From the NCBI GenBank assembly GCA_947471035.1, contig CANIWJ010000035.1:1-33384 (forward strand): DNA of 33,384 nucleotides, in the 5' to 3' direction. Positions 1-33,384 of the stretch are shown here, piece after piece. The position numbers were made by a program, and so were the translations under genes. Each line of letters starts with the position of its first letter. Within the stretch, counting starts at the first letter, position 1. This DNA is from Verrucomicrobiota bacterium. Lineage in GTDB: Bacteria > Verrucomicrobiota > Verrucomicrobiia > Opitutales > Opitutaceae. The notes below the pieces were generated by a model. The model had not been told where the DNA came from and did no database searches. It saw only the letters and a list, made by a program, of their open reading frames with translations.

Positions 1-869
1 ACCTCGGTCCCGGGCACCTCCGTCGCCGTCCAGCCTTGGTCGCGTCGCAGCAGGTTTTTGATCGGCTCGGACAATTGGGCGACGACCACGTAGGGCACTT
101 TCAACCGCTCCCAAAGTTCGAGCAGATCCGGCAGGCAAAAGCCGCTGTCCGCCCGCACGCCTCGCAGGCGCAGATGGCGGGGCAGATTGTGCCAGAGATC
201 CTCGAAGAAAGCGGCGGCGTTGCTGCCGCAAGTGGCGTTGCCGGAGCGCAGCCAAAGCTGGGCGACCAGACGGACCTCCGCAACGACCGCCAGCAGGGGA
301 TGAAGGCAGGGCTTGATCCCGTGGCGGGTGTAGCCGGCCTTCACCCCCTCCTGGTTTCCGTCCTCGTGGAGCAGGCGGGTGGAATCGAGGTCGATGGTAT
401 ATCCGTATTTTAGAGACGGCAGTTGCTCCAGCCCGAAACGCCAGAGCGAACGAAAGCATCTCAGATTGCGGCCGGCCGAGGCAAAGCCCGCAAAGAATCG
501 CGAGAGCACCGATGCGCTCGGCACCCGCCGCACGTTCAACAGCTCCGGCAAAAGCGGGTCGCGCCGGAAGTAGGCCACATGCGCCAGCCGCCGGGCGTCG
601 CACAACAGGCCGTGCACAAACCCGAGCGCCTTCTCTAGGGGCGTCAGGTGGTTGTTGGAACCAGGCGCGGCGTGCGGCAGCGCCGCCGCGAGCCGTTCCC
701 GCCAACCCGTGCCGTGCAACCAGGCCCAAAACGTCGCGCTTCCAGCATGAGCGCTCAGTTTCTGATCGGTGAACTCCACCGCGATTGCTTTGCCTCCGCT
801 TTTGAACTCAAATCCTGCGGTCACCGTTTGGTGAAGCGGGCGGGTGCCCGACGATTGTTCTGGTTTCAT
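1..869 (-). mobile_element. IS1380-type transposase, N-terminal 289 residues (cut by window edge)
   Basis: An uninterrupted minus-strand frame runs from the ATG at 869 off the left edge. It is open over 289 codons, so the gene is cut by the window and not visibly broken. The protein shows the IS1380-type order: an N-terminal region ending near HVAYFRRDPLLPELL, then TIDLDST around residues 158-164, followed by QEGVKAGYTRHG, and ADSGF with an Asp at about 241. The first two are typical surroundings of the first catalytic Asp (about 160 or 162) of a DDE transposase, and Asp241 would be the second. The final acidic residue would lie outside the window. A GGAGG sits three bases before the start codon, which is unusually close. 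Family members are usually 430-450 residues, so about two thirds is present. Family assignment is by motif recognition only. Confidence 0.85.
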
Positions 870-976
870 TCACCTCCAATCACTTCCCAAACGGCGACAC
901 CTCTTCAACTGCACGTTTTCGGCTAAGCCGTTACTCCGCCTCCGACTGAGTTCCTACGGCTACGCTACGCGCGCCC
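870..976. other. IS terminal region and junction with the TPR gene
   Basis: This stretch holds the presumed end of the IS1380-type element and the junction with the 3' end of the TPR gene, whose stop codon is at 977-979. I see no convincing coding frame. The IS terminal inverted repeat cannot be placed because the other end of the element is outside the window. A TACG-rich stretch at about 955-970 lies near the probable boundary. The element therefore ends within about 100 bp of an intact-looking stop codon. Confidence 0.4.
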
Positions 977-2680
977 TTAAATGCGCTGCTCGGGCTGCGT
1001 TTGGATGGTTTTTCGGAGTTCGTCGAGCAAAGTGGCGCGGCCTGGAGCGTAAAGGAAACGGTCGCTGCTGAGTTTGGTGTAAGCATCCTGCAGGAGGTCT
1101 CGTGGCGGCTTGCGCATGGTCATGAGCGTGCGGATGTGAGTCGCGACGGAGTCGGCGTTGCCTGCGTCTAGGTCTAGTTTGATGAGGCCGACCAACGCGG
1201 TTTGATTAAGCGGGTCGGTTTTGATGGCTTGGGCGAGGACTTGGCGGGCCTGCCGGTTGGCTCCCACGCTCACGAGTCGGTTGGATACAGCGACTAGGTT
1301 TTCCGCACGAACACCGGAGTGGTTGAGGAAGTTGCTGAGGAACAGGTTGGCGGCCTCTTCGTCTTGTAACCCATAGTTGGCGATGGCCTGGAGGCCGTTG
1401 AAGACGGAGTAGAAGCGTTTACCCCATTCAGGATTTTCTTTTATGAGGTTTTGCGACGCGTCGAGTGCAGCCCGGTATTGTTTTGCTACCACGTAGGCTT
1501 CAACCGTCATGAGCGCGGCACCCTCCCAGGACAAAAGGTTGGCCTTGCAATGATCGTAGATGCGTCGGGCCAACTCGGGGCGGCCGGTGTTGGCAGCGAA
1601 GTCTGCAAGTGAGAGCAACGTCTCGCCGTTGGCTTTAAAATCGGCCAAGAGTTCCTCGACGCCTGCATTTACGCTGATCGTGTCTTTAGCTTTGTCGTAA
1701 AGGTAAAGCAGATCGACGCGGGGTCTAGGCCGGTCAGGATAGGAAAATTGCCGAAGAAGAGCGAGGCGACGCAACTGGGAGTCCCGTCCGATTTCGCGCA
1801 GGTAGGAAGCATATTGGGCGTAAAGTGCATCGTTCTCGGGGAACTGATCTGCGATTGCTTCAAGCTTGCTTAGCGCGCCCTCGCGCTCTCCGCGATCCCA
1901 GTCGATGCGAATGGAGAGAAGCTGTCCATCGGGTGAGTTTAAGACCCCGAATTTTCTAATCAAATCTTCGGCAGCATCGTAGTTGCCCCGGTAGAACTTG
2001 GCCGTTGCTTGAGATAGAACGATAAGCTTCAGACGCTCATCCAAGGGCGGGTTCGGCCCGATTTTTTCCAAGAGCGCGTTGGTAAGATCAATCAACTCGA
2101 AGTCAGACTGACGCTGTAACAGGAAACTGAATAAAGCCTTGAGATATTCGTTGTCTTGTTCGTGAAATTTAAGCCCCTCCACTAGAAGTTTTTCCGCGCG
2201 ATCAGGTCTTTGCCAAGCCACGAAAAACTGCGCAAGGAGCATACGACCGTCACGATTACCGGGGGCTAAGCCTAAGCCGTAATTCAGGCCTTCGAATGCT
2301 TCGCGGTATTTTTGCTTGGAAAGCGCTTTTTTAGCCTCATCCACCAAGTAATTGCCCCTCGCTTCGCGGTAAGCGGATCGCTGGGTGGGATAGAAGAGCA
2401 TGTGGACGAATCGAACGTCCGGAAAATTGCGCTGATAACGGACGAACCAATAAGCCGCGCCCGCCAAAATTACCCAGCCGAACAAGAGTAAGAATAAAAG
2501 CGAAGCTAGCGCCTGTTTCCACGCCACTCGGATACGTGTGCCCTTGCTAGTGTGTTGCAGTCGAAACGGGAGCAGTTTGGCCCATCCACGGGCGGGTGGA
2601 AGCGGGACGTGTTGCACCGCTTCCAGCTTGTGCGCGGATTTGGACTTGGATGGCGATGAGTCCTGGGGAGACGCGGTCAT
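977..2680 (-). CDS. Membrane-anchored TPR-repeat protein of the EPS locus (paralog 1)
   Basis: The protein has 567 residues. A cytoplasmic N-terminus of about 55 residues precedes one hydrophobic segment (about 56-78, ALASLLFLLLFGWVILAG). The rest is a large helical region with repeated TPR-like helix pairs, for example RMLLAQFFVAWQRPDRAEKLL, AALDASQNLIKENPEWG and ARQVLAQAIKTDPLNQTAL. It ends with a block starting MRKPPRDLL. Inner-membrane anchoring with a periplasmic TPR scaffold is the likely topology. The gene is divergent from the outer-membrane barrel gene next to the Wza and Wzc genes, so a scaffold role in polysaccharide export is plausible but inferred. A colinear paralog lies at 31583-33256. 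The ATG at 2680 has no visible Shine-Dalgarno. GC is lower than in most of the window. The downstream end abuts the IS1380-type element. Confidence 0.8.
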   Translation of the reverse strand: MTASPQDSSPSKSKSAHKLEAVQHVPLPPARGWAKLLPFRLQHTSKGTRIRVAWKQALASLLFLLLFGWVILAGAAYWFVRYQRNFPDVRFVHMLFYPTQRSAYREARGNYLVDEAKKALSKQKYREAFEGLNYGLGLAPGNRDGRMLLAQFFVAWQRPDRAEKLLVEGLKFHEQDNEYLKALFSFLLQRQSDFELIDLTNALLEKIGPNPPLDERLKLIVLSQATAKFYRGNYDAAEDLIRKFGVLNSPDGQLLSIRIDWDRGEREGALSKLEAIADQFPENDALYAQYASYLREIGRDSQLRRLALLRQFSYPDRPRPRVDLLYLYDKAKDTISVNAGVEELLADFKANGETLLSLADFAANTGRPELARRIYDHCKANLLSWEGAALMTVEAYVVAKQYRAALDASQNLIKENPEWGKRFYSVFNGLQAIANYGLQDEEAANLFLSNFLNHSGVRAENLVAVSNRLVSVGANRQARQVLAQAIKTDPLNQTALVGLIKLDLDAGNADSVATHIRTLMTMRKPPRDLLQDAYTKLSSDRFLYAPGRATLLDELRKTIQTQPEQRI

Positions 2681-2705
2681 GAAAAGTAAAGGGAGCGAAA
2701 AAGAC

Positions 2706-2835
2706 TTAACGCCAATCCGCTAGGGTCTTAGGCGGCCGTCAATGCGTCTTTCTCCACTAAGCGAGGCGATTCAAGGCTCGGAGGAGTTTTTTTAAGTAAA
2801 AAAGATTTTACTTGCATGGCGCTTCTTGGCGTTAA
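2706..2835. promoter_or_regulatory. Divergent promoter region with paired inverted repeats
   Basis: The 285-bp gap between the divergent TPR and barrel genes holds no gene. TTAACGCCAA at 2706-2715 and its exact reverse complement TTGGCGTTAA at 2826-2835 form a 10-bp inverted repeat, one copy nearer each gene. Between them, AAGTAAAA at 2794-2801 and TTTTACTT at 2806-2813 form a perfect 8-bp palindrome with a 4-nt spacer. GTTAACT also occurs twice, at 2831-2837 and 2884-2890. These are plausible operator sites for a regulator acting on both genes. No clear -35/-10 pair was found, so promoter positions are not given. Confidence 0.45.
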
Positions 2836-2965
2836 CTGATTGCGATTAGCGTGCTCTGCGTAGTGATGAAAGGTTTCGGTCGTGTTAACTTACACTTCCG
2901 AACCCCAAACTAAGCTTGCCAGCTGAACTTTCACTGACCATTTCAACTTTCTCTTACAATTCCCT

Positions 2966-4090
2966 ATGAAAAATAAGCGCCGCCTTGCTCTACTCGCTGC
3001 TATCTCTGCCGCTCCGGCTTTCGCCGCTCCATTCCTCGCCATCGGTGAGAATGCCGAGCTCTTTGTAACCGCAGGCACCAATGCCCGCTTCGAAGACAAC
3101 ATCACGCTGAGTTCTTCCGCCGAGCAATCGGACGAAATCGTCGAATTCAGCCCCGGCGCGGAATTGGTCTTCGGCAAGGGTTCCCTAACTTCCGGATCTT
3201 TAACGGTTTTCGAGCGTTTTATTGCTTATTCCGATCACTCCAAGTATAACGACGAACTCGCCAACGTACTCTTCAAGAGCAACTACGAAGGTGCCAAGCT
3301 TACCCTCCAGACCAACGCTTCCTACATCGAATCCAGCCAGGCCACCCGCGATGTGCAGTCCATTATCGCCAGCAAAGAACTTGCTGCCGGTGTGAACGCC
3401 GAGCTCACCGTGACCGAAAAGTCCAAGATCGGCACCGGCGTGCAATTCAGCGACGTGAACTACGATCCAGTCGCCCTTCCTGACCGTTCCATCTACACTA
3501 TTCCGGTTAACTACTTCTTCGCCGTTCGTCCCAAGCTCGACCTAAGCACCGGTATCCAATACCGCCATACCAACGTTGACGCTGTCGACGCTGACTCCGA
3601 TGATTACTACTTTAATGTCGGTGCTCGTGGCGAGTTCACCCCGAAGCTGGTCGGCAATTTCAGCGTTGGTTACAACCTCCGCGAGTTCGATGATAGCACT
3701 CTTGATTCTGAGGGTTCCTACGGTCTCAAGTCGGGCTTGACCTATCTCTATTCACCCAAGACCCAGTTCACCTTGGATCTGAGCAACGATTTCGCCACTG
3801 GTTCGGCTGGTGGTGGCCAAGAAGTTATGGCGGCCACCGTGGGAGCTAGCAGCAGCGTTGCGGCCGATTTGACCGTTCGTGCTTCTATCTCCTATCAGAA
3901 AATCGATTATCTGAATACCACTCCTTCCCGAACTGACGACTACCTGGTATTCAACACCGGTGCTACTTACACCATCAATGAGCATGCCAGCCTCACCGCT
4001 GCGTATACTTACTTGGATAACGCTTCGGACATCTCGACTTCTGAGTTTAGCGGCAACGTGCTGAGCATCTCCGCTAACTTCCGCTACTAA
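2966..4090 (+). CDS. Outer-membrane beta-barrel protein (BBP2_2/EpsL-like) of the EPS locus
   Basis: The protein has 374 residues. A signal peptide, MKNKRRLALLAAISAAPAFA, is followed by APFLA, with cleavage expected around residue 20. The mature part has alternating polar and hydrophobic residues over many short strands, with repeated phrases such as LTLQTNASY, LDLSTGIQYRHTN, GNFSVGYNLREF and LTVRASISYQKI. It ends in NVLSISANFRY, a C-terminal aromatic typical of outer-membrane barrels. The length and the neighbours (wza- and wzc-type genes) match the porin-like barrels found in exopolysaccharide loci such as EpsL or VpsM. It may give the polysaccharide its way through the outer membrane, because the adjacent Wza is short. 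It has no visible Shine-Dalgarno. A strong terminator follows its stop. Family naming is from pattern, not search. Confidence 0.78.
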   Translation: MKNKRRLALLAAISAAPAFAAPFLAIGENAELFVTAGTNARFEDNITLSSSAEQSDEIVEFSPGAELVFGKGSLTSGSLTVFERFIAYSDHSKYNDELANVLFKSNYEGAKLTLQTNASYIESSQATRDVQSIIASKELAAGVNAELTVTEKSKIGTGVQFSDVNYDPVALPDRSIYTIPVNYFFAVRPKLDLSTGIQYRHTNVDAVDADSDDYYFNVGARGEFTPKLVGNFSVGYNLREFDDSTLDSEGSYGLKSGLTYLYSPKTQFTLDLSNDFATGSAGGGQEVMAATVGASSSVAADLTVRASISYQKIDYLNTTPSRTDDYLVFNTGATYTINEHASLTAAYTYLDNASDISTSEFSGNVLSISANFRY

Positions 4091-4128
4091 GCGGATTCGT
4101 ACTCGTCGTTTACACCTTCGTAAGGAAC

Positions 4129-4164
4129 AAACGGAAGAAGATCTTGGTCTTCTTCCGTTTTTTT
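4129..4164 (+). terminator. Strong intrinsic terminator after the barrel gene
   Basis: A perfect 13-bp stem (4129-4141 paired with 4148-4160) with the 6-nt loop TCTTGG runs into seven T residues (4158-4164). It lies 38 bp after the barrel stop and only 6 nt before the ATG of the Wza-type gene at 4171. The next genes must therefore depend on read-through or on a start site inside this short region. Confidence 0.92.
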
Positions 4165-4170
4165 GTCCCC

Positions 4171-4833
4171 ATGCGTATTTTCCCTATCTGTCGCCAGCTA
4201 TTCAGATTTTTACCTCGCACCGCATTTCTGTTGTTTGCGGTTACTCATTTCGCCCTCGCGCAAGAGGGTAAAACGGGGGCCGGCAATATGCCGGTCTCCA
4301 GCACGTCATCGTCAGCAGCACCTTCCACGGCTGATTATTTATTGAGGCCTTCGGATGTGTTGCAGATCCGGGTTTTCCAAGAGGACGATTTGACCCGCGA
4401 AGTCTCGGTTTCGCAGGATTTCACTATATCCCTCCCTTTGGTCGGCACTATTGACGTGCGTAAGCGTAGTGTGCGCCAAGCCGAGGAGTTTATCCGTCAG
4501 CTTTATGATCGGGATTTCCTGGTGAATCCGCAAGTGTCGCTGATTGTTCTTAAATACGCAGAGCGTGCGGTCAACGTGATCGGTTCGGTCAATACGCCCC
4601 AAGCCGTGCCTTTTCCACCGGAACGTGGATTGAATTTACTTGAGGCCATTACTCGTGCGGGCGGCTTTAGTCGTTTGGCGGACAAGACGAGGGTTCGCAT
4701 TATACGTAAAGACGATAAGGGTGTAGGTGTAACTTATACAATTAACGCTGAGAAATTAATCAGCGGCACGTCGGATAATAGTTGGTCGCTTCAAGTGGAC
4801 GATGTGATTGAAGTTCCTGAGCGCATATTTTAA
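4171..4833 (+). CDS. Wza-type polysaccharide export protein (short form)
   Basis: The protein has 220 residues from the ATG at 4171. An earlier in-frame TTG at 4144 lies inside the terminator loop and is unlikely to be the start. A signal peptide ends near FALA-QEG, around residue 30. There is no lipobox cysteine, unlike E. coli Wza. The poly-export domain begins at DYLLRPSDVLQIRVFQEDDL and continues to VNPQVSLIVL. One SLBB-like domain follows (VNVIGSV to LLEAITRAGGFSRLADKTRVRI), and the protein ends at DDVIEVPERIF. It stops without the extra SLBB domain and C-terminal amphipathic helix that form the outer-membrane pore in the large Wza, so a separate outer-membrane partner is expected. The upstream barrel is the natural candidate. 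It is followed 21 bp later by the Wzc-type gene, probably as one transcript. Confidence 0.88.
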   Translation: MRIFPICRQLFRFLPRTAFLLFAVTHFALAQEGKTGAGNMPVSSTSSSAAPSTADYLLRPSDVLQIRVFQEDDLTREVSVSQDFTISLPLVGTIDVRKRSVRQAEEFIRQLYDRDFLVNPQVSLIVLKYAERAVNVIGSVNTPQAVPFPPERGLNLLEAITRAGGFSRLADKTRVRIIRKDDKGVGVTYTINAEKLISGTSDNSWSLQVDDVIEVPERIF

Positions 4834-4854
4834 TAGCATTACTGAAAATTTGAT

Positions 4855-7068
4855 ATGGATTCGCATACTAAGAAACCCGCTGGCCAGGCCCCGGCCGAGT
4901 ACGGTGGTTACGGTTATGGATACCCTGCGGTTGGTTACGGTGAAGGCACCGCCCAGCGCAGTATAAATGACTACCTTCTCATTTTACGTGAGCGTATTTG
5001 GTATGTAGTGGTGGTATTCCTTGTCGTTTTCTCCTCTGCGCTGGTTTATACTTTTAGTCAGACTAAAATTTACGAATCTACTGCGAGTGTACAAGTGCTA
5101 CGGCAGGACGCCAAAGCCTTTAATTCTGAAAATGTAATCGATACCTCGGTGCGAGGCACCGAGGATTTGAACACATTGGTGAAGGTCATGGAAAGCGCGC
5201 TTATTATCAAGCGGGTTTCCGAGCGTATCACTGGTGATGAACTACGACAGTTCATGAAACCTTATGAAAAAGGCCGCTGGGGTGACCCGCTGACGCCACT
5301 CGAAGTATTGGGTCAGAATCGCAGAATCGTTCCGCTTCGTCTTAGCTTAGTGGTTCAATTAAGTTATCGCCATCCAGATCCGGTGGTTGCCGCCAAGATT
5401 GCTAATATGTTCGTGGACGAATTCCTACAATGGAATGCCCGCGTACGTATTGATGAGTCGATGATCGTAGTTCAGGATCTACAGATTCGTGCCGAGCAAC
5501 AACGTAAACGCGTTGAGGAGCAGGCGCTTTCGCTTCAATCCTATCGTGAAAAGAACGACATGGTATCGCTTGACCAGCGCAAAGATATCGTAACAGAGAC
5601 GCTGAAGCAGCTTAATATGTTGGTTACTCAAACGGATTCCAAACTCAAGGAATCCGAGGTTCGGTGGAAGCAGGTTCAGGATCGTTTGAAGAACAAGGGT
5701 GATCTCACGGAGCTGACTTTTATTTCCGCCAATCCGCTGATTGCGCAGCTTACACAGCAAATTGCCACGCAGCAAATTGCGATCGCTCAGATGCGCGAGC
5801 GTTATCGCGACCGGCATCCCAAAATGATGGAGGCGGCTAATTCGTTGTCACAAGCGGAGCGTGAACTTGACCGCGCATTACGGTCCACCTCCGCGAGTAT
5901 TCAGGCTGAATATGAAAATGCATTGAGCAATTTTGAAAAGGCACAGAAAAACCTAACGGAGCAATCCACCGCCACTCTGGCACTGGATCGTTTAAGTGTG
6001 CAGTATCAGGCGCAGGAAAACGAATTAAAGATTAACGAAGCTATTTTAGCGCAACTTCAGGGCCGCATGCGCGAGGTAAACATGCAGGCGACTCGTGAAG
6101 AGACCGGTGCTCGTAAGGTCGATGCTGCAGTGCCTTCTGCTGAAAACCGTTACGTTGAGCCTAAAATCACGCTTTATATTGGTATGGGATTGGTGGGTGG
6201 CTTGGGCTTAGGCTTGGCCTTCGCCTTGTTCATTGCCTTTATTGATGACCGGGTGAAAAGCTCGTTCGATATTGAGTCGGTTGTGGGTCTTCCATTACTC
6301 GGAATCATTCCGCAGATTAAGAAAATGGAGCAGCCGGATAAGGCTCAAATTGTTATTAATAATGCGGACCGTCAGGTTGCAGAGGCATTTTTAACGCTTC
6401 ATTCCAGTCTTCGGCTGCGTGATGACGCCAAGGATGCCAAGGTTTTCCTTACGACCTCCACAGTTCCCGGTGAAGGCAAATCGTTTACGACGACTAATCT
6501 GGCGCTGACCTATGCGGCGCACGGTGATAAGGTCTGCGTGGTGGATTGCGATTTACGCAAACCAAACATTCACAAATCCTTCCGTCGTGAAAACTTGAAG
6601 GGCGTTATTGATATCTGTTCCGGTGCGGCGACGATTGATGACGTTGTGATTAAGGGTGTGCACCCTAATCTGGATGTAATCACTACGGGCGGCCGGGCCA
6701 AGAACCCGACTCAAATCCTCAACAACAAGAGTTTTGAGCTGATGGTTTCTGATCTCCGTAAGCGTTATGACCGGGTATTTATTGATACTCCTCCGCTGGC
6801 GGCGGTGAGCGATGCCTTGGTGGTGTTGCCCTTGGTAGATGGTTCGATTTTCACGATTTTCTTTAACAAGGTGCGGCGCAAAGCGGCGCAAGCTGCGGCC
6901 AAGCGTTTGCTCGAATCGAACATCACTTGTTACGGAGCGGTGTTAAATGGTCTGAATCTGGCCGTCTCGGGTTATTATTACGCGCAGTATTACGATAAAT
7001 CTTACAAGGATTATTACGTGGTTGCGGCGGATGATGACACACCGGTTCGAGATAATAACGCGAACTAG
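4855..7068 (+). CDS. Wzc-type chain-length regulator and tyrosine autokinase
   Basis: The protein has 737 residues with the full inner-membrane BY-kinase layout. A Tyr/Gly-rich cytoplasmic head (Tyr16, 19, 21, 23, 28) comes first. The first membrane segment is at about 49-67, followed by a Wzz domain and long coiled-coil periplasmic arms (about 200-400). The second membrane segment is near 440-465 (IGMGLVGGLGLGLAFALF). In the cytoplasmic kinase domain Walker A is near 533-542 (TVPGEGKS), Walker A' is VDCDLRKPN near 562, and Walker B is FIDTPP near 640. The tail carries eight tyrosines between 707 and 721 (YYYAQYYDKSYKDYY), the usual autophosphorylation cluster. It controls polymer length and export together with the preceding Wza-type protein. 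The gene ends 16 bp from the convergent sua5 stop. GC is near 45% in the lines I counted. Confidence 0.93.
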   Translation: MDSHTKKPAGQAPAEYGGYGYGYPAVGYGEGTAQRSINDYLLILRERIWYVVVVFLVVFSSALVYTFSQTKIYESTASVQVLRQDAKAFNSENVIDTSVRGTEDLNTLVKVMESALIIKRVSERITGDELRQFMKPYEKGRWGDPLTPLEVLGQNRRIVPLRLSLVVQLSYRHPDPVVAAKIANMFVDEFLQWNARVRIDESMIVVQDLQIRAEQQRKRVEEQALSLQSYREKNDMVSLDQRKDIVTETLKQLNMLVTQTDSKLKESEVRWKQVQDRLKNKGDLTELTFISANPLIAQLTQQIATQQIAIAQMRERYRDRHPKMMEAANSLSQAERELDRALRSTSASIQAEYENALSNFEKAQKNLTEQSTATLALDRLSVQYQAQENELKINEAILAQLQGRMREVNMQATREETGARKVDAAVPSAENRYVEPKITLYIGMGLVGGLGLGLAFALFIAFIDDRVKSSFDIESVVGLPLLGIIPQIKKMEQPDKAQIVINNADRQVAEAFLTLHSSLRLRDDAKDAKVFLTTSTVPGEGKSFTTTNLALTYAAHGDKVCVVDCDLRKPNIHKSFRRENLKGVIDICSGAATIDDVVIKGVHPNLDVITTGGRAKNPTQILNNKSFELMVSDLRKRYDRVFIDTPPLAAVSDALVVLPLVDGSIFTIFFNKVRRKAAQAAAKRLLESNITCYGAVLNGLNLAVSGYYYAQYYDKSYKDYYVVAADDDTPVRDNNAN

Positions 7069-7084
7069 ATTTGTTTGTCTGAAT

Positions 7085-8098
7085 TCATCCCTTCGCGGCC
7101 GCCCGAGTAAGGCGGTCGCGAATCGCGGGGGCCAGACCCTCATTGCTAGAGGGTAGCTCCACGTGGATTTTTAACCATGTGCCCTTATCGAGTTCACGCA
7201 GTTTACTAAACAGATTACGAGCAATTGAAGCCAGTTGCCCGGCCTCGCTAAGCCAGAATATATTGGGCTTTAAGGGCGTTTTTTCGCGTGGGCGGCAAAG
7301 GAGTACAATCGCTTCGTTGGCGGGGATTTGTTGTGCCCGTTTTGGGGAAAGCGTTGGGTGAAGTCTTACGGGGGTATGCGGGCTGTAATGCTGGGGGAGC
7401 ATACCGGGAGCGAGAGCGGCGGAGTTTAGGGTTAATTTAGCCGATGTTTTGGGCTTAATAACCTTTTGTTGAAGTACGGCTTCAATTTTTTCCAGGGAGA
7501 GGCCTCCTGGCCTGAGTAATCGCGGGTGATTTGGATCGGAGAGGTCGAGAATCGTGGATTCTACACCGATGGTACAGTCTCCGCCATCAAGGATGGCGCG
7601 CAGTTCGGTATTGCAGAGGCTATCGCGCACGTGAACTGCACAAGTCGGGCTGATATAGCCGAAGGGGTTGGCGCTGGGGGCGGCGAGGGGAAAGCCGCAT
7701 GCTTTAATGAGGCGTCGGAAACCGGGGTGCGCTGGTACACGAACGGCCACGGTGTTTCTGCCTGACGTCACTAAATCAGGCACGCAGGGTTTTTTGGGCA
7801 AAACCAGGGTGAGCGGTCCAGGCCAGAACGCTTCGGCGAGTTTCCCAGCTGCAGAGTTGGTAATGGCCACGTTTCCAATATCGGCGGCGTGGGCGAGGTG
7901 GACGATTAGGGGGTCGTTGGCGGGACGGCCCTTGGCCTTGAAAATCCGGGCGCAGGCGGTGGCGTCCAAGGCGTTGGCCGCCAATCCGTAAACGGTTTCG
8001 GCAGGAACGCCTACGATACCGCCGCGCCGGAGCTGGTTGGCCAGTCGAGTGAGATTGGCGGGGGTGGGTCGGAAGAGGGCTGGTTTGGTTTTGGGCAT
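7085..8098 (-). CDS. tsaC: Threonylcarbamoyl-AMP synthase, Sua5/TsaC family
   Basis: The protein has 337 residues from the ATG at 8098. The frame stays open further upstream, but that part overlaps rpsR in another frame and is not protein-like, and family similarity begins at LANQLRRGGIVGVPAETVYGLAANA. It makes threonylcarbamoyl-adenylate from threonine, bicarbonate and ATP for the t6A modification of tRNAs reading ANN codons. The YrdC domain carries KGRPANDPLIVH and PLTLVLPKK. SANPFGYISPT marks the nucleotide site and PGMLPQHYSPHTPV begins the C-terminal Sua5 domain, so this is the long Sua5 form rather than the short TsaC. The start codon directly follows the T-run of the rpsR terminator, so no leader or Shine-Dalgarno is visible. 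Confidence 0.93.
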   Translation of the reverse strand: MPKTKPALFRPTPANLTRLANQLRRGGIVGVPAETVYGLAANALDATACARIFKAKGRPANDPLIVHLAHAADIGNVAITNSAAGKLAEAFWPGPLTLVLPKKPCVPDLVTSGRNTVAVRVPAHPGFRRLIKACGFPLAAPSANPFGYISPTCAVHVRDSLCNTELRAILDGGDCTIGVESTILDLSDPNHPRLLRPGGLSLEKIEAVLQQKVIKPKTSAKLTLNSAALAPGMLPQHYSPHTPVRLHPTLSPKRAQQIPANEAIVLLCRPREKTPLKPNIFWLSEAGQLASIARNLFSKLRELDKGTWLKIHVELPSSNEGLAPAIRDRLTRAAAKG

Positions 8099-8133
8099 AA
8101 AAAAACCGGGGTGGCTGATGCCATCCCCAGTTT
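8099..8133 (-). terminator. Intrinsic terminator after rpsR
   Basis: On the minus strand an imperfect stem of about 12 bp (8120-8133 with 8103-8115, one mismatch and one bulge) with the loop ATCA ends in seven T residues (8099-8105). The next base begins the ATG of the Sua5 gene. It closes the short rpsR transcript. Confidence 0.8.
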
Positions 8134-8157
8134 GCGGCTGTTTGGATGCGGCCGGGC

Positions 8158-8355
8158 TTATTTGGCGAGCAACATGGCGCGGCTGCGCTTGATGGTCGCG
8201 GTAACGCGGCGCTGCTGCTTGGCGGAGAGGTGGGTGTACTTCCGGGGCAGGATCTTGCCGGTGTCCGTGACGTAGCGGACCATTAGCTCGGGCTGGGTGA
8301 ACGGAAAGGCCTCGGGGGTGAGGGACTGCGTGGTGGTGGTTTCGGTGACGCTCAT
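8158..8355 (-). CDS. rpsR: 30S ribosomal protein bS18
   Basis: The protein has 65 residues, the normal size for bS18. The core FTQPELMVRYVTDTGKILPRKY, then HLSAKQQRRVTATIKRSRAMLL, matches the bS18 pattern of GKI-PR followed by AK-QR-T-AIKRAR. The protein sits on the 30S platform next to bS6 and contacts 16S rRNA. The zinc-type cysteines seen in some bS18 versions are absent. It stands alone, without rpsF or rplI, between proB and the Sua5 gene. It appears to have its own promoter upstream and a terminator downstream. No Shine-Dalgarno is visible before the ATG. Confidence 0.93.
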   Translation of the reverse strand: MSVTETTTTQSLTPEAFPFTQPELMVRYVTDTGKILPRKYTHLSAKQQRRVTATIKRSRAMLLAK

Positions 8356-8371
8356 TTTGAAAAAGAGGTGG

Positions 8372-8401
8372 AATCAATCGCAGGGCACGGCAGCTTGTCA
8401 A
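8372..8401 (-). promoter_or_regulatory. Possible rpsR promoter
   Basis: On the minus strand a perfect TTGACA lies at 8396-8401 and a weak -10 candidate TTGATT at 8372-8377, with 18 bp between them. It is in the 58-bp gap between proB and rpsR. The -35 is convincing and the -10 is poor. Confidence 0.35.
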
Positions 8402-8413
8402 TGCGTCATTCTG

Positions 8414-9520
8414 TCAGAGCACAACCAGATCGTCACGGTGAATGACTTCGAGGTGTTTTCGGGTGGGGTAGAGCGGTTTGACTTGTTCGCTGGGCAGGCC
8501 GGCGATTTTGGCGATTTCTGCATCGCTGTAGGTGGTTTCGCCGCGAGCGATGATGGTATCATCGGGGGCGATAATGTTGACGATGTCACCGGCGGCGAAG
8601 CGTCCACGGGCTCCGGTTACGCCGACAGCGAGCAGACTGCGTCCTTGATCGCGCAGAGCGGGTATGGCGTTGGCGTTAACTAAAATGCTGCCGGTGGGAC
8701 GTTGGTAGTGGGCGATCCAGCGCTTACGGGATTCGAGGGGAACGCCGGCGGGCACGAAGTAGGTGCCGGGGTTGTCGCCGCGAAAGAGGCGGGCGAGGAT
8801 TTCGGGCTCGGCGCCGCTGGCAATGAAGACGCCACAGCCGGCACGGAGGGCGATTTTGGCGGCGGTTATTTTCGAGATCATTCCGCCGGTGGCGGTGATG
8901 TCGGTGGTGCCGCCGGCCATGGCTTCGATTTCGGGGGTGATTTTGGGCACCACGGGCAGAATTTTGCCGCTGCCCTTCATGTCGATGAGGCCGGGGGCGG
9001 TGGAGAGGATAACGAGCTGGTCGGCGCCTACGAGACCGGCGACAAGGGCGGAGAGGGTGTCGTTGTCACCGAATTTGATTTCGGCGGCGCTGACGGTGTC
9101 GTTCTCGTTGATCACGGGAATGACGCCGTAACTGATGAGGTCTTCGAGGCAGGCTTTGACGCCGAGGTGGCGGGCGCGGGAGCGGAGGTCTTCGTGGGTG
9201 AGCAGGACTTGGGCGACGGTGAGGTTTTGGGGATCGAAGGCGCGTTGCCAGGTTTGCATCAGCAGGCTTTGGCCGATGGCGGCGCAGGCTTGCTTTTTGG
9301 AAACGTCGGCGGGTTTGCGTTTGAGTCCGAGGCGGCCCATGCCTAGGCCCACGGCACCGGAGGAAACGACGATGATTTCGACGCCTTGGGCGCGCAGGCT
9401 GGCGAGGCCGGCGGCGAGCCCCGCGATGCGTCCGGTATCAAGCTGGCCGATACCGTGGGTGAGTACGCCGGTGCCAAGCTTGACCACCAGGCGACGAGGC
9501 AGAGTAAGGGCGGCGGGCAT
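8414..9520 (-). CDS. proB: Glutamate 5-kinase with PUA domain
   Basis: The protein has 368 residues. It phosphorylates the gamma-carboxyl of glutamate, the first step of proline synthesis. The amino-acid kinase fold starts with RRLVVKLGTGVLT and continues with IIVVSSGAVGLGM, the NENDTVSAAEIKFGDNDTLSA substrate loop and GTGGM-type residues (TDITATGGMISKITAA). A C-terminal PUA domain begins near RPTGSILVNANAIPAL. The length matches E. coli ProB (367). proA is not adjacent, so the pathway genes are split. The gene lies 57 bp downstream of frr, with a hairpin repeat in the gap, and its ATG is at 9520. Confidence 0.95.
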   Translation of the reverse strand: MPAALTLPRRLVVKLGTGVLTHGIGQLDTGRIAGLAAGLASLRAQGVEIIVVSSGAVGLGMGRLGLKRKPADVSKKQACAAIGQSLLMQTWQRAFDPQNLTVAQVLLTHEDLRSRARHLGVKACLEDLISYGVIPVINENDTVSAAEIKFGDNDTLSALVAGLVGADQLVILSTAPGLIDMKGSGKILPVVPKITPEIEAMAGGTTDITATGGMISKITAAKIALRAGCGVFIASGAEPEILARLFRGDNPGTYFVPAGVPLESRKRWIAHYQRPTGSILVNANAIPALRDQGRSLLAVGVTGARGRFAAGDIVNIIAPDDTIIARGETTYSDAEIAKIAGLPSEQVKPLYPTRKHLEVIHRDDLVVL

Positions 9521-9547
9521 GGAGTGGTCGCGCGATGGATGGCGGAC

Positions 9548-9569
9548 GGCGGGGTGCGGCGACCCCGCC
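9548..9569. repeat. GC-rich hairpin repeat between frr and proB
   Basis: GGCGGGGT (9548-9555) and ACCCCGCC (9562-9569) form a perfect 8-bp stem with a 6-nt loop, and CTACAAGG follows. On the minus strand this reads TAGGGCGGG at its start, the same nine bases that open the hairpin at 12443-12469. It has no T-run, so it looks more like a dispersed palindromic repeat than a terminator. Confidence 0.5.
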
Positions 9570-9577
9570 CTACAAGG

Positions 9578-10126
9578 TTAGCCGACGGTGAGGAGGTCTT
9601 TTTCCTTCGAGGCGAGGTGTTTGTTGATGTCCTCGATGGCTTTGTCGGTGCTGGTCTGGATGTCTTTTTCGGTGCGCTTGGCGTCGTCCTCGGGGAGCTT
9701 GGCTTTTTTAACCGCTTCCAGCACATCGCGGCGGACGTTGCGCACGTGGACGCGGCCTTCCTCGGCGAGGCGTTGGGCGACTTTGACGAATTCCTGGCGG
9801 CGTTCGCGGCTCATATCGGCGAGGGGGACGCGCACGAGTTGTCCGTCCACGGCGGGGTTGAAGCCGAGGTTGGCGAGCTGGATGCCTTTGGCGATGGCTT
9901 GGGTGAGACTGCGGTCCCAAGGGGTGATAAGAATCATGCGGGGATCGGGCGTGCTGATGGCAGCGCAGTCTTTGATGCGCGACATGGCGCCGTAGGCTTC
10001 GACCATGATGCCTTCGACCATGGAGGGTGAGGCTTTGCCGGTGTGAATGTTGGAAAACTCGTGGAGGGTGTGATCCACGGCTTTTTTCATGCGGGCCTGG
10101 GCGTCGTTAACGAAGGGAGAGGACAT
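9578..10126 (-). CDS. frr: Ribosome recycling factor
   Basis: The protein has 182 residues, close to the usual 185. It acts with EF-G to split the ribosome after termination. Family features are the N-terminal helix with LHEFSNIHTGKASPSMVEGI, IKDCAAISTPDPRMILITPWD and the C-terminal helices with RRDVLEAVKKAKLPEDDAKRTEKDIQ. In most bacteria frr directly follows pyrH. Here a hybrid histidine kinase gene lies between them. The ATG is at 10126. Confidence 0.96.
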   Translation of the reverse strand: MSSPFVNDAQARMKKAVDHTLHEFSNIHTGKASPSMVEGIMVEAYGAMSRIKDCAAISTPDPRMILITPWDRSLTQAIAKGIQLANLGFNPAVDGQLVRVPLADMSRERRQEFVKVAQRLAEEGRVHVRNVRRDVLEAVKKAKLPEDDAKRTEKDIQTSTDKAIEDINKHLASKEKDLLTVG

Positions 10127-10243
10127 GGGTGGAAGAGAAAACTAAATGGGTGTGAAACACTGAAGGACCAATTACCAATGACTTAGTTAGCCAAGGGCAA
10201 TGTTCTAGGAAAAGACCGAGGTCTGTCGAGTCCGGCGGGAGGC

Positions 10244-12367
10244 CTAGTGTTTCCGGGTCGCGGCCAAGGTGAGAGACTTGGCGAGGCTCTGGCCGCTGAT
10301 GGGCTTGCTGATGTAGTCGTCCATGCCGGCGGCGAGACAGGTCTCGCGGTCGCCTTCCAGGGCGTTGCCGGTCATGGCAATCATCCAGGGGCGTTTGCCA
10401 GCTGGGTAGTCGGCGCAGAGCCGGCGGGCACAGTCGAGACCATCGAGTTCGGGCATTTGCACGTCCAAGAAAATGATATCGTAGGGCTGGCGGGCGACGG
10501 CAGCGAGGACTTCGAGACCGTTGGCGGCGACTTCTGCGCGGTATCCCAAGCGTTCTAGGAGAAGGAGCGCGACGCGTTGGTTAATGGGGATGTCCTCGGC
10601 CACGAGAATGCGGAAGGGATGTAACTCGGCTAGTAGTGCGGGGGCGGCGAGAATGGGGGATGCCGGAGCGAAAAGACGGGGCGTTTGAAAAAGCTGCTGG
10701 AGCGTCGTGTAAAAAACGGCAGGTTTGGCAGGCTTGGTAAGGAATTTGGCTATATCAAGACCGACGGGGCTGTCGTTATCTGATTCCAAGGTGTTCAGGG
10801 CGATGAGGGGGAGCTGGCGGGCAGAGCGACGTCGACGGATTTCAGAGGCCAGAGCGTAACCGTCCATACCCGGCATGTTCATATCCAGGATGGCCGCGTC
10901 GAAGGGTTCGGCTTGATCGAGCCAAGTAAGGGCTTCGAGTCCGGAGGAGGCGGCGCGGGCGAGCAGTCCCCAGTCTTTTGCTTGGCGAAGCAGGATTTGT
11001 CGGCAGGTAGGGTTGTCATCCACGATGAGCAGGCGACGGCCTTTGAAGTGTTCCGCGTCCGGGTCTTGATCCGGGCGGGGCGTGCTTGGGGCGGGGCGGG
11101 TGGGGATTTCGACGTGAAAGGTCGATCCGTGGGCGGGCTGCGTATCCAGCCAGATACGGCCTTGCATGAGTGAGGCGAGCCGGGCGCAGATGGCCAGGCC
11201 CAGCCCGGTGCCGCCGAAGTGCCGGGTGGTGGAGGCATCGACTTGGCTGAAGGATTTAAACAGGCGATCACGACGGTGTGCGGGTATGCCAATTCCCGTA
11301 TCGCTGACCGAAAAACGTAAGAGACAACCCGGAGGGCGGGTGGCATCTGACGCGGGGGTGACCTGGCTGGAGAGGGTCAAAACCACTTCTCCATGCTCGG
11401 TGAATTTAACCGCGTTGCTCAGCAAGTTGGTGAGGATCTGGCGGAGGCGGGTGATGTCTCCGTAGATAGCGAGGGGAGTGTCGGGATTAACGGAGACGAG
11501 AAGGTCGATGCCCTTGGCGGCGGCGGGACGGGCTACGAGGTCGAGCGCGCCTTCGACACAATCGCGTAGATTAACCGGTACGGATTCGAGCTCGAGGTGG
11601 CCGGATTCGATTTTTGAGAAATCGAGAATGTCATTTATCAAAGCAAGGAGCGTCTCGCCGCTGGAGCGGATGGTGCCGACGTAGTCACGTTGATCGTCGT
11701 TGAGCGCGGTGTGTTGAAGGAGCTCGGTCATGCCAATGACTGCGTTCATGGGGGTGCGAATCTCGTGGCTCATATTGGCCAGAAACTCGGCTTTGGCGTG
11801 GGTGGCCACGTTGGCCTCCTCGGTGAGACGGTGGGCTTCGGCAGTGGACTCGGTGAGGATCAGGTTTTTTTGCCTCAGGGCGATCTCGGTCATGATCAAG
11901 GCCGCGAGGTCTTGGAGCAGGTTAATGTCTGCTTCGGACCAAGGCCGGGAGTGGCCGTCGATAACACAAAACGAGCCTAGGACGTAGCCATCGGGGTCGC
12001 ATACTGGAATGCCCAGATAGGCAGCTACACCGAGGTCAGGGATGGCGAGATTATCGCAGACGGTGGGGTGGGAGCGGGCATCCTCGACGATGAGTGGCGC
12101 GCCGGAGGTCACGACATGCTGGCAAAAGGAGTGGCTGAGCGGGGTCTCGCGGGCCTCGGCGGCCGGGCCTTCGAGGCCGATGGCGGATTTGAAAAACTGG
12201 CGGCGGTCGTCCACCAGCGAGAGCAAGGCGACGGGGGCGTTGAGCAGGCGGGCGGCCAGGCGGGAGACGCGATCAAAGGTGAGCTCGGCCTCGCTATCAA
12301 GGAGGCGCAGACGTTGCAGGGCGGCCAAACGATCCGGGGCGGCAAGGGGGCGGGACTGCGTGGGCAT
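10244..12367 (-). CDS. Soluble hybrid sensor histidine kinase (GAF-HisKA-HATPase-REC-REC)
   Basis: The protein has 707 residues and no membrane segment, so it senses a cytoplasmic signal. An N-terminal GAF domain spans about 20-165 (GIPVCDPDGYVLGSFCVID). The HisKA phospho-acceptor is His201 in FLANMSHEIRTPMNAVIGM. The HATPase domain carries DILDFSKIESG, ILTNLLSNAVKFTEHGEV, DTGIGIP and FGGTGLGLAI. Two receiver domains follow: the first with LLIVDDN and Asp495 in LDMNMPGMDG, the second with ILVAEDIPINQ and Asp635 in FLDVQMPELDG. Both phospho-acceptors are intact. There is no Hpt domain, so a separate phosphotransfer protein or a direct output is needed. The signal and output are unknown. It sits between pyrH and frr with gaps of 162 and 117 bp, so it may be transcribed on its own. 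Confidence 0.93.
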   Translation of the reverse strand: MPTQSRPLAAPDRLAALQRLRLLDSEAELTFDRVSRLAARLLNAPVALLSLVDDRRQFFKSAIGLEGPAAEARETPLSHSFCQHVVTSGAPLIVEDARSHPTVCDNLAIPDLGVAAYLGIPVCDPDGYVLGSFCVIDGHSRPWSEADINLLQDLAALIMTEIALRQKNLILTESTAEAHRLTEEANVATHAKAEFLANMSHEIRTPMNAVIGMTELLQHTALNDDQRDYVGTIRSSGETLLALINDILDFSKIESGHLELESVPVNLRDCVEGALDLVARPAAAKGIDLLVSVNPDTPLAIYGDITRLRQILTNLLSNAVKFTEHGEVVLTLSSQVTPASDATRPPGCLLRFSVSDTGIGIPAHRRDRLFKSFSQVDASTTRHFGGTGLGLAICARLASLMQGRIWLDTQPAHGSTFHVEIPTRPAPSTPRPDQDPDAEHFKGRRLLIVDDNPTCRQILLRQAKDWGLLARAASSGLEALTWLDQAEPFDAAILDMNMPGMDGYALASEIRRRRSARQLPLIALNTLESDNDSPVGLDIAKFLTKPAKPAVFYTTLQQLFQTPRLFAPASPILAAPALLAELHPFRILVAEDIPINQRVALLLLERLGYRAEVAANGLEVLAAVARQPYDIIFLDVQMPELDGLDCARRLCADYPAGKRPWMIAMTGNALEGDRETCLAAGMDDYISKPISGQSLAKSLTLAATRKH

Positions 12368-12442
12368 GGTGAGGAATCGTTTGTGGTAAATTTGACTGAG
12401 AACCCCTTAACGACTCGCAACGTTGAGAACTAAAACGAAGCG

Positions 12443-12469
12443 GGGCGAGTTCGATGAAGGAACCCGCCC
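12443..12469. repeat. Hairpin repeat between the kinase gene and pyrH
   Basis: A 10-bp stem with one mismatch (12443-12452 with 12460-12469) and a 7-nt loop. Read on the minus strand it starts TAGGGCGGG, like the hairpin at 9548-9569, which suggests a dispersed repeat family. Confidence 0.45.
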
Positions 12470-12478
12470 TAGATGGTG

Positions 12479-12504
12479 AACGCCTACGGGAGGAGTTAGG
12501 CGTT
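12479..12504 (-). terminator. Hairpin downstream of pyrH
   Basis: AACGCCTA (12479-12486) and TAGGCGTT (12497-12504) form a perfect 8-bp stem with a 10-nt loop. It lies 25 bp beyond the pyrH stop on the minus strand. It has no T-run, so it may be an RNA end protector or a weak terminator. Confidence 0.35.
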
Positions 12505-12529
12505 GAGATGAGAACCGTTCCGGCGTATT

Positions 12530-13270
12530 TCAGCTATGCACCAGCGTGCCGACGGTTTCGCCGTGGATGGCGCGGGTGATGACGTCGGGGGCGTTCAAGT
12601 CGAACACCAGGATGGGCATGTTATTGTCGAGGCATAGGCTGAAGGCGGTGCTATCCATGACATTGAGGCGCTGTTTCAGGCAGTCGATAAAGGTGATCTT
12701 GTCGTAGCGGACGGCGTCCTCGTGTTTCTTTGGGTCCTTGTTATAAATGCCGTCCACCTTGGTCGCTTTCATGATGATGTCGGCGCGGATTTCGGAGGCG
12801 CGCAGGGCAGCAGTGGTATCGGTGGAAAAATACGGGTTGCCCGTGCCGGCGGCGAAGATGACGACGCGGCCTTTTTCGAGGTGTCGAATGGCGCGGCGCA
12901 GGATGAAGGGTTCGGCAACCTGATTCATGGGAATGGCAGATTGCACGCGGCAGCTGACACCCATTTTTTCAAGGCAATCCATGATGGCTAGCGAGTTGAT
13001 CACGGTGGCGAGCATGCCCATGTAGTCGCCGGTGGTGCGGTCCACCCCGCGCTGGGAACCGGTGAGGCCGCGGAAAATATTGCCGCCGCCGATGACGACG
13101 CAGACTTCGACGCCGGTGTCGTGCGCGACCTTAACTTGGCGGCAGATGTCTTCGAGGATTTGCGGGTCGATGGGGTCGGCTCCTTTGCCGCGAAGGACTT
13201 CGCCGCTTAGCTTCAGGACGATGCGTTTATATTTGGCGCTGGTGGAGGTTTTGGCCGGGCGTTCGCTCAT
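12530..13270 (-). CDS. pyrH: Uridylate kinase
   Basis: The protein has 246 residues. It converts UMP to UDP and is a hexameric member of the amino-acid-kinase fold family. Visible motifs are [25 protein letters not shown], the [11 protein letters not shown] region, [34 protein letters not shown] and [15 protein letters not shown]. The C-terminus [16 protein letters not shown] is typical. Length and motifs are complete. tsf, the usual upstream neighbour, is absent, and the upstream region contains the long hairpin and tRNA-Pro fragment instead. The start is the ATG at 13270. Confidence 0.96.
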
Positions 13271-13383
13271 GCGGGCAGAGGAAGCGGGCGCGGCGCGGAG
13301 GGGTCAAGCGCTACGCGGTGCGGTTGCGGTGCTTAGGGCGTGGCTGGGTTTGAACTTCGCCCATTGCCAAGGCCATACGGGGA

Positions 13384-13477
13384 AGCGTGGAGCACGGCTG
13401 GGCCAGCGTTGCGAGAGGCGGCATGGCCCCTGGGCCACCTGCGCCTCTCGCGCCTTGGCCGAGCCGCGCCCCACGTT
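13384..13477. repeat. Long GC-rich imperfect hairpin
   Basis: The left arm (13384-13420) folds onto the right arm (13442-13477). The inner 10 bp (13411-13420 with 13442-13451) are perfect, the middle part (13395-13408 with 13453-13466) has few mismatches, and the outer part (13384-13393 with 13468-13477) pairs with one mismatch and one G-T pair. The apical loop contains a second small stem, GGCC with GGCC. Its right end overlaps the tRNA-Pro fragment that starts at 13473. No coding frame explains it. It could be a palindromic mobile element, a structured RNA or a recombination site. Confidence 0.7.
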
Positions 13478-13520
13478 CGGGACGTAGAGGCCGCGAGTTC
13501 GAATCTCGCCACCCCGACCA
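13473..13520 (+). pseudogene. 3' fragment of tRNA-Pro(CGG)
   Basis: From ACGTTCGGGACGTAG onward the sequence matches the tRNA-Pro anticodon arm with a CGG anticodon. A variable region follows, then a T-arm (GCGAG TTCGAAT CTCGC) and the 3' acceptor strand CACCCCGA with an encoded CCA. The matching 5' acceptor strand and D-arm are absent upstream, where the long hairpin lies instead. The fragment is therefore not a functional tRNA and looks like a remnant or an attachment-site copy. Confidence 0.7.
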
Positions 13521-13587
13521 GTTCAAGACCGCGTGCGTCCCGTTGTTGATTGCGTGATACCCGGTGACACCTAGCTTTGGCGGTTTT

Positions 13588-14352
13588 ATGACCAAGTTTC
13601 GTCCGTGCATCGACCTCCATGAGGGCAAGGTGAAGCAGATTGTCGGCGGCAGCCTGCGCGACGATGGCGCAGGGCTGCGGGAAAACTTCGTGAGCACGCT
13701 CAGCGCCGCAGATTTTGCCGCACGTTATCGCGCCGATGGCCTGACCGGCGGCCACGTCATCAAGCTCGGCCCGGGCAACGACGATGCCGCCCTCGCCGCC
13801 CTCGCCGCCTGGCCGGGCGGGCTCCATCTCGGCGGCGGCATCACCGGCGACAATGCCGAGGGCTGGCTTTCAGCCGGCGCCAGTCACGTAATCGTCACCT
13901 CCTGGCTCTTTGATGCGCAGGGTCATTTTCTACCCGACCGGCTTGATACCCTTCGCTCCCGGATCGGCGCAGAGCGGCTCGTTATCGACCTGAGCTGCCG
14001 CCGCACCGCAACCGGCTGGACGGTGGCGATGAATCGCTGGCAAACCCTCACCGACCTGCAAATCACCCCCGCCTCCCTCGACGCTTTGGCGGGCAGTTGC
14101 GCGGAGTTCCTGATCCATGCCGCCGATGTTGAGGGCTTGTGCAACGGGATCGAACCCGAGCTGGTCACGTTACTCGGCGCTTGGGCTGGCCGGCCCATGA
14201 CCTACGCGGGCGGCGTGGCCGACATGGACGACGTACGGCAAGTCGAGACCCTAGGCCAAGGAGTCATCGACCTCACCGTGGGCAGCGCGCTGGACATCTT
14301 CGGCGGGACCGGTGTTCGTTACAACGAACTCGTCGCGTGGAACCGCCGATAA
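13588..14352 (+). CDS. hisA: Phosphoribosylformimino-AICAR ribotide isomerase, eukaryote-type HisA
   Basis: The protein has 254 residues from the ATG at 13588. A GTG at 13564 in the same frame would add eight residues with no family similarity. It catalyses the HisA step of histidine synthesis (ProFAR to PRFAR). The N-terminus FRPCIDLHEGKVKQIVGGSL, then HVIKLGPGNDDAA, GLHLGGGI, ASHVIVTSWLF, LVIDLSCRR and MTYAGGVADM, follows the HIS6-like eukaryotic subtype rather than classic bacterial HisA. The usual barrel features remain: a Gly-rich phosphate site (GGGI, GGVA) and the first catalytic Asp in IDLHEGK. No other his gene is next to it. It is convergent with the EEP-family gene, 28 bp apart. 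Confidence 0.88.
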   Translation: MTKFRPCIDLHEGKVKQIVGGSLRDDGAGLRENFVSTLSAADFAARYRADGLTGGHVIKLGPGNDDAALAALAAWPGGLHLGGGITGDNAEGWLSAGASHVIVTSWLFDAQGHFLPDRLDTLRSRIGAERLVIDLSCRRTATGWTVAMNRWQTLTDLQITPASLDALAGSCAEFLIHAADVEGLCNGIEPELVTLLGAWAGRPMTYAGGVADMDDVRQVETLGQGVIDLTVGSALDIFGGTGVRYNELVAWNRR

Positions 14353-14380
14353 ACCTATTACACACCCCGCTTGGGCGAGC

Positions 14381-15931
14381 TCAACGCAGCCACTCTTTGC
14401 CCTGTAAAACAAACTGCCACTGGCCGCGATACTGGCCGAGCTCGCCGTAGAAACGTACCCTTCCCTGCTGCGCCTGCGCCCGAATGCGCGGTCGCAAATC
14501 CTTGTCATGGGTAAACACGTCGTAGGTCGCACCCCGCACCTCGACCGTCACATAACCGCGCTCATCCACCCGCGCCGGAGCATCCAGGCGGAAAACCCGT
14601 CCCGTGTAGGTGCCGTCACGAAGATCGCACTCGGGAGCGAGTCCATCCGGATCAAGCGCGGCGGAAAACAGATCCACCGCTGCGGTTTGCACCGGCAAGG
14701 GCTCGGCCGGCCCTTCGTCCGTACGACTGGGCCGCACCAAGGGCATCCACTTGTCCGAAACCTCCGCCGCAGGCACTGCCCGAAACCGCGCGTAGAGAGG
14801 AAAATGATCGGAAAAACCTGCTGGCGCTCGCCCCCGCGACCAACGAACGGGGCGGCCAAAAACATCGGCGTTCAACCCGGGGAACTTTAACACCGAGAAC
14901 GAACCGTCCACATACTGAATCCCACGCTGGTCATAGAGGCCGCGAGTGACGATAAGATGCATAAGCGTGCCCCACTCCTCGTGGAAGATATCCGAACCCC
15001 GCTGGTCGGAAGGCAGCTCGAACCACAGATTGTAGAGATCGCGATCCTTGCCGCGCAGGGCCAGTTCGTTGCCCTGCGAACCGAGGATGTCATTGATCGC
15101 AGTCGCACCCATCGCGCGGTAACGCTGCCGCTGGTTGTACTGAGAATTCAGATCGCCAGCGATGAGCACATCCGCCCTTGGATCGGCAGACAGCAGCGTG
15201 GCGATGCGCGCCCGCAGCACACGGGCATTTTGTCTTCGGGTGTCTTCGGTGGCGACATCGCTGGCTCCGGATTTCCAATGATTAGCCAGCACGGTGAAAG
15301 GCGTGCCATCCACATCCAGCGTCACCTCCAAAATGGCCCGGGCGTTGAGCAAAGGAGACGTTTTCACCGCGCGCACCGGGAACCGGGAAAACACCACATT
15401 GCGAATCGCTTGGCCGTGCCCGTCGGCGTGGGCGTTCGGTCGCTCATCGGTGACGACCACGTGGTAACCGTTCAGACCTGCGTCAGCACACGCCTTGAGC
15501 AACCATGCCTCGGCAGGGGCCCCGGCAAGCGCCGCCGGCAGCGGCTGCGTGGCGAGCACCTGCGCGAGCGGCTTATTCGCCAAACTCTCCAGCCATCGGT
15601 CATAATCGCCCACCGTGGACTCGGGCGTCTGATCGAGTTCGATTTCGTTAAAAACTATCACGGCCGGACCAGCCCCGCCATCGACCCGGGCCAGCACTTT
15701 GGCGATGTTGCCCGCCTTCACAGCTAGGTGCGCAGGCGTGTATTCAGAAGGCTGATAATCCTCGTAAAGCGCGATACCGTCCACGTCATGCAGGTTCTCC
15801 ACATTATAAACCACGACCGAGAACGTACGCTCGGGCGACACTGCTGGCGCAGCAACCAGCGGTGCGCCCAAGACAGACAACGCCAACAGACAACGCCAAG
15901 CTTTCGGTCCAAAAACATCGTTTAAGCGCAT
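14381..15931 (-). CDS. Secreted endonuclease/exonuclease/phosphatase-family protein
   Basis: The protein has 516 residues from the ATG at 15931. The frame is open to 16141, but the start chosen gives a good signal peptide (RCLLALSVLGAPLVAAPA) and family similarity starts just after. EEP-fold motifs are VVVYNVENLHDVDG, VIVFNEIELDQTP (metal-binding Glu), LANHWKSGAS, VLIAGDLNSQY and FSDHFPLYARF (catalytic Asp-His). It is a metal-dependent phosphodiesterase or nuclease acting outside the cytoplasm, with the exact substrate unknown. After the catalytic domain a C-terminal part of about 90 residues (DGTYTGRVFRL to FVLQGKEWL) looks like a small beta-rich domain, perhaps an OB fold. It is divergent from the PEP-CTERM gene. 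Confidence 0.85.
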   Translation of the reverse strand: MRLNDVFGPKAWRCLLALSVLGAPLVAAPAVSPERTFSVVVYNVENLHDVDGIALYEDYQPSEYTPAHLAVKAGNIAKVLARVDGGAGPAVIVFNEIELDQTPESTVGDYDRWLESLANKPLAQVLATQPLPAALAGAPAEAWLLKACADAGLNGYHVVVTDERPNAHADGHGQAIRNVVFSRFPVRAVKTSPLLNARAILEVTLDVDGTPFTVLANHWKSGASDVATEDTRRQNARVLRARIATLLSADPRADVLIAGDLNSQYNQRQRYRAMGATAINDILGSQGNELALRGKDRDLYNLWFELPSDQRGSDIFHEEWGTLMHLIVTRGLYDQRGIQYVDGSFSVLKFPGLNADVFGRPVRWSRGRAPAGFSDHFPLYARFRAVPAAEVSDKWMPLVRPSRTDEGPAEPLPVQTAAVDLFSAALDPDGLAPECDLRDGTYTGRVFRLDAPARVDERGYVTVEVRGATYDVFTHDKDLRPRIRAQAQQGRVRFYGELGQYRGQWQFVLQGKEWLR

Positions 15932-16075
15932 ATCGACACTTTGTCGGTAAACCGCCCGCCGCCAAGCCCGGCTCATCATAAAACCCATCCGCCCAGAATA
16001 TGTGGGGAAAACCCCATTAACCATAGCGCAAGGAACGCCTAAAGAAACGCTCCCCAAGACCGATTGAGAGATCCT

Positions 16076-16711
16076 ATGTTTAACCCACGAGCTTACCTCG
16101 CTTCTCTCCTGATAGTCGATTTTGCCACCTCGTCCGCTCAAGCGGCATTTTACGCCACCACCACTCCACCCGCTTGGTATGGCTGGAGCCTGAACCCCCT
16201 AAGCGGCGCTTACTCCCAGGGCATCAACACCACTAGCTACCCCATCGGACTGGCGTTCAACGGTCCTAACATAAGCGTAAGCCTAAACGCCGGGATGACG
16301 AATCCCGGTACTAATTTCGCCTTAGCCGGCACTTCTTCGACCACGCTTACTCTTTTCTCCAGCGGAGTGACTATCGACGCATTATCCACTTATTCTAACG
16401 GCACGGGAATTAGTTACTCGGCGGAAAGCGCGGTTTCCCTGGATTCCACTACCCCCTATTTCATCGGTTTCCGCTATTCCAACCAAGGTGCGGGCAACAA
16501 CGAGACTTACTACGGCTGGGCCAAGTTCACTACCAGCCCAGGGATGGAGGAAGATGAACTAACCCTCACCGAATTTGGCGTGGGCGGCGACGGCCAAGGC
16601 GTGATCACCGGCTCAACCGCCGCCATACCCGAGCCCAGCACCACCGGCTTGATGTTGGCCGCGTGCGCTTTGGGCGCGTCTCTGACCATGCGCCGGGCGA
16701 GAACGGAGTAG
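16076..16711 (+). CDS. PEP-CTERM sorting-domain protein
   Basis: The protein has 211 residues from the ATG at 16076 (a TTG four codons earlier is less likely). A signal peptide (AYLASLLIVDFATSSAQA) is followed by a Ser/Thr/Gly/Asn-rich beta-type region with no recognised domain. The C-terminus is the sorting signal: AIPEPST, a hydrophobic stretch (GLMLAACALGASLT) and the basic end MRRARTE. Exosortase (EpsH-type) enzymes process such tails, and the target proteins are linked to exopolysaccharide or biofilm matrix. No exosortase gene lies in the window, so one must be elsewhere. The gene stands between the EEP-family gene and the ABC ATPase with no obvious functional link to either. Confidence 0.9.
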   Translation: MFNPRAYLASLLIVDFATSSAQAAFYATTTPPAWYGWSLNPLSGAYSQGINTTSYPIGLAFNGPNISVSLNAGMTNPGTNFALAGTSSTTLTLFSSGVTIDALSTYSNGTGISYSAESAVSLDSTTPYFIGFRYSNQGAGNNETYYGWAKFTTSPGMEEDELTLTEFGVGGDGQGVITGSTAAIPEPSTTGLMLAACALGASLTMRRARTE

Positions 16712-16800
16712 TTCGGAAAACCCCTAGTCTTTGTGCGTGTGCCCCGGCCCGGTCTGCGTAAAGCTGGCGGCTTCATCGCTTCCGCTACCGCCGCCTTCCC

Positions 16801-17763
16801 ATGTCCGCCGAACCCGCCATCCAAGTCCGCAATCTCGTAAAAACCTACTCGGGCCACCCTGCGGTGCGCGGCGTCAGCTTCGACGTAGCCAAAGGCGAAA
16901 TCATCGGCCTGCTCGGCCCAAACGGCGCGGGTAAATCCACGACACTGCGCATTCTTACTGGTTACCTGCCCGCCACCTCGGGTCAGGTGACGGTCTGCGG
17001 CGTGGATGTCGCCACCCGGCCCGAAGACGTTAAAAAGCTCCTCGGCTACATGCCGGAAAACAACCCCCTGCCGGACGATCTCCGCGTGCACGAATACCTG
17101 CACCTGCGCGGACGACTCAAAGGCCTTACCCGGCGCAAACTCGCTCCCCGCCTCGACGAGGTCGTTCACCTTTGCGACTTGGGCCGCGTGCGCGACCGCA
17201 TCATTGGAAAACTCTCCAAGGGCTACCGCCAGCGCGTCGGCATCGCCGACGCCATTCTGGCCGAGCCGCCGGTCATCATCATGGACGAGCCCACCATCGG
17301 CCTGGACCCGCACCAGATCCTCGCGGTGCGCGACCTCATCGCCGGCCTGCGCGGCCGCATGACCGTGCTCATCAGCTCGCACATCCTTCCCGAGATCGAA
17401 ATGACCTGTGACCGGGTCATAATCATCAACCAAGGCCGCGTTGTCGCCGCCGGCGCCCCCGACGCGCTACGCCGGGAGCTCTTCGGCCCGGGCTACTACG
17501 AACTCGAAATCGCCGGTCCACTCGACGTGTTACCTGCATTGCTTTCGCCGGTAGACCCCACGCTGGCGTTTGCCGACACCCGCCTGGCCGGGGAAGGTTT
17601 TCACCTCGTGCGCCTAGCCGCCGACCACGGCGCGCCCGACCTGCGCGAAGCCCTCGCCAGCGCCTTGGCCCGCGACCCCCGTTTCCGCCTTCGCGGCCTC
17701 ACTCGCACCCGGCACACACTGGAAGAAGTCTTCCTCGCCGCCACCAGCGCGAAGGCCGCCTGA
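16801..17763 (+). CDS. ABC transporter ATP-binding protein (GldA-like)
   Basis: The protein has 320 residues. Walker A is GPNGAGKST (39-47), the Q-loop region is LGYMPENNPLPDDLRV, the signature is LSKGYRQRVGIADAIL near 138, Walker B is VIIMDEPTIGLDP near 158-170 and the switch His is in SSHILPEIE. After about residue 225 an extra domain of about 90 residues (YYELEIAGPLDVLPALL) matches the C-terminal extension of ABC-2-type export ATPases. The motif set is of the GldA or NatA type. The permease that normally follows is missing. The next feature downstream is the valine-rich leader and terminator. The partner must be encoded elsewhere. Confidence 0.92.
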   Translation: MSAEPAIQVRNLVKTYSGHPAVRGVSFDVAKGEIIGLLGPNGAGKSTTLRILTGYLPATSGQVTVCGVDVATRPEDVKKLLGYMPENNPLPDDLRVHEYLHLRGRLKGLTRRKLAPRLDEVVHLCDLGRVRDRIIGKLSKGYRQRVGIADAILAEPPVIIMDEPTIGLDPHQILAVRDLIAGLRGRMTVLISSHILPEIEMTCDRVIIINQGRVVAAGAPDALRRELFGPGYYELEIAGPLDVLPALLSPVDPTLAFADTRLAGEGFHLVRLAADHGAPDLREALASALARDPRFRLRGLTRTRHTLEEVFLAATSAKAA

Positions 17764-17824
17764 GCCGCCCCCTCCCGACTTGACGCCAGATAAAACATCA
17801 GCACCACTAGCCGCTCTTCTTACC

Positions 17825-17929
17825 GTGCTCAACGCTTCCTCCCATTCCTCCGCTTACGCCTTCGCCCACGTGGTATCCGTGGTCGTAGACGTATACGTGT
17901 CCGCTACGGGCACACCGCGAGGACGCTAA
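17825..17929 (+). CDS. Putative valine-rich leader peptide
   Basis: A frame of 34 codons from a GTG at 17825 to the TAA at 17927-17929, possibly starting at an in-frame TTG at 17780 (49 codons). The sequence contains AYAFAHVVSVVVDVYVSATG: seven of ten consecutive codons (residues 16-25) are valine. Such a cluster is typical of leader peptides that control branched-chain amino-acid genes, for example ivbL of E. coli. A strong terminator starts 20 nt after the stop. No Shine-Dalgarno is visible, which is common in this window. The peptide has no other recognisable feature, and coding status rests on the layout. Confidence 0.5.
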   Translation: MLNASSHSSAYAFAHVVSVVVDVYVSATGTPRGR

Positions 17930-17979
17930 GAAAGCAACCCACTTTCCGCCCCCTCCGGTTCCAACCGGAGGGGGTTTTT
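17897..17979 (+). terminator. Candidate attenuator: pause hairpin, antiterminator and terminator
   Basis: The terminator is a 12-bp stem (17949-17960 with 17963-17974) running into TTTTT (17975-17979). Upstream, ACCG-C-GAGG at 17914-17922 can pair with CCTCCGGT at 17952-17959 in the terminator's 5' arm, with one bulged C, giving an antiterminator. A small hairpin (17897-17903 with 17907-17913, loop CTA) covers the last valine codons. A ribosome stalled at the valine codons would leave the antiterminator free, while one at the stop codon (17927) would cover it. The terminator is certain. The switch is inferred. A second short hairpin (18005-18009 with 18016-18020) follows. Confidence 0.65.
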
Positions 17980-18054
17980 GTTTTTAGGACAACAACTCGC
18001 AGCCTCCGGAAAAAGCCGGAAGGGGTGGCCAAACCAAAACAACCGCCACCGCAT

Positions 18055-18312
18055 ATGAAAACGCTCGAACTCCCGCCCATCGCCTCGGCCCTCGGCCGTC
18101 TGCGTCAAAATCGTCCCGCGCCCCGCGCCTGGCCCTTCGCGCCGCTTGCCAGCGCGCCAACGCCTGCAACCGCGCCCGAGCCCAGGAACGACTTTTTGAT
18201 CACCACCCTCGCCCCCGGCTTGCTCAAAACCACCACACCGGACGTGTTGCCCGCCATGCCCGAAATCCCCGGTGCGGAGGCCGCCCGCACCACCTACTGG
18301 TTCGACCTTTGA
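18055..18312 (+). CDS. Unrecognised 85-residue Pro/Ala-rich protein
   Basis: I do not recognise this protein. The ATG at 18055 gives 85 residues, and an upstream ATG at 18025 adds ten. Visible features are a Pro/Ala-rich middle (APRAWPFAPLASAPTPATAPEP), then NDFLITTLAPGLLKTTTPDVLPAMPEIPG and the end TTYWFDL. It has no signal peptide, membrane segment or cysteine. Third codon positions are mostly G or C, as in neighbouring genes, which supports coding. It lies behind the valine-rich leader and terminator and would be the gene controlled by it. It is convergent with vapC, 29 bp apart. Coding status is moderately supported. Confidence 0.5.
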   Translation: MKTLELPPIASALGRLRQNRPAPRAWPFAPLASAPTPATAPEPRNDFLITTLAPGLLKTTTPDVLPAMPEIPGAEAARTTYWFDL

Positions 18313-18341
18313 GCCCCCGAACACCGCCAATCGACGCTCTC

Positions 18342-18767
18342 CTATCCCTCCAGCTCCGGATGGTAACTACCTCCGTAGCCGGGACGGTAGAGCACCGCCC
18401 CGCCCAATCCGGCCAGCGTGGCGAAATGGGCGTCCTTCGCGTAAATCCGCCAACCGCGCGCCGCCGCCGTGGCCGAGATCAGAAAATCGTTCCAGGGCAG
18501 CGTATGCCCCGCATCCCGCGCCCGCCAGGCTAGCGCCTTGGCCGCATCCCATTCCGCTTCGCGACACTCCGCATACGGGATAACCCCGAAAAACAGATCC
18601 AGGGCCCGCCGCTCTTCGCGTCGCGCGCCGCCCAGCACTTCCAATTTCACCGGCGAACACCACGCCGCCTCATACTCATCCAACAAGGCGCGCAGGGCGA
18701 CCTTGCTCGCAAGGTCGCCCTGCCGCCGCGCCGCCTCTATCCAAATCGAGGAATCCACCAATACCAT
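18342..18767 (-). CDS. vapC: VapC-type PIN-domain toxin
   Basis: The protein has 141 residues. It is a PIN-fold ribonuclease of a type II toxin-antitoxin pair. The acidic metal-binding residues are present: Asp5 (VLVDSSIWIEA), Glu43 (PVKLEVLGGAR), Asp94 (LPWNDFLISATA) and Asp112 (YAKDAHF). Members cut tRNA or rRNA; the target here is unknown. It follows the antitoxin gene by 14 bp on the same strand and was probably co-transcribed with it. It appears complete and active. Confidence 0.9.
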   Translation of the reverse strand: MVLVDSSIWIEAARRQGDLASKVALRALLDEYEAAWCSPVKLEVLGGARREERRALDLFFGVIPYAECREAEWDAAKALAWRARDAGHTLPWNDFLISATAAARGWRIYAKDAHFATLAGLGGAVLYRPGYGGSYHPELEG

Positions 18768-18781
18768 CGGCGTATCCTCGC

Positions 18782-18985
18782 TCAGAAACCTTGGCGCTCA
18801 GTCTCGACCGTCGGCGCTGGATAATCAAAGGCCCCCTCCATCAACAAGCGCCCGAACTCCTTGGCCTTTTTGCGCTTCAAAAACTCGCTGACGGCCTGCG
18901 CCACCGCAGGCCCTTTTTTATGCTCGTTGGTCACGGCCATCAGTTCCTCCATCGTGGCATCGTCGAGTTCTACAGTAATTTTCAT
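18782..18985 (-). CDS. vapB: VapB-type antitoxin
   Basis: The protein has 67 residues. MKITVELDDATMEELMAVT forms the short beta-strand and helix of a ribbon-helix-helix-like antitoxin. It is followed by SEFLKRKKAKEFGRLLMEGAFDY, a toxin-wrapping tail seen in antitoxins of VapC partners. The gene comes first in the pair, the usual order. It neutralises the PIN toxin and represses its own promoter in this family. Repeats before the start codon fit that role. The ATG is at 18985. Confidence 0.85.
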   Translation of the reverse strand: MKITVELDDATMEELMAVTNEHKKGPAVAQAVSEFLKRKKAKEFGRLLMEGAFDYPAPTVETERQGF

Positions 18986-18986
18986 T

Positions 18987-19012
18987 CCCTAAAAATGACT
19001 ATCCCCTAAAAA
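18987..19012 (-). promoter_or_regulatory. Direct-repeat operator candidate upstream of vapB
   Basis: On the minus strand TTTTTAGGG occurs twice (19004-19012 and 18987-18995) with a 17-nt period, the second copy ending one base before the vapB ATG. Repeats this close to an antitoxin start fit binding of the VapBC complex. There is no experimental support in the sequence. Confidence 0.5.
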
Positions 19013-19037
19013 CTCACAAGTTTTTTCCTTAAATCTT

Positions 19038-21620
19038 TCAATTCATGCTTAATTCTCCCTTGGAAACTGTGAATTTCACTACGCTTCCGTCGGAGATTTC
19101 GCCGGCTACTAGGGCGCGGGCGAGGCGGGTTTCGACTTGGCGCTGGAGAAACCGTTTCAGCGGGCGGGCGCCGAAAACCGGATCGTAACCCTTCTCCGCC
19201 GCCCATTCGCGGGCCTTGGCGTCGAGCTCTACTATGACGCGGCGCTCCGCCAGGCGCTTGTTCAGATCGGCCAGAAGCAGGTCCACGATGCGGGTAATCT
19301 CTTCGAGGGTAAGCGGCTTGAAAAGCACAGTCTCGTCGATGCGGTTCAGGAACTCGGGGCGAAACGCATGGCGCAGTTCGGCCATCACGCTCTCGCGCAC
19401 GCTTTCGGGGATAGTGTCGCCGGTCACGCCTTCGAGCAGGTGGCGCGATCCAAGATTCGAGGTAAGGATGATGACGGTGTTTTTAAAATCTACCGTGCGG
19501 CCCTGCGAGTCGGTGATTCGGCCGTCGTCCAGCACTTGTAACAAGATATTGAACACGTCGGGGTGCGCTTTCTCGATTTCGTCGAAGAGCACGACCGCGT
19601 AGGGCTTGCGCCGGATGGCCTCGGTCAACTGTCCGCCTTCGTCGTAACCCACATAGCCGGGAGGCGCGCCGACCAGTCGCGAGACGGAGTGTTTCTCCAT
19701 GTACTCAGACATATCGAGGCGCACCAAGGCGGCTTCGCTGTCGAAGAGGGTTTCGGCGAGCGTCTTGGCCAGTTCGGTTTTGCCCACGCCGGTCGGTCCG
19801 AGAAACAGGAAACTGCCCACCGGACGGCGCGGGTCCTTGATGCCGGCGCGGGCGCGCAAGATGGCGTCCACCGTGAGCTGCACCGCTTCGTCTTGGCCGA
19901 TCACGCGTTCGTGCAATACCTCGCCGAGGCGGAGAAGTTTCGCCTTTTCGCTTTCGATCAGGCGGGTCACGGGCACGCCGCTCCACTTGGCCACCACTTC
20001 GGCGATTTCCTCGGCGGAGACCTCCTCCTTGAAAAGCTCGGTCTTGGCCGCCGTGGTTTCGGATTTTTTAAGCTCCGCCTCCAAGTGCGGAATGCGGCCG
20101 TGGCGCAGCTCGGCGAGCTTGTTGAGATCGTAAGCGCGCTCGGCTTTTTCCAACTCGATGCGGGCGGCGTCGAGTTCCTCGCGGACTTTGCGCACCGCAT
20201 CGACCGAGGCCTTTTCCTTTTCCCACTTGGCGCGCAGCGCGGTGGCCTGCGAGCGGGCATCGCCCAGCTCCTTGCGCAGGGCCTCCAACCGGTGCTTCGA
20301 GGCGTCGTCTTTTTCCAGGCGCAGCGCCGCCTCCTCGATTTCCAGCTGAAGCACGCGACGCTGGAGCGCGTCCAGCTCCTGCGGGGCCGAGTCCATATCG
20401 GTACGGATCATCGCGCAGGCTTCGTCCACCAGGTCGATGGCCTTGTCGGGCAGGAAGCGATCGCTGATGTAGCGATTGGAGAGCGTGACGGCGGCCACCA
20501 GCGCGTTGTCTTGGATACGCACGCCATGGTGCAGCTCGAAGCGCTCGCGGATGCCACGTAGAATAGAAATGGCGTCTTCGACCGAGGGCGGCTCGACCAG
20601 CACCGGCTGAAAACGTCGTTCGAGCGCGGCGTCTTTTTCGATGTGTTTACGGTATTCATCGAGCGTGGTTGCTCCGATGCAGTGCAACTCGCCGCGAGCC
20701 AGCATGGGCTTAAGCAGGTTGCCGGCGTCCATCGCGCCCTCGCTCTTGCCCGCGCCGACGATGGTGTGCAGCTCGTCGATAAAGAGGATGATGCGCCCCT
20801 CGGCCTGCTTCACCTCGTTGAGTACGGCCTTGAGGCGTTCCTCGAATTCGCCGCGATACTTCGCGCCCGCGACTAGTGCGCCCATATCGAGGGAGAAAAT
20901 GGTTTTTTCCTTCAGCCCCTCGGGCACGTCGCCGCGCACGATGCGCTGGGCCAGCCCCTCGACGATGGCGGTCTTGCCTACGCCGGGCTCGCCGATGAGC
21001 ACGGGGTTGTTCTTGGTCTTGCGCGACAGGATGCGCACGGTGCGGCGGATCTCGTCGTCGCGGCCGATCACGGGGTCCATTTTCCCTTTCTTAGCCAACT
21101 CGACCAGGTCGATGCCGTATTTCTGCAAAGCGGCGTAGGTGGACTCAGGGTTGTCGGTGGTGACGCGTTGGGCCCCGCGCAGGGTTTTTAGGGCGGCGAG
21201 GGTCTTGGCCCGGTCGATACCGAAGGATTTGAAATACTTCGCCAGAGAGTCGGGTTTGGCGACGTCGAGCAGTCCGAGAAACACGTGCTCGACCGAGACG
21301 AACTCATCCTTGAGCGACTTCGCCTCGGCCTCGGCTCGGGTCAGTGCCTCGTTGGCCGCCTGGGTGACATAAACCTTCGACGCATCGACGCTGCCCGAAA
21401 CCGACGGCAACCGCTCCAGCTCGCGCTCGGCGGCGAGTTGCAAGGCGCTGGTGGTGAGCCCGAGCTTCTCCACCAAGGCCGGCACGATCCCGCTCTCTTG
21501 GGCGAGCAAAGCATGGAGGAGGTGCCAGGTATCGACTTCGTTGTGCCCGCGTCGGCGCGCCTCGGCTTGGGCGTCGGTAACGGCCTGGCGGGACATTTGA
21601 GTGAGTTGATTGAGATCCAT
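19038..21620 (-). CDS. clpB: ClpB disaggregase
   Basis: The protein has 860 residues, the normal length. It is a hexameric AAA+ chaperone that pulls proteins out of aggregates together with DnaK. In order: an N-terminal Clp domain ([18 protein letters not shown]), a first AAA+ module with Walker A GEPGVGKT (210-217) and [10 protein letters not shown], a long coiled-coil M domain ([20 protein letters not shown] to [11 protein letters not shown]) that distinguishes ClpB from ClpA/ClpC, and a second AAA+ module with GPTGVGKTE and [15 protein letters not shown]. The C-terminus [15 protein letters not shown] is typical. No CIRCE element is visible upstream. The 163 bp up to hrpA hold only short GC-rich hairpins. 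The TA pair lies 52 bp downstream on the same strand. Confidence 0.97.
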
Positions 21621-21783
21621 GCGCCCTACTCTCGCAACCGCCGGGCCAATTCACAACGGGGTGTTTACCTAGCTAAGTGCTCCTACGCCCGGCTCCGGGT
21701 GCGACACGATCACCCGCCCCCGCGCCAGCGCGGCGCAAAGTCGGCACACCCCCGACACCGACTGCGTCGCCGCATTGCCCGTA

Positions 21784-24700
21784 TCACTTGCGGAAAAGAT
21801 CGCCCAGCGCGCCCAAGGATTTGAGCGGAGCGCCTTTTTTGGCTGATACCGGCAGAACGGAAATCGGCGGCGAGGCGGGTTTGGGCGGCGCGGACGGAGC
21901 GGCGGCGGCCCCGCCCGCCTGCGCGAATTCGCGCTCCAGCCGTTGAGGACTCACCGCCTCGGCGGTGCCCAGCTCCTGAGCAAACAAACTCACGCGATAC
22001 TCTTCCACCAGCCAATAGCGCGCATCGGAGCGGGACAGCGCCCGTTGCCGGGCCAGCCAGGGAGCGAGGGCGCGGCTGCGCTCGGCCTCCTTGGCCGGAC
22101 TCTGACGCCAGCGCTCGGCCCGCAACTTTAACGCCTTCAGGTAACGCGGCACATGTTGCAGGCGCGCGTAGTCGATTTCACGCAACAAGGTCTTCGGCAG
22201 CAGCTGGGCAAGGTCGCTCGCGAGGGTCGGATAAGGGGCGGCGTGTGCCTCCAGCGCCGCGCGCAGGGTGAACACCTCGCGCAGGGTCGCGCTCAGCTTC
22301 GGTCCCGCAGTGCGTAGCTCGTGCCTGGCCTGCGCGACGGCGGTGGAAAACGCCCCCTGCGTCGGGGCCGCGACCCGTTCCGGCGCGCACAACCAGCGCT
22401 GAAACAGCCCGGAGGCGTCCTCTGTCAGCTGGTTCAAGGAGCAATAGGTTGCGAGCAACGCCCCCAATTCGCGCAGGCCGCGCAGTTCCTTATGCAAAAA
22501 CGCCAGCTCGTGGCGCAGCTCCAACTCCAACAAACGCCCCAACCCAAGCCGAGTTTGCGCGGCCGCCTCCTCAGCGTCGCGCGCCAGCCGCAGCACCACG
22601 CCCGAAGTCCCGATTTTCAACGCAGGGTACGCGTAAATCGTAAGTCCGCTTTGCACGCACACCTCCACGCGCTCGGGCAATTTCTCGCCAAAGGCCCAGG
22701 CCGACTGGTCCGGCTTTTCCCACTTCTCCCGGGCGCGAGTCCAGGCGGTCGGCGCGTCCTGCGCGACCTTCGCGCTCGCCACCCGCTGATAGTCGGCAAG
22801 CAAACGTGCCAGCTCCTCGAGTTCGCGCGCGGCAAAGAGCTCTTTCCCTTTTTCATCCACCACCCGGATACGCACGCAAAGGTGGGCCGGCAGTGGTTTT
22901 TCGGCCCAGGCTGAAGCGTCCACCCGCAACGGGAAACGCTCGTTCAGACAGGCGGCCAGCGCGTCGGGCAAGGCTTCGCGTCGGTCCGTCAGTCGGTCGC
23001 GCGCGGCGACGGCAGCGGCTAGCTGTTTCACCGTTTCCGCCAGCGGCACGAACAGCCGCCGCGCCTCCTTGGGCAACGACGAGAGGTAATGCTCGACCTT
23101 CAACGCGAGGTGCCCCGGCACCGCCCAATCGAGAGCGATAGGCGTGAGCCGCGCCGCATCAGCCGGGGAAATATCGAGCGTCACCCCGTCGTCGGGCTGG
23201 CCAGGGCGATAGGTGTAACTCAGCGGAAGCGCGCTCTGGCCAAGCGGCAGAGCGGCGGGAAACGCCACCTCGTCCACTGGTATGCTGGCCGGATCACGCA
23301 AATCCTCCGGCGCCAGCATCAGAAACCGCGGATACTTGCCCCGCCGCTCACGCACCAGTGCCACCAGATCCTGCACTGCCGAGACGCCGTCCTCGGGTGC
23401 ATCGGAGGCGCGGCCCGGCTGAAGACGGTCGGCATAAAACCGATACAGCGCCTCGTCCAGATTCAGAAACCCGGTGTCGCGTGCGCGGGTGAGCAGATGC
23501 TCCAGCTCGTCGCGCACCTCGCGGTTGTGGGCCAGAAAATCGAGCGGCCAGGTGATCACGTCGTTCACCAGCGCCTCGCGGATAAAAATTTCGGTGGCGT
23601 GTGCCGGGTTGATTTTACCGTAGGAGACGGCGCGGTTTTCCATCTCCAGTCCGTAAAGCCGGGTGCGCTGCTTCACCATCACGCGGCCGGCATCGACATT
23701 CCAAAATGGTTCGCTGTGGGAAACCTTGAGCAAGTGACGCCCCAGATCGAGCGCCCAGGCCGGGTCGAGCCGCGCCGCCGTGCGCGCATACAGCCGCGAG
23801 GTTTCCATGATCTCGGCCGCCATGATCCAACGCGGTGCCTTGGTAGCCGCCGCCTTGGCCGGACCTTGGCGGGTATCGACGGGCTTTTTCCGGGGCTCGT
23901 CGCGCACGTGTAACGCGGAACCGGGAAACACCGCGATGCGCCGATCATGACTGGCGCGGAAACCGCCCGCCTCCTCGTCGCGCGCAGCGATGTTGCCCAA
24001 AAGCCCGGATAAGATGCTGCGATGAATGGCCCGGTAGCCGGGCGAGCCCGAGGCGATTTTATCCGGAGTCCGGTCTACGGGTGCCACGCCATCGAACACC
24101 GACGTCATCTTAAAATCCTTCCGCGTCTCCAGCACATCGAGCAACTGTGCGTAAATATCGCGCCACTCGCGGATACGGGTGTAGCTCAAAAAGTGGTCGC
24201 GGCAAAACCGCCGCAGGCGCGCCTGCGAAAGCCGTTCGAGTTCGTCGTGAAACGTCTCCCAAATGGCGAGCAAGGTCAGAAAATCCGAATCCGGGTGCAC
24301 GAAGCGGCGGTGCGCGGCGTCGGCCTTCTCACGCGCGTCCATCGGGCGCTCTCGCGGATCCTGAATCGAGAGACCGGCCGCGATGACTAGCACCTCGTGC
24401 AGCGCCTTTTCCTCGCGCGCCTGCAAAATCATCCGGCCCACGGTTGGATCCACCGGCAGGCGAGCCAGCTCGCGCCCCAACGGGGTCAGCGGCCGCGCCG
24501 CCGCACCGCCGCCCACCTCCGACTCCTCACCATCAAGCGCGCCAAGCTCTTCCAACAAGGCGTAACCAGCGCGGATCGACTTCACCGCCGGCATGTTGAT
24601 GAAGGGGAACCGCTCGATGTCGCCCAGGCCGAAGGCCTTCATCCGCAGGATAACGTCCGCCAGGTTGGCGCGTTGAATTTCAGGTTGGGCGAAGCGCGGG

Positions 24701-25839
24701 CGCGCGTTGTAATCTTCCTCCGAGTAGAGCCGGATGCACACGCCCTCCGCCACACGTCCGGCGCGGCCCTTGCGCTGATCGCAGCTCGACTGGGCCACCG
24801 CCTCGATGGGCAGGCGTCGGGTGCGCGCGGCGGGCACGTAGCGACTCACCCGCGCCAAGCCCGTATCGACCACGAAACGAATTCCCGGCAGGGTAAGCGA
24901 GGTCTCAGCGATATTGGTCGCGACGATGATTTTGCGCCGCTGCGAAGTGGCAAAAATCCGCTGCTGCTCGGCCTGCGAAAGACGCCCGAAAAGCGGAATC
25001 ACCTCGGCCTGGCGGTGCCGGCCCTCCAACAGCTCGCAGGCCTCGCGGATATCCCGCTCGGCCGGCATAAAAACGAGAATGTCGCCGCTCGTATCCCGAT
25101 CAGACAGGATGCGCTCCACCGCCTCCACCGCGCCATCCACGTAATGCAACGCCTCGGCCCGCGCCTCGGGTTCGTCACCCTCGGCCGAATCCGAGCCAAG
25201 CTGGTCAAGCGGCGCATAGATGACCTCGACAGGAAAGGTGCGCCCGGAGACCTGCACGATGGGCGCGTCGTCGAAGGCCTTGGAAAATACCTCAGTGTCG
25301 ATCGTGGCCGAGGTCACCACGATGCGCAGCTCGGGCCGCTTGAAACGCAGGTTGCGCAAATGCCCGAGCAGGAAATCGATGTTGAGCGAGCGCTCATGGG
25401 CCTCGTCCAAAATGATGGTGTCGTAAGCGCGCAGCAAGGGGTCGGACTGGACCTCGGCGAGCAGCATGCCGTCGGTCATAAATTTGACCACCGTGTCGCG
25501 CCCCGTGCGGTCGTCGAAACGGATTTTGCAACCGACCTCGCGCCCCCAGGTAACATTGAGCTCTTCCGCCACCCGCCGCGAAACCGAAAGCGCCGCCACC
25601 CGCCGGGGCTGCGTGCAGGCGATCTGCCCCCGCGTGCCTCCCCCCGCCGCCAGGCACATCTTTGGAATCTGGGTGGTTTTGCCCGACCCCGTCTCACCTG
25701 CCAAAATCAAAACCTGATGCCTCCCTAGTAACTCCACGATCTCCGGAGCCCGCGCGCTGATCGGCAAATCGACGGGAAACTCGATGCGGAAACGCGGGGC
25801 TGGAACAGTGTGATTAGGAGACGATTGGGATTCGGACAT
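21784..25839 (-). CDS. hrpA: ATP-dependent RNA helicase HrpA
   Basis: The protein has 1351 residues, close to the 1300 of E. coli HrpA. It is a DEAH-box helicase that resolves stalled ribosomes on mRNA in E. coli. Walker A is GETGSGKT (48-55), motif II is DEAH (145-148) and motif III is SAT (TSATIDTEVF). Next come MPAERDIREACELL, ATNIAETSLTLPGIRFVVDTG and the QRKGRAGR motif VI, then the HA2 and OB-fold regions and a long C-terminal DUF3418-type part, which marks the full-length form. The last 50 residues are Ala/Pro/Ser-rich. The start ATG at 25839 is preceded by an inverted repeat, and a LysR-like gene is divergent. Confidence 0.96.
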   Translation of the reverse strand: MSESQSSPNHTVPAPRFRIEFPVDLPISARAPEIVELLGRHQVLILAGETGSGKTTQIPKMCLAAGGGTRGQIACTQPRRVAALSVSRRVAEELNVTWGREVGCKIRFDDRTGRDTVVKFMTDGMLLAEVQSDPLLRAYDTIILDEAHERSLNIDFLLGHLRNLRFKRPELRIVVTSATIDTEVFSKAFDDAPIVQVSGRTFPVEVIYAPLDQLGSDSAEGDEPEARAEALHYVDGAVEAVERILSDRDTSGDILVFMPAERDIREACELLEGRHRQAEVIPLFGRLSQAEQQRIFATSQRRKIIVATNIAETSLTLPGIRFVVDTGLARVSRYVPAARTRRLPIEAVAQSSCDQRKGRAGRVAEGVCIRLYSEEDYNARPRFAQPEIQRANLADVILRMKAFGLGDIERFPFINMPAVKSIRAGYALLEELGALDGEESEVGGGAAARPLTPLGRELARLPVDPTVGRMILQAREEKALHEVLVIAAGLSIQDPRERPMDAREKADAAHRRFVHPDSDFLTLLAIWETFHDELERLSQARLRRFCRDHFLSYTRIREWRDIYAQLLDVLETRKDFKMTSVFDGVAPVDRTPDKIASGSPGYRAIHRSILSGLLGNIAARDEEAGGFRASHDRRIAVFPGSALHVRDEPRKKPVDTRQGPAKAAATKAPRWIMAAEIMETSRLYARTAARLDPAWALDLGRHLLKVSHSEPFWNVDAGRVMVKQRTRLYGLEMENRAVSYGKINPAHATEIFIREALVNDVITWPLDFLAHNREVRDELEHLLTRARDTGFLNLDEALYRFYADRLQPGRASDAPEDGVSAVQDLVALVRERRGKYPRFLMLAPEDLRDPASIPVDEVAFPAALPLGQSALPLSYTYRPGQPDDGVTLDISPADAARLTPIALDWAVPGHLALKVEHYLSSLPKEARRLFVPLAETVKQLAAAVAARDRLTDRREALPDALAACLNERFPLRVDASAWAEKPLPAHLCVRIRVVDEKGKELFAARELEELARLLADYQRVASAKVAQDAPTAWTRAREKWEKPDQSAWAFGEKLPERVEVCVQSGLTIYAYPALKIGTSGVVLRLARDAEEAAAQTRLGLGRLLELELRHELAFLHKELRGLRELGALLATYCSLNQLTEDASGLFQRWLCAPERVAAPTQGAFSTAVAQARHELRTAGPKLSATLREVFTLRAALEAHAAPYPTLASDLAQLLPKTLLREIDYARLQHVPRYLKALKLRAERWRQSPAKEAERSRALAPWLARQRALSRSDARYWLVEEYRVSLFAQELGTAEAVSPQRLEREFAQAGGAAAAPSAPPKPASPPISVLPVSAKKGAPLKSLGALGDLFRK

Positions 25840-25915
25840 GCAGGTCGCAAAAGTTAGACCTGCGCATCGGAAACGAGCCCTCGCACGGAAGCAATGGCAT
25901 GAAATCGCCTCATGC
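25840..25915. promoter_or_regulatory. Two inverted repeats between hrpA and the LysR-like gene
   Basis: GCAGGTC (25840-25846) and GACCTGC (25857-25863) form a perfect 7-bp inverted repeat with a 10-nt spacer, adjacent to the hrpA ATG. GCATGA (25897-25902) and TCATGC (25910-25915) form a second one with a 7-nt spacer. Both lie in the 112-bp divergent gap and are plausible regulator sites. Confidence 0.5.
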
Positions 25916-25951
25916 TAAGCCTCTGCGGCGGCGGTGGCTTGAATCGTGCTC

Positions 25952-26263
25952 ATGGCAACCTCCTCGCAACTCGTCGCCTTTCCCATGTCGCCCGCCATTC
26001 TCGATAGCCGCAAACTTCTCGCCTTCTCCACTCTGGCCCGCGTGAGCAGCTTTACGCAGGCCGCGAAAGAGATGGGGCTTACGCAATCTGCCGTGAGCCA
26101 CGCGATCAAGGCCCTGGAGCGGGATCTGGGCTGTCGGCTTTTCGACCGCATGGGCCGCATGGTGACGATCACGGCGGCAGGGCGACAGTTGTTGCACCGT
26201 ACCGACGTTATTTTGGCCGAAATGCAGCACGCTCGCAGCGACATGGCGGCGTTTAACGGCTGA
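25952..26263 (+). CDS. LysR-like protein with DNA-binding domain only
   Basis: The protein has 103 residues from the ATG at 25952. A second ATG at 25985 is possible, and a GTG at 25946 is unlikely. The region LDSRKLLAFSTLARVSSFTQAAKEMGLTQSAVSHAIKALERDLGCRLFDR is a complete LysR-type winged helix-turn-helix. VTITAAGRQLLHRTDVIL is the wing and linker-helix start. It ends a few residues into the linker, where LysR proteins normally continue with an effector-binding domain of about 200 residues. No remnant of that domain is seen in the 80 bp before the tRNA-Leu, so this is either a stand-alone regulator or a clean truncation. It probably binds the palindromes just upstream (inference). Confidence 0.82.
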   Translation: MATSSQLVAFPMSPAILDSRKLLAFSTLARVSSFTQAAKEMGLTQSAVSHAIKALERDLGCRLFDRMGRMVTITAAGRQLLHRTDVILAEMQHARSDMAAFNG

Positions 26264-26344
26264 AGTTAAGATCCCCCAGCGAATCCCGGCTAAAATCGGG
26301 CTTGCCTGCGAAGCCCGTGCCGAGTGCTTTTGCCGTCCCTCCCT

Positions 26345-26429
26345 GCCCGGGTGGTGGAATTGGTAGACACGCAGGTCTCAGAAGCCTGTGCCGAAAGGTG
26401 TAGCGGTTCGAGTCCGCTCCCGGGCACCA
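26345..26429 (+). tRNA. tRNA-Leu(CAG)
   Basis: An 85-nt gene including the encoded CCA. The acceptor stem GCCCGGG pairs with CCCGGGC. The D-arm has GGTGGAATTGGTAGAC. The anticodon stem CAGGT pairs with GCCTG around the loop CTCAGAA, giving anticodon CAG. A long variable arm (TGCCGAAAGGTGT) is class II, and the T-arm is GCGGTTCGAGTCCGC. The class II shape plus the anticodon makes it leucine. It lies between the LysR-like gene and a small unknown gene. Confidence 0.97.
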
Positions 26430-26533
26430 ATTGGGATAAAAGATCCGGGTTAAATCGGATGTCGCGCTGAAAAGGTGAATAGTTCTTCGCTATATCTGCA
26501 TCCCAAACCGCTGATAAGCTTAACCCTGTTTCC

Positions 26534-26812
26534 ATGCCCGGCGATCAACTCGACTTCATATTCGACTCGGTGCCCGCCTTGCAGCCGGGGCCGGTACCTC
26601 ATCTCCGCGACGAAATCGCCCGGATCTGGTGTCTGCCCCTCGGTGAACGCGTCGAACTCACCCTGTTGCGCGGCTCGTGCGACGCCCTGCGCGGTCGGCT
26701 CCAGCTCGAAGGCGTCCCCGACCTGCCAATGAATCCGCGCCAGCCGCTCGCCCTCTCCATCGCGGGTGTACGCTTTTCCAACCGGGATATTGACCGCTGG
26801 AAGCTTACGTAA
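26534..26812 (+). CDS. Unrecognised 92-residue protein
   Basis: I do not recognise the family. The protein runs 92 residues from the ATG at 26534 to the TAA at 26810-26812. It is acidic to neutral with phrases DQLDFIFDSVPALQPGPVPHLRDEIARIW, LGERVELTLLRGS, LRGRLQLEGVPDLP and LSIAGVRFSNRDIDRWKLT. The alternating beta-like stretches suggest a small beta-rich domain. There is no signal peptide or membrane segment. It starts 105 bp after tRNA-Leu and is convergent with oleD. Codon use is like its neighbours, so it looks coding. Confidence 0.62.
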   Translation: MPGDQLDFIFDSVPALQPGPVPHLRDEIARIWCLPLGERVELTLLRGSCDALRGRLQLEGVPDLPMNPRQPLALSIAGVRFSNRDIDRWKLT

Positions 26813-26817
26813 ATGCC

Positions 26818-26854
26818 GCGTACTTCAGTTACGCAGACCGACGCTCCAGTCGGT
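26818..26854. terminator. Hairpins in the convergent gap before oleD
   Basis: GCGTA (26818-26822) pairs with TACGC (26830-26834), and ACCGAC (26837-26842) pairs with GTCGGT (26849-26854). They fill the 47-bp gap between two converging genes. There is no T-run, so a termination role is only a guess. Confidence 0.35.
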
Positions 26855-26859
26855 GACGT

Positions 26860-27891
26860 TTACTTGGACTGCAGATGCGCCACCAGCTCGGCAGTCCCCT
26901 CAGCCATGCTCACGCGCGGCGCGTAGCCTAAATCCCGCCGCGCTGCGGACAGATCGAACCAATGGTCCTTGGCCAGCTCCGCCGCGATAAACCGCGTCAT
27001 CGGCGGCTCGTCCGCCCGCCTCAAGATAGCCCACGCCGCCTCGCATCCCGCCCCCAGCGCGAGCGCCAAACCCAGTGGCACGCGGCGTTTCGGCAGCGGC
27101 GGACGCCCCAGCGCGCGTAACAGCCCATCCACCCACTGCCAGAGATTCACCGGCTCCCCGTTGGTAATGAAGTAGGCCTTCCCGCCTGCCTGTCCTTCGG
27201 CCAGCGCGCGCTCGGCCAGTAATTGGGCGTCGGCGGCGTTTTCCACGTGCACCATATCCACCCGGTTTTGCCCGTCGCCCACCACCCTAAGCCGTCCGGC
27301 GGCGGCGCGCGCCAAGATCCGTGGCACCAGATGCGGGTCGCCCACGCCCCAGATTAAATGAGGCCGCAGCGCGCAGACCCGAAACGCATCGCTATGCGCC
27401 GCCCGCGCCTCCGCCTCGGCCAAGGCCTTGGTTAACGGATACGGCGAGGGACACTTCATAGTCAAAGGCAGCGACTCGTCCGCCCCGGCCAGATCCCGGC
27501 CATTATAGACCACACTCGGCGTACTGGTATGGACGAAGCGCGCCACACCGGCGGCCCGCGCCGCCGCCAACAAAGTCCGAGTGGCGAGCACGTTATCCCG
27601 GTAAAAATCCGCATAAGCGCCCCACACCCCGACGCGCGCCGCGACATGAAACACCGTGCCCGCCCCCCGCACCGCCTCGGCGCAGACCGCCGGATCATGC
27701 AACGCACCCACCACCACCCTCACCCCAGTCGCTTCCAACTCAGGCCTCGGCGACCGGGAGACGACCGTCACCGGGCGTCCCGCCGCCCGCAGCCGGGCCA
27801 AAACCCGAGACCCAAGAAACCCGGTGCCCCCGGTGACCAGAGCCGCCCCCGTCTCCAAATCCGCCGAAAACTGTGCCTCGGTCGCACTCAT
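26860..27891 (-). CDS. oleD: NAD(P)-dependent dehydrogenase, OleD type
   Basis: The protein has 343 residues from the ATG at 27891. An upstream extension of the frame overlaps oleC in another frame and is not protein-like. It is an extended short-chain dehydrogenase of the 3-beta-HSD type, with the dinucleotide motif TGGTGFLGSRV (Gly21, 24, 27), the catalytic Tyr151 and Lys155 in YPLTK, and TSTPSVVYNG supplying the Ser/Thr. In long-chain olefin synthesis OleD reduces the beta-keto acid made by OleA to a beta-hydroxy acid. The first four bases of its ATG overlap the stop of oleC, indicating coupled translation. Other 3-beta-HSD family roles cannot be excluded from sequence alone; the oleC neighbour decides the call. 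Confidence 0.88.
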   Translation of the reverse strand: MSATEAQFSADLETGAALVTGGTGFLGSRVLARLRAAGRPVTVVSRSPRPELEATGVRVVVGALHDPAVCAEAVRGAGTVFHVAARVGVWGAYADFYRDNVLATRTLLAAARAAGVARFVHTSTPSVVYNGRDLAGADESLPLTMKCPSPYPLTKALAEAEARAAHSDAFRVCALRPHLIWGVGDPHLVPRILARAAAGRLRVVGDGQNRVDMVHVENAADAQLLAERALAEGQAGGKAYFITNGEPVNLWQWVDGLLRALGRPPLPKRRVPLGLALALGAGCEAAWAILRRADEPPMTRFIAAELAKDHWFDLSAARRDLGYAPRVSMAEGTAELVAHLQSK

Positions 27892-29561
27892 CGTTTCGGA
27901 TCCGACTCGTGGCCGACCGCCCCCTCCGCCGCCCAGCGCGACAGCGTAAGCCGATGGATCTTGGCGTTGTGCCGCACATCCACCGGCAGTGCCTCGCGAA
28001 AATAGAAAACCTTGATCGCAGTCGTATGTGCGTGCCGCAGCGCGATGGCCCGCAGCTCGCGCGCCAGCCTCCGACAATCCGCGCCAGTGCGAATTAAATC
28101 GGGCTCGGTCGGTTCAATCACCAAGGACGGACGCTGCCGCCCAACCGGACCAACTCCGATCAGTGCGCACCGGCGCACGTCGTTGTGAATGTCGAAAAGC
28201 GGCTCCACGCAGGCGGGATAAAGCGGGCCGCGCTCGGTGTGCACTGTCTCTACCTTCCGTCCGCAAAACCACAGCCGGCCTACGGAATCGAAACACCCCA
28301 GATCTCCCATCCGGTGCCAGACCGCGCCGTCTGAACCGGCGATTTTGGCCCGCGCGTCCGCCTCCGGCAATGCGTCGTAGTTTTTCGTAACGGACGGCCC
28401 GGTGACGATGATCTCGCCCACCTCGCCAGCCGGCAGTTCGCGAGCTTCGTCCAGCCGGGCGATCGGCCCGTCGTCCGGCGCGATGATTTTAACCAGGTTC
28501 TGCGGCAACACCCGACCGACACAGACCCCGCCCCCGCGCAACGTTTCCAGGGCCGTGCCGTGCACCACGTCCGCAGCGGAGATCGTGCTCACCGGCAACA
28601 CTTCGGTCGCGCCGTAGGGACTATGCAATACACCTCGAGGCATGACATCGGTGAGCGTTTCCCAAAGCCAGGGCGGCACCGGCGCTCCCGCGCAAAGCAC
28701 GCGGCGCAGCGAAGGCAGCGTCTGGTGCGTGCGTAGACAATAGGCGGCCAAGTTCCCCCACAGCGTCGGTGAACCGAAGGAGTTGGTGACATTCTCCTGC
28801 AAGATCGCCTGCACCAGCTTCGACGGATCGGCTTGGGCAGGGCGCGACGGGTCGAGCTCGGGCACGATCGTGGTCATGCCTAGCGCAGGGGCGAACAAGG
28901 CGAAGAGCGGCAACAGCGGTAGATCCACCTCACCCGGCTCAATGGCGTAGGTTTCCCGGATCAGCCCCACCTGCGCATCGAACTGACCGTGCGTGTAACA
29001 CACTCCCTTGGGCGCGCCGGTGGAACCGCTGGTAAAAAGGATGGCCGCCAGATCCTCCGGCAAACACTCCAGCGCGGACGGCGCGGCCGCCGGACGAACT
29101 GCCCCGGGCCGCGTCAAGCGGGCGGTATTGGCCCCTGATACCGCTATGCGTAGCTTCACGCTACGGAAGGCGGAGCGAAACACCCACGCGGCCAGTCGGG
29201 CGGCCGGTATGCCCACCAGCGCATGCGGCCGGCTGTGGGCGACACAGCGCAAAAAACTTTTCCGCCCCATACCGGGGTCGATCACCACGGGCACGGCCCC
29301 CAACTCAAACAAGGCGAACACCACCGCAAGCAGCGGCAGACCCTGCCGCACCATGACCAACGTCCGGTCGCCGGGGCGCAACCCGGCGGCGGCAAGCCGG
29401 ACCCGCTGAGCGGCGACCTCGGCGGAGAGCTCCGCGTAGGAAAGCGTCAAATACTCGATCCGACCGGAGCGTCGGCCGCGCGGTATTTTAAGCGCAGCCT
29501 GGGCAGGGTGCGCGGCGGCGTAGGCGGCCAAGTGGCGGGCAATGTTGGCGGAGGGCGACAA
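27888..29561 (-). CDS. oleC: AMP-dependent synthetase, OleC-type olefin beta-lactone synthetase
   Basis: The protein has 557 residues from a TTG at 29561; no upstream ATG fits. It is an ANL-superfamily adenylating enzyme: AAILFTSGSTGAPKGVCYTHGQ carries the P-loop (177-186), HSPYGATEVLPVS the A5 region and WHRMGDLGCFDSVGRLWFCGRK the A7-A8 region. The catalytic lysine is Lys534 in HNAKIHRLTL. The N-terminus with LVMVRQGLPLLAVVFALFELGAVPVVIDPGMGRKSFLRCV resembles OleC rather than acyl-CoA ligases. OleC turns the beta-hydroxy acid from OleD into a beta-lactone, which OleB decarboxylates to a cis-olefin. oleA and oleB are not in the window. It overlaps oleD by four bases. Confidence 0.87.
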   Translation of the reverse strand: MSPSANIARHLAAYAAAHPAQAALKIPRGRRSGRIEYLTLSYAELSAEVAAQRVRLAAAGLRPGDRTLVMVRQGLPLLAVVFALFELGAVPVVIDPGMGRKSFLRCVAHSRPHALVGIPAARLAAWVFRSAFRSVKLRIAVSGANTARLTRPGAVRPAAAPSALECLPEDLAAILFTSGSTGAPKGVCYTHGQFDAQVGLIRETYAIEPGEVDLPLLPLFALFAPALGMTTIVPELDPSRPAQADPSKLVQAILQENVTNSFGSPTLWGNLAAYCLRTHQTLPSLRRVLCAGAPVPPWLWETLTDVMPRGVLHSPYGATEVLPVSTISAADVVHGTALETLRGGGVCVGRVLPQNLVKIIAPDDGPIARLDEARELPAGEVGEIIVTGPSVTKNYDALPEADARAKIAGSDGAVWHRMGDLGCFDSVGRLWFCGRKVETVHTERGPLYPACVEPLFDIHNDVRRCALIGVGPVGRQRPSLVIEPTEPDLIRTGADCRRLARELRAIALRHAHTTAIKVFYFREALPVDVRHNAKIHRLTLSRWAAEGAVGHESDPKR

Positions 29562-29615
29562 GCGTTAACGAAAAGAGGGAAAAATCGCGTCGCGTCGAGG
29601 GTTTGGAGCAGGCGC

Positions 29616-29646
29616 AAAAAAACCGCACCCGTTACGGATGCGGTTT
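29616..29646 (-). terminator. Intrinsic terminator after the small lipoprotein gene
   Basis: AAACCGCA (29620-29627) pairs with TGCGGTTT (29639-29646). An inner CCG-TTA-CGG extends the stem past one mismatch. On the minus strand a run of seven T residues (29616-29622) follows. It lies 24 bp beyond the lipoprotein stop and 55 bp before the oleC start, so oleC is transcribed separately. Confidence 0.85.
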
Positions 29647-29669
29647 AGAGAAAATGTCAGGGCTTCGGC

Positions 29670-29927
29670 TCAATAATCGTTATTGGTGATCAAACCCCAG
29701 GCGATCTTGGTCTGGGTTCCGGAAGGTTTGCCGGCATTGCCGATCAGATCATTGGAATTCGTATCGAAAGAATTTACCGGAGCTGGCTGATAAGCGCCGC
29801 GCTCGATTTCAACCAAACCAAAAAGGATGTTGGTTTTGCTACCGGTGCGGGTGGTTTGATGGGCGCAACCAGTAAGACTGGCCGCGACAAGGATAAGGGC
29901 GAGGGGCAGAAAGGCCTTGGTATTCAT
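29670..29927 (-). CDS. Small lipoprotein with an internal repeat
   Basis: The protein has 85 residues from the ATG at 29927. The lipoprotein signal MNTKAFLPLALILVAASLTGC places the lipid Cys at 21 (lipobox LTGC). The mature part is about 65 residues and has two similar segments: SKTNILFGLVEIERGAYQ and TQTKIAWGLITNNDY, the second closing the protein. This suggests a short beta-type internal duplication. There is no catalytic motif and the function is not recognised. It is divergent from the outer-membrane factor gene, with several palindromes between. Its own terminator follows, so it is probably monocistronic. The frame upstream of the chosen start is not protein-like. Confidence 0.78.
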   Translation of the reverse strand: MNTKAFLPLALILVAASLTGCAHQTTRTGSKTNILFGLVEIERGAYQPAPVNSFDTNSNDLIGNAGKPSGTQTKIAWGLITNNDY

Positions 29928-29964
29928 TGGGGAAGCGTCCGAGATGTGCAGTAAGACCGAATTT

Positions 29965-30062
29965 GGCAAGCCTTGCCTCAATCCATCGCCCGCCCGGAGG
30001 GCTGTGAACATTAAATCGCCCTTTAAAATCAAGGGCCAACGCGATGTATGAAAAATATTTTC
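29965..30062. promoter_or_regulatory. Palindromes between the lipoprotein and outer-membrane factor genes
   Basis: Three sites lie in the 194-bp divergent gap. GGCAAG-C-CTTGCC is at 29965-29977. GCCCTT (30018-30023) and AAGGGC (30031-30036) have a 7-nt spacer. The 13-mer GAAAAATATTTTC is at 30050-30062. They are plausible operator sites. No -35/-10 pair is convincing. Confidence 0.4.
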
Positions 30063-30121
30063 GCTCGACCCGGCCTGAATCGGACAGGTGGCTTATGGTT
30101 TGCTTACCAGCTCCCTTTACC

Positions 30122-31561
30122 ATGCGTCCCCCCCTTGTCTCAACCAACACCTTCGCCCCGATTCGTCGGCCTCTGCCACGAATGGCCGTTATCGGCCTGA
30201 TCGGGCTCGCCTCTTTGGGCGGCGGCCTGAGCGGCTGTGCGGTACATAAGGTGCAACTCGATCCGCGTCCACTGGTTGCGGCCACCCCGACCAAAGAAGA
30301 ACCCGCCGCCGACGCGCCCGCTTGGTGGTCAGAATGGTCCATGCCCCAGCTCGACGCCCTCATCCGCGAAGCCTTGGCGCGCAACTTTGACGCCGCCGCC
30401 GCCAAGGAACGCTTCGAGCAAGCCCTCGCCACCTACGGCCGCGCCCAAGGGGCCAACCGCCCGCAACTTAATTTAACCGGCGGGTATTCCCGGGATGTTA
30501 AGGCCGACAGCCGCGCCCTGCGCGACGACCAATGGTCGGCCGGCCTCAGTGCCACTTGGGAACTGGATGTCTTTCGCCGCTTGGACAGCACCCGTCTGGC
30601 CCGCAAAGCCGACGCCGCCTCCCGTCAAGGTGCACTCGACACCGCCCGCCTCACCGTCTCGGTCGGCGTGGCCGAAGCCTACTTCGGCATCGTGGAGCAA
30701 CGCAGCCTGCTGGCCCTGCTCCAACAACAGGCCAAAACCGCCTCCGACCTGCTCCGCCTCGTAGAGCAGCGTTATGAACAAGGCGTGGTCTCCCGCCTCG
30801 ACGTGCTCCAGCAGCAATCCCAACTCTCCGACCTGCGCAGCCAGATCCCCCCTGCCGAGGCCGCTTTGGGCGAACTCTACGGTCAACTTGCCACCCTGCT
30901 CGGCCGCCTGCCCGGCGAAGCTGATTTCGCCGGGCAGGCCTCCGCCAATAAATTTCCCGCCCTACCCGCGCTCCCCACCATCGGCGACCCGAGCGCACTC
31001 CTCCGTCTCCGCCCTGACCTGCGGTCCGCCCAGGCCGACTTGATCTCAGCCGACGCAGAAACCGCCCGCGCCCTCGCCGACCGCATCCCGCGCCTCAGCC
31101 TTAGTCTCGACGGACTCAAAACCTACAACCGAGGCGGCGAATTCGGCACCATCATCCTCGGCGCCAGCCTCGTGCAACCGCTGCTCGACTGGGGCAACCG
31201 CCGCTCGGAATGGGTCCGCACCAAAGCAGTTTACCGCGAGCGCCTAAACAGCTTCACCCAGTCTTACATCAAAGCCGTCTGGGAAGTGGATTCCCTCCTC
31301 CGGACCGGCTCCAAACAGATCGAGCTGCTGGAACGTCTCGAAGAGCGCAAAGCCCTGCTCCAAGCGACCCTCGATCAAGCCCGCAGCCGGTACGACTCCG
31401 GCCTCACCGATTACCTGCCCGTCTTCACCGCCGTGCAGCAGCTCTACGCCATCGAGCAGCGCCTGGTCCGCGAACAACGCCGCCTCGTCAGCCTGCGCGT
31501 CTCGCTCCACCGTTCGCTCGGCGGCCCACTCGGGCCAGAACCGACTCCGGCCAAGTCTTAA
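30122..31561 (+). CDS. Outer-membrane efflux factor (TolC/OprM, NodT type lipoprotein)
   Basis: The protein has 479 residues from the ATG at 30122; an ATG at 30182 is also possible. The signal ends at LGGGLSGC, a lipobox, so the N-terminal Cys is lipidated as in OprM and NodT. Two outer-membrane-efflux repeats follow, with the long helical stretches LTVSVGVAEAYFGIVEQRSLLALLQQQAKTA, LVEQRYEQGVVSRLDVLQQQSQLS and LDQARSRYDSGLTDYLPVFTAVQQLYAIEQRLV. The motifs RRPDL-like LRLRPDLRSAQADL and SLVQPLLDWGNRR are typical. It forms a trimeric channel through the outer membrane and periplasm for an RND-type or similar pump. No pump or membrane-fusion protein is adjacent, so its partner is encoded elsewhere. 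It is convergent with the second TPR gene, 21 bp apart. Confidence 0.92.
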   Translation: MRPPLVSTNTFAPIRRPLPRMAVIGLIGLASLGGGLSGCAVHKVQLDPRPLVAATPTKEEPAADAPAWWSEWSMPQLDALIREALARNFDAAAAKERFEQALATYGRAQGANRPQLNLTGGYSRDVKADSRALRDDQWSAGLSATWELDVFRRLDSTRLARKADAASRQGALDTARLTVSVGVAEAYFGIVEQRSLLALLQQQAKTASDLLRLVEQRYEQGVVSRLDVLQQQSQLSDLRSQIPPAEAALGELYGQLATLLGRLPGEADFAGQASANKFPALPALPTIGDPSALLRLRPDLRSAQADLISADAETARALADRIPRLSLSLDGLKTYNRGGEFGTIILGASLVQPLLDWGNRRSEWVRTKAVYRERLNSFTQSYIKAVWEVDSLLRTGSKQIELLERLEERKALLQATLDQARSRYDSGLTDYLPVFTAVQQLYAIEQRLVREQRRLVSLRVSLHRSLGGPLGPEPTPAKS

Positions 31562-31582
31562 TCCACTCCCGCGAAAGCTCCC

Positions 31583-33256
31583 TCAACGCCGACGCGAGTC
31601 GAGTTCCGCCAGCAAACGACCGCGTTCGGAGAAATACACATAGTAATCCGAATTAAGCCTCTCTACCAATTGGTTGAGTAAATCCTTCGGTGGCTTGCGC
31701 ATGCCAACCAAGCGCTCGATCCATGGACCGGCCGCCGACAAATCGCCCGCTGCCGCGACTCTGCGCAATAACGCGACCAAAGCCGGCTGATAAAGCGGAT
31801 CACGCTCCACCGCAATCTTGAGTAACTGCTCCACTTCCTGACTAGGCCCCACCCGTTCCAGTTGCCCCGCCAGCAAAGTCAACGTGGCGGCGCTCAAACC
31901 CCGCGAGGCCCGCACAAGAACCAGCACCGGCTCGGACTCCATCGCCTGGCCGGTGCCGTATACGGCCACTGCCCGCAAGCCCGCCAGCGACTGCCGCTGA
32001 ATCTCACTCCACTTCTCCGAGCCCGCGCTCCGCGCACCTGAATCCTGGGCCGCCAAGAGATTAATCCGCCGTAGCGCCTCGGTATAATCCTTACGCTCCA
32101 ATTCAGCCTGCACCGCGATCAACGTACTTGCCGCCTCCTCCTGCCCCAGCTCCCGACAACGCGCCGCCACCCGCCAGGCCGTGTCCGCACGACCTTGCTT
32201 CGCCGCGCCATCTGCCAAACGCAGCAGCGCGGACGTATCATCCGCAAAGATCCGCAAAACATCCGCTTCAGCCACAGCCGCCGCCTCCGCATCGCCCGCC
32301 GCCAGACAAGCCCCGATAAAATCAAGCCTCGGCTCCACCCGGTCAGGCACTTCCAATTGATGCGCGAATGCGACCCGGCGCGCCTCCCCAATCTGGCCTG
32401 CCTCCCGTAAATAATAAACCAAGGTGCGGTAAATTTCCTCATCCGACTTTACCTGCGCATGCAGCGAGCGCAGCCGGGTCAGCGCTTCCTCGCGCCGCCC
32501 CTGCTCCCAGGCAATCCGCGCCGCCACGAAACGCGCCTCGGGAGTCTGACTCAAACCGGCGCTCCGAAACGCGGCTTGCGCCTCCGTGTAAGCATCACGG
32601 TTAAATAACGCAAAGGCCCGCGCCGTCGCCGCCATCCGACCCGTCGGCGAATCCGCAGCCAAACGTCCGCCCAGCTCGGTAGTGATTTCGATCACAGCTG
32701 CATCCGCTTGTTGTTCAAAGAGAAAACCCAGCACCGTGCGCAGATAGTCCAACTCGTCGGGATGGTAGGCCAGCCCCGCCAGCAGGGTCTCGCGTGCCTG
32801 ATCCGTACGCCCCGCCATCAAGTAAATGCGCGCCAACATCAAGCGTGCCTCCCTCGCCTCCGGCACGCTGGTCAGCCCGCCGCGCAACAGATCAAACGCC
32901 TGCCGCCAGTCCCCGGCCTCCGCCGCTTTCAGCCCATCCTTCACCCAAGCCTCCCCCTTGGTGCGCCGATACTCCTCCATCCGCCACGGTAACAACAGCA
33001 TGTGCTCATACCGCACTTCGGAAAACCCACGCCCATACTTCACATAGAAATACAGCCCGCTCGTCGCCAACAGCCACGTCACCAAAAAAACACCCACACA
33101 CCACGCCACAATCCGTCCCCAAAACAACCGGATCCGCGTCTGCTGCACCGTCCGTTCATACTGGTACGGCGCGAATCGCCCGAGTCCGAACGGCGTCTCG
33201 ATTTCATAAACCAAAAACGGAGGCACCTTGGCCGGAATCGGGTTCGAAATCGACAA
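31583..33256 (-). CDS. Membrane-anchored TPR-repeat protein (paralog 2)
   Basis: The protein has 557 residues from a TTG at 33256. The frame is open to about 33274, where a TGA lies, but no ATG occurs. It is colinear with the TPR protein at 977-2680: QQTRIRLFWGRIVAWCVGVFLVTWLLATSGLYFYVKYG matches the first protein's TRIRVAWKQALASLLFLLLFGW region. EVRYEHMLLLP matches DVRFVHMLFYP, and the end MRKPPKDLLNQLVERLNSD matches MRKPPRDLLQDAYTKLSSD. One membrane segment (about 50-72) is followed by TPR-like helices. A similar scaffold role is likely, with the partner unknown. GC is higher than in paralog 1. An IS5-type element starts just upstream of the start codon, so its promoter and possibly its first codons may have been altered. 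Confidence 0.8.
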   Translation of the reverse strand: MSISNPIPAKVPPFLVYEIETPFGLGRFAPYQYERTVQQTRIRLFWGRIVAWCVGVFLVTWLLATSGLYFYVKYGRGFSEVRYEHMLLLPWRMEEYRRTKGEAWVKDGLKAAEAGDWRQAFDLLRGGLTSVPEAREARLMLARIYLMAGRTDQARETLLAGLAYHPDELDYLRTVLGFLFEQQADAAVIEITTELGGRLAADSPTGRMAATARAFALFNRDAYTEAQAAFRSAGLSQTPEARFVAARIAWEQGRREEALTRLRSLHAQVKSDEEIYRTLVYYLREAGQIGEARRVAFAHQLEVPDRVEPRLDFIGACLAAGDAEAAAVAEADVLRIFADDTSALLRLADGAAKQGRADTAWRVAARCRELGQEEAASTLIAVQAELERKDYTEALRRINLLAAQDSGARSAGSEKWSEIQRQSLAGLRAVAVYGTGQAMESEPVLVLVRASRGLSAATLTLLAGQLERVGPSQEVEQLLKIAVERDPLYQPALVALLRRVAAAGDLSAAGPWIERLVGMRKPPKDLLNQLVERLNSDYYVYFSERGRLLAELDSRRR

Positions 33257-33261
33257 CGAAT

Positions 33262-33384
33262 CTAGATCGTGTCGTCACGAGATTTTATTGACGGCGAGAA
33301 ACGGGAGTCCATGCGTATGGTTCGATGAAAGAAAGCCACCGGAGGCATGACATATCGGATCAAATTTGGGCGATACTGGAGCCT
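33262..33384 (+). mobile_element. IS5-type element, left end (cut by window edge)
   Basis: The transposase reading frame starts at the ATG at 33325 and the first 20 codons reach the edge. They read MKESHRRHDISDQIWAILEP, the HDISDQ-W--LEP opening of IS5-family (DUF4096-type) transposases. The 59 bp before the ATG would contain the left terminal repeat. A CTAG at 33262-33265 could be a target duplication, since IS5 itself prefers CTAR-type sites. The right end is outside the window, so the boundary and target site are only inferred. It lies 6-9 bp upstream of the TPR gene's TTG. Confidence 0.7.

Follow-up and report, generated by a model that had tools for sequence, protein, structure and literature searches.

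A putative valine attenuator of apparent ilvB descent precedes a small protein gene under purifying selection in Opitutaceae

Introduction

Why should a valine-rich leader peptide and a transcription terminator, arranged in the manner of an ilv attenuator, stand in front of a gene that is not an ilv gene? The question is raised by a stretch of 33,384 nucleotides from a Verrucomicrobiota bacterium of the family Opitutaceae (GenBank assembly GCA_947471035.1, contig CANIWJ010000035.1), hereafter the window. A preliminary description, made from the sequence alone, proposed an ilv-type attenuator at this locus and offered two accounts of it: either the protein encoded downstream has a role in branched-chain amino acid metabolism or sensing, or the attenuator has been separated from its operon. 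These alternatives are not mutually exclusive. The gene that follows in the window encodes an 85-residue protein, and not the pathway gene by which an amino acid attenuator is recognised. According to the part of PMC2965389 available to us, regular leader-peptide systems were known only from Proteobacteria and Actinobacteria before a Firmicutes case in 2010. Among the matches listed by our literature search, which covered few subscription papers, none described an attenuator with a valine leader in Verrucomicrobiota.

Results

The leader peptide ORF lies on the forward strand at 17825-17929 and comprises 34 codons (MLNASSHSSAYAFAHVVSVVVDVYVSATGTPRGR-stop), with a GTG start at 17825 and a TAA stop at 17927-17929. 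All seven of the valine codons that had been reported in a run of ten were located in 17870-17899 (at 17870, 17873, 17879, 17882, 17885, 17891, and 17897). A TTGACG hexamer at 17780-17785 (forward strand), 45 nt before the GTG, is a candidate -35 promoter element; no clear -10 element was identified. Past the leader stop lies an intrinsic terminator (17948-17985, forward strand), consisting of a 12-bp stem at 17948-17975 with nine G-C pairs and a 4-nt loop, followed by a T-run. Its fold has a free energy of -26.1 kcal/mol (z -5.5). Stem and T-run were as first described, and the distance needed correction: the terminator begins 18 nt past the stop, not twenty.

Between the valine codons and the antiterminator stands a 7-bp hairpin, GTGTCCG/CGGGCAC, at 17897-17913 (forward strand). 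The antiterminator itself spans 17914-17959 on the same strand and has the leader stop codon inside it. In its outer helix ACCG (17914-17917) pairs with CGGT (17956-17959) and GAGG (17919-17922) with CCTC (17952-17955), leaving C17918 bulged. The originally proposed pairing of 17914-17922 with 17952-17959 is therefore exact, and it is extended further by inner pairs, GC/GC (17925-17926 with 17948-17949) and GAAAG/CTTTC (17930-17934 with 17942-17946). The fold from 17914 to the terminator loop reaches -15.4 kcal/mol (z -3.0), which was equalled by 1 of 200 shuffles. When a ribosome was modelled in the middle of the valine codons, the 5' arm of the terminator paired upstream with a probability of 0.82, compared with 0.50 in controls with the upstream sequence shuffled, and only 1 of 60 shuffles was as high. 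With the modelled ribosome on the stop codon the probability dropped to 0.04, in agreement with the suggestion that a terminating ribosome would cover the antiterminator.

Rfam gave no match in the window region at the gathering threshold. At E≤5 there were 10 matches in the window, the best of which was PyrG_leader (25.4 bits against a cut-off of 65), and a family named ilvB-OMG was absent among them. A further conserved block, CCTCCGG...CCGG.AGGGGTGG, occupies 18003-18029 (forward strand) between the terminator and the small ORF. It echoes the terminator arms and is partly recognisable before ilvB in genome G024; ribosome entry and a further RNA switch are possibilities only for its role.

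The search of relatives that the preliminary description had proposed found the leader and terminator together with homologs of the small protein in 14 of the 15 genomes of the genus. The DNA block was matched in 13 of the 14 other genus genomes in a DNA search, the small-protein profile in 14 of 15, and the RNA covariance model, with strong hits (E<1e-22), again in those 14; the single genome without the unit is 77% complete. Upstream neighbours vary among the sister genomes while the block stays, and the block is therefore a unit of its own. In the window the upstream gene (16801-17763, forward strand) encodes an ABC-transporter ATPase, with no permease gene seen after it. The ATPase gene is also found upstream of the attenuator in G004, and eight sister genomes carry another conserved gene there. 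On the other side, a PIN-domain (VapC-like) protein, PF01850, is encoded at 18342-18767 on the reverse strand, convergent with the small ORF, and DNA that looks similar by eye is present after the small ORF in G001, G003, G004, and G007. The VapC-like gene was ruled out as the regulated gene because it lies on the opposite strand.

The leaders of the genus (14 sequences) share an HVVSVVV core (HIVSVVV in G014) and, immediately 5' of the stop, the residues PR[GER]; the leader of sister genome G001 starts with ATG, not GTG. Across the 14 sequences the helices of the hairpin and the antiterminator keep 95.7% of their pairs, a value as high as in no shuffle of 500. Three pairs were changed on both sides, a number reached by 25 of 500 shuffles. 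In the 7-bp hairpin, two of the seven pairs changed on both sides, for example with G-C replaced by A-U in three sequences. Covariation in the outer helix of the antiterminator says little because this helix is nearly invariant.

A covariance model built from 23 loci was searched against 150 Opitutaceae genomes and, at E≤0.1, matched 113 of them from 41 of 49 genera, weak matches including bare terminators. We read the downstream gene at 100 loci. These were 88 of the 92 matches with E<1e-7 (G136, G118, and G127, at contig ends, and G097 were left out), eight genus genomes found by DNA search, one weaker match (G157), and three loci found by looking upstream of ilvB (G022, G039, and G027), which bias the count to ilvB by three. 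The weaker matches G150 and G024b were dropped after inspection as not being leaders. Acetolactate synthase (ilvB) followed at 32 loci and a small ORF of 60-111 residues at 66; the remaining two were ilvN alone and an MFS transporter. Small ORFs after the element occurred in 22 of the 37 genera examined, ilvB in 20, and both in six, and three genomes (G063, G068, and G155) contained both locus types. At the transporter locus (L180, G019:C1:5679947-5680051) a valine leader and an ACCGGAG/CTCCGGT antiterminator precede the gene, which was named by eye and might move branched-chain amino acids. At the ilvN locus (L188, G018:C1:2408026-2408130) the attenuator stands directly 5' of an ilvN-like gene without ilvB, a possible intermediate arrangement.

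Leader and terminator were both located at 98 of these loci (the terminator finder missed G068a and G019b), and loci within one genus are related, so that the 98 are not independent cases. The gap between leader stop and terminator was 14-31 nt in all of them and 14-21 nt in 91. TTGAC was present upstream of the leader in 91 of 98, against 9% of shuffled upstream sequences. Its distance to the leader start, taken as the first in-frame ATG, or else GTG, at least 25 nt on, was nearly constant (36-50 nt in 87 of the 91; median 41 nt), and a Shine-Dalgarno-like sequence preceded the start in 1 of 91. Given this spacing and the scarcity of Shine-Dalgarno-like sequences, the leader mRNAs are probably nearly leaderless in Opitutaceae. 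The title of a cited Corynebacterium paper likewise states a missing ribosome binding site. Between residues -24 and -5 valine made up 34-39% of the relatives' leaders. Leaders before ilvB (30 measured) had 39% valine and 16% leucine, and those before small ORFs (65 measured) 34% valine, 20% serine, and only 3.5% leucine. This valine- and serine-rich, leucine-poor composition hints that leaders of the small-ORF type sense valine more specifically than those of the ilvB type.

The valine codons and the antiterminator pairing, whose loss in relatives had been named as evidence against an attenuator, were conserved. In 81 of the 98 loci, no more than 3 of 60 shuffles attained the predicted antiterminator probability. 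Of the 17 loci that failed this test, four belong to the genus (G005, G006, G011, and G014), nine precede ilvB, and one is the ilvN locus. Class medians of the antiterminator probability over the 98 loci fell to 0.00-0.02 once the ribosome was placed at the stop. The antiterminator folded in all 15 loci chosen for printing, despite differing sequences. Swapping the upstream sequences between the two commoner terminator-arm classes barely lowered predicted pairing (0.84 own vs. 0.81 crossed; 0.90 own vs. 0.83 crossed), and the case for compensatory change is thus weak for the contrast between these two classes.

In genomes G023 and G024 it is acetolactate synthase that follows this leader and terminator. 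A TIGR00118 search of 48 genomes suggested two IlvB types, distinguished by length, score, and leader rather than by a tree. The first occurs in most genomes; the second occurs in twelve, with a valine leader upstream in 12 of 12. Among the 15 genus genomes, of which some are incomplete, a second IlvB over the cut-off was absent; IlvN was present in 11 of the 15, at most once in each. Attenuation of the other ilvB gene (type A) was considered and rejected, the ORF filter giving no valine leader in 12 of 23 type-A loci read, with only a short upstream sequence for the type-A locus of G007. An order-wide search matched 24 of 132 genomes at E≤0.001, seven of the 24 being members of Opitutaceae. 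Seven matches from other families were read: the three strongest were valine leaders before ilvB, in two families, and none of the four weaker ones (E near 1e-5) was a leader. Since the element precedes ilvB in about a third of the loci read (32/100) and in two other families of the order, the window element looks like an ilv-type attenuator by descent, and ilvB looks like its ancestral target. In a tree of the 98 leaders, made from few columns and with direction unset, the small-ORF label changed 8 times compared with 27.5 in shuffles, and the starred branches force at least three changes.

The attenuated gene occupies 18055-18312 (forward strand) and encodes an 85-residue, Pro/Ala-rich protein with a YWFDL C-terminus. 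It is as unrecognised as first stated: neither Pfam nor NCBIfam, small-subunit models included, matched it, and we ruled it out as IlvN or a member of another known family on this ground. Among members of the small-ORF group, 0 of 20 matched Pfam and 0 of 2 scanned matched NCBIfam. The window ORF belongs to this group by its length (60-111 residues), its position directly after the attenuator, and an [HN]D[FL]L motif, here NDFL at residues 45-48. The motif occurs in all 13 complete small ORFs of the genus (that of G014 is cut by a contig end). Outside the genus, [HNE]D[FLMVW][LFV] is found in 50 of 52 small ORFs and in 18 of 799 control ORFs of similar size from the same loci; the 50 were themselves chosen by the motif, and the two others (G068a and G159), one residue off, were added by hand.

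Within the genus the median dN/dS was 0.41 in frame compared with 1.29 and 1.64 in the other frames. All 73 usable pairs (of 78) had in-frame values below 1; in the other two frames 12 and 1 of the 78 pairs did. For four further genera the medians were 0.28-0.48 in frame and 0.98-2.29 out of frame. Deriving the codon alignment from the protein sequences gives the true frame some advantage. With in-frame dN/dS low and the other frames above 1, the 85-residue ORF is, by its coding signal, a real gene under purifying selection, and the small-ORF group is fast-evolving. AlphaFold2 gave a mean pLDDT of 61 and a pTM of 0.14. The protein is probably disordered; the low confidence fits disorder but could also stem from a shallow alignment (13 rows). 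In named genomes the small protein has relatives in Opitutaceae and other Verrucomicrobiota, including Verrucomicrobia bacterium IMCC26134 and three records titled Akkermansia.

Profile HMMs were made from the attenuated IlvN and IlvB. For the IlvN C-terminus, 15 of 65 small ORFs scored above the threshold passed by 1% of motif-preserving shuffles, their resemblance being to the extreme C-terminus (HDVLxVRxRPDL); for the IlvB N-terminus, 10 of 65 exceeded the same threshold. The small ORFs of G044, G094, and G111 match the IlvB N-terminus and the IlvN C-terminus, in that order. A profile-profile comparison matched the small ORFs to the IlvB N-terminus with a probability of 1% and to the IlvN C-terminus with one of 42%. 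The window ORF (-1.7 bits with IlvN and -1.0 bits with IlvB) showed no resemblance, nor did the 13 genus ORFs as a group carry an IlvN or IlvB signal. Since part of the group resembles the N-terminus of IlvB and the C-terminus of IlvN, the data suggest an in-frame internal deletion of ilvBN, of which the group would be a relic kept for another use. For the window ORF, which lacks such a signal, membership in this relic group is argued from position, size, and the NDFL motif.

Discussion

We estimate the probability at about 85% that the window carries a valyl-tRNA-sensing, ribosome-mediated transcription attenuator, derived from ilvBN, that now drives a small protein under selection. The support for the attenuator is about as strong as sequence alone allows. 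The transcript would start a few bases 5' of the leader GTG, as the TTGAC spacing implies. When valine is ample, the ribosome should reach the stop at 17927 and mask the 5' arm of the antiterminator together with the GAAAG arm; the 17948-17975 hairpin would then form and transcription would terminate. When valyl-tRNA is short, we infer that the ribosome stalls in the valine codons, which would allow the antiterminator (17914-17959) to form and RNA polymerase to continue into 18055-18312. The element would have come from an ilvBN operon attenuator, with ilvBN lost from the site in the genus of the window.

Could the terminator simply belong to the upstream ABC gene, with a valine-rich frame by chance? 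A terminator placed after 16801-17763 would by itself look identical. Yet the upstream gene varies among sister genomes while the block is constant, and the valine leader, the spacing, and the antiterminator recur in relatives (98 loci measured); we consider this explanation most improbable and reject it in view of the conserved block amid differing neighbours. As for the proposal that the attenuator was separated from its operon, ilvB is gone and the descent looks ilvB-like, yet the target ORF is under purifying selection. The stronger form of this proposal, in which deletion of ilvBN left the small ORF as a functionless, decaying remnant, draws on the lack of an ilv gene downstream in the window, the resemblance of some relatives' small ORFs to both ends of ilvB-ilvN, and the low-confidence structure prediction. 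A decaying leftover would hardly show median in-frame dN/dS of 0.28-0.48 in five genera (control frames 0.98-2.29), be retained together with its attenuator in 14 of 15 genus genomes, or occur in 22 genera, which makes this very unlikely.

Another reading gives the small ORF a purely cis role: it would couple translation to a downstream enzyme and be vestigial where the enzyme was lost, as in the window. A fold-type-I PLP aminotransferase does follow 11 of the 66 small ORFs, and in all five loci printed (L116, L115, L194, L131, and L196) a candidate aminotransferase start overlaps the small-ORF stop by 4 nt (ATGA/GTGA), suggesting translational coupling at these five. The aminotransferase is absent, however, at the other 55 loci (median downstream DNA 2525 bases; below 600 in G003 and G014), the best aminotransferase matches elsewhere in genomes of the genus are only 33-37% identical, and the coding constraint remains in genera where no aminotransferase follows. 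We regard a purely cis role as unlikely. To return to the attenuator driving a selected small protein, a tentative guess at function is that starvation induces a peptide which binds to the acetolactate synthase still present, or to another branched-chain enzyme. A more specific version is rather unlikely: the ilvBN deletion would have left an in-frame mini-gene fusing the N-terminus of IlvB with the C-terminus of IlvN, and this, retained under the valine attenuator in many Opitutaceae genera, would have become a starvation-induced, disordered microprotein working in trans, for example by associating with the acetolactate synthase subunits that remain and altering their feedback inhibition.

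The described ilvB and ilvBNC attenuators (E. coli ilvB, Corynebacterium ilvBNC, and the ilvB-II motif; PMC10272879) resemble the window in their short uORF with branched-chain codons, terminator, and antiterminator, and actinobacterial ilvB leaders (PMC1262725) likewise have a short uORF rich in such codons, as far as the available parts of both papers tell. As in these, ilvB still lies downstream in part of the Opitutaceae group. In contrast to them, the window element drives a small protein and lacks an Rfam match, the leaders of small ORFs are valine- and serine-rich and leucine-poor, and a Shine-Dalgarno-like sequence precedes 1 of 91 leader starts. The ilvB-OMG motif has been proposed as a uORF attenuator for ilvB in several phyla, and its uORFs are described, in the part of PMC10272879 available, as rich in branched-chain amino acid and threonine codons; it is by this description, not by alignment, that we set it apart. 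Some small ORFs resemble the end of the IlvN/IlvH small subunit, but at 60-111 residues, without a Pfam or NCBIfam match in the members scanned, and with no resemblance in the window copy, they differ from it. Trans-acting leader peptides of the peTrpL type (PMC7298713, from the part available) are alike in tying a small peptide gene to an attenuator; there the leader peptide itself acts, whereas in Opitutaceae a second, separate ORF lies past the terminator.

The valine attenuator can be traced through much of Opitutaceae, with ilvB as its target in some genera and a small protein in others. What surprises is the target: in 22 of the 37 genera examined, a small protein that is under selection and probably disordered takes the place of ilvB. 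The covariance model directs attention to small genes possibly overlooked in annotation. With the Opitutaceae loci as a natural series, one can ask how an operon turns into a microprotein gene and what a cell starved of valine gains by making the product.
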